The notes below the pieces were generated by a model that was not told the DNA's origin, made no database searches, and saw nothing but the letters and a program-made list of their open reading frames with translations. A program made the position numbers and the translations under genes. A stretch of 64,000 bases of DNA. Source: Rhodopirellula europaea 6C (GTDB lineage: Bacteria > Planctomycetota > Planctomycetia > Pirellulales > Pirellulaceae). The DNA lies in assembly GCF_000338295.1 (NCBI RefSeq), contig NZ_ANMO01000097.1, positions 124,001-188,000 of the forward strand, read 5' to 3'. Below, in pieces: positions 1-64,000 of the stretch (position 1 is the stretch's first letter; each line of letters opens with the position of its first letter).

Positions 1-15
1 TGTAGGATCGCGACA

Positions 16-495
16 ATGGTTGAATCGGTACCAATGACCCGAGAGGGCTACAACAAGATCAAGGCCGAGATCAATCGCATGGAAAACGAAGAGATGCCCA
101 TGATCGTCCAAAAGATCGCGGAAGCTCGTGAAGAAGGTGACTTGAAAGAGAACGCGGAATATCACGCTCAGCGTGAGAACCAAGGCATGTTGATGGCGAA
201 GATCAACGAGCTGCGCGACAAGATCGCTCGTGCGTCGATCATCGATGTGTCGTCGTTGCCCAAGGATGAAGTTGTGTTTGGCTGCACGGTGACGGTGGAA
301 GACGTTGCCTATGGCGACGAAGAACAATTCACTTTGGTTGGCGCCGGCGATGAAGATTACGACAGCGGCAAGATTCTAGTCACCAGTCCGTTTGGTCAGG
401 GCTTGGTTGGCAAGAAAGTCGGCGAGACGGCTGAAGTCGACGTGCCAGCAGGTAAGTTGAAGTTCAAAATCCTGAAGATCGAATTCAATCTGTGA
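16..495 (+). CDS. greA: Transcription elongation factor GreA
   Basis: GreA binds in the RNA polymerase secondary channel and stimulates cleavage of backtracked transcripts. The 159-residue protein has the usual family length. The N-terminal coiled coil carries the acidic tip signature [16 protein letters not shown] at about residues 38-53, which holds the acidic residues needed for cleavage. A C-terminal FKBP-like domain follows, with the family pattern [15 protein letters not shown] near residues 125-139. The start is the first ATG, behind a short purine-rich GTAGGA stretch. Only 15 bases of upstream sequence are in the window, so its promoter cannot be seen. Its stop overlaps the GTG start of the next gene, which suggests translational coupling. 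Confidence 0.95.
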
Positions 496-1250
496 GCTCG
501 GCCAACGATGAAAACGAACCAGCACCGGAGTTGACCGGAGCTGGTGCCGATCCCGATTCGACGTCCGCCGGCGACTCGAAACCAGAGAGTAGCACTCCGG
601 AGCAACAAGAGCCTGGGTGCATGCCCATCGTGGTTGCTTGCACGTTGCTCATGGGAATCGTGTCATTTGTGTTTTGTGGCGTCACCACGTGGGTGTTGTT
701 TCAAAAACGCACGGAAGTCGCGATCCGTACGTTGGTTGGCTACGTCGACGTGATTGAACAGAGCCTCTTGCCACCGGACGAGAAGAAGTCGGTCATCGCT
801 CAGTTGGAATCGACGATCAAGGAAATGCGAGCGGATGACTACCCGCAGGAAAAAGCGTCGGCGGTGATGCAGCGTTTGGTGCGTTTACCAATCCCGCAGT
901 ACGGCGAGCTGGACGTGATCGACTCGTTCGTCAAAGAAAATTTTGATGACGAAGAACGCGACGATGCGCTGAAACAGATTTCTAGGTTGCGGCGTGCGAT
1001 TGAGCTTGGCAAGGCAACGGTGATCGACGTCAACGACGTGTTGTTGCCAACGACGCAAGTCGATACCACTCATCCGCTCGGCCGTGTGCTGAAGCAACCG
1101 CTTGCGGCCGAAAATATTCGCGAAGTGGTCCAGCGAGCCAAGTTGATCGGTGATCGTGAGAAGCTGGCTGACCAGACGTTCCAACGCAAGCCAATTGATG
1201 AGATCTTGAAACGAGAGCTCACCGCCGCGGTGGATCAGGGCGGCTTCTGA
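492..1250 (+). CDS. Hypothetical single-pass membrane protein coupled to greA
   Basis: I do not recognise the family. The 252-residue protein has an acidic, Pro/Ser-rich N-terminal tail (residues 1-42), one strong membrane helix at about residues 44-68, and a charged, mainly helical C-terminal region of about 180 residues with no obvious catalytic motif. The start is GTG inside a GTGA overlap with the greA stop, so the two are very probably co-translated. A regulatory or scaffold role is possible, but nothing in the sequence shows it. Codon use matches the neighbouring genes. Confidence 0.8.
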
Positions 1251-1824
1251 GCCCTCTCGTTCGCTGTGAGATTCCATCGCGATTCACGTTCAAATCGGAA
1301 GTAGGGCTGCCGACGCTCGCTTCGCGATTTGCTCTCGCTCGACACTCTGCCTGCCTGAGCATCGTCGCGATGTCTAATTTTCCGCGACGCAGGCAATAGT
1401 AGCCATTGACGATCCGCCAAAATGTCCAGCTCGAGATTGCTTGCAAACAAGATCGACAAATGGCGATTTCCTGTCGTTTTCCGCCATCAATCTTCGTTCA
1501 AACACCACAGTTTCTGCGCCGCTTTGTTGTTGCCGTAGCAGTCGTTTTGAGAACGCCTCGCATTTGGGGGGCAGTGGATCTCCGGCGATTTGTTGACCGA
1601 TTGCCGTTCGATCTGCCAGAAAGGCACTCACGTCACCTGCGTACGACCGTAAACTTCCGCCAGTCCGCACGAGATGGTGCATTAATCCCCCACTCGAGCG
1701 ATGGGAAGGGGGTTCTGAGTTGCAATTCCCGTCGTGGCTTGGAATAATGGTGTCGCTAGCGATCGAACAGACCGGCGACTGCCGGATCGCGTCGTCTCTT
1801 ATCTCTTCGCCTATGGACACCGCC
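1251..1824. other. Intergenic region upstream of the DUF1559 gene
   Basis: About 570 bases have no gene I can support. The overlapping ORFs on both strands have no recognisable domain, and the long minus-strand ORF owes part of its length to running antisense through the pseudopilin helix. A small CCGGC/GCCGG hairpin lies near 1772-1785, about 40 bases before the likely start codon. The region probably holds the promoter and 5' leader of the DUF1559 gene. Confidence 0.4.
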
Positions 1825-3042
1825 ATGAAAACCAAACCATCCGGTTTCACTCTCGTTGAATTGCTGGTGGTGATCACCATCATCGGCATTCTGATGGGCC
1901 TGCTAATCCCCGCTGTAAACTCAGCCCGCGAAACAGCCCGTCGCAACCAATGCAGCACACAGATCAAAAACCTGTCCTTGGCGGCGATCCAGTACGAAAA
2001 CGCCAAAGGCGAACTTCCCGGCTACGTGCAGAGTTTCGGTCGGTTTGCGGGTGGAGGTGACCCATCGGATCCAGGTAACACCAGTACTACGTCTCACATG
2101 AAGATTGGAACTTGGGCAGTTGCACTGCTGCCTTGGCTCGATGCACAGCCAACTTATGAGCACTGGACAGAGGATCGATATCCAATCCAGCACTCTGGTG
2201 CATCCGGTGCTGAACATGAAGCGACGGGGTCTGTTGCAGGTGGTGGTGAGGGTTTTCATACTCTCGCCGCCCCAAATTTGGCAATTATGCAATGTCCCAG
2301 CAATCCTGTCGCGCAAGGCTCAAATGGGGTCAATAGCTACATTGCCAACACAGGGCTTTGTCATTCGACGGGGTCTTCGGATTTTCAGGCTGCTGTCGGC
2401 TTCCTTGAATCTCAAGACCGTGCAAACGGAGTCTTCAATTGCAAATATAACGTGATCAGGTCTGGAATGTCTCCACCCAGGCATTCAGGTGAGGGACCAA
2501 AAGTTCGCCTTGATGACTTCAAAGATGGAGCGGGAAATACGTTGCTTTTCTCGGAGAATGTACAGGCGTTACCTTGGTTCATGCCTGGTTTGGTGAATGC
2601 AAGCGACCTCACCGTAGCTTCAGGTGAGACTGATGTCGTATTCAGCCAGTTTGACGCTCGGTATATTCATGGCATGGTTTGGCACTACGCCGATCCTGAC
2701 AGCGGCAATGTATCGTTCCCTTGGAATAGACTAGGTACTGGGGCGCCCGTTCCGCCGACCGCCGTTAATTCGTTAATCAAGATTAACGGCGGTGGGACAA
2801 CTGTCTCCGAAGAAATCTTCAACTTACAGTTAGGTGCGTCAAATGCTACCTCGCTTGCTCCCTTGCTCGCTCGGCCTTCGTCCGCTCATACAGATGGCGT
2901 GAATGCCGCAATGGCTGATGGCGGAACTCGCTTTATCCCGGATAATATCGACTATAGGGTTTATCAGGCGTTGTTAACGCCTAGGGGAAAAAGTAGCGAT
3001 GTTCCTTGGCCTGAATTCGTTAACAACACTGAATCTCTATAA
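1825..3042 (+). CDS. DUF1559 pseudopilin-like exported protein
   Basis: The protein begins with a type IV prepilin-like leader, GFTLVELLVVITIIGILMG, including the Glu at position 5 after the cleavage site and a hydrophobic helix. A DUF1559 domain fills the rest. The C-terminal family signature is recognisable as DGVNAAMADGGTRFI around residues 355-370. DUF1559 proteins are hugely expanded in planctomycetes and are thought to be processed by a prepilin peptidase; their function is unknown. Starts at 1813 and 1825 are both possible. I prefer 1825 because it gives the typical MKTKPSGFTLVE beginning. No clear Shine-Dalgarno site is visible. A strong hairpin terminator follows at 3073. Confidence 0.9.
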   Translation: MKTKPSGFTLVELLVVITIIGILMGLLIPAVNSARETARRNQCSTQIKNLSLAAIQYENAKGELPGYVQSFGRFAGGGDPSDPGNTSTTSHMKIGTWAVALLPWLDAQPTYEHWTEDRYPIQHSGASGAEHEATGSVAGGGEGFHTLAAPNLAIMQCPSNPVAQGSNGVNSYIANTGLCHSTGSSDFQAAVGFLESQDRANGVFNCKYNVIRSGMSPPRHSGEGPKVRLDDFKDGAGNTLLFSENVQALPWFMPGLVNASDLTVASGETDVVFSQFDARYIHGMVWHYADPDSGNVSFPWNRLGTGAPVPPTAVNSLIKINGGGTTVSEEIFNLQLGASNATSLAPLLARPSSAHTDGVNAAMADGGTRFIPDNIDYRVYQALLTPRGKSSDVPWPEFVNNTESL

Positions 3043-3072
3043 GAGAGCGTAGGGTTGTATATTCGAGGGTAG

Positions 3073-3098
3073 ACGGCGGCCGATGGCCGCCGTTTCTT
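3073..3098 (+). terminator. Rho-independent terminator after the DUF1559 gene
   Basis: A perfect 9-bp stem (ACGGCGGCC at 3073-3081 with GGCCGCCGT at 3085-3093) with a GAT loop is followed by TTCTT. It lies 30 bases after the DUF1559 stop codon, in the right orientation. Confidence 0.75.
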
Positions 3099-3230
3099 GC
3101 GACCTGGGAAGGGCTGTGGTGCCTTGGCAGCCGTTTAGAACTCAACCGGAAACAAGTGTTTGCTGAAAAACGGGCAACCGCGACGCTTTAGGCTTTTCGG
3201 CGGAATGGAGTGCGTGATGACTGATGCCGA

Positions 3231-4062
3231 ATGAAAACGATGCCCGGGCGACTTAACTGCTTGCCAATGGGAGATCATGTGCGAATCGATTCTGCCTTTT
3301 CGCACGAGTCGCAATGGCGGTCGCCCTCCAGGAGGTGGCTCGCGTGAAGTGCTTAATACAATCTTCTGACAATGCCGTGGCGGATGTAAGTTGGGTATAA
3401 TTTCTTACAATCTTCTTGCCTAGAGTACCGTGTTCGACCGCTTCCCCAAGTGGCATGGCGATGGAGCGTTTAGAAATATCAACGATTGAATTGTCAGCGA
3501 TGTACGCGTGCTCTGATCGCCGAGCGAAGAAATGGAGCCCAGAGCGGCCAGCGTGTTAAGGCGAGCGAGCGAAGTGAAAGCCGTAGAGACGTTGGCGGCA
3601 AGAATACCAAGGATCGAAAGCGAAACATCGCGGTCGGTACGTTTGGATTGCTGCTTGCCGCCTTGGTGACGATCGATTCAGTAGACGATGCCTAGGCCGC
3701 TCGTTCGGCGATTTAGCAGTTTTCGCAATCGCGGCAACCACGCTTGCAAATCGATTGGGCCGATTCAAAGTACGACAATCACGCTTTGATTGCTTGGCTT
3801 GGTCCACAACGAATAATTGCAAGTTATTCGGCACCCAAAGCAGCCAAAGGATTTGTGTTGCTTCCCAAACGTTGGGGCGTCCAACGAACTTTCAGTCGGT
3901 TCGGACGTTGGTGGCGACTACTAAAAGCGAACGGAATTGGGTGAGGCAGTGGTGCATGTTGCATCGACTGGGAGGATGCTCAAAAGACTCGCACGTACCG
4001 GTGACCAATTCCCGCTAATACATAGACTTGCGGCCTGGGCGAGTTACCAGATAGGTTCTTAA
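3231..4062 (+). mobile_element. Decayed IS5-family transposase remnant
   Basis: Read by eye, nearly the whole length of an IS5-family DDE transposase is present but destroyed. Frame 1 (about 3232-3487) gives DLTACQWEIM, GGRPPGGGSREVLNTIF, then STVFDRFPKWHGDGAF, interrupted by TGA at 3367, TAG at 3421 and TGA at 3487. Frame 0 (about 3490-3940) gives VGGKNTKDRKRNIAVGTFG, stops at 3693 and 3714, then WADSKYDNHALIAWL and KGFVLLPKRWGVQRTFSRF. Frame 1 resumes at about 3943 with HVASTGRMLKRLAR and ends at 4060. The catalytic Glu of the usual WVVERTF motif is Gln here. I could not define terminal inverted repeats or a target duplication. The element cannot be active. Confidence 0.85.
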
Positions 4063-4314
4063 GGCGAAAACGACCAGTCCAGTATGTTGTTAAATAAAAA
4101 ATATTGCACGTTCCAGCGTTAAAGTAGCGTTGCTTGAGCGAGCACTGCGGCAGATTGCGTGCCCGACGGAATAGGATTAGACAAATTTTTCGCAATTCGC
4201 GGCTTTGTTACCCCTCCCCCTCTGGCAGTGGTTACAATCGACGGTTTCCGAGTGCCGAGATTATTGCTCTGCTTTCGGTCGGTACTCCTTTTGTGTTAGC
4301 CTGGAGAAGATGGG
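4063..4314 (+). promoter_or_regulatory. AT-rich region upstream of the PEP-CTERM gene
   Basis: About 250 bases lie between the transposase remnant and the PEP-CTERM gene. The section around 4085-4115 is markedly AT-rich for this genome (TTAAATAAAAAATATTG) and could hold promoter elements. A good Shine-Dalgarno sequence, GGAGAAG, lies at 4303-4309, just before the start at 4315. No coding feature is visible. The promoter itself is inferred. Confidence 0.35.
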
Positions 4315-5022
4315 ATGAGATGGTTGAATAAAGCGACGGGGGGATGCTTGTTGCTCCTTGTGTTTACTAGCGGAGAACTCCAGGCAGCTTTGGTTACTTC
4401 AGCAGGTGCTATTAGCAGTCCAACAACCTTTGATTTTGATGGGTATTCAGGACCGTTTGTATCAATCGCCTCTGCGCAACCAATCAATATCGTAAATGGC
4501 TTAGGTGATAATATTTCGCTGTCAGCAAGTGATTCTTTCCCGCAATTGGGTACTGTGCCTGACCCACCTGGAGCGTATGGACTTGGCGATAATAATGAAT
4601 GGGACGCTGGGCGCGGTGGTTTCGTGGCTCTTAATTCGGATTCAGCTACCGTAAGATTTGATTTCCTTGACGGACCTGTCAGTGGTGTTGGAGGTCTTGT
4701 AAATTATGACACCACGTCGAATACAGATTTCGTCATTACGGCTTTAGATATAAATGACTCCGTGTTGGAATCCTATATTATTTCGGATATTGATACCAAC
4801 GGCGCCCCAAACACGGGGGAATTTCGGGGAATCGTTCTGGCAGGTCAACAAATTTCAGCGTTCACAATCACTGGCAGATTTGGTGTTCTGGACGACTTGA
4901 CTTTCGGACCTAGCCAGGCGTCAGCCGTGCCTGAGCCTTCTTCGCTTGCTATTTTGGCAGTCGGTGCTTGCGCAACTGTCGGAAGATGGCGTAAGCGAAG
5001 TCGGCGAAAAACAGTGTCCTGA
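4315..5022 (+). CDS. PEP-CTERM sorting-signal exported protein
   Basis: The 235-residue protein has an N-terminal signal peptide (hydrophobic core GGCLLLLVFTSG, residues 9-20) and a classic C-terminal PEP-CTERM tail: VPEPSS near residue 205, a short hydrophobic helix, and a basic end (RWRKRSRRK). This tail is the substrate for the exosortase system, so the protein is probably exported and processed at the cell envelope. The body is rich in Asp, Gly, Ser and Thr, like other PEP-CTERM beta-rich surface proteins, with no enzymatic motif. An ATG at 4310 runs into a stop at once, so 4315 is the start. No exosortase gene is in the window. Confidence 0.88.
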   Translation: MRWLNKATGGCLLLLVFTSGELQAALVTSAGAISSPTTFDFDGYSGPFVSIASAQPINIVNGLGDNISLSASDSFPQLGTVPDPPGAYGLGDNNEWDAGRGGFVALNSDSATVRFDFLDGPVSGVGGLVNYDTTSNTDFVITALDINDSVLESYIISDIDTNGAPNTGEFRGIVLAGQQISAFTITGRFGVLDDLTFGPSQASAVPEPSSLAILAVGACATVGRWRKRSRRKTVS

Positions 5023-5094
5023 GTTGTTTTTTGAGAACGTTAGCGTTCCGATTGGCCAATACGATAGCTAGTAGTTTTCGCCGTAGGTCTGAGT

Positions 5095-5703
5095 TCAATA
5101 CTCAAGATTATCCAGGTTGACTTCGTCAAGGGTTTTGGCGGAGTCAAGGCTTTTGGACGGAGTGCTTGGTTCTGTTGATGTGGTGGGGGGATGAGTTTGG
5201 CTTTCTTCCGAGCTTGCTAGTCGCACCTGCAGTTTGCCGGATTGGACTCGGACGACTTTGATTGGATCTCCGCTGTCAATTGGCATTCCGGTGCTTACAG
5301 CGTCGACTTTGTGGCCGTCGACAATGATCCTGCCGGCTGGTAATAGGTTCGATGCTGCGACTCCGTAGCGGCCGACCAAGTCAGTCAGTGGTGTACCGTC
5401 GGGGGCTGTTGCTGTTGGCGTGGTGCTTTTCGATTCGCTTGAGCGCCGGTTCAGAATTTCTTTGCCAATCGTTGTTTGGGGCCAGAGTCGCAGGACGATG
5501 CTGAGTAGGATTGGCGTCAGTACCAGCAGGGCCAAAATCACTGCCAGGGCGAAGTTCAGGCTGACGGTGAATGCGATCAGCACAGCTGTGATTGCCGCGG
5601 CGACGGCGAACAGCCCGAGCAAACCCGCGCTCGGGACCAGGATTTCGGCGATGGCCAGCGTAAAGAAGATCACCAGCAGGCCGATCGTATACAGAACCGG
5701 CAT
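5095..5703 (-). CDS. NfeD-like short membrane protein (OB-fold)
   Basis: The protein has three or four hydrophobic helices in the first 75 residues (starting MPVLYTIGLLVIFFTLAIAE) and a C-terminal OB-fold-like NfeD domain at about residues 115-170 (GRIIVDGHKVDAVSTGMPI and IKVVRVQSGKLQV). NfeD proteins are partners of stomatin-like proteins and of membrane ClpP-class proteases. The C-terminus is a Ser/Thr/Pro-rich tail. The start is ATG at 5703, overlapping the stop of the upstream long NfeD gene as TGATG, so the two are an operon and probably translationally coupled. A TTG one codon earlier is less likely. Confidence 0.85.
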   Translation of the reverse strand: MPVLYTIGLLVIFFTLAIAEILVPSAGLLGLFAVAAAITAVLIAFTVSLNFALAVILALLVLTPILLSIVLRLWPQTTIGKEILNRRSSESKSTTPTATAPDGTPLTDLVGRYGVAASNLLPAGRIIVDGHKVDAVSTGMPIDSGDPIKVVRVQSGKLQVRLASSEESQTHPPTTSTEPSTPSKSLDSAKTLDEVNLDNLEY

Positions 5704-7967
5704 CAATCCACCGCCTCGACGGTGATTCGGTTTCCAAGGACTTGGATCACGCGAATGGATTGGCCGGCGTCAATCGCGGTGGCGTCGCTGACAACTGGCA
5801 CAATTCTCTCGCCGAATCGAGCCTTGCCGCTCGGACGCAGTGGCGTGGTCGCTTCGCCAGTTTGTCCCATCAGATCGTCGTAGTGGGCCAAGCGTTCAGA
5901 TTCATCCAGGTTCGCCTCGGGCACACCCATCGAAAGTCCCGTGGCGAGGGCGGCTTGAGGCAGATACATCCGGACCAGAATCATGCCAAGAACGCATCCG
6001 CCGAGCCCACCCAGTGCGACCCAGAGGCCTCGCGTGAGTTCACCGAGCTGGTAGGCGTTCTGTGGAATCACAAACGTTTGGCTCATCAGCATCACGCCGA
6101 TCGCTGTCAAAATCAGGCCGCCGACTCCGAAGACTCCGAATCCGGGCAGCACAAAAATCTCGATGCCGATGCAGGCTAACCCCAGTCCAAACGCGAGAAG
6201 TTCAGCCCATTCGGCGGTCCCCGCGAGGTATTTGATCCAAAAAAAGAACGCGAAACAGACCAGAGAAATGAAGCCGGGAAGGCCTAGTCCGGGGGCGCTC
6301 GCTTCGATTGACAGCATCATGAAGCCGATCACAAGCAGCGACATGGCGAGACCGGTTTGGCCTCCGAGTCGTTCGACCCAACGGACGATTCCACGGTCGG
6401 ATAGTTCCGGCGGAACCTCGTTCAAACCCACTGACGCGGCGGCTACCTGGAGCGATTCGGAAGTTGCCTCGGCCAGCCCAAGTTCGATTGCTTGAGAAGC
6501 GTTCAGTCCAGACCCGAGTTCGATCTTTTCCATCCGCTGCCAATCGCTAGATTCGTCTTCGTTTGTCTCTTGGCGAATCTGTTCAGACGTGGCGTATCGG
6601 ACACGTCCTGATCGACGGTGGACGTATCGATGCACGGAAAGGGAAGGATCCAGCATTCCGCGAATCAGTGCGGCGCTGCGGCCGGTCGATTCCGCGATCA
6701 TGTCAATCAATTCTGATTGTCGTTGCACATCTTCAGGCGACATCGCATCTGCACCACTGCCGCCGATCGTCGCTTCGGGCGACATCAGCAGGGGTTGGCA
6801 GGCCAGAGCGATCAAAGCCGCGTCGCCGCGGGCTTCACCAGTCACCCAGCCACCGACGGCCTGGATCGCGATGCCGGGATCAGCCAATGTTGCGGCGAGC
6901 GATGCGCTGCGATTTAGATTGCCGCCGGGAGAATCGATGGCCACCAGCCATGTGTTCACGTCCGGTGAATCGATCGAAGCCGCCAAGTTGCTCTGCCACC
7001 TGCGGACTCGAGATCCGGTGATGTTGCCAGTGACTCGGACCAATCGTCCAACCGCTTGATCGATCGAGCGTGGGTCGTCACTTTGCAATTCATTCAGTTC
7101 CAGCCAGTCTGAAACGGTTCCCTCCGAATCAACGACTGCTGCAGCGGCACGGATCTGCCGAAGTTGGTTCGCGTCTAACACGAGCGGTTCACCGGCGTTC
7201 GCCAAGGTGGTTTCGGACACAACTCGTCCATCGGATCGGGCAGCCAGCAGCGAGTCGCCTGACAGGAAGCTCGATTCGCCATCGATCAAGTTGACGTTTG
7301 CGACTTCCTGGCTGGAGTCGACCAAGCCATCGACCAGCTCAGTAGGGATCAAGGCTCGTCGTCGAGCGATGGACTGGTACAGGACACCGATCGTGTCATC
7401 CAGCTGAGGCTCGAAACGGCCGGCGTCGCCGATTGAACCTGCGGATGAAACCAAAATCGTTTCGGAGGCGAGCGGCAGTAGCACGTCATGACCGCTGACC
7501 GCTCCATCGACCCAGGCGACGACTCGGACACGTTTGAGGTCAGCACTGGAAACAGCACGCGCGATCTTGAGAGCGTCCTCGAACGTGGTTGCTCGAGTGA
7601 AGGAGGTTCCGTCGCTCTCGTTTGCCGGTTGATTCTCAGACGGTCTGCCGGTGTCGGTTCGTTCGTTGGCGCCGGACTCTCGCAGTCGCATGACCACTGT
7701 GGTTCGGCCGCTATCGGAAGCGTCACCTCGTTTGGACGTGACGGCGATTTGAGACAGCCGGGCCAAAATGCGATCAACATCGCGAGCGGTTAACGGCGAC
7801 GGAACATCGATCAGTACACCGGTGTCAGGCGTCGCGGTTGTTTGCGCCCATCCCGGTCGGACGCAAAGTATGCAGAGGAATGCGACCACCAAGCACCAAA
7901 GCGATCGCCCCCAGCCGGGGACCACACTGTGCCGGAAACCAACTAAGACGAACCATTGACCGCTCAT
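5703..7967 (-). CDS. NfeD long form: ClpP/SppA-class protease-like domain with membrane region
   Basis: The protein starts with a signal or anchor sequence (MSGQWFVLVGF onward, with a hydrophobic run before GWAQ). A large periplasmic region resembling ClpP/SppA-class serine proteases (crotonase fold) follows, then a cluster of membrane helices and a C-terminal NfeD OB-fold domain. The DSPGG motif that follows the oxyanion region is present. The place where NfeD-type proteases normally carry the SAG nucleophile reads GDAALIALACQ, so the catalytic Ser seems to be missing and activity is doubtful. I chose the ATG at 7967 rather than the longer reading because the longer N-terminus hides the signal peptide. 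Confidence 0.85.
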   Translation of the reverse strand: MSGQWFVLVGFRHSVVPGWGRSLWCLVVAFLCILCVRPGWAQTTATPDTGVLIDVPSPLTARDVDRILARLSQIAVTSKRGDASDSGRTTVVMRLRESGANERTDTGRPSENQPANESDGTSFTRATTFEDALKIARAVSSADLKRVRVVAWVDGAVSGHDVLLPLASETILVSSAGSIGDAGRFEPQLDDTIGVLYQSIARRRALIPTELVDGLVDSSQEVANVNLIDGESSFLSGDSLLAARSDGRVVSETTLANAGEPLVLDANQLRQIRAAAAVVDSEGTVSDWLELNELQSDDPRSIDQAVGRLVRVTGNITGSRVRRWQSNLAASIDSPDVNTWLVAIDSPGGNLNRSASLAATLADPGIAIQAVGGWVTGEARGDAALIALACQPLLMSPEATIGGSGADAMSPEDVQRQSELIDMIAESTGRSAALIRGMLDPSLSVHRYVHRRSGRVRYATSEQIRQETNEDESSDWQRMEKIELGSGLNASQAIELGLAEATSESLQVAAASVGLNEVPPELSDRGIVRWVERLGGQTGLAMSLLVIGFMMLSIEASAPGLGLPGFISLVCFAFFFWIKYLAGTAEWAELLAFGLGLACIGIEIFVLPGFGVFGVGGLILTAIGVMLMSQTFVIPQNAYQLGELTRGLWVALGGLGGCVLGMILVRMYLPQAALATGLSMGVPEANLDESERLAHYDDLMGQTGEATTPLRPSGKARFGERIVPVVSDATAIDAGQSIRVIQVLGNRITVEAVD

Positions 7968-8088
7968 GCCAAGATTATACGGCGGATGGAAGGCAAAAGA
8001 CCATGACCGGCCAGAATCGCCCGCGAATATAAAGGTCGCGTGAAGCTTGAGTTTCGGACGGAGGGTAGACGCAAAGTCGCAGCGGATT

Positions 8089-9360
8089 CTACGTCGTCGT
8101 TGTGGGTTCGGTTTCGGGAATGGTTGTCCCCACAACCGCCGCGCCGACGCTGTCACCGAGCACATTGACCGCGGTTCGGAAGCGATCGAGCAGCCAGTCA
8201 ACGGCCAGGATCAGTCCCAGGTACTCCAGTGGCAATCCGACCGCTCCCAGGACAATCAGCATCGTGACCAGCCCGGCTTCTGGGATGCCCGCTGCCCCGA
8301 TCGCAGCCAACGTTGCCGTGACCGCGACGATCAATTGATCCGATAACGTGAGGTCAAACCCGATGGCTTGCGCGATGAAGATTGCCGCGGCGGCTTCGTA
8401 CAAAGCAGTGCCGTCCATGTTGATCGTCGCTCCCAGTGGAATCACGAACTCGGTCGAGCGTTTGGAGACTCCAGCCGATTCGGCGCATTCCAATGTGACT
8501 GGCAAAGTCGCAGACGAGCTGGCCGTTGAGAACGCGGTCAGCAACGCTTGGCTCATTGCCCCCATGTAGTGATAGGGATTCTTTTTGGTCACGACGTAGT
8601 AAATCAGCGGAAGGACCACAAAGCCATGGATCGCGAGCCCGATGATGACGGCGGCGAAGTACCAGCTGATTTGGCTGATCTCCTCGTAGAAGCGGCCCTC
8701 CGCTTGGGCCTTGCCAAATCGGGCGGCCACCAAACAAAAGATCCCGATCGGTGCGACTTTCATCAGAGCCATGACGAATCGCAGGAGGAGATCATTCGCT
8801 TCCGTGACCAGGGTCGCGATCGAGCGAACGCGATCCATCATGGTTGTCATCAAAGCTCCGATTGCGATCGTGAAGACGATGATTGGCAACAACTGTGTGT
8901 CCGCTGCGGCAGCGAACAAGTTGTCGGTGATCAGCATCAATGCCAAGTTCTCTAGCACCACACCCATGCCCGGTGCTTCGGTTTGCCCGTTGGGAAGTTC
9001 GGCTCCCTGGGCGAACTTTTCCAGAACCGCGGGATCAACCGTTCCGTCACCCGGTCGAATGACGTTTACCACGATCAATCCGATGATGACGGCCAAGACG
9101 GTTGTGCAGAGGTAGTACCCCACCGCGGCCGCGCCTGGTCGCCCCAATTGCCGGACGTCGCCAAGCCCCAGCACGCCGCACATCACCGATGTGAAGACCA
9201 GCGGAACGACGATCATTTTCAACGCACGTAGAAAAAGCTCGCCGCCGATTTCAAAGTGAACCGCGATTTCCGGGACGCTCAGTGCAACCGCGATCGCCGC
9301 CACAATCGCACCCGCAATCCAATACGTCAGTGACTGATTGTGCTTGGGTGAATCCGTCAT
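8089..9360 (-). CDS. Dicarboxylate/amino acid:cation symporter (DAACS family)
   Basis: This sodium- or proton-coupled carrier imports C4-dicarboxylates or acidic amino acids. Family signatures are clear: the serine-rich hairpin TASSSATLP, the NMDGTA motif that forms part of the cation site, the AAIGAAGIPEAG re-entrant hairpin, and the substrate-binding helix DRFRTAVNVLGD. The 423-residue length fits GltP/GltT/DctA proteins. I chose the ATG at 9360 because GGAACAAGC precedes it and the first membrane helix follows after about 12 residues. Whether the substrate is glutamate, aspartate or a dicarboxylate cannot be told from sequence alone. Confidence 0.92.
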   Translation of the reverse strand: MTDSPKHNQSLTYWIAGAIVAAIAVALSVPEIAVHFEIGGELFLRALKMIVVPLVFTSVMCGVLGLGDVRQLGRPGAAAVGYYLCTTVLAVIIGLIVVNVIRPGDGTVDPAVLEKFAQGAELPNGQTEAPGMGVVLENLALMLITDNLFAAAADTQLLPIIVFTIAIGALMTTMMDRVRSIATLVTEANDLLLRFVMALMKVAPIGIFCLVAARFGKAQAEGRFYEEISQISWYFAAVIIGLAIHGFVVLPLIYYVVTKKNPYHYMGAMSQALLTAFSTASSSATLPVTLECAESAGVSKRSTEFVIPLGATINMDGTALYEAAAAIFIAQAIGFDLTLSDQLIVAVTATLAAIGAAGIPEAGLVTMLIVLGAVGLPLEYLGLILAVDWLLDRFRTAVNVLGDSVGAAVVGTTIPETEPTTTT

Positions 9361-9553
9361 GCTTGTTCCCTGGGAGCGTTCATCACGCGGGCTTGTCTCT
9401 TCACAGCGACACAAAATAGCGGTTTCTTTCCGACCTCGCACGGCATCCGCGAGGAGTGCGACCTAAGTTTTGGATGGAATGGTTCGTCCCCCACCCTCAT
9501 GTAATTCATTTGGCCATCGGCCACGCCTCAGCCCAACCAACGAGTAGCTTCGG

Positions 9554-11332
9554 ATGCACTCCTCAAAACGACGTAACACTCGACGTGCAGCAGTCGGTAG
9601 CGTTTTGTTCTCGGCCGGTCTCTTTTGCGGGACTCTCATCGCCGTTCCCAAGCTTCACCGTGCTTTGTCAACGGAGCAAACTCCGGTCGAAATGACTTGT
9701 GCCGAACTGGTCCAATATGGAATCGGTGAATCCTCGGTCGTTCGATTGACAGACGCGACCATCGCGGAGCCATCGGAAGAAATGGAGTTCGCGATGTTGG
9801 AACCAGATTCCAGCAGTACGGCTCCGTTGCCCGTCGGAACGGGAATGCGGGCTTGGATGTCAGGCGACAAGGTCGCGATGGCAAAAGCAACGATTGCGAA
9901 AACTCTGAAGCATCCTCGTTCGCGGAAGCTGATCGATCAGATGGTTCGTGGCGAAGTCATTCCGCGAGACTTCGTTGGTGCTTCGATGCCACAACCATTG
10001 AAGTTGTCACCGGGCCGAGACATTGCAGCGTTGGCTTTGGAAGAAGTGAAGTCGACCGGCACGCTGACTGCATTCGTCACCGAAGACCCTACCTCCAAGT
10101 GGATTGCAACGTCGGCTGAGTACATCGGCCTCGAACTACCAGAGCCGTTTGTGAAGTCAGCCGAAATGGATCAGTACTCGTTGCATCCCATTTCTCAAAC
10201 CGAAACAAAGTCCAACGCTGGACTTTGGGTAGGCGGTTCCGCCTTGGCGATGACGCTGGGATGGTTGCTGTGCAGTTCAGCTGGATGGGGACTTTGGATT
10301 TTGTTCTGTCCCATTGCCGCCATTGTCGGATTGTTCGGACTTCCTTTGCGATCCGGTCGTGGCAACCGAGTCACGTGGGTGTTGGCATTCTTCGTAGGTG
10401 TGATCAGCTTGGTCGCCGCCTACGGTTTGGCCTTCGTACTCGGAGGACTCGGACAGGCTCAATCAATGTGGGCTTGGCAAGCCGCCGGATTCATTGCCGC
10501 TTGCGGCGGAACAGCCTTGTTGCTGGGGATCCGTGGCAGCGTGAAAACGAAGCGAAGCATGGTGCTGTCACCTGGGTCGCTGGACGATTTGATCGTGCCG
10601 GAGAAAGGGCGTTCAAAACGGGCAAAGCCATCGAAGAAACAAAAGCGTGCTAAGAAGACCAAGGGTATGGAAGTCGATGCGGACCAGTATGCAACCACGG
10701 GAGTTCAACAGGACAAGCTTCAAGAAACGCTGACCAAGAATGCTAGCTACTCAAGAAAATACTTGGACCCACGTCTGAGCGTGCCAGCAAATGCACAACC
10801 GTCTCCCGAAGCGATGGAGCACAACGTACTTTGGCAAAAGGCTGACTTCGAAGAACCATTGTTGGTGGAAATCGGTCGCGGAGATGCAGCTTGCCATGCG
10901 ACGATCCAAGTCGGATGCCAGAATCTTATTCTGGGTATGACTGATGAGCTCGACGGGAAGGTCCGTCTGCGAATGATCAGCATTCTCGAAGATGGACACT
11001 GTCTGATCAGCGTGGACGATTCCTATCAAGACCTTCGAGAGTCGGGGGCGAACGAACACGCAACTTTGTCGGTTCACGAATCCGTGACCGCACCGAAGTT
11101 GCTGGCGAAACATCTGGAAAAAGCAGCTGATATGGCTGAGCAGCGCAGCACCGGTTTGGTGACGTTGGACACGAGCGAATGGCGGGACGTGGTGCTGCTC
11201 ACGGAACGGCTCATCAAGTCCGTTCTACACGACGAAGGACATCAGAAATGGGACATTTACGACATGTCCTATGGGCGGTTCGCTTATCCGATCCAACCTG
11301 TTCGGATGTTCGAGGAAGCTGCTCCCGTCTGA
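9554..11332 (+). CDS. Hypothetical multi-pass membrane protein
   Basis: I do not recognise a family. The 592-residue protein has an N-terminal signal/anchor helix (about residues 12-31) and an exported region of about 190 residues. Three or four membrane helices follow at about residues 222-338. A Lys/Arg-rich linker (KRAKPSKKQKRAKKTKG, about 354-370) leads to a C-terminal domain of about 200 residues, probably cytoplasmic, with no Cys pairs or nucleotide motifs that I can see. The positive charge after the last helix supports a cytoplasmic C-terminus. The gene is divergent from the symporter and convergent with the nuclease gene. Confidence 0.75.
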   Translation: MHSSKRRNTRRAAVGSVLFSAGLFCGTLIAVPKLHRALSTEQTPVEMTCAELVQYGIGESSVVRLTDATIAEPSEEMEFAMLEPDSSSTAPLPVGTGMRAWMSGDKVAMAKATIAKTLKHPRSRKLIDQMVRGEVIPRDFVGASMPQPLKLSPGRDIAALALEEVKSTGTLTAFVTEDPTSKWIATSAEYIGLELPEPFVKSAEMDQYSLHPISQTETKSNAGLWVGGSALAMTLGWLLCSSAGWGLWILFCPIAAIVGLFGLPLRSGRGNRVTWVLAFFVGVISLVAAYGLAFVLGGLGQAQSMWAWQAAGFIAACGGTALLLGIRGSVKTKRSMVLSPGSLDDLIVPEKGRSKRAKPSKKQKRAKKTKGMEVDADQYATTGVQQDKLQETLTKNASYSRKYLDPRLSVPANAQPSPEAMEHNVLWQKADFEEPLLVEIGRGDAACHATIQVGCQNLILGMTDELDGKVRLRMISILEDGHCLISVDDSYQDLRESGANEHATLSVHESVTAPKLLAKHLEKAADMAEQRSTGLVTLDTSEWRDVVLLTERLIKSVLHDEGHQKWDIYDMSYGRFAYPIQPVRMFEEAAPV

Positions 11333-11362
11333 GTTCGTCGATTTTGACGGACTTAGTAGAAG

Positions 11363-12517
11363 CTATTGAGGTGGAATTTCGTAGACTCCAAACTCCGCCC
11401 AAACCGGCATGTGGTCGCTGACCTTCAGTGCTTGCTCTTCCGTGATTCTCAATGCCGATTTGAGATCCAGCACGCCGGCTCGGCCCGTGAATTCTCGCGT
11501 CGTTGCGGCGTCGATCAGTAAGTGATCGTAGGTCTTCGTTTGCAGTGTGTTGGTTGGTTTGTCGCCAACCAATGATGTCACGTTAGGAATGCGTCCCATC
11601 TCGAGCAACCACCGCGTATCGACATTTAAGTCACCCATCAGGATGAAGTCTTCTTCTCCAGTGTTTTGGTATTCATACATCCGGACGCTGTGAAAGACAT
11701 CGTCCAAAACGTTCATCTCATTTTCTGCTGTGTCACCCACGCGTGAACCGACTTCGTCAGGGTCCGTGTGCGCATTCAGCAAAGTGAACCGGAATGGTTT
11801 GCGAGTCGCTGTCGGTGTGACGCGAGTTTGGAAGCTGGCGACCATCGGTGCGCGGTGCATTCGATCGAGGTCGTCATTGACCAAGTAGTCTGACTCGGGG
11901 ATCAGGTCGATGCGATCCGTGTCCCAGATGTATCCGTATCGTTCGGTTTGAGACGTCCTGCCCTGGGGTGCACTCACGGTGGCATCGTAGCGACCGCCGA
12001 GACTGGCGATTTCGTCTAGCAAGCCGTTCATCGGAAGTGCAGGATCGCCTTTGATCTCTTGAATCGCAACGACATCGAATAACAAGCAGACTTGAGCGAG
12101 TTGACGCATCACATCCGGTTTTTCTGATTTGCTCTTTCCAAAGACTTGGATGTTGAACGTCGCGATGCGAATCGATGCGTCACTTTTTTGGCCACGACCG
12201 CTGACAGGAGTGACCAAGCTGACCGGGGCAATTTGGCCGATCGGTGCTTTTCCGGCATGACCTCGGGACGCCATTTGCTCGGGAGTCAAAGATGCAACCA
12301 GTGGATCTTCGTAGACCGGTTCCTCGCTGCCTCGCAGCGAATCGAGGCTTGGCAAATTGACCTGTCCGGTCAGCGCAGCGATGACTAGGGCGACAACACC
12401 GGTGACCGAGATACCCGGCGTGAACCAGCGCAGCAAAGAAACGCTGGATCGACGAGATCGCCGCCGCGAATTGGACCTATTGCCCCAGATCAACTTCCAT
12501 AACAGTTTGATCACCAC
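11363..12517 (-). CDS. Membrane-anchored endonuclease/exonuclease/phosphatase-family protein
   Basis: The catalytic fold is of the DNase-I/exonuclease III/inositol phosphatase superfamily. Motifs appear in order: FNIQVFG, IQEIKG with the metal-binding Glu, the central His segment LLNAHTDPDE, GDLNVD with the catalytic Asp-Asn pair, and SDHMPVW near the C-terminus. The N-terminus is very basic (RRRSRRSS) and followed by one hydrophobic helix (about residues 35-52), so the domain is probably held outside the membrane, with the basic end inside. The start is GTG. Whether the substrate is DNA, RNA or a phospholipid is not decided by the sequence. Confidence 0.88.
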   Translation of the reverse strand: MVIKLLWKLIWGNRSNSRRRSRRSSVSLLRWFTPGISVTGVVALVIAALTGQVNLPSLDSLRGSEEPVYEDPLVASLTPEQMASRGHAGKAPIGQIAPVSLVTPVSGRGQKSDASIRIATFNIQVFGKSKSEKPDVMRQLAQVCLLFDVVAIQEIKGDPALPMNGLLDEIASLGGRYDATVSAPQGRTSQTERYGYIWDTDRIDLIPESDYLVNDDLDRMHRAPMVASFQTRVTPTATRKPFRFTLLNAHTDPDEVGSRVGDTAENEMNVLDDVFHSVRMYEYQNTGEEDFILMGDLNVDTRWLLEMGRIPNVTSLVGDKPTNTLQTKTYDHLLIDAATTREFTGRAGVLDLKSALRITEEQALKVSDHMPVWAEFGVYEIPPQ

Positions 12518-12868
12518 GGCCTCCTTGCCGCGTGTATCACAAGCTCACTGGCGGTCGCCGAGAATCCTTCTCGTTGCGTTGCAGTAGCTCTCGTTAGTCA
12601 CTTCTTCTGTTTCACGAAATGGCGACGTCGACGACTTTCTTGGCGAGCGAGTCAACGGATCGATCGGTCACAGAACCTGCCTGGGCGATAGCCAATCCCT
12701 TTCAATCGCGTCAACTGCAATATCACCCCCACACCAACCAACCATTGCGATCGCATCCCCCTGTTGGCTGATCGTGCCGCTCAAGTCGAAGCGGAACAGA
12801 ACGCACGCAATCGTGTCGTAAATTTGAATAGCTACAACCGTTTTGTCCGCTTCTTCAATCGCATTCGC

Positions 12869-14011
12869 ATGTCAAGCTTCACCAATCGACTTCCAATTGC
12901 ATCCGTGATCACGGGGCTGGTCCTCGCAATGACAGCCATTGGTTTGTTGCAATCGCCGAGGAGCAAGAAGTCGGGACCTGAACTGGATGCATCTGACGGC
13001 GAGTTCATGCGGTGGGCTCCCGCTCAGGGTGGCGTGTTGGTCAGTTCGGCGGTCGATAGCACCAGCGTCGAAGGTGCGGCGGCCAAGCCAGTGGATCCAC
13101 ATTTGACCATGGGCAGCGAGACGTGCATCAAGTGTCACGCGAATGAAGTGAAGGTATGGAAGGCAACACCTCACCATCGCACCTTCGATGAATTGCATCG
13201 TCGTCCAGCCGCGAAAGAGATCGCGTCGAAGTTGGGCGTTCGTTCCATCAAATACGACGGCCGATGTGTTGATTGCCACTACACACAAAAAGTCGACTTG
13301 GCCTCAGGCAACGTCCATGCGATCGAGGGGGTTAGTTGCGAATCGTGCCATGGTTCAGCTAAGCAGTGGTTGGACCTGCACCATGACTATGGTGGCGAAC
13401 AAGTCACGCGAGCGATGGAAACACCGGAGCATCGACAGCAACGTTTGGCTCAGAGTGTTGCGGCAGGGATGCGAAATCCAGTCAACGTGTATCTGGTTGC
13501 ACAAAGCTGCTTGCGTTGTCACACGACCGCCGACGAAGAGCTCGTCAACGTGGGTGGGCACCCGACTGGTAGCTTGGATTTCGAATTTGTCTCGTGGAGC
13601 CAAGGCACCATCCGGCACAACTTCATCGATTCTGATGGCCAAACAAATGACCAGAACACTCGCGATCGATTGCGTGTCATGTTCGTCAGCGGCATGATCG
13701 CGGACTTGGAAGCCAGTCTTCGAGCGACTGCCGAAGCGACGCAAAAAGCAAAGTACGGTGTCACCGCCGCCAAACGCGCAGACCGAGCCGCGAAACGTTT
13801 GTTGTCAGTGTCTCAAAAGGTTGACTCGAAAGAGATTGAAAACGTCTTGATGGTCTACAGCGGCGTGACTTTGAAGCTGAACAACCGAGAGCAACTCATC
13901 CAAGCAGCTGATGCGATCGCCGATATCGGTTTCCGTTTCGCTGCGGAAACAAACGGTCACGTTCTCGAACCGCTCGACGCGTTCATCCCTCCGGCGAATC
14001 GCTGGAAGTAG
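12869..14011 (+). CDS. Tetraheme c-type cytochrome, cytochrome c554-like
   Basis: Four CXXCH heme-attachment motifs are visible: CIKCH (residues 86-90), CVDCH (133-137), CESCH (157-161) and CLRCH (214-218). They follow an N-terminal hydrophobic helix (residues 10-27), so the hemes lie outside the cytoplasmic membrane. The spacing and the VWKATPHHRTFDEL segment resemble cytochrome c554 proteins. The remaining C-terminal part is helical with no further hemes. I prefer ATG 12869 over an in-frame TTG at 12764, which adds 35 poorly membrane-compatible residues. There are no partner oxidoreductase genes next to it, so its redox partner is unknown. Confidence 0.85.
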   Translation: MSSFTNRLPIASVITGLVLAMTAIGLLQSPRSKKSGPELDASDGEFMRWAPAQGGVLVSSAVDSTSVEGAAAKPVDPHLTMGSETCIKCHANEVKVWKATPHHRTFDELHRRPAAKEIASKLGVRSIKYDGRCVDCHYTQKVDLASGNVHAIEGVSCESCHGSAKQWLDLHHDYGGEQVTRAMETPEHRQQRLAQSVAAGMRNPVNVYLVAQSCLRCHTTADEELVNVGGHPTGSLDFEFVSWSQGTIRHNFIDSDGQTNDQNTRDRLRVMFVSGMIADLEASLRATAEATQKAKYGVTAAKRADRAAKRLLSVSQKVDSKEIENVLMVYSGVTLKLNNREQLIQAADAIADIGFRFAAETNGHVLEPLDAFIPPANRWK

Positions 14012-14912
14012 CGAAAAGCTCGTTGACTTGTCGTCGCACTGCTTTGGGCAATGGGCCCGCGGTTCGAAAGTCAGCAATTTGTTCGGGACGATGGGCGCCC
14101 ACCAACGCGGCGGTCACGCCAGGTTGGGATACCGCCCAGGAAATTGACAAATTCGCGACCGAGCGTCCGGTGTCGGCCGCAATTTCTTTCAGCTTGTCGA
14201 CAATGTCATGAGCTCGTTCGCGGGCCGCGCCCTGAAAGATCGGATAGTTTGGCCGACTGTCACCTTCCGCGAAAACGTGGTCACGCTCAATTTTGCCCGC
14301 CAGCAATCCTTTCATGAGCGTCCAATAAACCCACGCGTCGCAGTCGTGTTCTTTCGCGTTGGCAATCTCGTTGGAAAGAGCATCCTGCTGAAGTCCATTC
14401 AGTGGACACTGGATCGCTGAGCAAGGAACAACGCTCGCGAAAGCTGCTCGTTGTTCGGGGGTGGCGTTGCATACCCCCACACGTTTCGCCATGCCTCGTT
14501 GCATCAGCCGTTGCAACGCCCAAGCACTTGCTTCGATCGGCACTTCATCATCGACACAGTGCAACATCAGCGTGTCAAAGCAGCGAATGCCAATGCGTCG
14601 GAGTGAGTTCTCAGCGTCGACGACGAGTGTTTCTGGATTACCATCGTTCATGCGAACGCCGTCTTCGCCGTAACGTTGACCGACTTTTCCAATGATTTGG
14701 ATCTCATCGCGAGTTGCCCCGTCCAGGTCCTTGAGAGCCGCCCCAAGGCGTTCGTCTGCCTCCCCCTGCAGGCCATAGCTGTACGCCGTGTCGAACTGAC
14801 GGATGCCTGCGTCGATTGCGGCATGAATGGTCGCGATTGCATTTTCGCGAGTGACGCCAATCGTGGTGACTCCCGCGATGGGCCAGAGCCCCAAGATGAT
14901 GTGTTGGTTCAA
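13983..14912 (-). CDS. Aldo/keto reductase
   Basis: This is a TIM-barrel NAD(P)H-dependent oxidoreductase of the aldo/keto reductase superfamily. The catalytic tetrad can be placed: Asp41 and Tyr46 in FDTAYSYG, Lys76 in IIGKVGQ and His118 in LMLHCVDD. The C-terminal part has the cofactor-binding pattern SISWAVSQPGVTAALVGA. Length is 309 residues, normal for the family. Its 3' end overlaps the cytochrome gene on the other strand by 29 bases. The substrate cannot be inferred, and the gene stands alone. Confidence 0.92.
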   Translation of the reverse strand: MNQHIILGLWPIAGVTTIGVTRENAIATIHAAIDAGIRQFDTAYSYGLQGEADERLGAALKDLDGATRDEIQIIGKVGQRYGEDGVRMNDGNPETLVVDAENSLRRIGIRCFDTLMLHCVDDEVPIEASAWALQRLMQRGMAKRVGVCNATPEQRAAFASVVPCSAIQCPLNGLQQDALSNEIANAKEHDCDAWVYWTLMKGLLAGKIERDHVFAEGDSRPNYPIFQGAARERAHDIVDKLKEIAADTGRSVANLSISWAVSQPGVTAALVGAHRPEQIADFRTAGPLPKAVRRQVNELFATSSDSPEG

Positions 14913-15027
14913 AACAGTTGCGAGAATGAAAAAGGGAACTAAGTTGGGCGCAGGACGTGGTTAATTCGTAGTGAGAATTGCCGATCGTTCGATCCGATGA
15001 CCTCTAGAAGAACAATTCAAAAGCAAG

Positions 15028-15543
15028 ATGGCAACGACACCCACCAAAGCAACGACCGTTGCTCCCGGAATCACACGAGTCGAAAAGAACAACTCGAAGG
15101 GATATGTGGTCCGCGTTTGCCGCGATGGAGTGCGGAATTCAGAGTATTACTCCGACAAAATGTGCGGCGGAAAACGCAAAGCACTGCAGCTGGCAAAACA
15201 AAGCCACGCGGCTTTGTTGGAAGTGCTGGGGCCGGCCAATAACTCGACCAAAGACAAGTTGACCAGTCGAAACACCACTGGCAAGGTGGGGGTACATCTG
15301 GCCCACTCAGTCGACAATCGTTACCCCGGTTGCGAATACCAAGCGTACTGTGCGTCTTGGAAAACCGAGGATGGGCGACGGCAAAAGATCAGCTTCGCGT
15401 TCAATCGCTACGGCGAAGATGAAGCGTGGGAGCTGGCCTGCATCGCACGTGATCACGAATCGGTTGATCGAGAAGAGGTGCTCGCAATTCGCGAAAAACA
15501 GCTGAAGCGAAAAAGCCGGAAGACGAAGGCTCGCCGAAAATAG
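15028..15543 (+). CDS. AP2-like DNA-binding domain protein, two repeats
   Basis: The 171-residue protein appears to hold two AP2/ERF-like beta-sheet DNA-binding units. The first (about 14-64) runs from GITRVEKNNSKGYVVRV to KALQLAKQSHAALL. The second (about 80-143) begins TSRNTTGKVGVHLAHS and continues through YQAYCASWKTEDGR, ISFAFNRYGEDEAWELA. The arrangement of three strands with basic residues and a following amphipathic helix (FxxYGEDEAWxLA) fits the family, best known from plant regulators and from phage or homing-endonuclease proteins. No nuclease domain is fused. The C-terminal tail is strongly basic (KRKSRKTKARRK). A role in transcription control or as a domesticated mobile-element protein is inferred. 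Confidence 0.7.
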   Translation: MATTPTKATTVAPGITRVEKNNSKGYVVRVCRDGVRNSEYYSDKMCGGKRKALQLAKQSHAALLEVLGPANNSTKDKLTSRNTTGKVGVHLAHSVDNRYPGCEYQAYCASWKTEDGRRQKISFAFNRYGEDEAWELACIARDHESVDREEVLAIREKQLKRKSRKTKARRK

Positions 15544-15571
15544 ACAGCGAGACTTCGGCTACAGATAGTTC

Positions 15572-15612
15572 AACGGGTTCGGCGAGGAATCGTCGAACCC
15601 GTTCTTGTTTTG
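15572..15612 (+). terminator. Rho-independent terminator after the AP2-like gene
   Basis: A perfect 10-bp stem (AACGGGTTCG at 15572-15581, CGAACCCGTT at 15594-15603) with a 12-base loop is followed by CTTGTTTT. It lies 28 bases after the stop codon. Confidence 0.75.
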
Positions 15613-15687
15613 GGCACTGGGCGTGTTTGTCTTGACGACTTACTTCGCCATCAAAGAACCGACCATTTCAACGGCGATTCGTGTGGA

Positions 15688-16221
15688 TCACGACAGCAAC
15701 AATTGCTGGCCAGGTTCGGCATCGTCGATTTCGCGGCGGATCTCACGCAGGCCGTAGGCACACAGTTCGAACTGGTCGCTCAAGCGGTTCAGCAGCTCGC
15801 ACGGCGGCCGCGTTTCATCAGCCTGGATCGTTGATGCGATCTTGTACGACCGTTTGCCGTGTTCGAAGTAGTTCAGCAATTGGTCCGGTGAATCCTTGCC
15901 ATCGCCGCGCACCGACTCAGGAAACATTCCGGCCCAAAAGAGCGTGACGTCACCGATGTGTCGATGCACTTCACGTTTGGCGATGCCGATTCGACGTTCG
16001 GCTTCGCACAACAACTGAAAGACTTCCGTTGCCGGACGCCCATCGTTGCGCCGCATTTTGTGGACGGCGTCGATGCGAACGAATCGCAACATCAGGTCAC
16101 TGACGTAACCGATCAACTGGACGTCCGCGACGCCCAACTTGGTTTGAAAAATCGATTCACTCAGTCCGCTGAGAAAGCGATCGAGTGTCGATCTTTTTTC
16201 AGGTGTGTGTTCAGCTGCCAT
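15688..16221 (-). CDS. Conserved hypothetical protein, helical
   Basis: I do not recognise a named domain. The 177-residue protein is soluble and mainly alpha-helical, with regularly spaced charged residues and no signal peptide. Segments such as CEAERRIGIAKREVHRHIGD and CELLNRLSDQFELCAYGLRE look like helical bundles. I chose ATG 16221 (MAAEHTPEK) over the longer reading from 16281, whose N-terminus is poor in conserved-looking sequence. It stands between two convergent or divergent neighbours without a clear operon. Confidence 0.65.
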   Translation of the reverse strand: MAAEHTPEKRSTLDRFLSGLSESIFQTKLGVADVQLIGYVSDLMLRFVRIDAVHKMRRNDGRPATEVFQLLCEAERRIGIAKREVHRHIGDVTLFWAGMFPESVRGDGKDSPDQLLNYFEHGKRSYKIASTIQADETRPPCELLNRLSDQFELCAYGLREIRREIDDAEPGQQLLLS

Positions 16222-16434
16222 TGCTTCATCCCCTTGTTCAGGCTGCGAAAGGGGGCCAATTGAAAGACCTGAAATCCACAATTAGTAGCCCGCTCACCCA
16301 AAGTCAAGACATCTTTTGGAGAGCTTGATGCCCCCGCTGGTCAAGGAAAGTGGGCTCGTGACACTTGGTAGAACGTGTCTGGCAACGCGTTGGATCAGAC
16401 GTGATTGGCGGAAAACATCGCCAACCAAATGGCT

Positions 16435-16692
16435 TCACTGATTCTGATTGAGCGTTGCGGGAGGCGATGCATAGCTCGGACGAATGCCATTCAAAATGGC
16501 CGCACCGCAAACAGCAGAAAGAAACGCGATCAGTAGCCAAGCACAGCGCGCGACCAAGAGTCCGTAGTGCTTTTGAATCGCCGCGATCGAGCGAATTTGA
16601 TAGGGGGCCATCCAGGGACCGATTGCGATGGCGGTCGTGATGGCGGCGATCAGCAATGCCAAGCTGCCGACCAATGTGTCATCGTGAATCAA
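16435..16692 (-). CDS. Small two-helix membrane protein
   Basis: The 85-residue product has two hydrophobic helices (about residues 8-28 and 45-66) joined by a basic loop, and a polar Pro/Asn-rich tail. It has no known motif. The only plausible start is TTG at 16692, 21 bases after the stop of the HEAT/TPR gene on the same strand, so the two may form an operon. The weak start codon keeps confidence moderate. Confidence 0.5.
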   Translation of the reverse strand: MIHDDTLVGSLALLIAAITTAIAIGPWMAPYQIRSIAAIQKHYGLLVARCAWLLIAFLSAVCGAAILNGIRPSYASPPATLNQNQ

Positions 16693-16713
16693 AGCTACTT
16701 CCTGAGATCGAGT

Positions 16714-17394
16714 TCAAACGTCGCTTTGACGCAACCGGCGACGGATGACTCGGCGTTGCATGCGAGCCGTTTCGACATCAGGGTTGATATACAGACAACG
16801 ATTCAGTGCATCGAGTGCTTTGTTGCCCTTGCCAAGTAGCACGCGGACTTTGGCCAGACTTTGCCAAGCCGTGTAATGGAATCGGCAATGCCACAAACAC
16901 GATTGGTAGGCGGCTTCTGCCTTCTCAAAATCTTCCAAACCGTGCCAGCAAATTGCGAGCTGATGGTGAGCTTCCGCGTACAAAGGAGCTTGGTCGATCA
17001 GCACCATCGCGGGTGACAAAGCCGCGGCGTACTCGCCACCGTCGTTCAGGTGAATGACGCGAAGAAGTTTTTGGTGATGCAGTGGAGCCGCGTCACGAAC
17101 GATGACGGAATGAAACGAGTCGTCCGCGACCAATCGAACTCCGCGATCGCTGTCCGAGAGAGCTCGGCCAAGAAAATCAACCGAATGACGGTCGCCCAAC
17201 ATCCCCAAAGCCAATGCAGCGGCACGGCGATGTTCGACTTCACCTCGAGAAAGCAGTGCGGTCAGCGTGGCCGACGTGTAGTGCTCATCAACGTCGTGAG
17301 CAAACCGGGGTGCGTCCGCGGAGCCGAGGTATCGCCGGTAGGCGGCGACTAGGCGAGTCGTGTGGACGATGGGAGCTGTCACGTTCGATTCCAC
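16714..17394 (-). CDS. HEAT-like and TPR-repeat protein
   Basis: The 226-residue protein combines a PBS-lyase/HEAT-like unit at about residues 54-92 (RRAAALALGMLGDRHSVDFL) with TPR-like helices at about 125-205 (AEAHHQLAICWHGLEDFEKA, then WQSLAKVRVLLGKGNKALDA). Such repeats are protein-protein interaction surfaces. There is no signal peptide, so it is probably cytoplasmic. The start is GTG. Its partner is unknown; the small membrane protein just downstream is the nearest candidate. Confidence 0.75.
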   Translation of the reverse strand: MESNVTAPIVHTTRLVAAYRRYLGSADAPRFAHDVDEHYTSATLTALLSRGEVEHRRAAALALGMLGDRHSVDFLGRALSDSDRGVRLVADDSFHSVIVRDAAPLHHQKLLRVIHLNDGGEYAAALSPAMVLIDQAPLYAEAHHQLAICWHGLEDFEKAEAAYQSCLWHCRFHYTAWQSLAKVRVLLGKGNKALDALNRCLYINPDVETARMQRRVIRRRLRQSDV

Positions 17395-17560
17395 CTTGGG
17401 CTAGTCAGGACGGTCTGGGAGGATTGGGCGGGTCAAACGGCCTGGAGCCGGTTTTTCACTTGCAATTTGGCTGCTGTGGTTTGACTTCTCGATGTTAGAC
17501 CGATCAAGCTGTCGGGCAAGACGGCACACCAAAAGAACTTTCCAACGCACGGATTGTCGG

Positions 17561-18904
17561 ATGCTATCCCAACCACTTTTCCTCGATGGCTTTCCGCACG
17601 CGGGAGCTTGCCGAACCCGCCAAAACACGGCACTTCGCCCAACTGCCGACCGTTCGGTCCAAACGACGAATCGACTGAACGGGCAAGCGCGAGAAGATTG
17701 GGGAAGACATTTTGTGGTCGCGGTTTTGGGGGCGACGTTTTCCATTTGCTGGGGGTTACCGGCCTTTTGTCAGCCTCCAGCGGACTCTCCGTTGCAGGCG
17801 TCGGCTTTCACCCGGACCGTGATCACGGTGTCATTGGATGGGCAAACGGCGGAAGAGGCGATCAATCAAATTGTTTCGCAGGTCAGTTCCGGAAGCCCCG
17901 ATCGGCCTTGGACTTGGTGGCGCGATGGCGGCGTCGACCCAAACAAAATCGTTTCGCTAAATTTGGCCGGTGGTTCTGCCGCACAAGCGATGACCCAACT
18001 GACCCGTCCGCTGGGCTGGGAAGCTTTTCCGATCCCGGGGATTTTGTTGGTCGGGCGACCCGAATGGATCGATCGGACGCTTGGTACTTTGGTGAGTTCT
18101 GCCAAGCAAGAATCAATCGATGTTCAATGGCCCAGGGGCACGTCATCGACCATGGCACTGAATGCCGTGCTCGCGAGCGCAGAGAATCGTCGATTGAATT
18201 TGCAGGGTGTCTCATCGGACGAAGCGGTCGGTGTGCGTTGGTTGCCGCACGATGTTTGGCCGGAAGCCAAGCTGCGAAAGGTTGACCCTTGGCATGTCGC
18301 GTCGATGGCGTTGTCAGAATTCCAGATGGCTGCACGCCGAGGCACACCGCTGGCCAGATTGCGGTCGCGTGATGATTCTCTTCCGGACGGAGTTCGCGTC
18401 ATCGAGCCCAGCGACACGGACTGGAAAGACGTCAAGTTCTTGATGACTTATCCGATGGAGGATGGCGAAGCCGAGGTTCGGCGAGCGGTCCAAGCCGTTG
18501 ATGCGGCCGCGTCGTTTCGATCTGGTCGCGATCAAAAGACTCGTACGAAGACATTGCGAGTGCACACGAATCCGGCCGGACATCGCGCGGCTTTGGCGGC
18601 GCAATGGAATGCTGCTCCGGCGCCTGCACAAATCGCGGCATCGGGAAGAGAGGCCACTTACGATCTGAAGTTGTTGAATAAACCCGCCAACGAAGTGCTG
18701 TCACAATTCGCAGGTGCGGCGGGGAAGATGTTGGCCATCGACGACAATGCGAAACTGCGAAGTCAGACATTGGTGAGCTTGGACGCAACGAAGCAAACGC
18801 TATCGCAGTTGGCTCAGACAATTGCCGCGCAAGCCAACCTGAAGGTTGATTGGGGCGAGCAAGTTGTCCGCGTCAGCTTGCCGGTCGATGATTCCGGTGA
18901 ATGA
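17561..18904 (+). CDS. Exported protein with STN/secretin-N-like domains
   Basis: After an uncharged hydrophobic segment near the N-terminus (FVVAVLGATFSICWG, ending CQ), the protein has a pattern similar to STN short domains of secretins and TonB receptors: VSLDGQTAEEAINQIVSQ near the start, and YDLKLLNKPANEVLSQFAG and VSLDATKQTLSQLAQTIA near the C-terminus. I see no secretin pore domain. ATG 17561, ATG 17492 and GTG 17714 are all possible starts; the GTG would put the hydrophobic segment right at the N-terminus as a signal peptide. The domain call is by eye and uncertain. Confidence 0.6.
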   Translation: MLSQPLFLDGFPHAGACRTRQNTALRPTADRSVQTTNRLNGQAREDWGRHFVVAVLGATFSICWGLPAFCQPPADSPLQASAFTRTVITVSLDGQTAEEAINQIVSQVSSGSPDRPWTWWRDGGVDPNKIVSLNLAGGSAAQAMTQLTRPLGWEAFPIPGILLVGRPEWIDRTLGTLVSSAKQESIDVQWPRGTSSTMALNAVLASAENRRLNLQGVSSDEAVGVRWLPHDVWPEAKLRKVDPWHVASMALSEFQMAARRGTPLARLRSRDDSLPDGVRVIEPSDTDWKDVKFLMTYPMEDGEAEVRRAVQAVDAAASFRSGRDQKTRTKTLRVHTNPAGHRAALAAQWNAAPAPAQIAASGREATYDLKLLNKPANEVLSQFAGAAGKMLAIDDNAKLRSQTLVSLDATKQTLSQLAQTIAAQANLKVDWGEQVVRVSLPVDDSGE

Positions 18905-18985
18905 AAAGACCGGCTGATCTTTCGCGGCACTCAACAACTTTTGCCGCGGGTTTTTGCCGTGATCAAAGGTTGCATTCATGACACG

Positions 18986-19017
18986 AAAAAAGGCCGGCGT
19001 TTGCCGACCTTTTTGTG
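18986..19017. terminator. Bidirectional terminator between convergent genes
   Basis: AAAAAGGCCGGC at 18986-18997 pairs with GCCGACCTTTTT (19003-19014), one mismatch, around a short loop of about five bases. A-tract on one side and T-tract on the other let it serve both the plus-strand gene ending at 18904 and gnd on the minus strand. Confidence 0.75.
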
Positions 19018-19059
19018 CATGACCAACCATCAGGTCAGTCGTGTGTTGCCAACTGCAAA

Positions 19060-20538
19060 TTAGGCTTTGGGCTCTTTGCGAAGTTGAATCCACTCGCTGT
19101 GGAAGGTGCCTTCTTTGTCCAAGCGTTGGTAGGTGTGCGCACCGAAGTAATCGCGTTGGGCTTGCAGCATGTTGGCTGGCAAACGTTCCATGCGATATCC
19201 GTCGTAGTAGCACAACGCGGTGCTGAACGCGGGAACTGGAATGCCCATGATCGAAGCGACGGCGACAACCTTTCGCCATTTTTCTTGTGCGTTTTCGACC
19301 GCGTCTTCGAAGTACTTCGCGAGAAGCAAATTCTCCAGATTTGGATCAGCGTCAAAGGCTTCTTTGATGCGATCCAGGAACTGAGCACGGATGATGCAGC
19401 CACCTCGCCACAGCAATGCAGCGGCACCGTAGTCCAAGCCCCAGTTGTGCTCGGCCGATGCGGCTTGCAATTGAACGAAGCCTTGGGCGTACGAAACAAT
19501 CTTGGAAGCGTAGAGTGCTTGGCGAACTGCTTCGACGAACTCAGCGCGGTCACCGACCAACGATTGAGCGATCGCTCGCATTTCTGGGTTGGATGATTCA
19601 GCTGGACCGTTGAGCGTCTTGCTGGCCCGAGTTCGTGCTTCCTTTTGTGCCGACAACCCGCGAGCGAACACGGCGGTTGTGACCAGGGTGCTTGGGACGC
19701 CGAGGTCGAGAGCCAATTGGCTCATCCATTTGCCTGTGCCCTTCGCACCGGCAACGTCCATGATCTTGTCGACGAGGTACCCGTCGCCACCTTGGTCGTC
19801 TTTGACGCTGAAAATGTCGCGAGAAATTTCGATCAGGTAGCTTTGCAGGTCACCGCGGTTCCATTCGTCGAAGACGTCGTACAGTTCGTCGTTGGACAAA
19901 CCGCCGAGTTCTTTGAGCAATTGGTAGGCTTCGCAGATCAACTGCATATCGCCGTACTCGATGCCGTTGTGAACCATTTTGACATAGTTGCCCGCACCGC
20001 CGGCACCGAGCCATTCGCAGCAAGGAATGTCGTTGTTGGGGCCGACCTTGGCTGCGATCGACTGGAACATCTCTTTGATGTGAGGCCATGCTTCGGCACT
20101 TCCGCCGGGCATTAATGATGGGCCTTTGAGGGCACCTTCTTCTCCACCGCTGACGCCGCAACCGACGTAGAGCATTCCGGCTTCTTCGACTTGCTTGGTG
20201 CGGCGTTCGGTGTGAACGTAGTACTCGTTGCCACCGTCGATGATGATGTCGCCGGGTTCGCAATGAGGCAGCAATTGCTCGATCAAGGCATCGACGGCGG
20301 GGCCTGCTTTGACCAACATCATCAATTTGCGAGGTCGTTTGACTGATTTGACGAATTCTTCGATCGAGTGACAGCCGACGAAGTTTTTGCCCTTCGCACG
20401 GCCTTCCATCAAAGCGTCAACTTTGGACGTGGTGCGGTTGTAGACGGCGACTTTGTAGCCGCGGCTTTCGACGTTCAAGGCCAGATTTTCGCCCATGACG
20501 GCCAAACCAATCAGGCCGAAATCACAATCACCACTCAT
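19060..20538 (-). CDS. gnd: 6-phosphogluconate dehydrogenase, decarboxylating
   Basis: The enzyme converts 6-phosphogluconate to ribulose 5-phosphate and CO2 with NADP reduction in the oxidative pentose phosphate pathway. The 492-residue length matches the long homodimeric class. The N-terminal Rossmann motif reads GLIGLAVMGENLALN. The substrate-binding signature GCGVSGGEEGA and the catalytic-lysine segment KMVHNGIEYGDMQ are intact. The helical C-terminal domain ends with the usual NWGLDYGAAALLWRGGCIIR and RDYFGAHTYQR motifs. The gene is monocistronic here, with a divergent DUF1598 gene upstream. Confidence 0.97.
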   Translation of the reverse strand: MSGDCDFGLIGLAVMGENLALNVESRGYKVAVYNRTTSKVDALMEGRAKGKNFVGCHSIEEFVKSVKRPRKLMMLVKAGPAVDALIEQLLPHCEPGDIIIDGGNEYYVHTERRTKQVEEAGMLYVGCGVSGGEEGALKGPSLMPGGSAEAWPHIKEMFQSIAAKVGPNNDIPCCEWLGAGGAGNYVKMVHNGIEYGDMQLICEAYQLLKELGGLSNDELYDVFDEWNRGDLQSYLIEISRDIFSVKDDQGGDGYLVDKIMDVAGAKGTGKWMSQLALDLGVPSTLVTTAVFARGLSAQKEARTRASKTLNGPAESSNPEMRAIAQSLVGDRAEFVEAVRQALYASKIVSYAQGFVQLQAASAEHNWGLDYGAAALLWRGGCIIRAQFLDRIKEAFDADPNLENLLLAKYFEDAVENAQEKWRKVVAVASIMGIPVPAFSTALCYYDGYRMERLPANMLQAQRDYFGAHTYQRLDKEGTFHSEWIQLRKEPKA

Positions 20539-21016
20539 AGCTGTACTTTTGTTCGTGTGTTAGACGGGGACGTGACGACCCGGGTTGCGGCGATCCGAGC
20601 GTGCCGCAGCGGTTCACGTGGGCCAGCAGTGTAAATGACTGGGGCACGGCGAAAAGGCCTGGACGCTGTTTGTACGCCCCGTTTGGCTCCATACACTTCA
20701 GGTTGAAGGCACTCCAATCGCTCCAACCGGTTTAATCTCGATTGTCGGCGTAGCTCGAGGGCAGTGCGCGTCGGCTTGGCGGCGGTCAGAGAAGACTCCA
20801 GCTCCGGCCGACAGCTGTTGATCTCCGGCTAATCCCCCATTCGGCGGAATTGGGTGCGGCGAGGTCGTCGTCCGAACCCAGGGAAAAGCTCCTCAGGAAT
20901 TTCGTTGAGGTTTTCGGCGGGCGTTATTAGACTGACCTTTGGCTGCCGGTCGGAATCCGATCGACGTCGGCCCTCATTCTCACCCTCGACGTTCTTCTCT
21001 GTAAAAGAATCCACCG
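20539..21016. other. Divergent intergenic region between gnd and the DUF1598 gene
   Basis: The 478 bases hold no ORF with recognisable coding character. They must contain the promoters of both divergent genes. I could not mark confident -35/-10 boxes. No riboswitch-like or operator-like symmetry stood out on reading. Confidence 0.4.
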
Positions 21017-22468
21017 ATGCGACTGATCGATCGCCATTCTCGAATTCGCACCTTGGCCAGTTTCGCGTTCGCAGCGTTCATGGCGATTGCGTTGGTTCCC
21101 TCCAGCTTCGGCCAAGTCGGCCAAGTCGGCCAAGACGGTGGCGGCGGCGGTGGCGGTGGCGGTGGTGATGTCACCAACAATTTCGGTGACCAGCCTGCTG
21201 GTGTGGACGTCGATGCTGCGGGCGTCTTGAAAATTCGCACGATTGATCCGCGTTTGGCTCGCCAGCGTTGGATGCAGTCGCGAGCCAATGCGGCTCCTGG
21301 CGAATCCATGGAAACCAGCAAGCTGCGAAAGGTCTCGCTGAACCGACTGGAAGCAGCTATTTCCGAATATGTCGAAGCGGATCGTCCGCTTCCCGATGAG
21401 ATGCTCGCCATGGCCGGGCTGACCTCCGTCCAGTACGTATTCTTCTACCCCGATTCCAACGACATCGTTTTGGCTGGCCCAGCCGAAGGTTATGTTGCCG
21501 ACGCAACTGACCGCTTTGTCGGAATGCAGTCAGGACGTCCAAGCGTTCTGTTGGAAGACGTCGTCGTTGCTCTTCGAGCTTTCCCGCCGCAAGGCAAACC
21601 GGCTCGCGTGATTTCGGTTTCGATCGATCCAACACCAGAAGGCCTGCAGCGAATGCAGCAGTTCCTCGTGCGAGTCGGTGGACGTGCCGGCCGCGGCGAC
21701 ACACAGCAACTCGTTCGTGGTCTGAAGCAGAACTTGGGGCTGCAAACGGTCACCATTGAGGGCATCCCGGCCGCCAGCCACTTCGCTCGCGTGTTGGTCG
21801 AGGCCGACTACCGAATGAAGTTGCTTGGCATCGGTTTGGAGCAACTGCCTGTTCCGGTCCGCAGCTATGTTTCTCGCACCAACCCCGTCAGCGTTTCGGC
21901 GAACTCGATGGAACGTTGGTACTTTCAGCCCAACTATGACGGTGTTTCTGTCAGCGAAGACAACTTGGCGATGCGAATCAACGAACGTGGTGTTCAGTTG
22001 GTCGGTGCCAATGAACGCGTTCAAGGCGACGGTGCCCGAGTTGGAACCGGTCGTGTGAATCGCGCCAGCCAAGCGTTCACGAAAGAGTTCACCGAGAAGT
22101 ACAACCAAATCGCAGACCGCGTTCGCGTGTACGCCGAGTTGCGTCAATTGATCGATCTGTCGATTGCCGCGGCTTACATTCACGAGCAAGACTTCTACGG
22201 ACAAGCCAACTGGTCGATGCCAGTTTTGGGCGACGAAGGCAAGGTCAGCGTCCAGACTTACACAGCGCCCGAGAAGGTCGAAACAGCCGTCAATGCGATC
22301 TGGCGAGGCAACACTTTGATGACTCCTTTGGGTGGCGGCGTGAACGTCCAGCCACGGATTGCACTGAAGAAGGACCACGTCACAATCGACACCGAAGGCC
22401 AGCACGTGCAGGTCAAACATTCCTCGGGGCCAGATCAATTGGCACCCGGCCAATGGTGGTGGGACTGA
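21017..22468 (+). CDS. DUF1598 exported protein with polyglycine linker
   Basis: A signal peptide (basic start, hydrophobic core FAFAAFMAIALVPSSFG) is followed by a VGQ repeat and a run of ten glycines at about residues 41-50. The DUF1598 domain, a planctomycete-specific family of unknown function, follows (for example FYPDSNDIVLAGPAEG, ISVSIDPTPEG). The product is 483 residues and probably periplasmic. The gene is 6 bases upstream of the GDPD gene, so the two form an operon. Confidence 0.85.
   Translation: MRLIDRHSRIRTLASFAFAAFMAIALVPSSFGQVGQVGQDGGGGGGGGGGDVTNNFGDQPAGVDVDAAGVLKIRTIDPRLARQRWMQSRANAAPGESMETSKLRKVSLNRLEAAISEYVEADRPLPDEMLAMAGLTSVQYVFFYPDSNDIVLAGPAEGYVADATDRFVGMQSGRPSVLLEDVVVALRAFPPQGKPARVISVSIDPTPEGLQRMQQFLVRVGGRAGRGDTQQLVRGLKQNLGLQTVTIEGIPAASHFARVLVEADYRMKLLGIGLEQLPVPVRSYVSRTNPVSVSANSMERWYFQPNYDGVSVSEDNLAMRINERGVQLVGANERVQGDGARVGTGRVNRASQAFTKEFTEKYNQIADRVRVYAELRQLIDLSIAAAYIHEQDFYGQANWSMPVLGDEGKVSVQTYTAPEKVETAVNAIWRGNTLMTPLGGGVNVQPRIALKKDHVTIDTEGQHVQVKHSSGPDQLAPGQWWWD
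21108..21168 (+). repeat. Coding tandem repeat and GGN run in the DUF1598 gene
   Basis: Three tandem copies of the 9-mer TCGGCCAAG fill 21108-21134 (encoding Gly-Gln-Val repeats). A GGN run encoding ten glycines follows at about 21137-21168. Both are length-variable by slippage in principle. Confidence 0.85.
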
Positions 22469-22474
22469 TTCAAG

Positions 22475-23368
22475 ATGACATCGATTGACTCGACTTTCTT
22501 CGCCGCCGCGGCTCGTTTCGCGGCAGCGTTTTCTTTTGTTGCATGCCTCGGTTTGAGCTCGCTGCAAAACGTTCGCGGCAACGAGAACACGCCGAAAACC
22601 AAACCGGTGCCGATGATCGTGGCTCACCGCGGTGCGTCCTATACCGCACCGGAAAATACGTTGTCCGCGTTCAATTTGGCTTGGGAAGAGAACGCCGATG
22701 CGATTGAAGGCGACTTCTATCTATCGGCCGACGGTGAGATCGTCTGCTTGCATGACAAGACGACGGCCCGTACCGCACCGGAATCGCCTTCCCTGAAGGT
22801 GTCTGAGGCCACCCTGGAACAGCTTCGCAAATTGGATGTTGGAGCCTGGAAGCACGAACGTTACGCCGGCGAACGCATCCCTACTTTGAAGGAAGTCATG
22901 GCCACAGTCCCCGATGGGAAGGGAATCTTCATCGAAATTAAATGTGGCCCCGAGATCTTGCCAATTTTGAAGCAACAATTGGAAGAATGCTCGCTCAAGC
23001 CCGAGCAAATCACGATCATCTGCTTCAACGATGATGTCGTTCGCCAAGCTCGTGCGATGATGCCCTACGAAGCGAACTGGTTGTCGTCGTACAAGAAGCA
23101 ACTGACGGGAGGCTGGAAGCCGAGTCTCAGCACAGTGACCGAGCAATTGAAGTCAACGAACGCATCCGGGTTTGGGACGCAGGTCAAAGATGGGCTGGTC
23201 GGCCCGGTTCTCAATGAAGCGTTCTGTGAGGCCGTTCGTGGCATCGGCTGCGACATGCATGGTTGGACAATCGACGATGCCGAGGTGGCTAGGCAGTTGG
23301 TCAATCTCGATTTCGTCAGCATCACCACCAATCGTCCGGCTTACATCCGAGACGCTTTGACGAAGTGA
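22475..23368 (+). CDS. Glycerophosphodiester phosphodiesterase, exported
   Basis: GDPD enzymes hydrolyse glycerophosphodiesters to glycerol 3-phosphate and an alcohol. The family signatures are present: HRGASYTAPENTLSAF (His51, Arg52, Glu60), the metal-site strand EGDFYLSADG (Glu78, Asp80) and the catalytic His93 in CLHD. The C-terminal barrel strand ends in GWTIDD, and the last conserved segment reads DFVSITTNRP. An N-terminal hydrophobic segment (residues 9-29) suggests export. It lies 6 bases downstream of the DUF1598 gene. A role in scavenging phospholipid breakdown products is inferred from the family. Confidence 0.93.
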   Translation: MTSIDSTFFAAAARFAAAFSFVACLGLSSLQNVRGNENTPKTKPVPMIVAHRGASYTAPENTLSAFNLAWEENADAIEGDFYLSADGEIVCLHDKTTARTAPESPSLKVSEATLEQLRKLDVGAWKHERYAGERIPTLKEVMATVPDGKGIFIEIKCGPEILPILKQQLEECSLKPEQITIICFNDDVVRQARAMMPYEANWLSSYKKQLTGGWKPSLSTVTEQLKSTNASGFGTQVKDGLVGPVLNEAFCEAVRGIGCDMHGWTIDDAEVARQLVNLDFVSITTNRPAYIRDALTK

Positions 23369-23399
23369 GTTCAGCTCGGAGCGATTCCGCTGCTTCCGG

Positions 23400-24758
23400 C
23401 TAGCGGAGTTCGAGGACTTTGCGGAGCTTCGTTTCCACGATTAAATCCGATTCGGCTTTCAGGCGTTCTTGCAAACGCTGTTTGACGGTTCGGTTTTTCG
23501 ATGGGGCCAAGATCGAGATCACGTGCATTCGAACCTGACGATCTGGATCGTCGAGCAACATCGACAACCAAGGCCAGGCGTTCAGACCTCCTGATTTCAA
23601 CATCGAGTCAATTAGCGTGATCCGGTCCTTGGGTTGGGCGATTGCGATCGCTGTTCCGAACTCAAGTTGCACGTTTGAAAAGCCGCGTTCGATCAATTCG
23701 GCGCGAGCTTGTTCGGCCAGCGATCCATCGGGGTTGCCCAAGTGCCGCAAGATGGTTTCGTCGTCCATCGCGGTGAATGGAGATCCGGTCAGCTCCGCGT
23801 TGACGCGGATGACTCGCTCTTCAGCGGATTTTGCCAGGCGTGGCAGTTCAGGAACTCGGTGGACCAAGGATTCCTCAGACGAGGTTGGAACCGTCGTCAA
23901 TGGAACGGTGACACCATCGGGGACAGATTCCAGTTTTCCATCGCCTGATTCCGACGAACCAGCGGACTGCAAACGCGTGGCTGTCTCTCGAACTTGGATC
24001 GACTGTGATTCCGATGTCCCCGAGCGAATGATTGCAACGGGACGCGATGGAGGCCAATCGGTCCACATCGAATCGGTGTCCGCCTTGGGCAATTGATCGG
24101 GAGCTTCCTTCGCCAACGGGGCTTTGGCCAGGGTTCGTACCGGCTGGTCCAGTTGGGCCAACGTATCGCGAGAGCTTTGCGACACACCAGCGATCAATTG
24201 ACGAAGTTCTTCGGTTAATTCCGCATCGCCGAGCGTCTCGGTGCCCGCGAATTCGAGCATGGTTTGTCGGAGCAGCGATCGGGTGCGAGCGGTCTGTCTC
24301 GCCGTCCATTCAGTGGAAGGCTTGTTAGCGATGTTGTTGCGCACGCCATCGATCAGTCGTTGATGTGAGCGGGCGGCCATCTCCGGCGAAAGCGTCGTCC
24401 AATCGTTTTGTAGTTGGTTGAGAAGTCCAAAGGCGACTTCAGAAACCGCGTCCTCGTCATCGATCAGGTTTGCCGACAGCGGTTCAATCGCATCAATTCC
24501 GAAGCCAGCGATCTGAATCAGTCGGCCGCTCTTATCGGTAGCGTTAAGAGTCGGAAGTTCTTGGACGAGCTTGTTCAGCAGGTACTGTTTGCCGTAGACG
24601 GTGACCAACAACCAGATCGTCGTGATTGCCGCCGCGATTCCGAGGAACTGCAGAGCGTGCACGAACCTTTGCTTGGCTCCGCTGGCGGGAGGCAAAGCAA
24701 TCGAGAATGGGTTCGGCGCATCGGCCGAGGAGTGCGATTGGGAAGGGGACGTCGGCAT
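23400..24758 (-). CDS. HEAT-repeat-like membrane-anchored hypothetical protein
   Basis: The 452-residue protein has a Pro/Ser-rich N-terminus, one membrane helix (about residues 35-55: FLGIAAAITTIWLLVTVYG) and a large extracytoplasmic part. The last 120 residues look like HEAT repeats (ETILRHLGNPDGSLAEQARA and DPDRQVRMHVISILAPSKN). I chose ATG 24758 rather than the earlier in-frame start at 24887, because the extension has no conserved look. Function is unknown; HEAT repeats point to protein binding. Confidence 0.7.
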   Translation of the reverse strand: MPTSPSQSHSSADAPNPFSIALPPASGAKQRFVHALQFLGIAAAITTIWLLVTVYGKQYLLNKLVQELPTLNATDKSGRLIQIAGFGIDAIEPLSANLIDDEDAVSEVAFGLLNQLQNDWTTLSPEMAARSHQRLIDGVRNNIANKPSTEWTARQTARTRSLLRQTMLEFAGTETLGDAELTEELRQLIAGVSQSSRDTLAQLDQPVRTLAKAPLAKEAPDQLPKADTDSMWTDWPPSRPVAIIRSGTSESQSIQVRETATRLQSAGSSESGDGKLESVPDGVTVPLTTVPTSSEESLVHRVPELPRLAKSAEERVIRVNAELTGSPFTAMDDETILRHLGNPDGSLAEQARAELIERGFSNVQLEFGTAIAIAQPKDRITLIDSMLKSGGLNAWPWLSMLLDDPDRQVRMHVISILAPSKNRTVKQRLQERLKAESDLIVETKLRKVLELR

Positions 24759-25159
24759 GGCCGGATTGTGCCGATCGGAGCCTTCTGGCAACAAGATCAA
24801 TTCGTAGGCGATTGATCGCGTGATTCCGCTAGATAGCGGAATCGCTTGGCCTGCACGCACTCTTGTGAGCCGATCGAGGTCAAACATCCGCAGCCGAGAT
24901 GGAAAGATGCGCTGATTAGGCGAGTGAATCCTCTCGAAACGAAAGGTGCGGTGGATCAGTTTTTGAAGGATTTACCGTTTTGACCTGCAATCTGGCTAAG
25001 CCTTTTCGATCAGACGAACCGATACTACCGGCACAACCCAATGCGGTTTGCTCAGAAAGTGGGGCGGCGGCGGGACTTAACAGTGATCAGCAGTGACGTT
25101 GATTGAGCAAGTTCTCAATTGAACGTGACGGCAACTCCTAGCATGACGGTGGAACAACG
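24759..25159. other. Divergent intergenic region
   Basis: About 400 bases lie between a minus-strand and a plus-strand gene. The first 130 bases could be coding if the upstream start at 24887 is used. No RNA gene or hairpin of note was seen. It should contain both promoters. Confidence 0.35.
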
Positions 25160-26386
25160 ATGTCGGTACGGAAGCTGACTGCAAAACTATTGGCAGCCCT
25201 GGCGGTATTTGCTGGTGGCGCTTCGGTGTCTGCCCAGGAGCATGCTTTGGCGGACCCCTTCGCGTTTGACCCAGACTTTCAATGGTTCGAGCCGATCTAC
25301 GATGCTGACATCGTGGACACGAAACCAAAGAAACGGGCTCACACGGGTTGGTTCGGAACCTACGACAAGCTGCACATGTGGGGCAAACGCCCTGAAGGTG
25401 AAGCGACAACGCTCGGCGGCGACAGTGGCGAATACCAGCTCGACTTCGGTGACGGACACCGTTACGAATTCGGGTACATGAGGCCCCAAAAAGAAACGGG
25501 TTGGTTGTTTGGTTGGTCGGATCTGGACATCGGTGCGGGTGAATTCACTCGCATCGAACGGATCAACCGCCTCAACGTGAGCCAGTTGGATGGTGAGCCC
25601 GAGTTTCCGGGGGGGCGATTCGGTCAGAATGTTCTGACTGATGACAACAACAACTTCGGCTTCGATACTCGGTTCTACGATATTGGTCGTTCAACCACCT
25701 CCGTCGAGTACGATACCTACGAAATCAACAAGACGTGGCGAATGGAACCCTATCACTACGGTGGGATTCTCGAGCCCATGGTCGGTGTGAAGTTCGTCAC
25801 ATTGGACGACCGAGCGGTGACAAACACCTACTCGCGGACTCGTGAAGACGGTGCTGACATTCTGCCGGGCACGACGGAACTGACGCAGAACCCATACTTC
25901 GTCGACCTTGGTATCAGCCCTGATGCGTACGAACGTTTGGATCAGGACCTTTCCGAAGTTGAAAACGAGATGTACACGCTGCAACTCGGTTTCCGATACT
26001 TCAAGTTCGTGAATCGTTTCCGCTACTCGCTTGAGTTCCGTGCCTTCAGCGGCGTGAACCTGCAGCACGCAACGCGGTACGCCATGTCAGAGAACACGTT
26101 CTATGACGGCTTCGGTGCTGACTCGGAAGTCACATCGTTCTACCGGACTCAGAACAAACTGGAGCACTATCGCGATGAGCGATTCTTCATCGGATACGAC
26201 GCTCGAGCAGAACTGGGCTACCAGTTGACCAACATGATTCACGTCCGAGGTGGTTTCCAAATCTTCGACCTGGCCAAGGGGCTTGGACGAGCTGGACACG
26301 AAAGCGACGCGGGCACCATGATCGGACCGTCTGACCAAAACTTCTTGGCAGTAGGCGGAACATTCGGGATCGAACTGAACCGCTAA
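25160..26386 (+). CDS. Exported beta-rich protein, probable outer-membrane barrel
   Basis: A typical signal peptide is present (LTAKLLAALAVFAGGASVSAQ). The mature protein alternates aromatic and polar residues (FRYFKFVNRFRYSLEFRAFSG, FQWFEPIYDA) and has Asp/Gly-rich turns, which is the look of a planctomycete outer-membrane beta-barrel family such as BBP7-like proteins. It ends NFLAVGGTFGIELNR, which suits a last barrel strand, though the final residue is Arg and not the usual Phe. The assignment to a barrel is by pattern, not by a named domain. A strong terminator follows. Confidence 0.7.
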   Translation: MSVRKLTAKLLAALAVFAGGASVSAQEHALADPFAFDPDFQWFEPIYDADIVDTKPKKRAHTGWFGTYDKLHMWGKRPEGEATTLGGDSGEYQLDFGDGHRYEFGYMRPQKETGWLFGWSDLDIGAGEFTRIERINRLNVSQLDGEPEFPGGRFGQNVLTDDNNNFGFDTRFYDIGRSTTSVEYDTYEINKTWRMEPYHYGGILEPMVGVKFVTLDDRAVTNTYSRTREDGADILPGTTELTQNPYFVDLGISPDAYERLDQDLSEVENEMYTLQLGFRYFKFVNRFRYSLEFRAFSGVNLQHATRYAMSENTFYDGFGADSEVTSFYRTQNKLEHYRDERFFIGYDARAELGYQLTNMIHVRGGFQIFDLAKGLGRAGHESDAGTMIGPSDQNFLAVGGTFGIELNR

Positions 26387-26424
26387 TTCAGTCATCGTCC
26401 CACTGCTAGCTGATCACATCATTG

Positions 26425-26462
26425 AAGCCGGCGAGGTGAATTCACCTTGCCGGCTTTTTTTC
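26425..26462 (+). terminator. Strong rho-independent terminator
   Basis: A 16-bp almost perfect palindrome (26425-26440 with 26441-26456, one G-T pair) is followed by seven T residues. It lies about 38 bases after the stop of the barrel-like gene. Confidence 0.9.
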
Positions 26463-26661
26463 GTAGGCATGCAGCATTCTTATGCCACTGGCAATGCCTG
26501 GTAGACGGACGTGCTCTTCGAATGAATTCTGGTTGCTAACGCTCGCATGGCAACAACTTGCGATTCACTCGTGATGGTGAAGGATCCGGTATGATGCAGG
26601 CCCAATCGCTTCGCGGTTGCCCGCCTCACCTTCCCTCCCTCGCCTCGAAACGAGACCCGCC

Positions 26662-28005
26662 ATGCGCCCTCCCAAGGATCGACGTTCCTTTTTAAAGTCC
26701 ACCGCGATCGCTGGAACCGCGATCACGCTCTCCGCGACGCAGTACTCTCGTGTCTACGGCGCGAACGAACGTTTGCAAATCGCGAGTGTTGGAACTGGCG
26801 GCAAGGGCTGGAGCGACTTGCTTGGCGTCGCGGCGAGCCCGCATGTCGACGTGGTGGGGCTGTGTGACATCGATAGCTCGGCGAAACACTTGGGGCAGGC
26901 TGCCGAAAAGTTCTCGTCCGCCCGTCAATACGATGATTGGCGGAAGTTGCTGGACGAAAGCGGCGATGTGCAGGGTGTGTTGGTTTCCACGCCAGATTTC
27001 ATGCACGCACCTGTATCTCTGCCCGCGATGCAATTGGGCAAGCATGTCTTCTGCCAAAAACCGCTAACTCACACGGTTCTGGAAGCCCGCCAAATGCGGA
27101 AGGCGGCAAAGAAGCACGGTGTGGTCACCCAAATGTGCAATCAAATTCAATCGCACTCCGCTTATCGAACGGCAGTGCAGCTGATTCATGAAGGCATGAT
27201 TGGGAAAGTCCGAGAAGTGCACTCGTGGCAGGGCGGCCAGCCTTCCTGGCCGCGAAACATTCCTCGCCCGAGCGGCAATGATCCGATTCCTTCTCATGTG
27301 CGTTGGGATTTGTGGCAGGGCGTCGCGGTGGAGCGACCGTACAAGATCGGGATGTATCACCCATTCAATTGGCGTGGCTGGCAGGCTTATGGCACGGGGC
27401 AGTTGGGTGACTTTGGGTGCCACATCATGGATCCGGTCTTCAAAGCGTTGCAAATCGCATCGCCAACCAAACTGACGGCCGAAGCACCTGAATTGATGCC
27501 AGAAACCTGGACGGATCGGGCAACCGTGCGGTACGAGTTCCCCGGAACGAAGTACACCGCTGGTTCGACATTGCCGGTCACTTGGTACGACGCGGTGGGT
27601 GTATCGCCGCCACGCGAACGACTGGCACATATTCCCGTCGATGCGAAGTTGCCCGGTGCGGGATCGGTTCTCATTGGCGAAACGGGGTCCCTGGTGATCC
27701 CTCATGTTGCGATGCCGAAGCTCTATCGTGCGGATCAAACATTGGTTGAAGACCTACCGGTTGTTCCGTCCGTAAATCACTACACCCAGTGGGCGGATGC
27801 TTGTCGCGGTGCAGCGGAAACGACTTCTCATTTTGATTATGCCGGGCCGCTGACCGAGGCGGTCTTGCTAGGAACCATCGGAATTCGATTCCCCGGGCAA
27901 GAACTGCACTGGGATGCCGAATCTATGCAAATCAAAAATCACGCCGAAGCGCAGCGATGGACTACCAAACCCTATCGCAAGGGCTGGGAGCCAGCCTGGA
28001 TTTAA
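26662..28005 (+). CDS. Gfo/Idh/MocA-family oxidoreductase with Tat signal
   Basis: The N-terminus has a twin-arginine signal (DRRSFLKSTAIAG, hydrophobic region, then a likely cleavage near YGA). It is followed by a Rossmann fold (IASVGTGGKGWSD) and the family motif CQKPLTHTVLEARQM, where the Lys-Pro of the usual EKP motif is kept and Glu is replaced by Gln. The C-terminal alpha/beta domain contains the expected HIMDPVFKAL-type His. It is a secreted sugar or inositol NAD(P)-dependent dehydrogenase of the type abundant in planctomycetes. ATG 26662 starts the Tat signal directly; the earlier ATG 26617 adds 15 residues. Confidence 0.9.
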   Translation: MRPPKDRRSFLKSTAIAGTAITLSATQYSRVYGANERLQIASVGTGGKGWSDLLGVAASPHVDVVGLCDIDSSAKHLGQAAEKFSSARQYDDWRKLLDESGDVQGVLVSTPDFMHAPVSLPAMQLGKHVFCQKPLTHTVLEARQMRKAAKKHGVVTQMCNQIQSHSAYRTAVQLIHEGMIGKVREVHSWQGGQPSWPRNIPRPSGNDPIPSHVRWDLWQGVAVERPYKIGMYHPFNWRGWQAYGTGQLGDFGCHIMDPVFKALQIASPTKLTAEAPELMPETWTDRATVRYEFPGTKYTAGSTLPVTWYDAVGVSPPRERLAHIPVDAKLPGAGSVLIGETGSLVIPHVAMPKLYRADQTLVEDLPVVPSVNHYTQWADACRGAAETTSHFDYAGPLTEAVLLGTIGIRFPGQELHWDAESMQIKNHAEAQRWTTKPYRKGWEPAWI

Positions 28006-28064
28006 GGTCCTGACGAAGCCCCAGCGAATCGTCATTCGTTCCGCGGGCGAGCAATAGAACGGTC

Positions 28065-28481
28065 ATGAATGAAGTTCCATCTGATCCCAACGACTCAGTA
28101 GTTGGCGAGTCGCCTGAACAAACGGCGACGAAACACAATGCTGGTTTGGATTTGCATTGGCGATGGGAACCCACCGCGGAAGAATCAATGTTGACTGATC
28201 GATCGGATACGCCAGTTGATGAGTGGCTTGCCAACCCGCAGTGGCCTCAGTTTCGAGGTCCTGGCGGAGTGAGCCAGCAAAACGGACCGGCGATTGTGAC
28301 GCATTGGTAATCAAAGAAACTTGAATTGGTTTGGAAGGTTTTCGTGGGGGCTGGATGGTCATTGTTTGCCGTTGCCGGGAACCTGCTTTTCACGAAGGAA
28401 CAACGTGGCGAGAACGAAACGGTTGTTTGCTACACGGCCGACGAGGGCAAAGAGGTTGTGGCTGGTGTGCTTTTCAAGTGA
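28065..28481 (+). pseudogene. Truncated PQQ-like beta-propeller protein pseudogene
   Basis: The open frame 28065-28310 ends with WPQFRGPGGVSQQNGPAIV, THW and then TAA (28308-28310). The same frame carries straight on with KLELVWKVFVGAGWSLFAVA, then LLFTKEQRGENETVVCYTAD and KEVVAG, up to TGA at 28479. This is the N-terminal part of a PQQ-binding-like beta-propeller (BamB-like) protein common in planctomycetes. The reading shows an in-frame nonsense mutation and loss of all later propeller repeats. The gene downstream is unrelated, so the rest has been deleted. The pattern WPQFRGP and EQRG...CYTAD is the family hallmark. Confidence 0.8.
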
Positions 28482-28598
28482 AGCAAGACGGTGAATCTGG
28501 GCTGGGTCAGGCGTTTCAACAATTTTCGGCCTCGTATCGAATCGGCGGCGGTTCGGATACAGTTCAGGTTCAATCAACCGCAAGTGGCCGAGGAAACC

Positions 28599-28904
28599 AT
28601 GGCAAAAGTCGATCAACCAGCCCCGAAGAAAGATGAGCCGGAGTCGCTTGCCGACCACTCGGCGACGATTAAGTCGCAGATACTTGAGAAAATCGGGAGG
28701 CCTCCGCGACTGCACCGCGTGGAAGTGTGTCGGCATCACAACGGCAACTACCGGGTCAATATTTGGGAAGAGCTGGAACCCATTGGAGAGTTTTCTCTCT
28801 CAAAACGGATCCACATCGGTGCGTCCTATTACCTGAAGGTCGCTGACTCGGGCGAGATCCTTCACAGCAATCCTCCGCTGAAGAAACGTAAAAACTCGAA
28901 GTGA
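28599..28904 (+). CDS. Small conserved hypothetical protein
   Basis: The 101-residue basic protein has no signal peptide and no named domain that I recognise. Its middle (residues 30-85) has a beta-rich pattern: VEVCRHHNGNYRVNIWEE, then FSLSKRIHIGASYYLKVADS. The ATG at 28599 gives a compact protein; a longer frame opens at 28491 but has a poor N-terminus. It ends 73 bases before the CvfB-like gene on the same strand, so co-transcription is possible. Confidence 0.6.
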   Translation: MAKVDQPAPKKDEPESLADHSATIKSQILEKIGRPPRLHRVEVCRHHNGNYRVNIWEELEPIGEFSLSKRIHIGASYYLKVADSGEILHSNPPLKKRKNSK

Positions 28905-28977
28905 TTTCGGTCCCCGGCGGACGGGATCGTGGTCGATCGACAAAGCTGCAGCTGATTGATTTGCTGGAACACCAAAC

Positions 28978-29808
28978 ATGATGATCGAAATCGGCGGCAC
29001 GTATGATCTAGAAGTCGTCAAGCAGACCGACTTTGGCGTGTTTCTGGATGCTGGAGACTTGGGCGAGATTTTACTGCCCAAAAAGCACACCCCGGAAGGC
29101 TTGAGCCCCGGCGACATTGTCGAAGTCTTTCTCTACACCGACTCCGACGACCGCCCCATCGCGACCACGCAAGTTCCCAAAGCCGAGGTTGGCGAGTTCG
29201 CGTATTTGGAAGTCAAAGAAAACACACCGGTGGGCGCGTTCTTGGACTGGGCATTGGACAAAGACGTGCTGGTGCCGTTTGCAGAGCAACATCGGCCAAT
29301 GGTTGTGGGAAAGTCCTACATCGTCTTTCTGTACCTGGACAAACAAGATCGAATCACGGCCACGTCCAAGATCGACAAGTACGTGAGCAACGATCCTGAA
29401 CACGGTTTCTACGCGCAGCAAGCGGTTGAGCTGATCATCGCGAATAGCACCGAAATGGGATACAAGGCGATCATCGACCAGAGCCACTGGGGATTGCTTT
29501 ACAATGACGACGTGGACGAGCGAATCAGTTTCGGCCAAACCATCCAAGGATATGTCAAACACGTCCGCGTTGATGGCAAGATCGATCTGAGCCTCAAGAG
29601 TGGCCAGCAAATTCGTGATCACTACAGCCAGATCATCGAAGATCATCTGCGAGACCACGGCGGATTTGCACCCGTTCACGATAAGTCGCCATCGGAACAG
29701 ATTTCGGATTTGTTTGGCATGAGCAAAAAGCAATTCAAAAAGGCGATCGGTGGCCTGTACAAGCAAAAGGTTATCACGATCGAGAAAGACGGCATCCGAT
29801 TGGTTTGA
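28978..29808 (+). CDS. CvfB-like S1-domain RNA-binding protein
   Basis: The 276-residue protein matches the CvfB/YitL family. Tandem S1-like beta-barrels start with GGTYDLEVVKQTDFGVFLDA and KENTPVGAFLDW. A third S1 unit includes YKAIIDQSHWGLLYNDD and YVKHVRVDGKIDLSLK. A C-terminal winged-helix unit ends with MSKKQFKKAIGGLYKQKVI. In Gram-positive bacteria CvfB binds RNA and affects virulence gene expression; a role in RNA-level control is inferred here. The start ATGATG is ambiguous by one codon. Confidence 0.92.
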   Translation: MMIEIGGTYDLEVVKQTDFGVFLDAGDLGEILLPKKHTPEGLSPGDIVEVFLYTDSDDRPIATTQVPKAEVGEFAYLEVKENTPVGAFLDWALDKDVLVPFAEQHRPMVVGKSYIVFLYLDKQDRITATSKIDKYVSNDPEHGFYAQQAVELIIANSTEMGYKAIIDQSHWGLLYNDDVDERISFGQTIQGYVKHVRVDGKIDLSLKSGQQIRDHYSQIIEDHLRDHGGFAPVHDKSPSEQISDLFGMSKKQFKKAIGGLYKQKVITIEKDGIRLV

Positions 29809-30051
29809 CCGCCGGATCTATATTAGGATAACTCCGCGTCCAAATCGGGATGTTCATTCAAACGTTCGGTGCGGTGATGAGTGCGATGAGTCATCCGGTT
29901 CTGATTACGTTTGTGGTTGCATGCGAGCGGATTGACAGTCGGAATGATATCGACGAAGCGGGATTGGGGACCTTCGTAATGTGGGACCAGTTCGAATCGG
30001 AAAATTCAGGGGCCGATCATGCCAGAGACGCCAAGTTCTAGGAGACGGCCA

Positions 30052-32616
30052 ATGCATCCGATTCACTCGCGAACTTCGTCTTTGATCTCTCTAGCCGGTG
30101 GGAAATCGCATCGCGGCGTATCGACCATTGGCCTGATCTCGCACATCGCAATTTTGACGGCCGTGCTGGTAATAGTGGTCGGTTCCGTTGCTGCTCAGGC
30201 GGACGATGAGCTTGAACAACTCGGCGCAGCAGAGCCCACAGCGGAATCGCTGGATTTCTTTGAATCCAAGATTCGCCCCTTGCTGATCGACCACTGCTAC
30301 GAGTGCCATGGTGAGGACTCGCAGGAATCCGAACTTCGCGTTGACACGTTGGCGGGAATGCTGACCGGTGGATTGGCGGGGGCATCCGTCATTCCGGGCA
30401 AGCCGGCGAGCAGCTTGTTGGTCACTGCCGTCCGCTATCACGATAACGATCTGAAGATGCCGCCGGACGAGAAGTTGTCAGACACTCAAATTGCGGACGT
30501 TATCCGGTGGGTTGAGATGGGAGCACCCCATCCCGACGCAAACACGGTCGGACCAATTGTTCCGCGGAACGAGGTGGACTTGGAAGAAGGTCGCAAGCAC
30601 TGGGCGTTCCAGCCGCCTGTGAAAGCGACTCCGCCGATCGGTGACGCATCGATGGATGTTCCAAACCCGATCGATGCATTTGTACTGACCAAATTGCATG
30701 CCGAAGGCCTGGGTCCCAACCCGCCTGCCGACAAACGGACACTTCTCCGCCGAGTCACGTTTGACTTGACCGGTTTACCGCCAACACCTGAGGAGATCAA
30801 TGCCTTTCTGTCCGATCATTCAGGCAACGCATTCGCGAAAGTGGTCGATCGCTTGCTCGCTTCGCCTCACTACGGTGAACGTTGGGCGCGCCATTGGTTG
30901 GACGTCGCTCGCTATGCCGATTCGAACGGGCTGGATGAAAACGTGGTCCATGGCAATGCGTGGCGTTACCGTGACTACGTCGTGCGATCACTGAACGATG
31001 ACAAACCCTACGACGAATTCGTCGTCGAGCAATTGGCGGGTGATCTGCTGGACTCGGGCAGCGACGTTGAGCTTCGTCACGAGCGTTTGATCGCAACCGG
31101 CTTCCTCGTTTTGGGGCCAAAGGTTCTGGCGGAAAAGGACCAAGCCAAGATGGAGATGGACATCATCGACGAACAGATCGATACCGTCGGTCGCAGTCTG
31201 ATGGGGCTCACGCTCGGGTGTGCCCGCTGTCACACGCATAAGTTTGATCCAATCAGTCACCACGACTACTACGGACTGGCCGGGATCTTTCAAAGCACTC
31301 AAACGATGGACAGCTACGAGACGGTCGCGAAATGGCATGAGAATACGATTGAGACACCTGACCAGGCGGAGGAGCTGAAGCAGCATCAACAAAGGATCGA
31401 CGATCAAGAAGAGTTGATTTCTAAGAAGATTTCGGACGCCAAGTCAAAGCTGGACCCGGCACCCGATGCCGCGGACAAACCGGATGAGATTGAGAAGCGA
31501 TTCCCGGATGAAACTCAGGCCGAGCTCACATCACTTCGTGGAGATCTCGATCGTTTGAAAGGCGAAACGCCGGAGTTGCCAACTGCAATGGGCGTTGTCG
31601 ATGGCGACATTGCGGATACCGCCGTGCATCTTCGCGGCAGTCACCTGACCCTTGGCGACGTGGTTCCTCGCCGCGTGCCTGAGGTTTTGGCTCTCGATGA
31701 TCAACCGGTGATTCCAGCCGACCAAAGCGGTCGACTCGAGTTTGCACAGTGGTTGACCGATGGGCGTCATCCGCTCACCGCCCGCGTGATGGTCAACCGT
31801 TTGTGGCGTGGCCACTTTGGCAGAGGTTTGGTTCCGACTGTCGACAACTTTGGATTGAAGGGCAGCCCACCAACGCATCCAGAATTGTTGGATTGGTTGG
31901 CGATTCGATTTGTCGAGGAAGGTTGGTCGATCAAGGCGATGCACCGGATGATCGTGCTTTCGCAAACCTATCAACAAAGCAGCGATTTTGACGCGTCCAA
32001 CGCGGAACGGGATCCGGGCAACCAGTTGTATTGGCGATTCAGCGTGCGACGGCTGGAAGCTGAAGCAATTCGCGATGCTTTGTTGGCTGTCAGTGGTCAA
32101 CTCGACCGGACCACCGGCGGCAACATCATGCAGTACAAGAATCGTGAGTATGTGTTCAACCACACGTCGCAAGACAAATCAAAGTACGATTCGAATCGAC
32201 GTTCGATCTACGTGCCAGTGATCCGCAATCACTTGTACGACATGTTCCAGCTGTTCGACTACACCGACGCGAGTGTTCTGAACGGCGATCGAAATACCAG
32301 CACGATCGCTCCGCAGGCATTGTTCCTAATGAACTCTGAGATGGTGTCTGACCTGACGTTTGCGATGGCAGATCGTTTGCTGAATGATGACGCCGACTCA
32401 GCGCAACGCATTCAACGTTTGTACTTGGAAGCTTACGGACGGCCAGCTAGCGATGCGGAGATATCCGACGGCGTCCGGTTCCTCTCACGATTCGAGACGA
32501 TTCTGCGAGAAAACAATGTTGGTTCCCTTAGCAGCGAGTCCAATCCGGAACGCTCCGCTTGGCAAGCGTTTTGCCAAGCCGTGGTGTCGTCCAGCGAATT
32601 TGTCTATCTCCGTTAG
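30052..32616 (+). CDS. Planctomycete cytochrome C/DUF1549/DUF1553 protein
   Basis: The 854-residue exported protein has an N-terminal hydrophobic helix (about residues 22-45), a PSCyt1 domain with one heme-type motif CYECHG, a DUF1549 (PSCyt2) domain with LTGLPPTPEEINAFL and RHWLDVARYADSNG, and a C-terminal DUF1553 (PSD1) domain with HPLTARVMVNRLWRGHFG. A second CXXCH occurs in LGCARCHTHKFDPI. These proteins are almost always paired with DUF1501 proteins, as here. ATG 30052 has GGAGA upstream and is preferred over ATG 30019. The family's function is not established. Confidence 0.92.
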   Translation: MHPIHSRTSSLISLAGGKSHRGVSTIGLISHIAILTAVLVIVVGSVAAQADDELEQLGAAEPTAESLDFFESKIRPLLIDHCYECHGEDSQESELRVDTLAGMLTGGLAGASVIPGKPASSLLVTAVRYHDNDLKMPPDEKLSDTQIADVIRWVEMGAPHPDANTVGPIVPRNEVDLEEGRKHWAFQPPVKATPPIGDASMDVPNPIDAFVLTKLHAEGLGPNPPADKRTLLRRVTFDLTGLPPTPEEINAFLSDHSGNAFAKVVDRLLASPHYGERWARHWLDVARYADSNGLDENVVHGNAWRYRDYVVRSLNDDKPYDEFVVEQLAGDLLDSGSDVELRHERLIATGFLVLGPKVLAEKDQAKMEMDIIDEQIDTVGRSLMGLTLGCARCHTHKFDPISHHDYYGLAGIFQSTQTMDSYETVAKWHENTIETPDQAEELKQHQQRIDDQEELISKKISDAKSKLDPAPDAADKPDEIEKRFPDETQAELTSLRGDLDRLKGETPELPTAMGVVDGDIADTAVHLRGSHLTLGDVVPRRVPEVLALDDQPVIPADQSGRLEFAQWLTDGRHPLTARVMVNRLWRGHFGRGLVPTVDNFGLKGSPPTHPELLDWLAIRFVEEGWSIKAMHRMIVLSQTYQQSSDFDASNAERDPGNQLYWRFSVRRLEAEAIRDALLAVSGQLDRTTGGNIMQYKNREYVFNHTSQDKSKYDSNRRSIYVPVIRNHLYDMFQLFDYTDASVLNGDRNTSTIAPQALFLMNSEMVSDLTFAMADRLLNDDADSAQRIQRLYLEAYGRPASDAEISDGVRFLSRFETILRENNVGSLSSESNPERSAWQAFCQAVVSSSEFVYLR

Positions 32617-32667
32617 AAACTTCGTTCATCCAATGAAGTCCCGCCTCCTTCAATCCCACCTGTGCTG

Positions 32668-34074
32668 ATGCAGTTCTCACGACGACGGCTCTTGCAAAAC
32701 ACCGCGGCGGGATTTGGATCGCTCGCGTTGGCATCGCTGCTTGCGGACGAGGCTCGAGGGGCCAGCGGCAGTGCCGCGTCGCTTTTGACGTCGCCACATT
32801 TCCCGCCAAAGGCGAAACGCGTGATCTTTCTGTTTATGAAAGGTGGCCCGTCGCACATGGACACATTCGACCACAAGCCTCAGTTGCAGAAGGACGATGG
32901 CAAGCCGTTGCCGTTTGAAAAGCCTCGTGTCCAATTTGCTCCAACCAGCAATCTGTTGGCGTCACCTTGGAAGTTCAAGCAATACGGCGAGAGCGGGATC
33001 GCAGTCAGTGAATTGTTCCCCCATGTCGCAGAGTGTGTCGACGATTTGTGCATCATCAATTCGCTGCACGGCACCAACCCTGCTCATGGCGGCGCGAGTA
33101 TGAAGCTGCACACGGGCAGTGATGTGTTCGTACGTCCCAGCATGGGTTCGTGGGTCACGTATGGTTTGGGCACCGAGAACCAGAACTTGCCCGGATTCAT
33201 CACCATCTGTCCGACGTTGGCACACGGCGGGACGAAAAATTGGGGCTCGGCGTTTCTGCCCGCCAGCGTTTCCGGGACTCCGATTGGCAACGCCAGTCAA
33301 TCATCTGATCAAGCCCGTGTGAAGTACGTAGAGAACGCTCGTCTGTCGCTGGATGCCCAACGTATGCAGCTGGATTTGACTCAATCCATGAATCGAGGTT
33401 TCTTGGAAACGACCGGGCCGGATTCCGACCTGGAAGCTCGTATCCAGTCGTTTGAACTAGCATTTCGAATGCAAACCGAAATGCCGGAGGTGTTGGACTT
33501 GGAAGCCGAGACGGAGGCGACCCACAAACTCTATGGCATCGACAACGAAACCACGGCTGACTTTGGACGCCAGTGCTTGATGGCACGCCGATTTGCTGAA
33601 CGTGGCGTGCGGTTTGTCCAGGTCACGCACAGCAACACGGAAGTGCAGTGGGACCAGCATGGAAACCTACGCAAAGGACATGCACAAAACGCGGCCGAGG
33701 TCGACTTGCCGATCGCGGGGTTGCTGAAAGACTTGAAGACGCGTGGTTTGCTAGACGACACGCTGGTGTTGTGGGGCGGCGAATTCGGACGCACACCGAC
33801 GTGCCAGGGATCCGGACAGGACGGACGCGATCACAACCCAGAAGGTTTCACGATGTGGATGGCCGGGGCTGGATTGAAAACCGGAATCCAGTACGGTGCG
33901 ACGGACGAGTACGGCTACTACGCGGTCGAGAACAAAGTCCATCTGCATGATTTGCATGCCACGATGTTGCATCTGTTAGGACTCGATCATGAGCGACTGA
34001 CGTATCGTCATGCTGGCCGCGATTTCCGCCTGACCGATGTCGCCGGGAAAGTGGTCCACGACATATTCGCTTAG
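32668..34074 (+). CDS. DUF1501 protein (sulfatase-like), Tat-type signal
   Basis: It begins with a twin-arginine-like signal ([20 protein letters not shown]). The DUF1501 body has the family landmarks [44 protein letters not shown] and [15 protein letters not shown]1501 proteins belong to the alkaline-phosphatase/sulfatase fold and are paired with PSCyt/DUF1553 proteins in planctomycetes. The gene begins 51 bases after the DUF1553 stop, so the two form an operon. The start is the ATG at 32668, not the upstream GTG at 32662. Confidence 0.93.
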
Positions 34075-34140
34075 ACGAGGGGGCCGTACGCCTGACGCTG
34101 CGAATCGTTGTTGGCAACGCACCGCTTGCCGGTCTCAAGC

Positions 34141-34617
34141 CTACGACTTGTGCGGCAGCATTTCGTTTTCGGAATTGGTTTTTGCCGCGAAGGGATTGGT
34201 GTGAACGTCGCCGACGACGCCATTCATCGCTCCGATCCAACTGCGAATTTGATCTTCCGTTTGAAAGCCGACGTGATCGCCAAGCTTTTCGCCATCGCGA
34301 AAGAGCATCATTCGTGGGATGCCAGTGATCTTGAACTTGCGAGCGAGATCTTGATTGCCGCAGAGACTGATTGAATGGATCTCCAAACCGTGCGGAGGGT
34401 CAGCTTTGATTGCGTTCAGTTCCTCATCCAAGCGATTGCAGGGACCGCACGAGTACGATCCGAACTTAACCAAAACCAAATTGTCTTGGTCGACCAACCG
34501 GTCAAACGATTCATCGCTGTATGTGCCCGTGATCTCCGACATGCTACAGCCGCCGCCCAGTCCAAAGATCGCGATGGAAAGCAGCAAACCAAATCGAGTT
34601 GGAGAAGAGGAAGCCAT
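34141..34617 (-). CDS. Thioredoxin-fold lipoprotein
   Basis: The signal sequence ends in a lipobox LGGGC (Cys24), so the mature protein is probably a lipoprotein. A thioredoxin-fold domain follows with active-site motif SCGPCN (CGPC at residues 57-60) and the cis-proline loop GIPRMM. A reducing or oxidising role for envelope proteins is likely, since both Cys are present. The product is 158 residues. It is convergent with the DUF1501 gene. Confidence 0.92.
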   Translation of the reverse strand: MASSSPTRFGLLLSIAIFGLGGGCSMSEITGTYSDESFDRLVDQDNLVLVKFGSYSCGPCNRLDEELNAIKADPPHGLEIHSISLCGNQDLARKFKITGIPRMMLFRDGEKLGDHVGFQTEDQIRSWIGAMNGVVGDVHTNPFAAKTNSENEMLPHKS

Positions 34618-35184
34618 CGACGGGCAATTTCGTGTGAGCTGAGAGAGGAGCGTTCACCGCACGGTTGCGGGAACAGTGATCACGGTCCTTTGGTAAACAC
34701 TTGGTCACAAAACGCGTTGTGTCAAACGCTTTGGCCGAGAAGCTGATTTCACATCCACGACAGCAAACGGGCATCTTCTGGTGACAGTCAGAGTAGAACA
34801 GTTGTCCCCAAGTGTTCCGTCGGTAAGGGGCGATTGCAAACTGCAAAATGGACATTGCAAATTGGCAATTGCAGGTCGGTGGAACAGGTGGTTCGCCAGA
34901 CCGGAAACACTTTGCGTTTTGCAATGAACAATTTGCACTTTGCAATCCACTCACGACGGTCCCACCGGGGCGATGTCGCTGCATCGCGTCCGCGATTGGT
35001 TTCGAGGCTTCCACATCGAGCCAAGTACTTGAGCTCCTTCGTAGTCATTTGTCCAAGGTCGCTCTGGATGGGGCCTTCTGAATGATGCGGTGTGAATCGG
35101 CTGCATCATTCCAATGTGCATCTATCGAGACTTCATCGCGAAGAAGGTCTGCGGTACAACCCGAGGCCGCTCGGGTTCGCGGGT
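34618..35184. other. Intergenic region carrying a long imperfect inverted repeat
   Basis: This 567-base region has no supportable gene. The short ORFs have no domain. Its main feature is the TTTGCAAT-rich inverted repeat listed separately. It lies between two minus-strand genes. Confidence 0.4.
34832..34947. repeat. TTGCAA-rich imperfect inverted repeat (30-nt arms)
   Basis: The left arm 34832-34861 and the right arm 34918-34947 are near reverse complements, matching at 25 of 30 positions by eye. Both are built from TTTGCAAT/ATTGCAAA units. The spacer is about 56 bases and contains its own GGTC...GACC pairing. A weaker match seems to continue outside the arms (CCGTCGGTAAGG against CTCACGACGG). 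The layout resembles a REP- or MITE-like element or a strong RNA hairpin. Confidence 0.65.
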
Positions 35185-35907
35185 TTAGCTGGGAAGCAGG
35201 CCAAAGGCTGCGGCTAGGAAGGCGGGGCCGTTGAACATGGAGTGAATTAGGATTGCGACGGTTGTGTTCTGAGTGCGATCGAAGATGAAGGGCAGGATCA
35301 GCATCAGTGGCAACGAGAGGATCAATGTTGAAACGCCAAATGGGATGTGGAAGGCGAGCCATAGCAATCCAATCGCCAACCAACTGTGTCGTATCGCGAG
35401 GCGTGACTGCACATAGCCTCGCCACAGCAGCTCTTCGCCGACGATGTTCAGCACAAACATGGGTGCCCAAAGCAAAAGCAGCAAACGGTCACCACCTTCC
35501 AGCGGCGACATGTCGATGCACCAGGGTTCTGTATCAACCGGCGGCGAGAAACCAAGCCGAGCTAGGATGCTCCAGGCCGCGAGTATCAAACCTGTTCCAG
35601 CCAGCACTGCGACGATTCCGCCGACTGCGTAGATGCAGTCGGTCCTGCTCATTGGGCGTACGCGAAGCGATTCCATGACCAACGCAAAGGTGTTAGCCTC
35701 TTCTCGATAGGCTTGCCACACCGCGTAGGTGACCATGGGAGGGAACAGTAGGAACCCGATCAGATACCAATGCGTTGCCGGGTGCAGTCCCGGTCGGGCT
35801 CTCAATGCTGGAAGCACCCAACCTAGGAGCAGCACGAGGTAGAAGGTCGCCGCCGAAAAGATCGCGGCTGCATTCACGATCGTCAGAGAAGTACGTTGGC
35901 AGTTCAT
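35185..35907 (-). CDS. CPBP/CAAX-family intramembrane metalloprotease
   Basis: The 240-residue multi-pass membrane protein has the CPBP family motifs: Glu158-Glu159 in GEELLWRG, His187 in AFHIPFG, and the C-terminal HSMFN motif (about residues 222-226). These are the residues that bind the catalytic metal. About six or seven hydrophobic helices can be drawn. In bacteria these proteases are linked to bacteriocin self-immunity, but no bacteriocin gene is seen next to it, so the substrate is unknown. Confidence 0.9.
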   Translation of the reverse strand: MNCQRTSLTIVNAAAIFSAATFYLVLLLGWVLPALRARPGLHPATHWYLIGFLLFPPMVTYAVWQAYREEANTFALVMESLRVRPMSRTDCIYAVGGIVAVLAGTGLILAAWSILARLGFSPPVDTEPWCIDMSPLEGGDRLLLLLWAPMFVLNIVGEELLWRGYVQSRLAIRHSWLAIGLLWLAFHIPFGVSTLILSLPLMLILPFIFDRTQNTTVAILIHSMFNGPAFLAAAFGLLPS

Positions 35908-36040
35908 TAAGTAGCATCCAAGCAGATTGCATGCCTTTGTCTTCCGTCACCATTGGCTGTTTCGATGATGGACACGCTGACCATGTACAACCCGATCATC
36001 GCTCAAGCGACTAATAAGGCTTGTGACGGTTCGTTGCTTC

Positions 36041-37429
36041 TCAGAACAGCACGCCGCGAGCGGTGAGGTATCCGAACAGAAAACCGATCGCCGTGAAGAC
36101 GAGGATGCTGACCAACCAGGTTGGACTCGATATTCCGGTGGCCTGCGAAGCAGCGGAGGCGGGGTTTTCCGGCGGTGGGTCTCGAGGAGGTGGCGGTGGA
36201 GTGACAACAGAGCTGGTGCTTGACGTGGATGAGTCCGGGGCGGATGCGGCCGAACCAACATTGTCCCAGCTCATTTCGTCGAGCATTGATTCGCCGAACG
36301 AGTCTTCCGGACTTGGGATGCCAGCGGCGGGGATTGCTACCGGTTGCATTCCTTCGCCGATTTGGATGGATCCCGAGTCGTTCGTGTCAGCATCCATTGT
36401 CGCCCACGGACTCAGACGCATCACGACTTCCGCAGCGGTGGTGATTCGCCGAGAGACTTCCTTTTCCATCATGTCCGCGATTGTGTCGACAAACGCTTCG
36501 CTGAGTTCCGGTGCGTGCTGAGTCGGCTTGAGCGGCATCTCGTTCAAATGTCGGCGACACTTTGATTTGGAATCACCACCGGGAAATGGCACCGAGCCTG
36601 TGCAGGCGTAGTACAGCGTGCAACCGAGCGAATAAATATCGCTGGGCGGTCCGACTTGGTCTGGTGTTCGAATCTGTTCGGGCGAAAGGTAGTCCGCGGT
36701 TCCGACCACCATGCCAGCCCGAGGATCATCATCCGGTCCGAATGACAAAGCCGCCAAACCGACGTCGGATACTTTGGCGTGACCGTCGGGAGTGACCATG
36801 ATGTTGGCTGGTTTCACATCGCGATGGACCAAACCGGATTCATGGGCGTAGGCCAGCCCCGCGGCGGCTTGAGCGATGATCGAGGCGGCTTGTTGCATCG
36901 ACAAACGACCGTGCTCGCGAACCAAACGTCGCAGATCGGTTCCCGGGACATACTCGGTGACCAAGTAGTGAACCTTGCCGTCCTTGCCCGCGTCAAAGGC
37001 TCTCACCAAATAGGGACTGTCGAGGTTCGACTGAAGCCGAATTTCGCGAGCAAAACTTTCCAGACTCAGCGGGTCGGACTTTTGTAGCGGCAGAACTTTG
37101 ATTGCACATTGTCGGCCCATGATCTTGTGCACGCCACCAAAGACCTGCCCCATGCCGCCTTGGCCGAGGAACTCGGTGATGACGTAGTTGCCCAATGTCA
37201 GCTTGGTTCGACCCGCGCGGATTTGTTGAGATTGGTAAGGCGTCAAGATTCGGTCGCGAACCAGCACCTTGGACATTTCTTCGCAGACCAACTCGGGGTT
37301 CAAGCGATCTTCGCTGGCGAGGTTTTGCTTGACTTCTTTGGCGGCGCGTTCCCACTGCTCCGCCTTGAGCAAATCAGATCTCAAGGCGGCTTCTCGAAAA
37401 ACGGCGACGGGGGAAAGCGTCTCGGTCAT
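36041..37429 (-). CDS. Ser/Thr protein kinase, tail-anchored
   Basis: The 462-residue protein has an N-terminal helical domain (about 1-75), then a Hanks-type kinase domain starting LGQGGMGQVFGG (about 89-100) with Lys111 in CAIKVLP, HRDVKPAN (202-209), and activation-loop end GTADYLSPEQI. The magnesium-binding motif is DVG (222-224) instead of DFG. A Pro/Ser-rich linker leads to a C-terminal membrane helix (about 436-457), so the kinase is cytoplasmic and tail-anchored. The start is ATG 37429, 4 bases after the stop of the large GH38-like gene, which is strong evidence for an operon. Confidence 0.92.
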   Translation of the reverse strand: MTETLSPVAVFREAALRSDLLKAEQWERAAKEVKQNLASEDRLNPELVCEEMSKVLVRDRILTPYQSQQIRAGRTKLTLGNYVITEFLGQGGMGQVFGGVHKIMGRQCAIKVLPLQKSDPLSLESFAREIRLQSNLDSPYLVRAFDAGKDGKVHYLVTEYVPGTDLRRLVREHGRLSMQQAASIIAQAAAGLAYAHESGLVHRDVKPANIMVTPDGHAKVSDVGLAALSFGPDDDPRAGMVVGTADYLSPEQIRTPDQVGPPSDIYSLGCTLYYACTGSVPFPGGDSKSKCRRHLNEMPLKPTQHAPELSEAFVDTIADMMEKEVSRRITTAAEVVMRLSPWATMDADTNDSGSIQIGEGMQPVAIPAAGIPSPEDSFGESMLDEMSWDNVGSAASAPDSSTSSTSSVVTPPPPPRDPPPENPASAASQATGISSPTWLVSILVFTAIGFLFGYLTARGVLF

Positions 37430-37433
37430 CAGC

Positions 37434-40400
37434 TCACTTCGTGGTATCGAACACAACGCACAAGTGAGTCACACCGTGACCCGATGACGCCCATTCGATC
37501 CGGTCGTCTTCGCATTTGACTTCGCCGTCGATCGATGCGGCATCGATGGATTGCATCGACACCGTGGGTGGATGGACTGCATCGCTGTGGTCTTCCCCGA
37601 GCGGACGTGAAAGGGGCGAGATCGGATGAGCGAGGGCGACTGGTTGGCAGAACCGCACGATGCCGCGAACGGATTTGCTGGTTGTCTGAATCGCTCGCAG
37701 GTGCATGACCATTCGGCCGTCATCCAACACTCCTGTCGCGACGACTTGAATGCGCATCGTCGATGGCGAGGCATGCATCAGCCACGATCCCGCGGGCACA
37801 CCTTTGCGAATCATTTGCCCATTGGGAACTTGCAACACCGTTGGGGTTCGCCAAGGTTGCATGGCGGCATCGATTGAATGCGGGACATCAAACCCGAAAG
37901 CGAATTCGTGCCAAGGCGAAAAACCGTCGGTGGCTTCGCTTGGAGAACCCGACGCATTTGCGAGGGGCAACAGTGTTTCCAGGAAACGATCTTCACTGCG
38001 GCGATGGAAGCTATTGCCGTGTGTTGCGACCAACGTTCGGCATTCGTCTTCTTCGTGGACAAATCCGAGAGGTGCGATGAAGCGTCGAGCACTCGTTCGA
38101 TGCAGCTTTTCTCGCACGATCGCTCGTACCACGGGGCTGGCACCTGGAAACGCCATTCTCAGAACGGGATGTTGGATCCAGTCCAACGAATCGTCCGCTC
38201 CGCCGGATCCCGGCGATGATGCATTCAATGTTTCAAAACGAATGCGGTATCGAACCAACCGGCTGCCGCGAACCAATTCGACTTCCGATTGCCACCTCAG
38301 CGTGTTTGATGAAACGCTCGTCGACGAATGGGGGTTTGCGTCGGCGGGCATTTCGATCGTGCCTTCCAGAGCCACAACTCCGCGAGAGATACTGTTCTCT
38401 TTTGTTTGGACCGAATTGCATTTGGCGACAACGCCTTCGGCCTTCTTTTTCGCGGGCACAAATTCAATCCGAGTCGACAAGCGGTTGCCTCGGACTTTGC
38501 CGCTGTAGACGCCTTGGATTCCGCCGTGTTCCGAGTTGATTGACAACTCCAAGAACTCGTTGCTCATTCGTTCGCCATCGACAATCGGACCAGGGCCGCG
38601 GCTCATCGATCGACCAAGCTGTTTCGCCCAGCGGATCAGCCGTGGGTTGTCGTTCTCGGCCGAGTTTGGGCGGGCACTGTTGTTGGGATCAGTCAACAAA
38701 GCTTTGGCGGCCGCGTTGGAGCTGGTCCATCGGTAACCCCATGCGGGGACGTCCAGCACCGCGTCGGTGTTTCCTTTGTCAGCGTGAGCGTGGAAGATCG
38801 AACGATCGTTGGTTGGCAATTTGCCTTTCACGATCACACGTTGACGAGTCGGGACATTGTTGCCATTGACCACCAGAACGCTTTCGGTCGGTTGTGTTTT
38901 CGCGGCGATGTTTGCGTCCGCGGAAACTTGGACGCAATCGTCCAGCCCAAGAGATTCGGCCAAGCCGTGAGTGGGATCGGTGCGTCGTGGGTTCGCCAAC
39001 ATGGACAATCCGTTGGCGTCACGCTGGGATTGCCCGCGGACCAAGGAGGCATACTGCGTCGCGGATTGCCTGGCCGCTGAGGAACCAGCACGCATTCGAT
39101 CAGCCGGCGAATCTTTCCACGATGCGGAAGACCCATGGTGATAGGGATGTTCGCCATCGATGAAGTATTCGTCGATCTTCCAAAACCGACCAAGAGCGAG
39201 CGTCCAGGTTGCGGCTCGATTCAGATCGTCGAAGCTCTCGCAACCTTTGCCAGGCCAGTGAACCAAGAGAGCCGTCGCGATTTCTCCCGCGTCGATGGCT
39301 TCACCCAATCGAGTTCCAAGGGTGAGGAACGAGGACTCGTTGTTGGCATCGACCGGTTTAGCGGTCAAAGCCTCGATTTCGTGACCGCTTTCACCAAGAA
39401 TGACTTTGGCTTCGTCACCGAATCCGGTTCCGTTGAGAAAATCAATCGGCAACAAACCGCGGCACTGCGTTTGCGATTGTCCATCGTGTTTGTGGCTGGC
39501 TAGCGCCGCGACAATTTCCGGGGTCGTGCTGCCTCCCAAACGCGCGTGCACAGCCATTGGTTGACCGACCGCACGTTGGACTTGTTCAATCGACTCCCGC
39601 AGCGACCGTTCCATTTGGTCGATCGTCAATTCATCGTAGCAAACGGTGGATGCTGGTCCGCCGCCGGCCCACGACATCGCATCGGATGCCAATCGCGATT
39701 GAAAGGCTTGCTGTACCGAGTCGTCTGATTTCAAAACCGCATCGGCGACCGCTTGGTCGACCAACGCGTTGCGAGGCGTCGACAGGATCGCTTCGGTATC
39801 GCTGGTTTTCGGTTCGGGCAGCTCCAGAAATCGATCCAGTGTCGATGGAGTCAGCAGCGTCAAATCAATCAGCGATGGATCGGACGCAAAGTAGTGGTCA
39901 CGCTCTTCCGCGAGAGCGTCAAAGCAATCATGTAGCGCCGCGGCGGTTGCTTCGGCATCGTTTCGCACCCAAGCCTCGGCGGCGTCCAGGACTCGCGTTT
40001 CGAAATAGACCTGGTCGAGGTTGCTGGTGTAGCGAAGTCGGCGGGTGAGCACCTGGATCTGCCACCACGTGTAGCTGAGTGCGAAAAAGTCGGCTTGCGA
40101 AATTTCGCGGCCCTTTTCGGTCACCAATCGGACATCGTCCAACAAAGAGGCGGATTGATTCGGCCAATTGTCGTTTGGATTCTTCTTCAGCGTGCTCGAG
40201 TCGCCGAACCAACTGGATTGGATTGACGAATTAATGAGAGCAAGCGCGTCGTTGCGGCTTTGACATCGAATTCGGACGTCACGGTGTGATTCCAGATCGA
40301 CGGTCACGCTGCGATTGTCGGAATCGGATGCCGGCAAAGAATCGCGAACGGAGGCGGTCAGTTTTGACAGGCTGGCCTCGGGAATCAGCAGCAAACGGAC

Positions 40401-40664
40401 TGGGCCATCGGTCGCGGGGTCCGATTCTGCTGATTGTGACGCTTGGTCCGGTTCCGTCAGGCTGCCGATGGGAGTCGGCGGCGAAGGCAAATCGTCCGCT
40501 CGATGCCAGGTGGGGAGCCGCCCCGCCTGAGCGAGTAGACGAGGATGCCAGGCCGCTGTCAGAGTGCCCAATAGGCTCCGAGCGGCGTCATGATCCAACC
40601 GAGAGGGGAAATCTTCGATCGTGCTGCAGGGAATTAGGACGCAACATTCGGCAAAGGACGGCAT
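37434..40664 (-). CDS. Large GH38/alpha-mannosidase-like protein, possibly degenerate
   Basis: The 1076-residue protein has no signal peptide. The last third resembles the beta-sandwich part of family 38 alpha-mannosidases: LDVPAWGYRW (the usual VPALGY motif), then SNEFLELSINSEHGGIQGVY, matching the ENxxLxVxxDPxxGGI pattern. The N-terminal part should hold the catalytic barrel; I could not find the usual AWxxD/nucleophile pattern, so it may be inactive or a variant. It precedes the kinase gene by 4 bases. The family assignment is by eye and moderate. Confidence 0.6.
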   Translation of the reverse strand: MPSFAECCVLIPCSTIEDFPSRLDHDAARSLLGTLTAAWHPRLLAQAGRLPTWHRADDLPSPPTPIGSLTEPDQASQSAESDPATDGPVRLLLIPEASLSKLTASVRDSLPASDSDNRSVTVDLESHRDVRIRCQSRNDALALINSSIQSSWFGDSSTLKKNPNDNWPNQSASLLDDVRLVTEKGREISQADFFALSYTWWQIQVLTRRLRYTSNLDQVYFETRVLDAAEAWVRNDAEATAAALHDCFDALAEERDHYFASDPSLIDLTLLTPSTLDRFLELPEPKTSDTEAILSTPRNALVDQAVADAVLKSDDSVQQAFQSRLASDAMSWAGGGPASTVCYDELTIDQMERSLRESIEQVQRAVGQPMAVHARLGGSTTPEIVAALASHKHDGQSQTQCRGLLPIDFLNGTGFGDEAKVILGESGHEIEALTAKPVDANNESSFLTLGTRLGEAIDAGEIATALLVHWPGKGCESFDDLNRAATWTLALGRFWKIDEYFIDGEHPYHHGSSASWKDSPADRMRAGSSAARQSATQYASLVRGQSQRDANGLSMLANPRRTDPTHGLAESLGLDDCVQVSADANIAAKTQPTESVLVVNGNNVPTRQRVIVKGKLPTNDRSIFHAHADKGNTDAVLDVPAWGYRWTSSNAAAKALLTDPNNSARPNSAENDNPRLIRWAKQLGRSMSRGPGPIVDGERMSNEFLELSINSEHGGIQGVYSGKVRGNRLSTRIEFVPAKKKAEGVVAKCNSVQTKENSISRGVVALEGTIEMPADANPHSSTSVSSNTLRWQSEVELVRGSRLVRYRIRFETLNASSPGSGGADDSLDWIQHPVLRMAFPGASPVVRAIVREKLHRTSARRFIAPLGFVHEEDECRTLVATHGNSFHRRSEDRFLETLLPLANASGSPSEATDGFSPWHEFAFGFDVPHSIDAAMQPWRTPTVLQVPNGQMIRKGVPAGSWLMHASPSTMRIQVVATGVLDDGRMVMHLRAIQTTSKSVRGIVRFCQPVALAHPISPLSRPLGEDHSDAVHPPTVSMQSIDAASIDGEVKCEDDRIEWASSGHGVTHLCVVFDTTK

Positions 40665-40816
40665 GAGCGACTAAAATTTGACGTGAAGGAGCGAAAAGGG
40701 GATACTAGCGGTTTGGCGAGATCGCCGGCACCTCCCGGACTCGCCCCTGGTGTCAACTTTAGCTGACACCACTCATCGAAATAAAAAATCTTGTCTCTTC
40801 GTGTTGAAAGTAAACC

Positions 40817-42976
40817 ATGGCCGGATCCGGCGGCGTTTGGGGAATTGAAATTGGTCAGAGCGCGCTCAAGGCGTTGCACTGTGTCAAACAGGGCGATGAG
40901 ATCGTTGCCGATGCCTTTGATCTGATCGAGTATCCCAAAATTTTGGGACAAGCCGATGCGGATCCGGACCAACTGATCGCCGATGCGCTGGATCAGTTGA
41001 TGCAGCGAAACGACGCGATTCGCGATCGCGTGTGCATCAGTGTTCCCGGTCAAAGCGGTCTGGCAAAGTTCTTCAAGCCACCACCGGTGGAACTGAAGAA
41101 AATCCACGACATCGTCAAGTACGAAGCCAAGACGCAAATTCCGTTTGAGTTGTCCGACGTGGTTTGGGATTACCAAACGATGCCGGGTGCCACCATCCAG
41201 GAAGGCTACGCACTGGAAAGCGAAGTCGGTCTGTTCGCGATGAAACGCGAGCAAGCTTACCGGCAACTCGCTCCGTTCAAAGATGCCGACATCGAAGTCG
41301 ACATGGTCCAGCTGACTCCGATCTCGCTCTACAACATGGTCGCGTACGACCGGTTCCACGAGCGAATCGAGAACGAATCGTTCGACCCGGATGAGCCTCC
41401 GACGTCCAGCGTCCTTTTGTCGATCGGTACCGACAGCAGTGATTTGATCGTCACGAATGGTTTCCGAATTTGGCAACGCAGCATGCCAATCGGTGGTAAC
41501 CACTTCACTCGTCAATTGACGAAAGACTTGAAACTGACGTTCGCGAAAGCGGAACACCTCAAACGCAACGCGCGTGAAGCGGTCGATCCAAAACTCGTTT
41601 TCCAAACCATGCGACCGGTCTTCAACGACTTGGTCACGGAAGTCCAACGTTCGATTGGTTTCTTCCGCAGCATCGATAAGAAGGCCGAGATCACCGAATT
41701 GCTGGTGACCGGTAACACGGTGAAGATGCCAGGTTTGGCCGCTTACCTCGGCAAGAACCTCGGCTACGAAGTCCATACGCTCGACCGATTCAATCGCTTG
41801 TCCGGCGATGATGTTCTCAGCATCCCAACTTTCCGTGACAACGCACCCACTTTCGCGGTTTGCTACGGGTTGTGTTTGCAGGGCTTGGGACTGAGCCAGA
41901 TCCACACGTCGTTGATCCCGGCGGAGATCAAGACCGAACGCATGATCCGCGCGAAGAAGCCTTGGGCTTTGGCGGGGATGGCGGCTTTGTTGCTGGGAAC
42001 GACGACCCAGTACGCACTCACCCAGCGTTCGTGGCAAACGACTCACGAAGATTTGTGGTCCGGCGCCGCCCAGGCCGTCTCGAGCATGTCGTCACACAGC
42101 TCGGATCAAAAGTCAGAGGATTCGTTGTTGGTCAGTCGCTTGACGTTTTTGAATCGTCTGGGCGAAGAGATTTCCGGAAACGCGGAACGTCGATTGGTTT
42201 GGTTGGAAGTCATCAACGCGGTCAACGCGGCGATTCCACGGGCGGAATACCCCAAGGACAAAATTCCAAGCATCAAAGAGCTGCCACTGGAAGATCGGAT
42301 CGACTTCCACATCACAGAAATCGACACCAAGTACTACGAAGACCTCGCCGAAGATTGGTACTCGGAGCGTTTGGACACTCGGTACAAAGAGGAAATGAAG
42401 AACTGGTATGACCTGATGCGAGATTCCGCGCCGCCGGAAGAACTCGCCGAGGACACCGGTCCCGAAGAAGACGGCTGGGTCATCCAGTTGAAGGGATACC
42501 ACTATTACAACAGCCCCAAACACAAGGGCGAAGAAGGCAGCCAACACGTTCGGAAGTATTTGACGACGGCGTTCCGTGAAAAACCAATCACCTTGATCGA
42601 CCCGCAAGGCAACCCGATCACGTTCACTCCAGAGGAGTTTGGTTTTAGCTACCCGATCTTGTTGAACGACAACCAACCCCAGCTGGTACAGGTGCCAAAC
42701 CCGGACTACGACCCGGTCGCTGCGATGACGGCGATGCAGTTGCGAGCCGAAGGCGACGAAGACGTCGAGGTCGAAACACAATTCCTGGAAGTGCTGCGAC
42801 TGGATTTTGTTTTCCAGGTCATTTGGAAAGAAAGCGTTTTGAGCGAACGCATCGAAGCAAAACGATTGGCGGAAGAAGAAGCTGCTGCACAAGCGGAATT
42901 GGAAGGCACTGGCGACGGATCGGGATCAGAGGACGATGTTGATGCCGATTCTGACTCAGTCGCGATGGCCAACTAG
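40817..42976 (+). CDS. PilM-PilN-like fusion protein
   Basis: The N-terminal 360 residues are a PilM actin-like ATPase. Phosphate and adenosine motifs are visible: GIEIGQSALKALHC, LSIGTDSSDLIVTNG, SMPIGGNHFTRQLTKDL and LLVTGNTVKMPGLAAYLGK. PilM is normally about 350 residues. Here the chain goes on: a membrane helix at about 381-400 (ALAGMAALLLGTTTQYAL), then ERRLVWLEVINAVNAAIP, close to the PilN pattern, and about 300 further residues ending in a coiled, acidic tail (Glu/Asp/Ser-rich). This looks like PilM and PilN in one chain, with the PilN-like part periplasmic. It starts the Met-rich operon and is divergent from the GH38-like gene. Confidence 0.85.
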   Translation: MAGSGGVWGIEIGQSALKALHCVKQGDEIVADAFDLIEYPKILGQADADPDQLIADALDQLMQRNDAIRDRVCISVPGQSGLAKFFKPPPVELKKIHDIVKYEAKTQIPFELSDVVWDYQTMPGATIQEGYALESEVGLFAMKREQAYRQLAPFKDADIEVDMVQLTPISLYNMVAYDRFHERIENESFDPDEPPTSSVLLSIGTDSSDLIVTNGFRIWQRSMPIGGNHFTRQLTKDLKLTFAKAEHLKRNAREAVDPKLVFQTMRPVFNDLVTEVQRSIGFFRSIDKKAEITELLVTGNTVKMPGLAAYLGKNLGYEVHTLDRFNRLSGDDVLSIPTFRDNAPTFAVCYGLCLQGLGLSQIHTSLIPAEIKTERMIRAKKPWALAGMAALLLGTTTQYALTQRSWQTTHEDLWSGAAQAVSSMSSHSSDQKSEDSLLVSRLTFLNRLGEEISGNAERRLVWLEVINAVNAAIPRAEYPKDKIPSIKELPLEDRIDFHITEIDTKYYEDLAEDWYSERLDTRYKEEMKNWYDLMRDSAPPEELAEDTGPEEDGWVIQLKGYHYYNSPKHKGEEGSQHVRKYLTTAFREKPITLIDPQGNPITFTPEEFGFSYPILLNDNQPQLVQVPNPDYDPVAAMTAMQLRAEGDEDVEVETQFLEVLRLDFVFQVIWKESVLSERIEAKRLAEEEAAAQAELEGTGDGSGSEDDVDADSDSVAMAN

Positions 42977-43045
42977 TTCAATACGACGGCGATCTCCTCG
43001 CCAACAACCACACACCACCTTTTCTCTCTCGACTCGGTCTGATCG

Positions 43046-44854
43046 ATGGATCAACTCAAGCAATCATTCGCTGCCGCAGCCAAGTATGGCTTTTGGATTG
43101 GCACCGGCACCATCACACTCGGTGCATTGGTGATTTGGTTTCTCGTCACCGGCGAATTGGTGGAGGAAAACAACAGTCGAACGTCAAAGATCAAAAGCGA
43201 CGTCAGCGCCGTGAAGTCGCTCAAGATGGAATTGCGCGAGCATCCCAATCAGATCTCCAAGGCAGCGATGGACTTGTTGGTGGAACGGCGACAAGCCGAG
43301 GTCCTGGAAGTCTGGCAAGAAGTCTACGACGCGCAGCGAGACATCTTGGTTTGGCCAGAGGAAGAGCTGACCACGGGACTCGTCGACGAGTTTCGTGATT
43401 TGATGCCAATCGAAACGCACATCGCATATCCGCCTGAAGATGGCCAAGAGATACCAAGTTCCTATCGGAACCAGTATGCCTACTACATCAAGAACGTTCT
43501 GCCCAGCATCGCGGAAATCGCGAAGGCTGAATGGGAAGCAGAGTTTCAATCCGCCAGTGCTGGTGGGATGGACGCCATGATGGGCGGGATGGATTCGATG
43601 ATGAGCGGCATGGATGGCATGGGCGGGTATGGCGGTATGGGACGCGGCCCTATCAACATCGCCGGTGTGGAAGATGTCCCGTTGGTGGATTGGCCGGTCA
43701 GTTCTCAGTCAGCCATCATTTCGGAGTTGTTCCCTTGGCAAGGACGCACTCCATCAACGCTGGAAGTCTACTACAGTCAAGAAAACCTCTGGATTCTGCG
43801 ACAGTTGCTGGCAATCGTCGCGGATGTCAACGGTGAGGCACAGCAACCATTCGAAGCCAAGATTCACGTGATCAACCACCTTTCGCTCGGCAAGAAGGTC
43901 AAGTTCACCGCAGGTTCCATTCAAAAACCTGGAGTCGCCATGTCGGGCGGCATGGGAGGCATGGGGATGGATATGGGCATGGACATGGGAATGGGCATGG
44001 GAGACGACATGTACGGCGGAATGGACTCTGGCGACTTGTACGGCGGAATGGATTCGGGCATGGGCACGATGTCGGAAGCTCCCGACCCGGTGGACAATCG
44101 TTACGTTGACACGACGTATGAGCCGATTGACGGAGCCACACTACGCTCCGCACTGGAAAGCGATTCGCCTGAAGACGCGCCACTGAAAGTCGCGAAGCGA
44201 GTCCCAGTCATGATGTCGTTGCAGGTTGACCAGCGTTACATTCCCGATCTGTTGGCCGCCTGCGGCAGTGCGCCACTGATGGTGGAAGTCAAGCAGGTTC
44301 GGATTCTTCCAAAATCGGCTGGTGCCAGCGCTGTCGGTGCGATGGGCGGCGGTGGCGGAATGGGCGGCGGCATGGATTCCATGATGAGCGGCGGGATGGA
44401 TATGGACATGGGCATGGACGGCGGCATGGGGATGGGTGGTGGCATGGGCATGGGTGGTGGCATGGGCATGATGGGCGGCGGTGCCAGCCAAGGCCCAAAA
44501 GAGAAGTTCCCGCTCGATGTCACCGTGGAGGTGTACGGCCTCATTCACATCTACAACCCACCTGATGAAGATAAACTCGGCGTCGAGCAAGTCACCGAAG
44601 ACACGATGTTGGATGGTGAAACCATGGCCCAGAGTGCCGAAGAGGATCTCAAGGAAGTCAGCAATGGTGCCGGAGCTGGCGCGGGGACGCAGCCCGCTGT
44701 GGACACACCCGATTCTGCTTTGCCACCGCCTGCGGCTGATCCCGATGCGACAACACCAGCCGAGGATGCGACAACTCCGGATGCAAACGAGGCTTCGCCT
44801 CAGCCAGCTGGAGAAGCCTCGGTCCCGGGTAGTTCCGCCAGCACAACGGGTTAG
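43046..44854 (+). CDS. Met-Gly-Asp-rich membrane protein, PilO-like position
   Basis: The 602-residue protein has a short cytoplasmic N-terminus, one membrane helix (about residues 13-34, WIGTGTITLGALVIWFLVTG), and a coiled-coil-like region (residues 38-80). This is the layout of PilO, and it follows a PilM-PilN-like gene by 69 bases. The extracytoplasmic part carries three Met/Gly/Asp-rich low-complexity segments (for example GGMDAMMGGMDSMM, MGMDMGMDMGMGMGDD, GMDMDMGMDGG). The end is an Ala/Pro/Thr-rich tail. I know no described family with this composition. A role in metal binding is possible but not shown. Confidence 0.8.
   Translation: MDQLKQSFAAAAKYGFWIGTGTITLGALVIWFLVTGELVEENNSRTSKIKSDVSAVKSLKMELREHPNQISKAAMDLLVERRQAEVLEVWQEVYDAQRDILVWPEEELTTGLVDEFRDLMPIETHIAYPPEDGQEIPSSYRNQYAYYIKNVLPSIAEIAKAEWEAEFQSASAGGMDAMMGGMDSMMSGMDGMGGYGGMGRGPINIAGVEDVPLVDWPVSSQSAIISELFPWQGRTPSTLEVYYSQENLWILRQLLAIVADVNGEAQQPFEAKIHVINHLSLGKKVKFTAGSIQKPGVAMSGGMGGMGMDMGMDMGMGMGDDMYGGMDSGDLYGGMDSGMGTMSEAPDPVDNRYVDTTYEPIDGATLRSALESDSPEDAPLKVAKRVPVMMSLQVDQRYIPDLLAACGSAPLMVEVKQVRILPKSAGASAVGAMGGGGGMGGGMDSMMSGGMDMDMGMDGGMGMGGGMGMGGGMGMMGGGASQGPKEKFPLDVTVEVYGLIHIYNPPDEDKLGVEQVTEDTMLDGETMAQSAEEDLKEVSNGAGAGAGTQPAVDTPDSALPPPAADPDATTPAEDATTPDANEASPQPAGEASVPGSSASTTG
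43560..43650 (+). repeat. Met/Gly/Asp-rich coding repeat 1
   Basis: The segment encodes imperfect GGMDxMM and GGMG units. It is a codon-level repeat of ATGGGC/ATGGAC type, with a coherent coding frame. Confidence 0.8.
43939..44072 (+). repeat. Met/Gly/Asp-rich coding repeat 2
   Basis: It encodes MGMDMGMDMGMGMGDDMYGG and similar, built from ATGGGCATGGAC-like units. Nearly every second residue is Met. Confidence 0.85.
44338..44484 (+). repeat. Met/Gly/Asp-rich coding repeat 3
   Basis: The segment encodes GGGMGGGMDSMMSGGMDMDM and GMGMGGGMGMGGG units. The same unit type recurs in the next gene. Confidence 0.85.
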
Positions 44855-45049
44855 CGGGTAGAACAGTTGAAGCCATGAGCAGGAATGAACTGTCAGATGC
44901 CTTTTCCGTGAAGCACTTGATGAGCCATTCCGAAGAAGATCGTGATCGTTCAGGTTGGTTGTGGCGACCATCCAACCTCGAGCACGTTTGACAAACTGAG
45001 TCGTCGCCAGCCTTTCCTTTTCTTTTTCGTTCGTGCGAGTCAAACCATC

Positions 45050-47104
45050 ATGGATGCCGACAAAATCAAACAGTTCTTCATCTTCCACGGTGAAAAATTT
45101 GTCGTCGGAATTGTTGTTCTGGCGGCTGGTTGGATGGTCTATTCCGGTCTGAACATGCCTAACATGTTGGACGAAGTCCAACCGGAGCGCCTGACGGCGG
45201 ATGCCAACACGGTTCGCGCCAGCATCGACGAAGATCACAACGAAAACATTCTGCCTGATAGAGAACCTGTTTTCGACATCCTGGCCGAAACAGCTCGTAA
45301 GCGAACGCCTGTCGATGCGACCGCCTACAAAATGCCTCACTTGCTGGAACGCAAGACCATCGACACGTCGGTACGCCGAAAAGATCCGGTCGTTCACGCA
45401 CCTCTCGATTTGCGCGTCGACAGTCACATCGCGTCAATTGCGATTTGGTCGCGAAGCGGTGAGTATCCGTTGAAGGAGCTAGAAGGCGCGGAAGCGTTGG
45501 AAGTCGTCGAGCAAGAAAAACCTCGTCCCCGTAGCCGTCGCAGTCGTCGTGGTGGCGGAATGGATGAGATGATGGGGATGGGCGAAATGGGAATGGACGG
45601 AATGGGAATGGATCAAGGAATGGGCATGGAAATGTACGGTGCCGATATGGGCATGGGCATGGATCCTGGAATGATGGGAGGCATGGAGTCCATGTCAGCA
45701 ACCGCGGCCGGTCGCCGGTTCAACGCCAAACACAATTTCGGAGCCACACCGACCTCGAAAGATAGCAAGCTACCCGTTCCGCAATACGCATGGTTCATTT
45801 CCGGGACCGCCGTGATTCCTCACAAGGCGATGGCGGAGTCGTTTCGCGAGGCACTGCAGAGTGCAGAGGGATATCTTCCGATCCGTGACCAACCTCTGTA
45901 TTTCAATTACGAGGTGCAGCGAGCGGACGTCACGAACAAGAGTGTTGATGAGTTGACGGACGAAGATTGGGTTCTTCGCTACACCCGTGAGCAAAACGTA
46001 AAGCAAGCCGCGTTTTCATGGGCGGGCTACGCGCAAGAAGTGGTGCCCGAGGAATACCGAGATCTCAACGTTACAGGCTACATTCCGCCGGTTCTACTGA
46101 TGGACTACACCGACTTCGTTACACATCCGCTGATCCCAATGGTGTCGCGACGTGAAAAGCAAATGAAGGCTCGCGAAGAGATGATGCGGGAGGAGAAGTT
46201 CGGTGCCGATGATCTTGAATTGGCCGGTCCAGGTGCCAGTGGAATGGGCGGCATGGGGATGGATATGGGCATGGACATGGGCATGGACATGGGCATGGAC
46301 ATGGGAATGGATATGCAGATGGACATGGGAATGGGAGGCATGGGATCGTACGGCGGGATGGCGATGGTCGAAGAAGATCCCGTCGATTACAAGTTGATGC
46401 GTTTCTATGACTTCGCGAGCAATCAAGATCCAAACACCCCACGCCCCGGTCGCGATTATGTGTATCGCATGCGATTGGCGGTCGTAGACCCCAACTTTCC
46501 GGCCAACGCTCTACAGCAACCAAAGGTTTCGTCACTGTCGGGAGAGGTTTATCAACGAGTTTCAAAATTGATGGAAGCTGCCGAAGCAGACAAAGATCGC
46601 AAGGGGCACTTCCAACGTTGGTCCGATTGGAGTGAACCGAGCCCCGAGATATCGTTGCCGACTTTCAATAACTATTACGCTGGTCCGGTTGAAGTTTCAC
46701 GCGTGAAGGAGTTGGACGTCGCGGGCAAGAAAGTGGAGTACTCTCCAGAGCCGCCTAAAGCGAAAGCCGTCAATCTGGGCTACAACATCCAGTACAAGAC
46801 ATCGATGCCGGTTTGGATGGAGAGTTTGGAGCCCGGTTCGGTTCTGTCCTATGAAGGACCGGCTGAGTTAATTGATCCGATTGATCTTGTTGTCAAAAAG
46901 GTGGAAGATGCGAAGATAACTTCGCAAACCACCGTGATCGATATCGATGGTGGTCGAGTGCTGCCAATGACAGGTGAATCCGAATTGGAGGAGCCTGGAA
47001 TGATGCTGCTATTCGACGAGAATGGATCGTTGAAAGTGACCGGCGAAGTGGAAGATCAAGAGATGTATCGGATCTACTCCTTTGCCGAAGAACGCGGTCT
47101 GTAA
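45050..47104 (+). CDS. Second Met-Gly-Asp-rich membrane protein, PilP-like position
   Basis: The 684-residue protein starts with a short N-terminus and one membrane helix (about residues 15-33, FVVGIVVLAAGWMVYSGLNM), then a mostly polar extracytoplasmic chain. Two Met/Gly/Asp-rich segments occur: about residues 168-215 (GMGEMGMDGMGMDQGMGMEM) and 398-440 (GMDMGMDMGMDMGMDMQMDM). It has no lipobox, unlike classic PilP. I chose ATG 45050 over the in-frame start at 44942, because the membrane helix follows directly. It lies 195 bases after the preceding gene and ends 6 bases before holA. Function unknown. Confidence 0.8.
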   Translation: MDADKIKQFFIFHGEKFVVGIVVLAAGWMVYSGLNMPNMLDEVQPERLTADANTVRASIDEDHNENILPDREPVFDILAETARKRTPVDATAYKMPHLLERKTIDTSVRRKDPVVHAPLDLRVDSHIASIAIWSRSGEYPLKELEGAEALEVVEQEKPRPRSRRSRRGGGMDEMMGMGEMGMDGMGMDQGMGMEMYGADMGMGMDPGMMGGMESMSATAAGRRFNAKHNFGATPTSKDSKLPVPQYAWFISGTAVIPHKAMAESFREALQSAEGYLPIRDQPLYFNYEVQRADVTNKSVDELTDEDWVLRYTREQNVKQAAFSWAGYAQEVVPEEYRDLNVTGYIPPVLLMDYTDFVTHPLIPMVSRREKQMKAREEMMREEKFGADDLELAGPGASGMGGMGMDMGMDMGMDMGMDMGMDMQMDMGMGGMGSYGGMAMVEEDPVDYKLMRFYDFASNQDPNTPRPGRDYVYRMRLAVVDPNFPANALQQPKVSSLSGEVYQRVSKLMEAAEADKDRKGHFQRWSDWSEPSPEISLPTFNNYYAGPVEVSRVKELDVAGKKVEYSPEPPKAKAVNLGYNIQYKTSMPVWMESLEPGSVLSYEGPAELIDPIDLVVKKVEDAKITSQTTVIDIDGGRVLPMTGESELEEPGMMLLFDENGSLKVTGEVEDQEMYRIYSFAEERGL
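45551..45693 (+). repeat. Met/Gly/Asp-rich coding repeat 4
   Basis: It encodes GGGMDEMMGMGEMGMDGMGM and similar, in the second Met-rich gene. Confidence 0.8.
46241..46365 (+). repeat. Met/Gly/Asp-rich coding repeat 5 (MDMG)n
   Basis: The purest stretch, from 46258 on, encodes consecutive MDMG units through ATGGACATGGGC repeats. The unit is almost identical to repeat 2 of the previous gene. Confidence 0.9.
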
Positions 47105-47110
47105 TAGCGA

Positions 47111-48160
47111 ATGCCACGATTCAACGCCTTTGAATACCTTTCCTCGCCCGACTCTACTCAGGCGGGAAGTTCCATCGGCGTTGTTTACGGTGTCGATAGC
47201 ACGCTAAGAAAATGGGCAATCGATGCGATTGTCGGTGACAGCGAATGGACGCAAGTCGACGGCGAGGTTTGCAAGTGGTCGGATCTGCGCGACGATCTCG
47301 CCACGGCATCCTTGTTCGATTTCGACGGCGGTGACAAACGAACTCTCGTGGTTCGTTCCGCGGACAAGTTTTTATCTAATCATCGGCCTGAGATTGAAAA
47401 GTACGTGTCCGCCCCGGGTGATGCCACCCGGTTCGTTCTCGAACTGGAATCACTTGCCAGCAACACTCGTGTTTACAAAGCGGTCGACAAGGCTCATTTG
47501 CTGGTGGCTTGCACCAGTGCAACGGACGCGAAACTCGGCATCACCGCGGCATCACGCCGGAAGTTTCTAACTTCGTTTGTTGCCGATCGCCACAAAACGC
47601 AACTCGCTCCCGCCGCGGCGGACGCCTTGGTGGAGATGTTGGGCGAGGAGATCGGCATGCTGGATACGGAGATCGCGAAACTTGCGTTGTACGTCGACGT
47701 TGGCGGAAAGATTGAAGAACCTCTCGTTCGAGATGTTGTGGCCGGATGGCAGGGTAAAACCGTTTGGCAGATCACTGACGCAATCGCTGCCGGTGACGCA
47801 GCCGAAGCGTTGCGACAACTCGACAAACTCTTCAGCGGTGGGCAACGCGCGATCGCGTTGCTGCCTCAGATCGCGTGGTCTTTGCGACGTCTAGGAATGA
47901 CCACAGCAGCCATCGAATATCGCGAACGAAGCGGTCGTCCCTGGCAGTTCGAGGACGCATTGGCCGCCGGCGGAATTCGTCGTGGATTTGAAGTGCAGTC
48001 TGCGAAAAAGCAACTGCAGTCGATCGGCCGTGAAAGAGCCAAGCAATTGTTGCCTTGGCTGCTCGACGCCGACCTGCGTTTGAAGGGCACGCACAGTGCC
48101 GAAGGACGCGACCGATTCTTGCTCGAACAATTGATTCTAAAGCTAGCTCGGCAAAGCTGA
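47111..48160 (+). CDS. holA: DNA polymerase III subunit delta
   Basis: The delta subunit opens the beta sliding clamp in the clamp-loader complex. The 349-residue length and layout fit HolA: an N-terminal AAA-like domain without a functional P-loop (YGVDSTLRKWAIDAI, then SLFDFDGGDKRTLVVRSADKF), the segment KAVDKAHLLVACTS, a central helical domain, and a C-terminal domain with AAEALRQLDKLFSGGQRAIA and LLPQIAWSLRRL. It lies 6 bases after the second Met-rich gene, so it may be read from the same transcript. The 3' end is 14 bases from the convergent kinase gene. Confidence 0.9.
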   Translation: MPRFNAFEYLSSPDSTQAGSSIGVVYGVDSTLRKWAIDAIVGDSEWTQVDGEVCKWSDLRDDLATASLFDFDGGDKRTLVVRSADKFLSNHRPEIEKYVSAPGDATRFVLELESLASNTRVYKAVDKAHLLVACTSATDAKLGITAASRRKFLTSFVADRHKTQLAPAAADALVEMLGEEIGMLDTEIAKLALYVDVGGKIEEPLVRDVVAGWQGKTVWQITDAIAAGDAAEALRQLDKLFSGGQRAIALLPQIAWSLRRLGMTTAAIEYRERSGRPWQFEDALAAGGIRRGFEVQSAKKQLQSIGRERAKQLLPWLLDADLRLKGTHSAEGRDRFLLEQLILKLARQS

Positions 48161-48174
48161 GTCTCAATCGGATG

Positions 48175-50154
48175 CTAGGATGCGAACGCTTTGCGATTCT
48201 CCAGAGAGCCGGTGGAAGCTTCCCTTGGCCAAGTGAAGTGAAACGCCGAACCCTCGTTGATCTTTGATTCCACCCAAGCGTCGCAGCCCTGGACCTGGAC
48301 CAACCTTTTCACTAGGTGCAGCCCCATTCCCGTTCCGCGTCGCTCTTTGCCGCTTTCTAGGGTTTGGAACATCCCAAAGATACGTTCTTGGGAGCTCTCC
48401 GGAATACCAGGTCCGTTGTCGCGAACCGTGAAGTGATACGAGTCACCGGCGGTTTCCGTGGTCACGATCACTTGGCTGCTGTTCGCTGCGTGTTTGATGG
48501 CATTACCGAAAAGGTTGCGAAAGATTTGTTCCAATGGCCCGCGCGTGGTCGAAAGGCTCGGCATCGTTGCCGGCAGCACTAATTTCATTGTGGGCGGAGG
48601 TGACATGAATGTGAACAGTTCTGGCAACGCAACGTTCAGATCCACCCACTCCACGGCGCCGGTTTGCCGTGTTACGCGAGCGTAAGCGAGGAGATCGTTG
48701 AGTAACATGTCCATCCGACTGACTTGGGCTTGCAACATTTTTAGGTGTTCACGCACCTCTTGTCCAATTTGCGGTGGCATGTCCTCCTCGATCCATTCGG
48801 TCAGGTGCATGATTCCACGAAGCGGAGCCTTCAAGTCGTGCGAAGCGATGTAGGCAAACCGGTCCAGGTCTTCGTTACTGCGTTCCAATTCTTCTTGCTT
48901 GCGTTCCAAATCCATGGCGACTTGGTGACGTTCCGTGATGTCGCTGAAAGTTGCCAGCGTCATACATTGGTTCTCAATCTCGAGTGCCGCAGTGACCAGG
49001 CTGATTCGCATCGCATTCCCATCGGCACGCACGACCTCGAACTCGAACTGTGCGTTCGCTGACTGATTCATCGAACATCGATCTTTCGGTGGTGTTAGCT
49101 GTTCGTGAAATTCCGATGGAACCAGATCGATCAGCTGGATGTGCCGTCCTGGGGTCGGGCTCAGTTGATACATCGCCTCGATCCGCGAATTGATCAATCG
49201 AAGCTGCCGGTTTGAATCGATCAAGACGCTACCCAGTGGACTTCGCTCGAACAGGTTTCGGAACTGTTCTTCCTGGCTGGCCAGCGCGAGCTGAGTTTGT
49301 TCGATTTCTGTGATGTCAGTTCCGACGACCAGTATTCGTTTGTCATCCTTGTTGAGTGATGGCAGCGAATATTTGTCGATCAACATCTTGTAGTCATCGC
49401 CATTTTTATTTTCCAACGTTTCAGGAATGCGTCGAACGGGACGATTGCCGCGCAGTAGTTGGCGATCGGATGCTTGAAAGCGATCACCCTGTACGGGATA
49501 CACTTCGCTAGTGAGGCGGCCTTCGATTTGCTCGGGCGTCATTCCTGTGACATTGGCGGCGGCACGATTCACCCGAAGAATCCGATGGGACTCATCCTTG
49601 ATCCAAACGAAGGTTGGAATGGTATCCAGGATTGTTTGAATCTCTCGATGACTCGCCTCAAGTTCTTGCTTGCCCCGCAGACGCTCGTCCACATCGTGCA
49701 AGACCCCCAACCAAAACATCTCTTGTCGGTCTCGTAGTGCGATCTTGCGACCGCCTTCCTCCGTGTATCGATAGCTTCCGTCATCACGTCTCAAGCGATA
49801 CTGCAAGCGATATTGCTGATCGTTTCTGACCGTTCCATCCCAGCTGGCATGCTGCATGAATACCGCCCGGTCATCCGGGTGAACAAGGCCACACCAAACC
49901 TGAAATGCCTGCTCCGCTTCGGGAACATCATGGCCGAGCGAAGAAAAGCACAGTTGACTAAACAGTGGAGGGTGCGATCTGTCGTCTTCCTCGGCCTGCA
50001 ATGGACGCAAGTAGAAACCGCAGGTAGCAAGTTCCAGCACATCGAAGAAGAGTTCCCCGTGGGACTGGAGGTAGTCGCGGAGAGCTTTCATGCCAGGGTT
50101 GTTTGGATAGAAGGAATTGACGATTGTTTGCAGTGGTTCGTTAAACATCGTCAT
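48175..50154 (-). CDS. PAS-domain sensor histidine kinase, soluble
   Basis: The 659-residue protein has no membrane helix. It carries about three PAS/PAC units (QYRLQYRLRRDDGSYRYTEE, then a PAS around WIKDESHRILRVNRAAANVT and a third around LFERSPLGSVLIDSNRQLRL), then a HisKA domain with the phosphoacceptor His439 in ASHDLKAPLRG and a HATPase domain with N box FRNLFGNAIKHAAN, G1 VRDNGPGIPE and G2 GTGMGLHLVKRLV. It belongs to the bacteriophytochrome-like/SASA-type HWE-unrelated group with a coiled linker. No response regulator is next to it, so it is an orphan kinase. Confidence 0.92.
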   Translation of the reverse strand: MTMFNEPLQTIVNSFYPNNPGMKALRDYLQSHGELFFDVLELATCGFYLRPLQAEEDDRSHPPLFSQLCFSSLGHDVPEAEQAFQVWCGLVHPDDRAVFMQHASWDGTVRNDQQYRLQYRLRRDDGSYRYTEEGGRKIALRDRQEMFWLGVLHDVDERLRGKQELEASHREIQTILDTIPTFVWIKDESHRILRVNRAAANVTGMTPEQIEGRLTSEVYPVQGDRFQASDRQLLRGNRPVRRIPETLENKNGDDYKMLIDKYSLPSLNKDDKRILVVGTDITEIEQTQLALASQEEQFRNLFERSPLGSVLIDSNRQLRLINSRIEAMYQLSPTPGRHIQLIDLVPSEFHEQLTPPKDRCSMNQSANAQFEFEVVRADGNAMRISLVTAALEIENQCMTLATFSDITERHQVAMDLERKQEELERSNEDLDRFAYIASHDLKAPLRGIMHLTEWIEEDMPPQIGQEVREHLKMLQAQVSRMDMLLNDLLAYARVTRQTGAVEWVDLNVALPELFTFMSPPPTMKLVLPATMPSLSTTRGPLEQIFRNLFGNAIKHAANSSQVIVTTETAGDSYHFTVRDNGPGIPESSQERIFGMFQTLESGKERRGTGMGLHLVKRLVQVQGCDAWVESKINEGSAFHFTWPREASTGSLENRKAFAS

Positions 50155-50671
50155 TTTGACAACCGGCTCACCGCTTCATTTCGAGTCTGCTTGCTAAGTC
50201 TTTCGGTGTGAAATCGCGAAAAATCTGGTTTTTTCCCAGGAATCGCGAGTTTGCATGACTTTTGTTTGGCATCTGAAAGATTGGAATTGGGCGGATCCAT
50301 TCAACTGTTTTCAACGTCGCGAGGAGCAAGCAGATTGCATTGCGCTGTCGCTTTCCTGTGATTCAAACGCGATGCCGTTTAGCCAACTTGATTGGGGCAC
50401 TGCCGCACGCGGGCCAGAAGCATCGGTGCACAAGTCGTTTTGTCTTCGTCGACGACCGCTGCTAAGCAACTGCAATCCGATCAATCTCGGACGCGAATGA
50501 GTATTTGATTTTCGATCAGACCGCATGCGATATCTTTACGCTCTGCCGTTTGGATTTTCTACACAACACTGATGATTGAGTGATTCGCGTTGTCTGGAAG
50601 ATGTCGCCACGGTTTGATCGTCCTGTGCCGTGACATTCCCTTGCAACGCTTACCATTGCCGAAAAGTCTCA
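50155..50671. other. Intergenic region between the histidine kinase and the DUF1990 gene
   Basis: The 517 bases between divergent genes have no ORF I can support; an 81-codon frame at 50255 has no domain. Regulatory sites are expected but I cannot mark them. Confidence 0.35.
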
Positions 50672-51274
50672 ATGTTCACTTTGGCCAAGCCGACCCATCA
50701 ACAGCTTTTGCACAGAATCTCACAGCAGTCACGGTCATCGTTTAACTACCCCGACGTCGGTGCGAGTCAAAGGGCATTCCCAGATGGGTATGAACACCAT
50801 CGACATCGAGTTTCACTAGGAAACGGACGAGAAATCTTCGAAAGTGCGAAGGCGGCACTTGAGAACTGGCGTCAGTTCGATGTCGGATGGGTGGAGGCAT
50901 TTCCTGCGAACACCGCCATCACTGTCGGAAATACGATTGCGATTCGCGTGCGGATCTTCGGCGTGTGGGCGGTCGCGTTTGACCGCATCGTCGATGTCTT
51001 TGACGAGCAGAAGGAGAATTGCCATCGCTTCGGGTATTCAGTGGGGACATTGATGGAACATCCGGAGCAGGGCGAAGAGCGGTTTTTGATTGAGATGGAC
51101 GATGACTGCAAAGTGGATTACGAAGTCGCGGCGTTCTTTCGACCGAACACGCTGGCCGCGAAAATTGCTTGGCCGATCCTGCATCGACGATTCAATCGTT
51201 TTCGAAACCAATCCGCTGAGGCTTTGCAACTTGCATGTGCACCTGTGGCAGCCGAATACCCAATCGATGGTTAG
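50672..51274 (+). CDS. DUF1990-family protein
   Basis: The 200-residue protein fits the DUF1990 family: LTHQQLL-like N-terminus, FNYPDVGASQ early, then GREIFESAKAALENWRQFDV and the C-terminal RRFNRFRNQSAEAL signature. It has no signal peptide. Function is unknown; the fold is related to START-like lipid-binding domains in current family descriptions, which I treat as family knowledge only. The ATG at 50672 is preferred over the in-frame start at 50630. Confidence 0.85.
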   Translation: MFTLAKPTHQQLLHRISQQSRSSFNYPDVGASQRAFPDGYEHHRHRVSLGNGREIFESAKAALENWRQFDVGWVEAFPANTAITVGNTIAIRVRIFGVWAVAFDRIVDVFDEQKENCHRFGYSVGTLMEHPEQGEERFLIEMDDDCKVDYEVAAFFRPNTLAAKIAWPILHRRFNRFRNQSAEALQLACAPVAAEYPIDG

Positions 51275-51403
51275 GTAGGCAGGGGCCATGCGGCATCTAG
51301 ATCGTTGCAGCGAACGCCACGATCCCATGCACAACCGTGGCGAATTCCCAAACGAGTCACGCGATCATTTCAGATCAACTGTTTCGATCTGCTGTGCGTT
51401 TGG

Positions 51404-52216
51404 CTATCCCAATGAGACATCGAGGATCATCATCACGGTGAACCCGATCATGAGGCAGAGCGTTGCCAGATCTTCATTGCCTTCTTGGTGTGTTTCGGGA
51501 ATGAGTTCTTCCACGACGACATACACCATCGCCCCGGCGGCAAAGCTGAGGGCAAACGGCAGCACGGGGGCCGCGTAGACAACGATTGCTGCTCCAAAGA
51601 CCGCGGCGATCGGTTCAACGATTGCGGAGGCTTGAGCGATCAACCAAGATTTCGTCCTAGTCATACCTTCGCCACGCAGAGGCACGGCGACCGCGATGCC
51701 TTCGGGAAGGTTCTGAAGACCAATTCCAATCGCGAGTGCCGTCGCTCCACTCAACGTGGCCGATTCAATCTCAGCGGCTGCGCTGCCAAACGCGACTCCC
51801 ACCGCGAGCCCTTCGGGAATGTTGTGCAGTGTGATCGCTGCGATCAACAGGACGCTTCGTTGCCATGCTGTCTTGGGGCCTTCTGCGGATTCGGTTGGCA
51901 GACCACGGTGCAGGTGCGGCAGACTGCGGTCCAAGCCATACAGGAATGCACCTCCAACGAGAAAGCCGACCGCGGCAGGCAACCAACTTGGCCATCCTTG
52001 TTCGGAAGCGGCCTCGATCGATGGAGCGAGCAAGCTCCAATAGCTCGCTGCCAACATCACGCCGCCGGCGAACCCCAGCATCGCGTCGAAAAGTTTGCGA
52101 GGCACATTGGTCAGCCCGAACACCACCGCCGCGCCGAGTGCCGTGAGCGCCCATGTGAATACGCCGGCCAACAAGGCTTGGAGGACAGGAGTCTGTTGTT
52201 GCAGCCAATCGATCAT
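51404..52216 (-). CDS. ZIP-family metal transporter (ZupT-like)
   Basis: The 270-residue protein has eight hydrophobic helices and the ZIP signatures [12 protein letters not shown] and [10 protein letters not shown], where His-Asn-Pro-Glu-Gly residues bind the metal. It imports divalent cations such as zinc, iron or manganese into the cytoplasm. A His-containing loop ([11 protein letters not shown]) lies between helices 3 and 4. It is divergent from a CaCA exchanger with 180 bases between starts. I saw no clear Fur or Zur box in that gap. Confidence 0.92.
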
Positions 52217-52396
52217 GAGTGTGAACGTGTTTGCCGAGGTGAGTTGTTGCGTCTCTTCCCGTGACGCTGCGTTTCAAAGGCAGTGAGCATTTCAAAAGCC
52301 CGGGGCCCGATGACAACGAGTGTACCGGCGATTCAGGCAACATCACTGCGCTCCGCCGAGATTGCACACGGCGCGCCACTTGCTCCGCGTGAAATC

Positions 52397-53455
52397 ATGT
52401 CTGTGTTGAATGAATTGTCGTTGCCGCTCAACGTTGTTGTGTTCGCTATTGGTGCAGCTTTGGTCTGGTTCGCTGGCACCAAGCTCAGTCAATACGTCGA
52501 TCTTTTCGCGGATCGAACTGGGATGGGCAAAGCGTTCGCCGGAGCCTTGTTACTAGGTGGAGCGACCAGCTTGCCTGAACTGGCGACAACGATCACGGCG
52601 TCCTGGTCGGGGGCAGCCCAGCTCGCCGGTGCAAACTTATTGGGCGGAGTGGTGATGCAAATCGCCGTGTTAGCGTTGATTGACGTTGCCGTCTTGCGCG
52701 GTCGGCCGCTCACGCTGTTTTCACCGAACTCGTCGTTGTTGATGGCCGGAGTCTTACTCATCGCGCTGGTCGCTTTGGCGTCAGCGGCGGTCTCGGCGGG
52801 CGAACTCTTTTCGTTTGCAGGAATCGGATTTTGGCCGGTCGCCTTGTTTCTCGCGTATGTCGGATCTATCTGGGTGATCTATCGCTACGAAGGCGACCCG
52901 CGATGGCAACCTCGCGGCGAAATTGCTCAACCGCCCGAGTCGGCTCGAGATTTGAAGGATGCCTATCAATCGGCGTATGAGTCCGTTTCGACGAAAAAAT
53001 TGATCGCTCTGTTCTTCGCCGCATCGTCCGTCGTTTTGGTGGGCGGATTTCTTGTTGCGAAAACCGGTGAATCGATTGCCGAGCAAACCGGGATCGGGCA
53101 AAGCTTTGTCGGCGCAACGTTGGTGGCACTGGCGACGAGTCTGCCGGAGGTCAGCACAACGTATTCGGCGGTCCGGTTCGGGGCGTATAGCATGGCCGCC
53201 GCGAATATCTTGGGCACCAACAGCCTGGAAGTCGCGTTGTTTTTGCCTGCGGACATGGCCTACCGGGATGGAGCGATTTTCGACGCGATGAATCCTTCGG
53301 ACGCTTTCTTGGCCGCCATCGGAATTGTTGTGACCGGCGTGTATTTGTGGGGAATCTTGGAACGACGCGACAAGACAGTGTTCGGCATGGGCGTCGATTC
53401 GTTCGCGGTTATGGTCGTGTATCTCGGCGGCTTAGCGATTTACTGGACGTTGTGA
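52397..53455 (+). CDS. Sodium/calcium exchanger-family (CaCA) membrane protein
   Basis: The 352-residue protein has about ten or eleven helices and the two alpha-repeats of the CaCA superfamily: GGATSLPELATTITA with GANLLGG in the first half and ALATSLPEVSTTYSA with ANILGTNSLEV in the second. It exchanges calcium or another cation for sodium or protons. Residues kept in the repeats, including the PE pair, suggest it is functional. I chose ATG 52397; an in-frame start at 52283 adds a poorly conserved tail. The divergent ZIP gene may hint at a shared metal-handling role. Confidence 0.88.
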   Translation: MSVLNELSLPLNVVVFAIGAALVWFAGTKLSQYVDLFADRTGMGKAFAGALLLGGATSLPELATTITASWSGAAQLAGANLLGGVVMQIAVLALIDVAVLRGRPLTLFSPNSSLLMAGVLLIALVALASAAVSAGELFSFAGIGFWPVALFLAYVGSIWVIYRYEGDPRWQPRGEIAQPPESARDLKDAYQSAYESVSTKKLIALFFAASSVVLVGGFLVAKTGESIAEQTGIGQSFVGATLVALATSLPEVSTTYSAVRFGAYSMAAANILGTNSLEVALFLPADMAYRDGAIFDAMNPSDAFLAAIGIVVTGVYLWGILERRDKTVFGMGVDSFAVMVVYLGGLAIYWTL

Positions 53456-53536
53456 TTTTTCTCGCTGAGTTTTTGGCATGTCGCTTGCGTGCAGTGCGTC
53501 TCAAACGACGACGTCTACTCAGTTGTTAGGAGCATC

Positions 53537-54607
53537 ATGTCAGAACAACAAACCACGAGTCAGCGCCCCGCCGTGATCGTGACCGGCAGCACGGGAATGC
53601 TGGGATATCCGGTTTGCCTGCGGCTCGCTGATGCTGGCTACCAAGTCTTTGGATTCGATCGGGTCGGTCTTCCCGAACCACCCAAGCAACATGAATTCGT
53701 TCGCGACATCCAGTGCGATATGGCTGACTCCGCGTCTGTCCGTGCCGCGATGAAGAAGGTCCATGAATTGACCGGCGGTCGCCTTGCCAGTGTCGTTCAC
53801 ATGGCGGCGTACTATGACTTTTCCGGTGAGGACAGCGATCTGTACGAGAAGGTCACCGTCAATGGAACCGACCGGCTTCTCAATCAACTCGAAGACTTTG
53901 AACTTGATCAGTTCGTATTCACCAGCACCATGCTCATCCACAAACCGTGTGAGGTCGGTGAACGAATTCGCGAAGACGATCCGTTGGAGGCCAAGTGGCC
54001 GTATCCCCAAAGCAAACTCGAGACCGAGAGATTGATTCGCGAGGGGCACCCGAACGTCCGTTCCGTTTTCTTACGAATCGGCGGAGTGTACACGGACTAT
54101 GGCCGACAACCGACGCTCGTCCAACAGATCAAACGCATCTATGAAAAAGATTTCCAAGGGCACTTCTTCCCGGGCGATCCGGAGGCTGGCCAATCCGCGG
54201 TGCACTTGGATGACACGGTCGAGTCGATCGTGCGCACGGTGGAGCGACGGGCTGACATCGAAGCCAAAACGGCCATTCTGATCGGCGAGCCAGATCCGCT
54301 TTCGTACCGAACTCTCCAAGACCGGATCGGAATGGAACTTCACGGCAAAGATTGGGCGACGCTGTATGTTCCTTCCGCGCTTGCAAAGGTCGGGGCGGCG
54401 GTGACGGATGTGGTCCAACGAGGCGACGCGTTCATCAAACCATTCATGATCGACATGGCCGACGATCACTATGCGCTCGACATTTCTCGGGCCAAAGAGT
54501 TGCTGGGTTGGGAACCGCAACGCAGTCTTTCGGAGACGCTGTCGACGATAACCGGTCAGCTCAAATCCGACCCAGACACTTGGTATCGAAAGAATGGGTT
54601 GAAGTGA
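53537..54607 (+). CDS. NAD-dependent epimerase/dehydratase (SDR superfamily)
   Basis: The extended SDR fold is shown by the cofactor motif [20 protein letters not shown] (a GxxGxxG variant) and [13 protein letters not shown]. The place of the catalytic YxxxK is taken by [11 protein letters not shown] (Tyr and Lys present) and a Thr-Ser-Thr stretch before it ([11 protein letters not shown]). It likely oxidises, reduces or epimerises a nucleotide sugar or related substrate; which one is not visible. It has AGGAGC upstream. Its stop overlaps the start of the VKOR-like gene (TGATG), so the operon is translationally coupled. Confidence 0.9.
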
Positions 54608-55239
54608 TGTCGCAAGTCACCATTCCGGTGGACGATCTGAACCGAAACGTCCCACCTTACAATCACAACCCGTCGGCTTGGAGTCAGCGGATTCCGATCT
54701 GTTTGTTGGCATTTGTTGCGGCGGCAATCTCTGCCCATTTGTCGCTCTATCAATGGGAATTGATCGAAAGTGCCTATGATCCTGTGTTCGGCGATAGCAG
54801 CAACGATGTGCTCACGTCGGATACCGCGAAAAGGATGTACGGCATCCTTGGCATTCATGACGCTTCGCTGGGCGTGTTGGCCTATCTCGGTGACGCCATT
54901 TTGGGATTCGCCGGATCCACGAGACGTTGGCAGTACCGACCCTGGTTGGTCATCCTGTTCGGCATCGATGTCATCCCACTCGGTATCGTGAGCGTGATCT
55001 TGGTGATCTGCCAAGCCTTCCTGGTTGGGGAATGGTGCTTTCTCTGCCTAGTGACCGCAGCGATCTCGTTGGTGCTCGTCTATTGGGCGTGGGACGAAGT
55101 GCGAGTGTCGCTGGCGTATCTGCGCATTGTTTGGAAAGAGCATCACGACAAGCGGCTGCTTTGGGATGCGATTTGGGGCGTTCGTTCGGAACGATTGGAC
55201 GCTGCCGGTGAACAACTACTTTCTCGCGAGGTACGCTGA
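54607..55239 (+). CDS. VKOR-like membrane protein
   Basis: The 210-residue protein has about four or five hydrophobic helices and the VKOR family landmark CXXC in [18 protein letters not shown]. The segment [20 protein letters not shown] fits the family region that follows the loop. VKOR enzymes reoxidise DsbA-type proteins, using quinones. The first loop cysteine pair of the family is missing here: the region reads [19 protein letters not shown]. So it may not carry out the normal relay. It overlaps the genes on both sides by one base (TGATG each). Confidence 0.8.
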
Positions 55240-55595
55240 TGTGGGGGCGAGTGATCGAAATCATGACGGCGGTTTGGTTGGCGGCCAGCCCATTCGTGTT
55301 TGGTGTGCAGGCAGATCCAACCTTGCTGTGGGCGGACCTTGGAGTCGCTCTGCTGATCTGTGTGCTCTCTGCGTTGTCCTATTGGCCTCCAACACGTCAC
55401 GCTCATTTGCTGATCCTGCTGGTCTCAATTGGATTGATTGTTTGGGGGCGATTCGCGGTCCTGCCGCCAACTCCCGCCCACCAAAATCACATCTTCGTTG
55501 GGATCTTTCTTTCGATGATGGCGTTGATTCCCAACGAAGCTTCTTTGCCACCCCGAGCGTGGCGGAAATTCCCCGCGAGCGATGAATGCCCGTGA
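55239..55595 (+). CDS. SPW-family small membrane protein
   Basis: The 118-residue protein has four short hydrophobic helices with the SPW-type motif ASPFVFG near the N-terminus (usual form SPW) and a second, weaker repeat near SALSYWPPT. The SPW family has no known function. It is tightly coupled: its ATG overlaps the VKOR-like stop by one base, and its own stop overlaps the start of the next gene. Confidence 0.75.
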   Translation: MWGRVIEIMTAVWLAASPFVFGVQADPTLLWADLGVALLICVLSALSYWPPTRHAHLLILLVSIGLIVWGRFAVLPPTPAHQNHIFVGIFLSMMALIPNEASLPPRAWRKFPASDECP

Positions 55596-56785
55596 GCGAT
55601 CGACTCGTCGATATCGGAGTGATCGTCACAGGAACTCTGGACGCGGTGGACGAAGCCGCGGTGCGTCGTGGGCTCGATCAGTTTCGCGAATTTGTGAAGG
55701 ATCGTTTCCCGGAATTCAGATGGGACGTTAAAACGACGAGGCGTCCGGAAGCGGTCGCGGCGAAGCGAACCGCGCCGAGTGCTTTGTTGCAACAAGCGTT
55801 GAATGAGCGAGACGAACAACACTGGGATTTTGCGTTCGCGATCACCGCCGCAGAACTTGAAAGCCACTACTCGCATCACTGTTTCGCGGCGCTGAGTCGA
55901 CCACTGGATTCCGCTGTGTTTTCGCTTTCATTGATCGACCCACGAGCAATCGGCCACGACGCGGAATCGGAACAACGAATCGCCACCATCGCCAATCGGT
56001 TGAGCCGTTTGATGTTGCATGCGCTTTCGCACCTGCTCGGGCTCGGACGCGATTCAAATCCGAAGAACTTGCTGTTTCATCCTTCATCGGCAGAGCAGCT
56101 TGATGAGATGGAAGAGCTGACCGATTTGCAAGCGGAACAACAAATCGCGGCGCTCGCGGAAATTGCCGATCAACGTCTGGAAGAACGATCGGGTAGTTCA
56201 ACGCCGTGGATCAACTTCATGCTGCGATCGGCGGTGATCAACGCCCGTGAAATCTGGCAAGCCATTTTCGCGGCTCGGCCATGGCAATTTCCGCGGCGGT
56301 TGAGCGGTCTGACTTTGGCGGCCGTGTCCACGTTGGTCGTTTTGCTGCTGACGGCTGAATCGTGGGACTTGGCTTTATCGCAAAGCTTCGCCAGCACCAC
56401 GGTTTTGGTGCTCGTCTCCTGGATCGGCACAACCACCTACGTCGTCTTTCGTCAGCAATTGATAGTTCCCAATCGCACACGGCAAAGCGAGCAGATGGTC
56501 GTCACGAATCTGTCCGCGATTGGAATCGTGTTTGCCGGAATGTTGGTGACTTGGTTGACGCTAACGGCGGCCGCGCTGGCAATCGCCGGTCTGTTGTTTG
56601 GTCCCACCCTGATTGCCGAATGGGCCGCTTCACTTTCGCAACCAGCGTCGCAAATCGGATGGGCGGAACGTTTTTCGATGTCAACCTTCAGCGCATCGCT
56701 GGGGTTGATGATTGGTGCGTTGGGTACCAGCTTCGAGTCACAACACTACTTTCGTCACATCATCTTTGTCGACGAAGAGATCTGA
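55592..56785 (+). CDS. Membrane protein with degenerate zincin-like domain
   Basis: The N-terminal 210 residues are soluble and hold HALSHLLGLG (residues near 145-154), which looks like the zincin motif HExxHxxG with Ala in place of the catalytic Glu. Four or five membrane helices follow (about residues 240-390). I do not recognise a named family; archaemetzincin-like proteases have the nearest pattern. GTG 55592 lies in a GTGA overlap with the previous gene's stop and is the likely start; ATG 55586 is two codons earlier. Without the Glu it may be a binding protein, not a protease. Confidence 0.65.
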   Translation: MSDRLVDIGVIVTGTLDAVDEAAVRRGLDQFREFVKDRFPEFRWDVKTTRRPEAVAAKRTAPSALLQQALNERDEQHWDFAFAITAAELESHYSHHCFAALSRPLDSAVFSLSLIDPRAIGHDAESEQRIATIANRLSRLMLHALSHLLGLGRDSNPKNLLFHPSSAEQLDEMEELTDLQAEQQIAALAEIADQRLEERSGSSTPWINFMLRSAVINAREIWQAIFAARPWQFPRRLSGLTLAAVSTLVVLLLTAESWDLALSQSFASTTVLVLVSWIGTTTYVVFRQQLIVPNRTRQSEQMVVTNLSAIGIVFAGMLVTWLTLTAAALAIAGLLFGPTLIAEWAASLSQPASQIGWAERFSMSTFSASLGLMIGALGTSFESQHYFRHIIFVDEEI

Positions 56786-56846
56786 ATGCGTCGCTTGGAT
56801 TGAATGATCTCTGGGATTCGGTGCCGTCCGTTGAACCGAGATGAAA

Positions 56847-58955
56847 TCACTGCTCCGAAAGGCGTTCGTATGCATCCCGCGTCATTCGGTCTGTCGGTGG
56901 AATCGTCAGCAAAATCATTTTCGCGGATGCTTTTGCTTTGTCTGGCTCTCCGGACGCCGCGACGGATTTGATCCATCCAATCATTGCTGCATGCCAACTT
57001 GGGTTGCCTTGGGGAAGTCCGTCTGCCAGTCGCTTCCACCATCTCGCAGCATGCCTCTGATCCGATTTCGAATGGGAGACGGCGTAGGACGTCGCCGCTC
57101 TCCGGCACCATTCATCCGCTTCGGAAGGTGTTCGTTGCAATTCGGTTGCTATCAACGAATCTGCGGCATCACGCTGGCCTGCCCAAATCAGCCAACCGGC
57201 ACGCTGCATATCGGTGGGGAAGTTTCCATCAGATGGGAGTGACAGCAGGCAACGCCCAATGTCGACTCGGCGAATCGGATTCTGAACAACATCCTTTTCC
57301 AGCCGCATCGCCAAGGCGTCATTCACTCCAGCCGGTGGTGAAGCCTCGATGACATCCGTTTGGTTTTGACGAAAGGATGCGAGTTGTTGAAAGAAACCAT
57401 CGCTGGTTTCCTTCTGCAGTTCGCTCCACAGCGATTCGGAGGTTTCTGCAATTAACACTGTCAGGTCCGCATGAGTTCGCCGAACGATCTCCGACGCATC
57501 GTGTTCTTGAAACGCTTGGTGCATTGACGCGACGACGTCCGGACTTGGTTGGTCGATCCACGCTTTCGCCCAAGCTTGGATCGCCTGAACACGCACCGAA
57601 TCAGCGGTGGATTCGTTCATCCAGTGAACGTTTGCAAATTGCACGGAGATCTTCGCAGCCTCGAGCCATTTCGATTGTCGTTCGGCCCAAGCCATTCGCC
57701 AACGCGTCGCGGCAAAAGCGGATTGCGATTCCGGCCATTGATTCGCGATCTGAATCAGCATCGCTTCGATGTCGGCATCCGATGCAGTCGTTGGTCCCGC
57801 AGCCTGACCGATGGTGGCCGCCTGCAACAACGCGTCAGCGGAGCTTGTCGAATGGGGGTGTCGCTGGCTGATCCGACGAAGCAACTCGATCGCAGCTTTC
57901 GAATTCGATTGCCGAGAAAGGATCGCCGCCGCTTTCATTGCTGAGTCAACACTGCGGCGGGCGACATCGTCAGACACGGCAGCTTTGGCAAAGTGCAATG
58001 CGGCTTGCATCGACTGGCCGCGTCGCAGGTAGTACATCGCATCGGCGATCCACAACCGTGGATCGGATCCGTCGCCCGGTGGTGTGGCCGAGTCCATGCC
58101 TGATTGCAAACGTGTTTGCGCCACGATCGTGTCCGCCCGATCTTTCGCGTTGGCACCGTGACGCTCGCGAATGATTTCCAACCAATCGGCAATTGCTTCT
58201 TCATCCTTTTGCGCGAGCAGGTAACGCAGTCGAACCAAGTCCATGCCGACGCCGGCGTTTGTCACCGATGGGTCGCTTCCATAGACGGAATGAAGCATCT
58301 GTTCTGCTGTTTCCATGTCGCCGGCCGACAGCGCGACTCGGACCCGCAGAGCTCGTGCGGATTCGGCCGATGAGTTTGAATCGGAACCCGTTGGTGCGAC
58401 ACTCGCCGATTCACGAAGAACAGCCGCTGCCGATCGTGCGTCGCCTTGGCGGAGATGAGCTTCGGCGAGCAATCGCAAGACTTCCGCGCGAGCGATTCCT
58501 TCAGCGGGCAACGCCAGCAACGCTGCTTCAGCGACCTTGACCGCTTCGGCGGCCGATGCGACCCCGTCGCCGCTTCCTTCGGCGAACAGTTCGGACTTGA
58601 GCACCGCCAATTCCACTCGGGAAAGCCACAGTAAGCTCACTTCGCGAGGTGACTCGGATGGCTGCAATTCATTCAGTCGTGACTGCAACTTCCCATCGGC
58701 TTCGCCAACGTTTGTCAGCAAGATCGAGAGTTTGTCGTCAGGGATCGGTCTCGCGATGACCTCGATCAGATCGTTCCGAGTCGACTGCACATGGCTGTCG
58801 GCTGAACTTGAATCCACCAGCCGAGAAGTGCGACTTGTCGTGTTCGCATTTGCGGCGTCAAATGTCGTTTGAGCCAAACCGACCGAGGGCCAAAGCATCA
58901 ACAACAGACCGATGACAACTGCGACAAAATCTAAATATCTAAGCAAGGCACTCAT
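56847..58955 (-). CDS. Large exported helical-repeat (TPR-like) protein
   Basis: The 702-residue protein has a signal sequence (VVIGLLLMLWPSVGLA, residues 13-28) and a long mature chain full of TPR- or Sel1-like helical pairs. Examples are GIARAEVLRLLAEAHLRQGD and the clear pair QSNSKAAIELLRRISQRHP. It is probably periplasmic. It starts with an ATGA overlap with the upstream ExbD gene, so it is likely a partner of the ExbD pair. Confidence 0.75.
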   Translation of the reverse strand: MSALLRYLDFVAVVIGLLLMLWPSVGLAQTTFDAANANTTSRTSRLVDSSSADSHVQSTRNDLIEVIARPIPDDKLSILLTNVGEADGKLQSRLNELQPSESPREVSLLWLSRVELAVLKSELFAEGSGDGVASAAEAVKVAEAALLALPAEGIARAEVLRLLAEAHLRQGDARSAAAVLRESASVAPTGSDSNSSAESARALRVRVALSAGDMETAEQMLHSVYGSDPSVTNAGVGMDLVRLRYLLAQKDEEAIADWLEIIRERHGANAKDRADTIVAQTRLQSGMDSATPPGDGSDPRLWIADAMYYLRRGQSMQAALHFAKAAVSDDVARRSVDSAMKAAAILSRQSNSKAAIELLRRISQRHPHSTSSADALLQAATIGQAAGPTTASDADIEAMLIQIANQWPESQSAFAATRWRMAWAERQSKWLEAAKISVQFANVHWMNESTADSVRVQAIQAWAKAWIDQPSPDVVASMHQAFQEHDASEIVRRTHADLTVLIAETSESLWSELQKETSDGFFQQLASFRQNQTDVIEASPPAGVNDALAMRLEKDVVQNPIRRVDIGRCLLSLPSDGNFPTDMQRAGWLIWAGQRDAADSLIATELQRTPSEADEWCRRAATSYAVSHSKSDQRHAARWWKRLADGLPQGNPSWHAAMIGWIKSVAASGEPDKAKASAKMILLTIPPTDRMTRDAYERLSEQ

Positions 58956-59455
58956 GGCGTGATGGGCTCCGCCGAGTCGTCCACCGATTGCGATGAACTG
59001 TCAGCTGAAACCGCCAGGTGAACTCGATCGAACCCTGACAATCGAACCATGTCGACGGTCGCAACGGTGGCTGCCATCGAAACATCGCCGTCCGGATCTA
59101 CAATCACGGGAGGCGAAATTCCTAGTTCCGCGATCGCATCCAACCGTTCCCGCAATGAGATCACGGAATTGAATTGCGTCGTCCCCAGAACATATCGCAC
59201 GGATTTGGAACCGGCGCTTTCGATCTTCAGAATCAGTTCCTCCATCGGAACATCGGTCGTTTCTTCGGGAGGCAGTGTCTCGGACGAAACGGACGTCGAC
59301 TCCGCAGCAACTGCCAACCCGCCCGGCATGTCTTGCTCGGGCGCATCGAAACTACTGGTCCAGACAAAGAACACCAGCAACAGAAAAACGACATCGATCA
59401 TCGAAGTCATCCCGACGCTCTGTTGTGAATTGCTTCGGATGGCGGGTCGCTTCAT
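58952..59455 (-). CDS. ExbD/TolR-family protein (second copy)
   Basis: The 167-residue protein has the ExbD/TolR layout: short cytoplasmic N-terminus, one membrane helix with the conserved Asp (SMIDVVFLLLVFFVW), and a periplasmic domain whose segment VIVDPDGDVSMAATVATVDM fits the family. The Asp is needed for proton-driven energy transfer with ExbB/TolQ. Its start overlaps the first ExbD gene's stop by four bases (ATGA), and its end overlaps the next gene's start by four bases. Confidence 0.9.
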   Translation of the reverse strand: MKRPAIRSNSQQSVGMTSMIDVVFLLLVFFVWTSSFDAPEQDMPGGLAVAAESTSVSSETLPPEETTDVPMEELILKIESAGSKSVRYVLGTTQFNSVISLRERLDAIAELGISPPVIVDPDGDVSMAATVATVDMVRLSGFDRVHLAVSADSSSQSVDDSAEPITP

Positions 59456-59892
59456 CGTGACGCTCCCGGCCGACTGGATGATGGCAACGTCGCGATTGAT
59501 AAGTCGCGGATACCGATTTGGTTGATGCGATGCAGCACTGGTTCGACAAATTGATACGCAACGCTTTGATCAACTCGCAGACGAACGGGCGTCTCAACGA
59601 TCGATTTGGTTTGACTGAGCCGAGTGATCATCTCGTCCAGGTTCACCTGGGTCGCTCCCAGCCACAGCTGATGGGATGAGTCCATGGTCAGATTGATCGG
59701 CGCCGCGTTGGGATCACTTTCGATCGATGACTGGGCTGATGGCAAGTCGACGGCATGCCGGTTTTCTTGGCGAGCCAAGTGACTGGAAACGAGGAAGAAG
59801 ATGATCAGCAGAAACACGACATCGATCATCGGTGTCATGTTGATCTCGTCCACCCGACGACCGTTTTGAATGGATTGGCTGGGTGAACGCAT
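59452..59892 (-). CDS. ExbD/TolR-family protein (first copy)
   Basis: The 146-residue protein has the canonical ExbD start INMTPMIDVVFLLIIFFLVS with the proton-relay Asp, then a periplasmic domain. It is the first gene of a three-gene operon with a second ExbD and the helical-repeat protein. No ExbB/TolQ/MotA gene is in the window, so the proton-channel partner must lie elsewhere. Confidence 0.92.
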   Translation of the reverse strand: MRSPSQSIQNGRRVDEINMTPMIDVVFLLIIFFLVSSHLARQENRHAVDLPSAQSSIESDPNAAPINLTMDSSHQLWLGATQVNLDEMITRLSQTKSIVETPVRLRVDQSVAYQFVEPVLHRINQIGIRDLSIATLPSSSRPGASR

Positions 59893-59981
59893 GGGAGAAT
59901 GAGATGAGCGAGATAGTCACGACGGTTCCAGACCACTATCGTAGTGCAAATTCTACATTTGTTTTTCACGCGAAAAATTGC

Positions 59982-60623
59982 ATGACTTCGGAATCTTCCT
60001 CGTCGCTTTCACAAGACACGCCAGATTGTCCCGAAGTTCCGCGTGGTGGTGCCTGGACGTTCGTCAAAAATTTCGCCCGAAACCCGAACCAGGTGGGGGC
60101 GGTTTGGCCCAGCAGCCCCGGTTTGGTCAAACGAATGGTCGAATGGTTTGACTGGGAAAACGCTCGCGGGGTCGTCGAATTCGGGCCTGGGACCGGCGTC
60201 TTCACCGAAGCCATTCAGAACCATCTGCACGAAGACGCAAAATTCTTTGCAATTGAGCGGTCGCCCGAGCTGGCTGCGATCACGCGAGGCCGTTGCCCGC
60301 AAGTCAATGTGGTCGAGGATTCGGCCGAGTCGGTTGCAGATCTTTGCCGGGACAATCAGATCGACCAGGTCCACGCGATCATCTGCGGTTTGCCTTGGGC
60401 GTCTTTTCCCGACAGTTTGCAAACCAGCATCCTGGAAGCCACTCTGGACGTGTTGGCTCCCGGTGGTCAGTTCGCGACCTTTGCGTATTGGCAGGGCGTC
60501 GTTTTGCCCGCGGGCCAGCGTTTTTCGAAAAAGCTTCGAGGGGCTTTCACCGAGGTGCATCGCAGCCCGACGGTTTGGCGAAATATGCCACCGGCGTTTG
60601 TTTATCGATGCGTCAAACGATAG
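59982..60623 (+). CDS. SAM-dependent methyltransferase (PmtA/rRNA dimethylase-like)
   Basis: Motif I VVEFGPGTGVFTEAI and the acidic motif FFAIERSPELA are clear, followed by GLPWASFP in place of the substrate motif IV. The pattern with WTFVKNFARNPNQVGAVWPS and FGPGTG resembles phospholipid N-methyltransferase-like proteins (PmtA). Possible starts are 59883 (GTG), 59904 (ATG with a GGGAGA site) and 59982. I prefer 59982, since the first two leave almost no room for promoters of the divergent ExbD gene at 59892. The substrate is not certain. Confidence 0.82.
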   Translation: MTSESSSSLSQDTPDCPEVPRGGAWTFVKNFARNPNQVGAVWPSSPGLVKRMVEWFDWENARGVVEFGPGTGVFTEAIQNHLHEDAKFFAIERSPELAAITRGRCPQVNVVEDSAESVADLCRDNQIDQVHAIICGLPWASFPDSLQTSILEATLDVLAPGGQFATFAYWQGVVLPAGQRFSKKLRGAFTEVHRSPTVWRNMPPAFVYRCVKR

Positions 60624-60921
60624 AGCTTTCACTGTCCTCTTGGGCATGACCGTTGCATTGGTGACAACCTCGGTCGTCGTTTGACTGAATCAACGTCCTG
60701 CGCTCTCCATGGTCGCGAGGAATACGCGAGGTGGTGAAGAAACCGCCATCGGTGACGCTATTTCCATCCATCGGTTGGGATGGAAGACGATTGATCGTTC
60801 ATGGGCGAGCAGCGACAATTAGGAGTGTTCGGCCGATTCTTTTGGCGGCGCTCAAAAACATTTCGCGATCACATTCGCGTTCTAAAATTCCCCACATCTC
60901 TACCTTCGTAGGAAACCCAAC

Positions 60922-62100
60922 ATGCAATTGGATTGGATCTCTCGAACGTCCACTCGCACTTTCGCCTTGACCGCTATGGGGTTGTTGTTCGCTTCCGCAT
61001 TCTGCGTTTCGGGTGTGGTCACATCGCCCGTGATGGCGGAAGAAGCCGCGGCCAAAGACACACGGACGGCCGATCAGCGAATCGATCAAATGGTCGATCG
61101 CGGAATCGAGTTCTTGCGCACTCGCGGTCAGAGCGACGAGGGTGCATTCAGTGGTGAAACCGGAGCTGCCGTCACGGGATTGTGCGTGCGAGCGATCTTG
61201 GAACATCGCCCCGAAGCCATTTCGACTGACCCGGTGATTGCGAAAGCGATCAAGTACTTGGAATCGAAAGTCCAACCTGACGGTGGCATCTACGCGACCG
61301 GGTCAAAGCATCGGAACTACGAAACCACCACCGCCGCGATGGCTTTGAACAAAGCCAACCAAGACGGCCGTTTCGACAGCCAACTTGAGCGGGCGAAGAA
61401 CTTTTTGAAAGACATCCAGTGGGACGAAGAGGAAGGTGCCGAACCGGGTGACACCGCGTATGGCGGGGCCGGCTATGGCAGCCACTCGCGTCCCGACTTG
61501 TCAAACACCGCGTTTTTGATCGAAGCCCTTCACGATCTTGGAACGGATCCTCAAGACGAATCGATTCAAAAGGCTCTCGTGTTTGTCAGCCGGACTCAGA
61601 ACCTGACTCAACACGGCAACGATACCCAACATGCCGACAAGATCGGCGACGGTGGTTTCTATTACACACCTGCCGCGGGTGGTCAAAGCAAAGCAGGTGA
61701 GTCCGCGGACGGCGGCCTGCGAAGTTACGGCTCGATGACTTACGCTGGCTTGAAAAGCATGATCTATGCGGGGCTGACACCCGAGGATCCACGCGTCAAC
61801 GCCGCGCTCGATTTCATTCGCAATCACTACACCTTGGACAACAACCCAGGCATGGGTGCCCAGGGTCAGTATTACTACTACCACACATTTGCCAAAGCAT
61901 TGGATGTGGCTGGATTGGAAGTGGTCGAGTCGACCGATGCGGGACCGCGAGATTGGCGAACGGATCTGATCAACAAGCTCGAAGCGGAGCAACAAGAAGA
62001 TGGCTCGTGGGTGAACCGCGAAGCCGAGCGTTGGATGGAAGGCGATCGCCAGCTCGTCACCGCTTACTGCTTGCTCGCACTCAAGCACGCTCGCAAGTAA
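60922..62100 (+). CDS. Exported alpha/alpha-toroid protein (prenyltransferase/squalene-cyclase-like repeats)
   Basis: A signal peptide (ALTAMGLLFASAFCVSG, likely cleavage near MAEE) is followed by prenyltransferase/squalene-oxidase-type repeats. These appear as short helices with Gly-rich turns (YETTTAAMALNKANQDGRF, YGSMTYAGLKSMIYAG and DLSNTAFLIEALHDLG). I see no DXDD cyclase motif, so it is more likely a binding or structural protein than a terpene cyclase. RBS TAGGA precedes the ATG. A hairpin lies shortly after the stop. Confidence 0.85.
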   Translation: MQLDWISRTSTRTFALTAMGLLFASAFCVSGVVTSPVMAEEAAAKDTRTADQRIDQMVDRGIEFLRTRGQSDEGAFSGETGAAVTGLCVRAILEHRPEAISTDPVIAKAIKYLESKVQPDGGIYATGSKHRNYETTTAAMALNKANQDGRFDSQLERAKNFLKDIQWDEEEGAEPGDTAYGGAGYGSHSRPDLSNTAFLIEALHDLGTDPQDESIQKALVFVSRTQNLTQHGNDTQHADKIGDGGFYYTPAAGGQSKAGESADGGLRSYGSMTYAGLKSMIYAGLTPEDPRVNAALDFIRNHYTLDNNPGMGAQGQYYYYHTFAKALDVAGLEVVESTDAGPRDWRTDLINKLEAEQQEDGSWVNREAERWMEGDRQLVTAYCLLALKHARK

Positions 62101-62116
62101 ACGAGTCTTCTCGATA

Positions 62117-62149
62117 GCTCGTCCGCGTTCTCAATTTTCACGGACGAGC
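62117..62149 (+). terminator. Hairpin after the toroid gene, no T-tract
   Basis: GCTCGTCCG (62117-62125) pairs perfectly with CGGACGAGC (62141-62149). No T-rich tail follows, so this may be an mRNA 3' end hairpin and not a classic terminator. Confidence 0.4.
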
Positions 62150-62384
62150 GACTTGGTCAGCGGCGGCGATCCACTTGGCGGATCACTTTCCGCGGATTGG
62201 TTTGTCGCCGATTTGCCATTTCGGTCCGTGGCGTTTGGGTTCCACGCGATTGAAGAACAACAAATCTAGGCGAGCCCGTCCGATCGCGTACAATTGGGAT
62301 ATCCAATTTGCATCGCCACCGACGGACCGACCCATTAAATCCTCGACCTCTCCACCGAATGATGCCGAAACGAATCGGCCGACC

Positions 62385-63242
62385 GTGCCCCGCGATGGGT
62401 ACGTGTGCCGTTATGGCTCCATGAGGTTGATGGGCGTGATGACCGCGACCGAGTGTTTTCGGTATGGCGATGAAGTCGTGATCCGCAGCGATCGCGGCAC
62501 CGAGATTGCCACCGTGCTGTGCGAGGCAACCAACGAAGCGGTCGGGCAGGTTCCCACGAAGGGCAACGCGGAGCCGGTTCAGGGGAAAATCATTCGCCGG
62601 CTCGATACGACGGATCGAGGCGATTGGTCGCAAATGTCAGAAATGACTCGCAAGGATCTGCTGGCGGCCAAGAAATGCGTCGACCAGCTGAAACTTCCGA
62701 TGCAAGTGATCGATGTTGAGCGATTGCTCGGCGGCGAGCGTGTGATTGTTTACTTCGTCGCCGATGGCCGAGTCGATTTTCGCGAATTGGTCAAATTGGT
62801 CGGCCGCGAATTTCAGACGCGGATCGAAATGCGTCAAATCGGTATCCGGGACGAGGCGAAATTGCTGGCCGATTACGGCGATTGCGGGCAAAAGGTCTGC
62901 TGCAGCCGTTTTCTCAGCAAGATGCCGCCGGTTTCGATGAAAATGGCAAAACTGCAGCGGGCCTCGTTGGACCCGGCAAAAATCTCAGGACGATGCGGGC
63001 GATTAAAATGTTGTCTGCGTTACGAATTCGAAACCTACGAGGAAATGGCAGAGGAGCTCCCCCCGATCGGCAGCGAAATTCTGACCCGTGATGGATCCGC
63101 CAAGGTTCTCGCCCAAGACATCTTGGCCGGGCAATTGGTGGTCAAGACCGATGACCATCGACGCGTTATGATTCCTGCGGGTGACGTTGTCAGCGTGACA
63201 AAGCGGGGTTCCGGGGAACCCACTAAACAACGTAAACGCTGA
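62385..63242 (+). CDS. PSP1-domain protein (RicT/YaaT family)
   Basis: The C-terminal PSP1 domain is clear: DFRELVKLVGREFQTRIEMR, then the Cys-rich YGDCGQKVCCSRFL and GRCGRLKCCLRYEFETY, as in RicT, which works with RicA and RicF on RNase Y activity and iron-sulfur clusters in Bacillus. The start is uncertain. In-frame TTG codons exist at 62175 and 62250, and GTG 62385 is the last start before the conserved region GYVCRYGSMRLMGVM. The neighbouring gene, 43 bases downstream, is a Minf_1886-like protein. It is likely cytoplasmic. Confidence 0.88.
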   Translation: MPRDGYVCRYGSMRLMGVMTATECFRYGDEVVIRSDRGTEIATVLCEATNEAVGQVPTKGNAEPVQGKIIRRLDTTDRGDWSQMSEMTRKDLLAAKKCVDQLKLPMQVIDVERLLGGERVIVYFVADGRVDFRELVKLVGREFQTRIEMRQIGIRDEAKLLADYGDCGQKVCCSRFLSKMPPVSMKMAKLQRASLDPAKISGRCGRLKCCLRYEFETYEEMAEELPPIGSEILTRDGSAKVLAQDILAGQLVVKTDDHRRVMIPAGDVVSVTKRGSGEPTKQRKR

Positions 63243-63285
63243 GCCCACTCGAAACACTTCCTTTTCTTTTCCTCGATCCTTCGCC

Positions 63286-63711
63286 ATGCCATCTCCTGTC
63301 AAAGCGATGCAGGACCTCCTGCGAGACGACACTCGATACAAACTCGAGGCGTATCAATTCATTCGCGAAGCGTTGCAATACGCTCACGAGAATTTGGACG
63401 CGATCGGGCCGCTCGGATTTGGTCCGTCTGATGACCCAAGCAGCGACGCGCCGCGTCATTTGACCGGACAACAACTCTGCGAGGCATGCCGTTTGTACGC
63501 CATCGACCAATTCGGTTATCTAGCCCAAATGGTGCTGGAGAATTGGGGCCTGCGACGAACCGGCGATTTCGGTGAATTGGTTTACAACCTGATCCGGATC
63601 GAGCAAATGCGAAAAAGCGAATCGGATCGCCGAGAAGATTTTGACGACGTTTATGATTTTGAGAACGCGTTCCAACCCAAGTTCGAATTGGCTCTCAGCG
63701 ACGAGGACTGA
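63286..63711 (+). CDS. Minf_1886/Plancto_Ver_chp family protein
   Basis: The 141-residue protein matches a family limited mainly to Planctomycetes and Verrucomicrobia. Signatures are YQFIREALQYA, HLTGQQLCEACRLYAIDQFG and WGLRRTGDFGELVYNLI. No function is known. It is soluble and acidic, and follows the PSP1 gene closely, so co-transcription is likely. Confidence 0.9.
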   Translation: MPSPVKAMQDLLRDDTRYKLEAYQFIREALQYAHENLDAIGPLGFGPSDDPSSDAPRHLTGQQLCEACRLYAIDQFGYLAQMVLENWGLRRTGDFGELVYNLIRIEQMRKSESDRREDFDDVYDFENAFQPKFELALSDED

Positions 63712-63759
63712 TTGAAATCGAACGCGAAGCTCCTTCCTTTCACTCCGCGAAAAAGCATC

Positions 63760-64000
63760 ATGCGTTTCTCTTCCTTGCTCGCACTTTGGATGTTGATTGG
63801 TTCGGCAACCATCCACGTCGGAAACGTAAACGCCGCTGACGCGGGTACGGGTGAGGCGACAACCGGCGAGGCGACGACCGATGTCGCTCGCCAAAGCGAG
63901 AAGCCGCGGCCAAAGGAAAATGCTCGCCGAACTTACATGGGCCGGATCGTCGCCCAACCGATGTCGCACCGCGGTGCCGCTTGGTTGGTTCGCCCGGAAC
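63760..64000 (+). CDS. Exported methyltransferase-like protein, N-terminal part only
   Basis: The window end cuts the gene after about 80 codons. The visible part has a signal peptide (FSSLLALWMLIGSATIHVG, residues 3-21), a low-complexity stretch GEATTGEATTD, and the segment YMGRIVAQPMSHRGAAWLVR. That segment is the start of a planctomycete family of secreted SAM-dependent methyltransferase-like proteins. The rest, including the SAM-binding site, lies outside the window. Family assignment is moderate. Confidence 0.5.
   Translation, partial: MRFSSLLALWMLIGSATIHVGNVNAADAGTGEATTGEATTDVARQSEKPRPKENARRTYMGRIVAQPMSHRGAAWLVRPE

Follow-up and report, generated by a model that had tools for sequence, protein, structure and literature searches.

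The window, a stretch of 64,000 nucleotides of the Rhodopirellula europaea 6C genome, carries three genes in a row on the forward strand (Table 1). The first codes for a PilM protein running on into a PilN-like segment (PilMN), and the other two for proteins with a single N-terminal membrane helix each, P2 and P3, as the initial annotation had noted. The open reading frame of P3 was listed from a GTG codon at 44942, and the relatives start at the equivalent of the ATG at 45050; we thus regard the latter as the likely start. holA (47111-48160) was rejected as a member of the operon, since by BLAST it neighbors P3 at just four of the 27 loci, those of the close relatives L033-L036.

Table 1. Positions in the window of the three genes and of the features within them
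Feature	Positions	Strand	Remarks
PilMN fusion	40817..42976	+	719 aa, ATG start; PilM domain plus PilN-like tail
Actin-like PilM domain, PilMN residues 9-355	40841..41881	+	PF11104, E 3.3e-28; TIGR01175 above cut-off
PilN-like segment of PilMN	41909..42973	+	SLIPAE motif (residues 365-370), membrane helix (about 384-403), tail
P2, PilO/Amuc_1100-like protein	43046..44854	+	602 aa, ATG start; predicted fold and hhalign
P2 Met/Gly-rich loop 1	43538..43666	+	residues 165-207, 9 Met; pLDDT <50 at 167-173 and 189-207
P2 Met/Gly-rich loop 2	43889..44080	+	residues 282-345, 14 Met; between first two core strands
P2 Met/Gly-rich loop 3	44312..44515	+	residues 423-490, 16 Met; between last two core strands
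P3, fibronectin-III protein in PilP position	45050..47104	+	684 aa; Fn3 fold match and compact relatives
P3 Fn3 domain, residues 113-539	45386..46666	+	interrupted by two long loops; fold comparison
P3 Met-rich loop	45443..45778	+	residues 132-243, 18 Met
P3 Met-rich loop	45992..46390	+	residues 315-447, 23 Met

The PilM domain of PilMN scored 99 bits on PilM_2 against a cut-off of 27, and residues 7-356 scored 137.8 bits on TIGR01175 (pilM; cut-off 133), which places the protein in the PilM family. Among the NCBIfam models, NF045709, the Amuc_1101 family, ranked top with an E-value of 4.6e-52 and spanned residues 46-476, beyond the membrane helix; at 177.7 bits against a curated cut-off of 650, PilMN falls outside that family. 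The same model was top in three relatives (E-values of 1.9e-75, 4e-66 and 5e-58; 254.9, 224.1 and 197.3 bits), all of them below 650 bits. The continuation of the PilM domain into a PilN-like segment with its membrane helix, which had been proposed from the sequence, is real. Among the 76 homologous ORFs (L160-L239), 74 were at least 500 aa long, and the two short ones lay at contig ends. As PilN, the C-terminal segment is weak by profile. The relatives share a conserved LLPxE motif followed by KKP and the helix, and the segment aligned over motif and helix with the PilN-like protein of other operons (hhalign 30%, E = 5e-4), but these targets are themselves weak PilN matches, the value against the PilO/GspM-type profile was nearly equal (24%), and no Pfam PilN match was found in the window PilMN at an E-value of 10. 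In the PilM phylogeny, the fused sequences formed a branch apart from six unfused and three other PilM proteins (support of 0.94), and three odd PilM proteins branched between the fused and unfused ones. The PilMN profile matched 288 of 392 genomes of the phylum at an E-value of 1e-20 or better, a count that may include other PilM proteins among its matches of short coverage and E-values near 1e-20.

In the predicted model of P2, the membrane helix is followed by a long helix (residues 15-63), a second helix (69-98) and a core of alpha-beta-beta-alpha-beta-beta order, which agrees with the PilO fold of one helix, a coiled coil and a permuted ferredoxin-like core. Ranks 1-14 of the Foldseek search against PDB were occupied by ten Amuc_1100 and four PilO chains, none significant by E-value (best 0.13). 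On VIA, which re-examines Foldseek's own list and whose makers warn that long helices raise Z, P2 shared the fold of Amuc_1100 (6lad, 6laf and 6kny; Z of 11.4, 10.9 and 10.5 over 164-181 aligned residues) and scored 6.6 over 125 residues with PilO 2rjz, the unrelated rows staying at 5.6 or less. By profile comparison, compact P2 matched the PilO/GspM-type protein of other operons with 85.8% (hhalign, E = 5e-6), against 0.5% for the PilN-like and 1.2% for the GspC-like neighbor. P2 thus groups with the PilO/GspM-type protein and not with the other two, and the earlier view of the second protein as PilO-like is borne out by both fold and profile. The window P2 had no meaningful Pfam or NCBIfam match, PilO included, and the three compact P2 scanned had no PilO family match either. 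The Amuc_1100 family, NF038287 (cut-off of 180 bits), to which the window P2 gave no match and is not assigned, was matched by 6 of 44 P2 proteins at an E-value of 0.1 (best 2.8e-4; 17.1 bits in L143), and the GspM model by 3 of 44 (best 0.0012). Searches of PDB sequences with a 27-row profile of P2 and a 9-row profile of compact P2 retrieved no credible pilus match; the compact profile matched a designed protein best (E = 0.0012). With a broader P2 profile, Myxococcus PilO (E = 0.021) ranked behind an ATP synthase b coiled coil (0.0047).

P3 had been placed in the PilP position, and its identity as PilP found no support. Across 42 P3 proteins, 18 Pfam families were matched at an E-value of 0.1, and PilP was not among them. 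hhalign gave 1.35% between P3 and the protein that other operons have in the PilP position; the latter proved GspC/T2SSB-like and is no true PilP control. The predicted fold of P3 matched the Fn3 domain of titin (2nzi) with a VIA Z of 9.5 over 95 residues (rmsd of 2.2), while no Foldseek match was significant (best E = 0.4). The window P3 had no meaningful Pfam or NCBIfam match and no Fn3 match by sequence; Pfam fn3 was matched by 8 of 42 P3 members at an E-value of 0.1, above the cut-off in compact relative L152, and compact P3 was linked to window-type P3 at 97.9% by profile. The modeled fold, the fn3 matches of the relatives and this profile link together indicate an Fn3 protein. A P3 profile of 26 rows retrieved no credible pilus match from PDB sequences.

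The periplasmic parts had also been described as rich in Met, Gly and Asp, which calls for a restriction. The window P2 has 48 Met in its 602 residues and P3 has 56 in 684, but the Met/Gly runs are disordered loops inserted between the strands of the fold in some lineages, and several distant relatives are compact and devoid of them.

In the 27 loci of the family and order (L033-L059), genes of P2 and P3 size followed PilMN by position in 26, the exception (L058) being the end of a contig, and BLAST with the window proteins recognized P2 in 24 and P3 in 21. Thus, the arrangement is not a matter of chance. The 80 wider loci kept (L160-L239) bore the names of planctomycetes, apart from two labeled uncultured bacterium (L185, L201) and one labeled Actinomycetota (L221). 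Among the 28 of these with at least 8.2 kb after PilMN, 17 showed the order PilMN-P2-P3-secretin, and the rest comprised PilMN-P2-secretin (5), PilMN-P3-secretin (1), PilMN-P2-P3 (2), PilMN-P2 (1) and PilMN alone (2). A gene of more than 1000 aa was next in line at 8 of 26 family and order loci, with a secretin domain in all five scanned. The secretin profile matched all 60 genomes of the relatives set, that of R. europaea 6C included, at an E-value of 1e-60 or better (partial matches only in G046 and G027), and PilM_2 matched 59; the one genome with no PilM match, G038, has a secretin and PilT. Secretin and PilMN are no more than 15 kb apart in 11 of 59 genomes, none of them among the 13 of the genus of R. 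europaea 6C.

The partner secretin of R. europaea 6C (L157) is located on another contig, unlinked to PilMN. Its best models were GspD (E = 2.5e-27) and PilQ (2.6e-27), with Amuc_1098 fifth (5.3e-16), and likewise in G043, a small relative; no TPR match was found in L157 at an E-value of 0.01. For two secretins of the compact kind, L161 (E = 1.1e-25) and L185 (2.5e-29), Amuc_1098 came first among the models. On NF042912, the curated Amuc_1098 family with a cut-off of 750 bits, L157 (57.8 bits) and L185 (101.9 bits) fall outside.

Outside the locus, the genome also encodes PilB-type ATPases, PilT and PilC. One contig (C114) of the R. europaea 6C genome encodes PilT (439 bits; cut-off of 319), PilB (TIGR02538; E = 8e-181, 602 bits, under the cut-off of 676), PilC and prepilin-type genes. 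The same genome has a cluster of the type II secretion system (T2SS) type, in which a GspD-like gene with six Secretin_N repeats lies beside GspE and GspF, and in other genomes a further PilM, a PilO/GspM-type protein and a secretin stand together in an operon apart from that of PilMN (L062-L069). The separate PilM operons and the GspD-E-F-type cluster leave the motor partner in those genomes unsettled. The L062-L069 operons were rejected as classic PilM-N-O-P-Q: PilO exceeded the Pfam cut-off in the three scanned, but PilN was weak and below the cut-off in two of them, and the third protein was GspC/T2SSB-like. G043 (assembly 96% complete) has one PilM match and one secretin gene, both of the PilMN system, with PilMN-P2-P3 in a row and a PilB-PilT-PilB cluster whose PilT exceeds the family cut-off; further PilB/PilT-like ATPases lie outside this cluster. 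PilT is a protein of retractable pili. As only this PilM and only this secretin accompany the PilB-PilT-PilB cluster in G043, the complex is most likely part of a type IV pilus that can retract.

The complex shares with Amuc_1098-1102 of Akkermansia muciniphila (PilQ, MUL2 locus) a PilM-like protein with a family model reaching beyond the membrane helix, the Amuc_1100 fold in P2, matching protein types in one operon and a secretin in fourth place, which bears TPR repeats in the compact relatives L143 and L155. On the other hand, the scores lie far under the curated cut-offs, the window proteins are swollen by Met/Gly loops, and the R. europaea 6C secretin is unlinked and without TPR match. As no score reached the curated cut-offs of the Amuc families, we regard the complex as a relative and not a member; no Verrucomicrobia were among the related loci kept, so that it was compared with Akkermansia by way of family models and solved structures. 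With type IVa PilMNOPQ it shares the PilM domain, the PilN-like motif and helix, the PilO-like fold and the secretin, and differs in the fusion of PilM to the PilN-like part, the Fn3 protein P3 without PilP match and the separate branch of fused PilM. From the gene order, the predicted folds and the co-occurrence of the parts, we propose, as a probable reading, that PilMN-P2-P3 constitutes the inner-membrane alignment subcomplex of an Akkermansia-type (Amuc_1098-1101) type IV pilus machine. The initial annotation, which saw here the inner part of a machine resembling that of type IV pili, was sound in this respect. In the machine proposed, the single polypeptide of PilM and PilN-like part would tie the cytoplasmic actin-like ring covalently to membrane and periplasm. 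P2 would take the place of PilO, and P3 that of PilP, probably bridging to the giant secretin, which is the fourth gene in relatives and lies elsewhere in the R. europaea 6C genome. A pilin fibre may pass through this conduit, extended by PilB and retracted by PilT as its putative motors, and would likely be used to bind surfaces or polysaccharides and perhaps to take them up, a role also suggested for the locus of Akkermansia.

The complex could also belong to an ordinary type IV pilus that serves only attachment or DNA uptake and imports no macromolecules, the Met-rich loops being neutral low-complexity drift; this is possible, if somewhat doubtful. The core parts are standard pilus parts, MUL2 has been described as likely facilitating attachment (PMC13174399), and PMC11131199 cites a planctomycete whose type IV pili adhere to chitin. 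Among 43 large P2 proteins the lowest Met share was 0.7% and the highest 8.0%, and across all 74 loci Lys co-varied between P2 and P3 as strongly as Met (0.81 and 0.78, ancestry left in), so that general composition may explain much of the Met link. Nevertheless, when the 43 loci of large P2 were taken by themselves, the Met contents of P2 and P3 co-varied at 0.87, above either with PilMN (0.52 and 0.63; ancestry left in and some protein starts left untrimmed), and a reported function of the related Akkermansia loci is mucin transport (PMC13174399). A bolder proposal, which we hold only tentatively and consider rather unlikely, would make the complex, together with its giant secretin, an outer-to-inner membrane machine at the crateriform structures of planctomycetes: PilT-driven fibres would catch polysaccharides and draw them by way of the secretin into the periplasm, along a route shared with Akkermansia and ancestral to both phyla, and the Met/Gly loops of P2 and P3 would be a soft, co-evolving lining of the periplasmic conduit.

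Alternatively, the complex might be the inner-membrane portion not of a retractable pilus but of a type II-like secretion system, with enzymes or DUF1559 pseudopilins as its exported cargo. DUF1559 match pieces are abundant (79 in R. europaea 6C and 27 in G043, in which the PilMN system has the sole secretin), the R. europaea 6C secretin scores equally on the GspD and PilQ models, some P2 proteins match GspM, and the PilO profile that resembles P2 is itself PilO/GspM-like; the architecture agrees in principle with GspL/GspM/GspC/GspD and with the L062-L069 operons. However, Amuc_1100 and PilO rank first for P2, P3 shows no likeness to the GspC-like protein, T2SS proteins all match PilMN and P2 less well than the Akkermansia pilus proteins do, the T2SS-type cluster of R. 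europaea 6C already has its GspD-like gene, and PilT is retained in G043. We therefore regard such an export system as distinctly unlikely. A membrane assembly with a superficial resemblance to pili would fit the weak sequence scores of P2, P3 and the PilN-like tail, but is very improbable given the spread of the PilMN profile in the phylum, the order conserved with the secretin and the fold of P2.

According to PMC5394234 and PMC11131199, it is an open question how planctomycetes bring large sugars such as dextran through the outer membrane. The pilus-type machine of PilMN-P2-P3, widespread in Planctomycetota, is a candidate for a large-sugar uptake machine, and it offers a compact gene set that can be deleted to test macromolecule uptake in planctomycetes. 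For the laboratory strain Planctopirus limnophila, deletion mutants in three pilQ-like genes (Plim_0794, Plim_3284 and Plim_3688) have been published (PMC11958385). Amuc_1100 is an Akkermansia protein studied as a probiotic factor. The likeness of P2 sets it beside a PilO-like family reaching far beyond the gut, which bears on the role of Amuc_1100 in its own cell.

PilMN, which the initial annotation had described as a PilM domain running straight on into a membrane helix and a further segment, matched PF11104 and TIGR01175 (137.8 bits, over the cut-off of 133) with its first part. Beyond the PilM domain, the window protein continues with SLIPAEIKTERMIRAKKPW, a membrane helix and a tail, and LLPxE...KKP followed by a helix was found at the equivalent place in relatives. 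PilN docks on PilM through its N-terminal INLLP peptide, and thus the fusion point corresponds to the meeting place of both proteins in ordinary pili. The fusion was a single frame of at least 500 residues in 74 of the 76 PilMN ORFs, the other two lying at contig ends. A FastTree phylogeny built from 111 PilM domains separated the 102 fused versions from six unfused and three other PilM with a support of 0.94, and this split of the sequences would fit a single fusion event. At a threshold of E 1e-20, the PilMN profile found matches in 288 of 392 genomes sampled from the phylum. Some other planctomycetes of the family or order have separate operons (L062, L063, L064, L065, L067 and L069) for an unfused PilM, a PilN-like, a PilO/GspM-type and a GspC-like protein, plus a secretin.

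PilMN and other features discussed here in the 7.19 Mb genome of R. europaea 6C (window, G000:C97:124001-188000)
Feature	Location	Strand	Remarks
PilMN	window 40817-42976	plus	719 residues; PilM domain = first 355 residues, PF11104 E 3.3e-28
P2	window 43046-44854	plus	one membrane helix
P3	window 45050-47104	plus	one membrane helix
Divergent neighbour	window 37434-40664	minus	1076 aa, no family match
DUF1559 protein	window about 1921-2952 (G000:C97:125921-126952)
Partner secretin	contig C80 (L157)		1161-residue ORF; match E 2.8e-207
C114 cluster	contig C114 (L240)		PilB, PilT, second PilB-type ATPase, PilC, two prepilin-type N-terminus genes
PilB of C114 cluster	L240 12178-14565		N-terminal extension of about 200 residues
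Orphan PilM-like protein	contig C271, L060 9257-11452		731 aa

No meaningful Pfam or NCBIfam match was obtained for window P2, which had been placed in the PilO position. Its AlphaFold2 model (44-row alignment, mean pLDDT 67.9, pTM 0.60) comprises the membrane helix and long helices, then alpha-beta-beta-alpha-beta-beta; the Met/Gly runs are mostly at pLDDT <50. In Foldseek against PDB, ten chains of Amuc_1100, a protein of the Akkermansia pilus cluster, and four of PilO occupied ranks 1-14, albeit at a best E of 0.13 (probability 0.98) and with no chain passing E 0.001. VIA-align, a second look at Foldseek's own 97 chains, gave Z 11.4 (181 residues, rmsd 7.8), 10.9 (164, 3.7) and 10.5 (172, 3.9) for Amuc_1100 and Z 6.6 (125 residues, rmsd 4.8) for PilO, the first unrelated chain scoring 5.6. 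In profile comparisons, compact P2 (short relatives lacking the Met/Gly-rich loops) scored 97.5% with window-type P2 and 85.8% (E 5e-6) with the PilO/GspM-type protein of the separate operons, versus 0.5% with their PilN-like and 1.2% with their GspC-like protein; the identities of these comparison proteins were checked separately. The Amuc_1100 and GspM family models matched six (best E 2.8e-4) and three (best E 0.0012) of the 44 P2 proteins, respectively.

P3 had been placed in the PilP position, and this stands as regards its place in the gene order, but the model (42-row alignment, mean pLDDT 61.3, pTM 0.51) superposes on fibronectin-III (titin Z 9.5, 95 residues, rmsd 2.2), with two Met-rich loops (about 110 and about 130 residues) inserted between strands. 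Window P3 had no meaningful Pfam or NCBIfam match, and Foldseek alone found no significant match for its model. Compact P3 of the locus L152 matched Pfam fn3 at E 1.9e-7, a five-row compact P3 profile matched a titin chain at E 6.5e-10, and fn3 was matched by eight of the 42 P3 members at E 0.1. A GTG at 44942 as the start of P3 was without support from relatives.

The Met residues are concentrated in three loops of P2 (39 of 48) and two loops of P3 (41 of 56). In several distant lineages, P2 and P3 are compact, at about 280-390 residues; others (e.g., L132 and L135) have longer ones. The Met contents of P2 and P3 were correlated (Spearman 0.78 over 74 loci; 0.87 in the 43 loci with large P2; all coefficients here uncorrected for ancestry), and the correlations of P2 and P3 with PilMN in the same 43 loci were 0.52 and 0.63. 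Lys content behaved alike over the 74 loci (0.81 between P2 and P3; 0.74 and 0.72 with PilMN), and thus general composition partly explains the co-variation of Met.

P2- and P3-sized genes followed PilMN by position in 26 of the 27 family and order loci (L033-L059), and BLAST with the window proteins recognised P2 in 24 and P3 in 21 of the 27. The gene next after P3 exceeded 1000 residues in eight of the 26, and all five scanned were secretins. Across 40 stretches from the phylum (L117-L156, four from the own family or order), models at E 0.01 detected P2 in 28, P3 in 32 and a secretin in 10. Among the 28 of 80 loci (L160-L239) with at least 8.2 kb after PilMN, the order was PilMN-P2-P3-secretin in 17, PilMN-P2-secretin in five and PilMN-P3-secretin in one, and five were without secretin. 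In some compact loci, duplicated P3-like genes (L163 and L164) or a second secretin-like gene (L235 and L156) were seen after the operon. Candidatus Uabimicrobium amorphum, a planctomycete that engulfs other cells, has a compact PilMN-P2-secretin run (L149/L177), and no P3 was detected there by the models.

The window contains no partner secretin gene; the one on C80 adjoins a DNA ligase gene. Every one of the 60 genomes in the relatives set, the own included, was matched by the secretin profile at E 1e-60 or lower; the match was only partial in G046 and G027. In 11 of 59 genomes the partner secretin was no more than 15 kb from PilMN (10 downstream on the same strand, one upstream in G015), and these 11 included none of the own genus (13 genomes), indicating that the operon was split up in this lineage. 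The own secretin was matched best by the GspD and PilQ models, with that of Amuc_1098, the Akkermansia secretin, fifth; the latter was third for the L143 and L155 secretins and best for the compact secretins of L161 and L185.

PilB, PilC and secretin genes, which the initial annotation had proposed to look for elsewhere in the genome, were found there: besides the secretin on C80, we detected 11 PilB-type ATPase matches and 18 PilC-domain match pieces. In the C114 cluster, PilB matched TIGR02538 at E 8e-181, below its cut-off, and PilT scored 439 bits (cut-off 319). Residues 221-269 of this PilB resemble the MshE-type c-di-GMP-binding motif (36.3 of 38 bits, just under the cut-off). Of the genome stretches analysed, those of G013, G038, G041 and G043 contain similar PilB-PilT-PilB sets, and that of G004 had one PilB-type ATPase and PilC only.

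The 3.0 Mb genome G043 (rated 96% complete) possesses PilMN-P2-P3 in a row and PilT over the cut-off. Its one PilM match is the fusion protein (best model Amuc_1101, the PilM-like Akkermansia protein), and both of its secretin match pieces belong to a single ORF, that of the partner secretin. As no other PilM or secretin is present in the assembly, the PilMN complex would be the most promising candidate partner of the PilT-type motor of G043. Of all the evidence, we regard this gene content as speaking most strongly for a retractable pilus, although 4% of the genome may be missing and G043 has further ATPases of the PilB/PilT family. The machine possibly assembles DUF1559 proteins, as proposed initially: 27 match pieces of this family were found in G043, where the partner secretin is the one secretin ORF. 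In the own genome their number is 79, and one such protein is encoded within the window.

In Akkermansia, amuc_1099-1102 constitute MUL2 (amuc_1101, PilM protein; amuc_1102, pilin-like), which likely facilitates attachment; mul genes are required for glycan storage by A. muciniphila, and marine relatives take up fucoidan (PMC13174399). According to PMC5394234, dextran enters the periplasm in Planctopirus and Gemmata, no longer so in Gemmata after CCCP treatment, gold-dextran is bound by 12-nm fibres on large crateriform structures resembling press-stud links that join the two membranes, and the uptake mechanism is speculation by the authors. The PilMN-P2-P3-secretin complex has the parts needed by a polysaccharide-uptake machine, and we tentatively infer such a role, while considering it rather improbable. 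The general idea is already in print, as PMC8303584 likened planctomycete appendage bases to the Thermus type IV pilus apparatus and proposed that they take part in nutrient uptake; what is new here is the genes. NCBIfam models treat the Akkermansia members as a pilus complex, and thus this kind of complex is already known. Among the papers listed, no title or abstract described a planctomycete counterpart of Amuc_1100 or a PilM fusion in Planctomycetes. What is new is the planctomycete version, which combines fused PilM, an Amuc_1100-like P2, Met-rich insertions and, in place of PilP, a fibronectin-III protein.

The divergent 1076-aa neighbour was found beside PilMN in 19 of the 27 family and order loci by BLAST, and adjoins a putative cytidylate kinase gene, as judged by eye from the sequence, in several. 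Another PilM-like protein of the own genome, an orphan adjoined by unrelated enzymes, carries a double zinc ribbon at its N-terminus in addition to a weak PilM half; a match of the same length was seen in G004 (L061).
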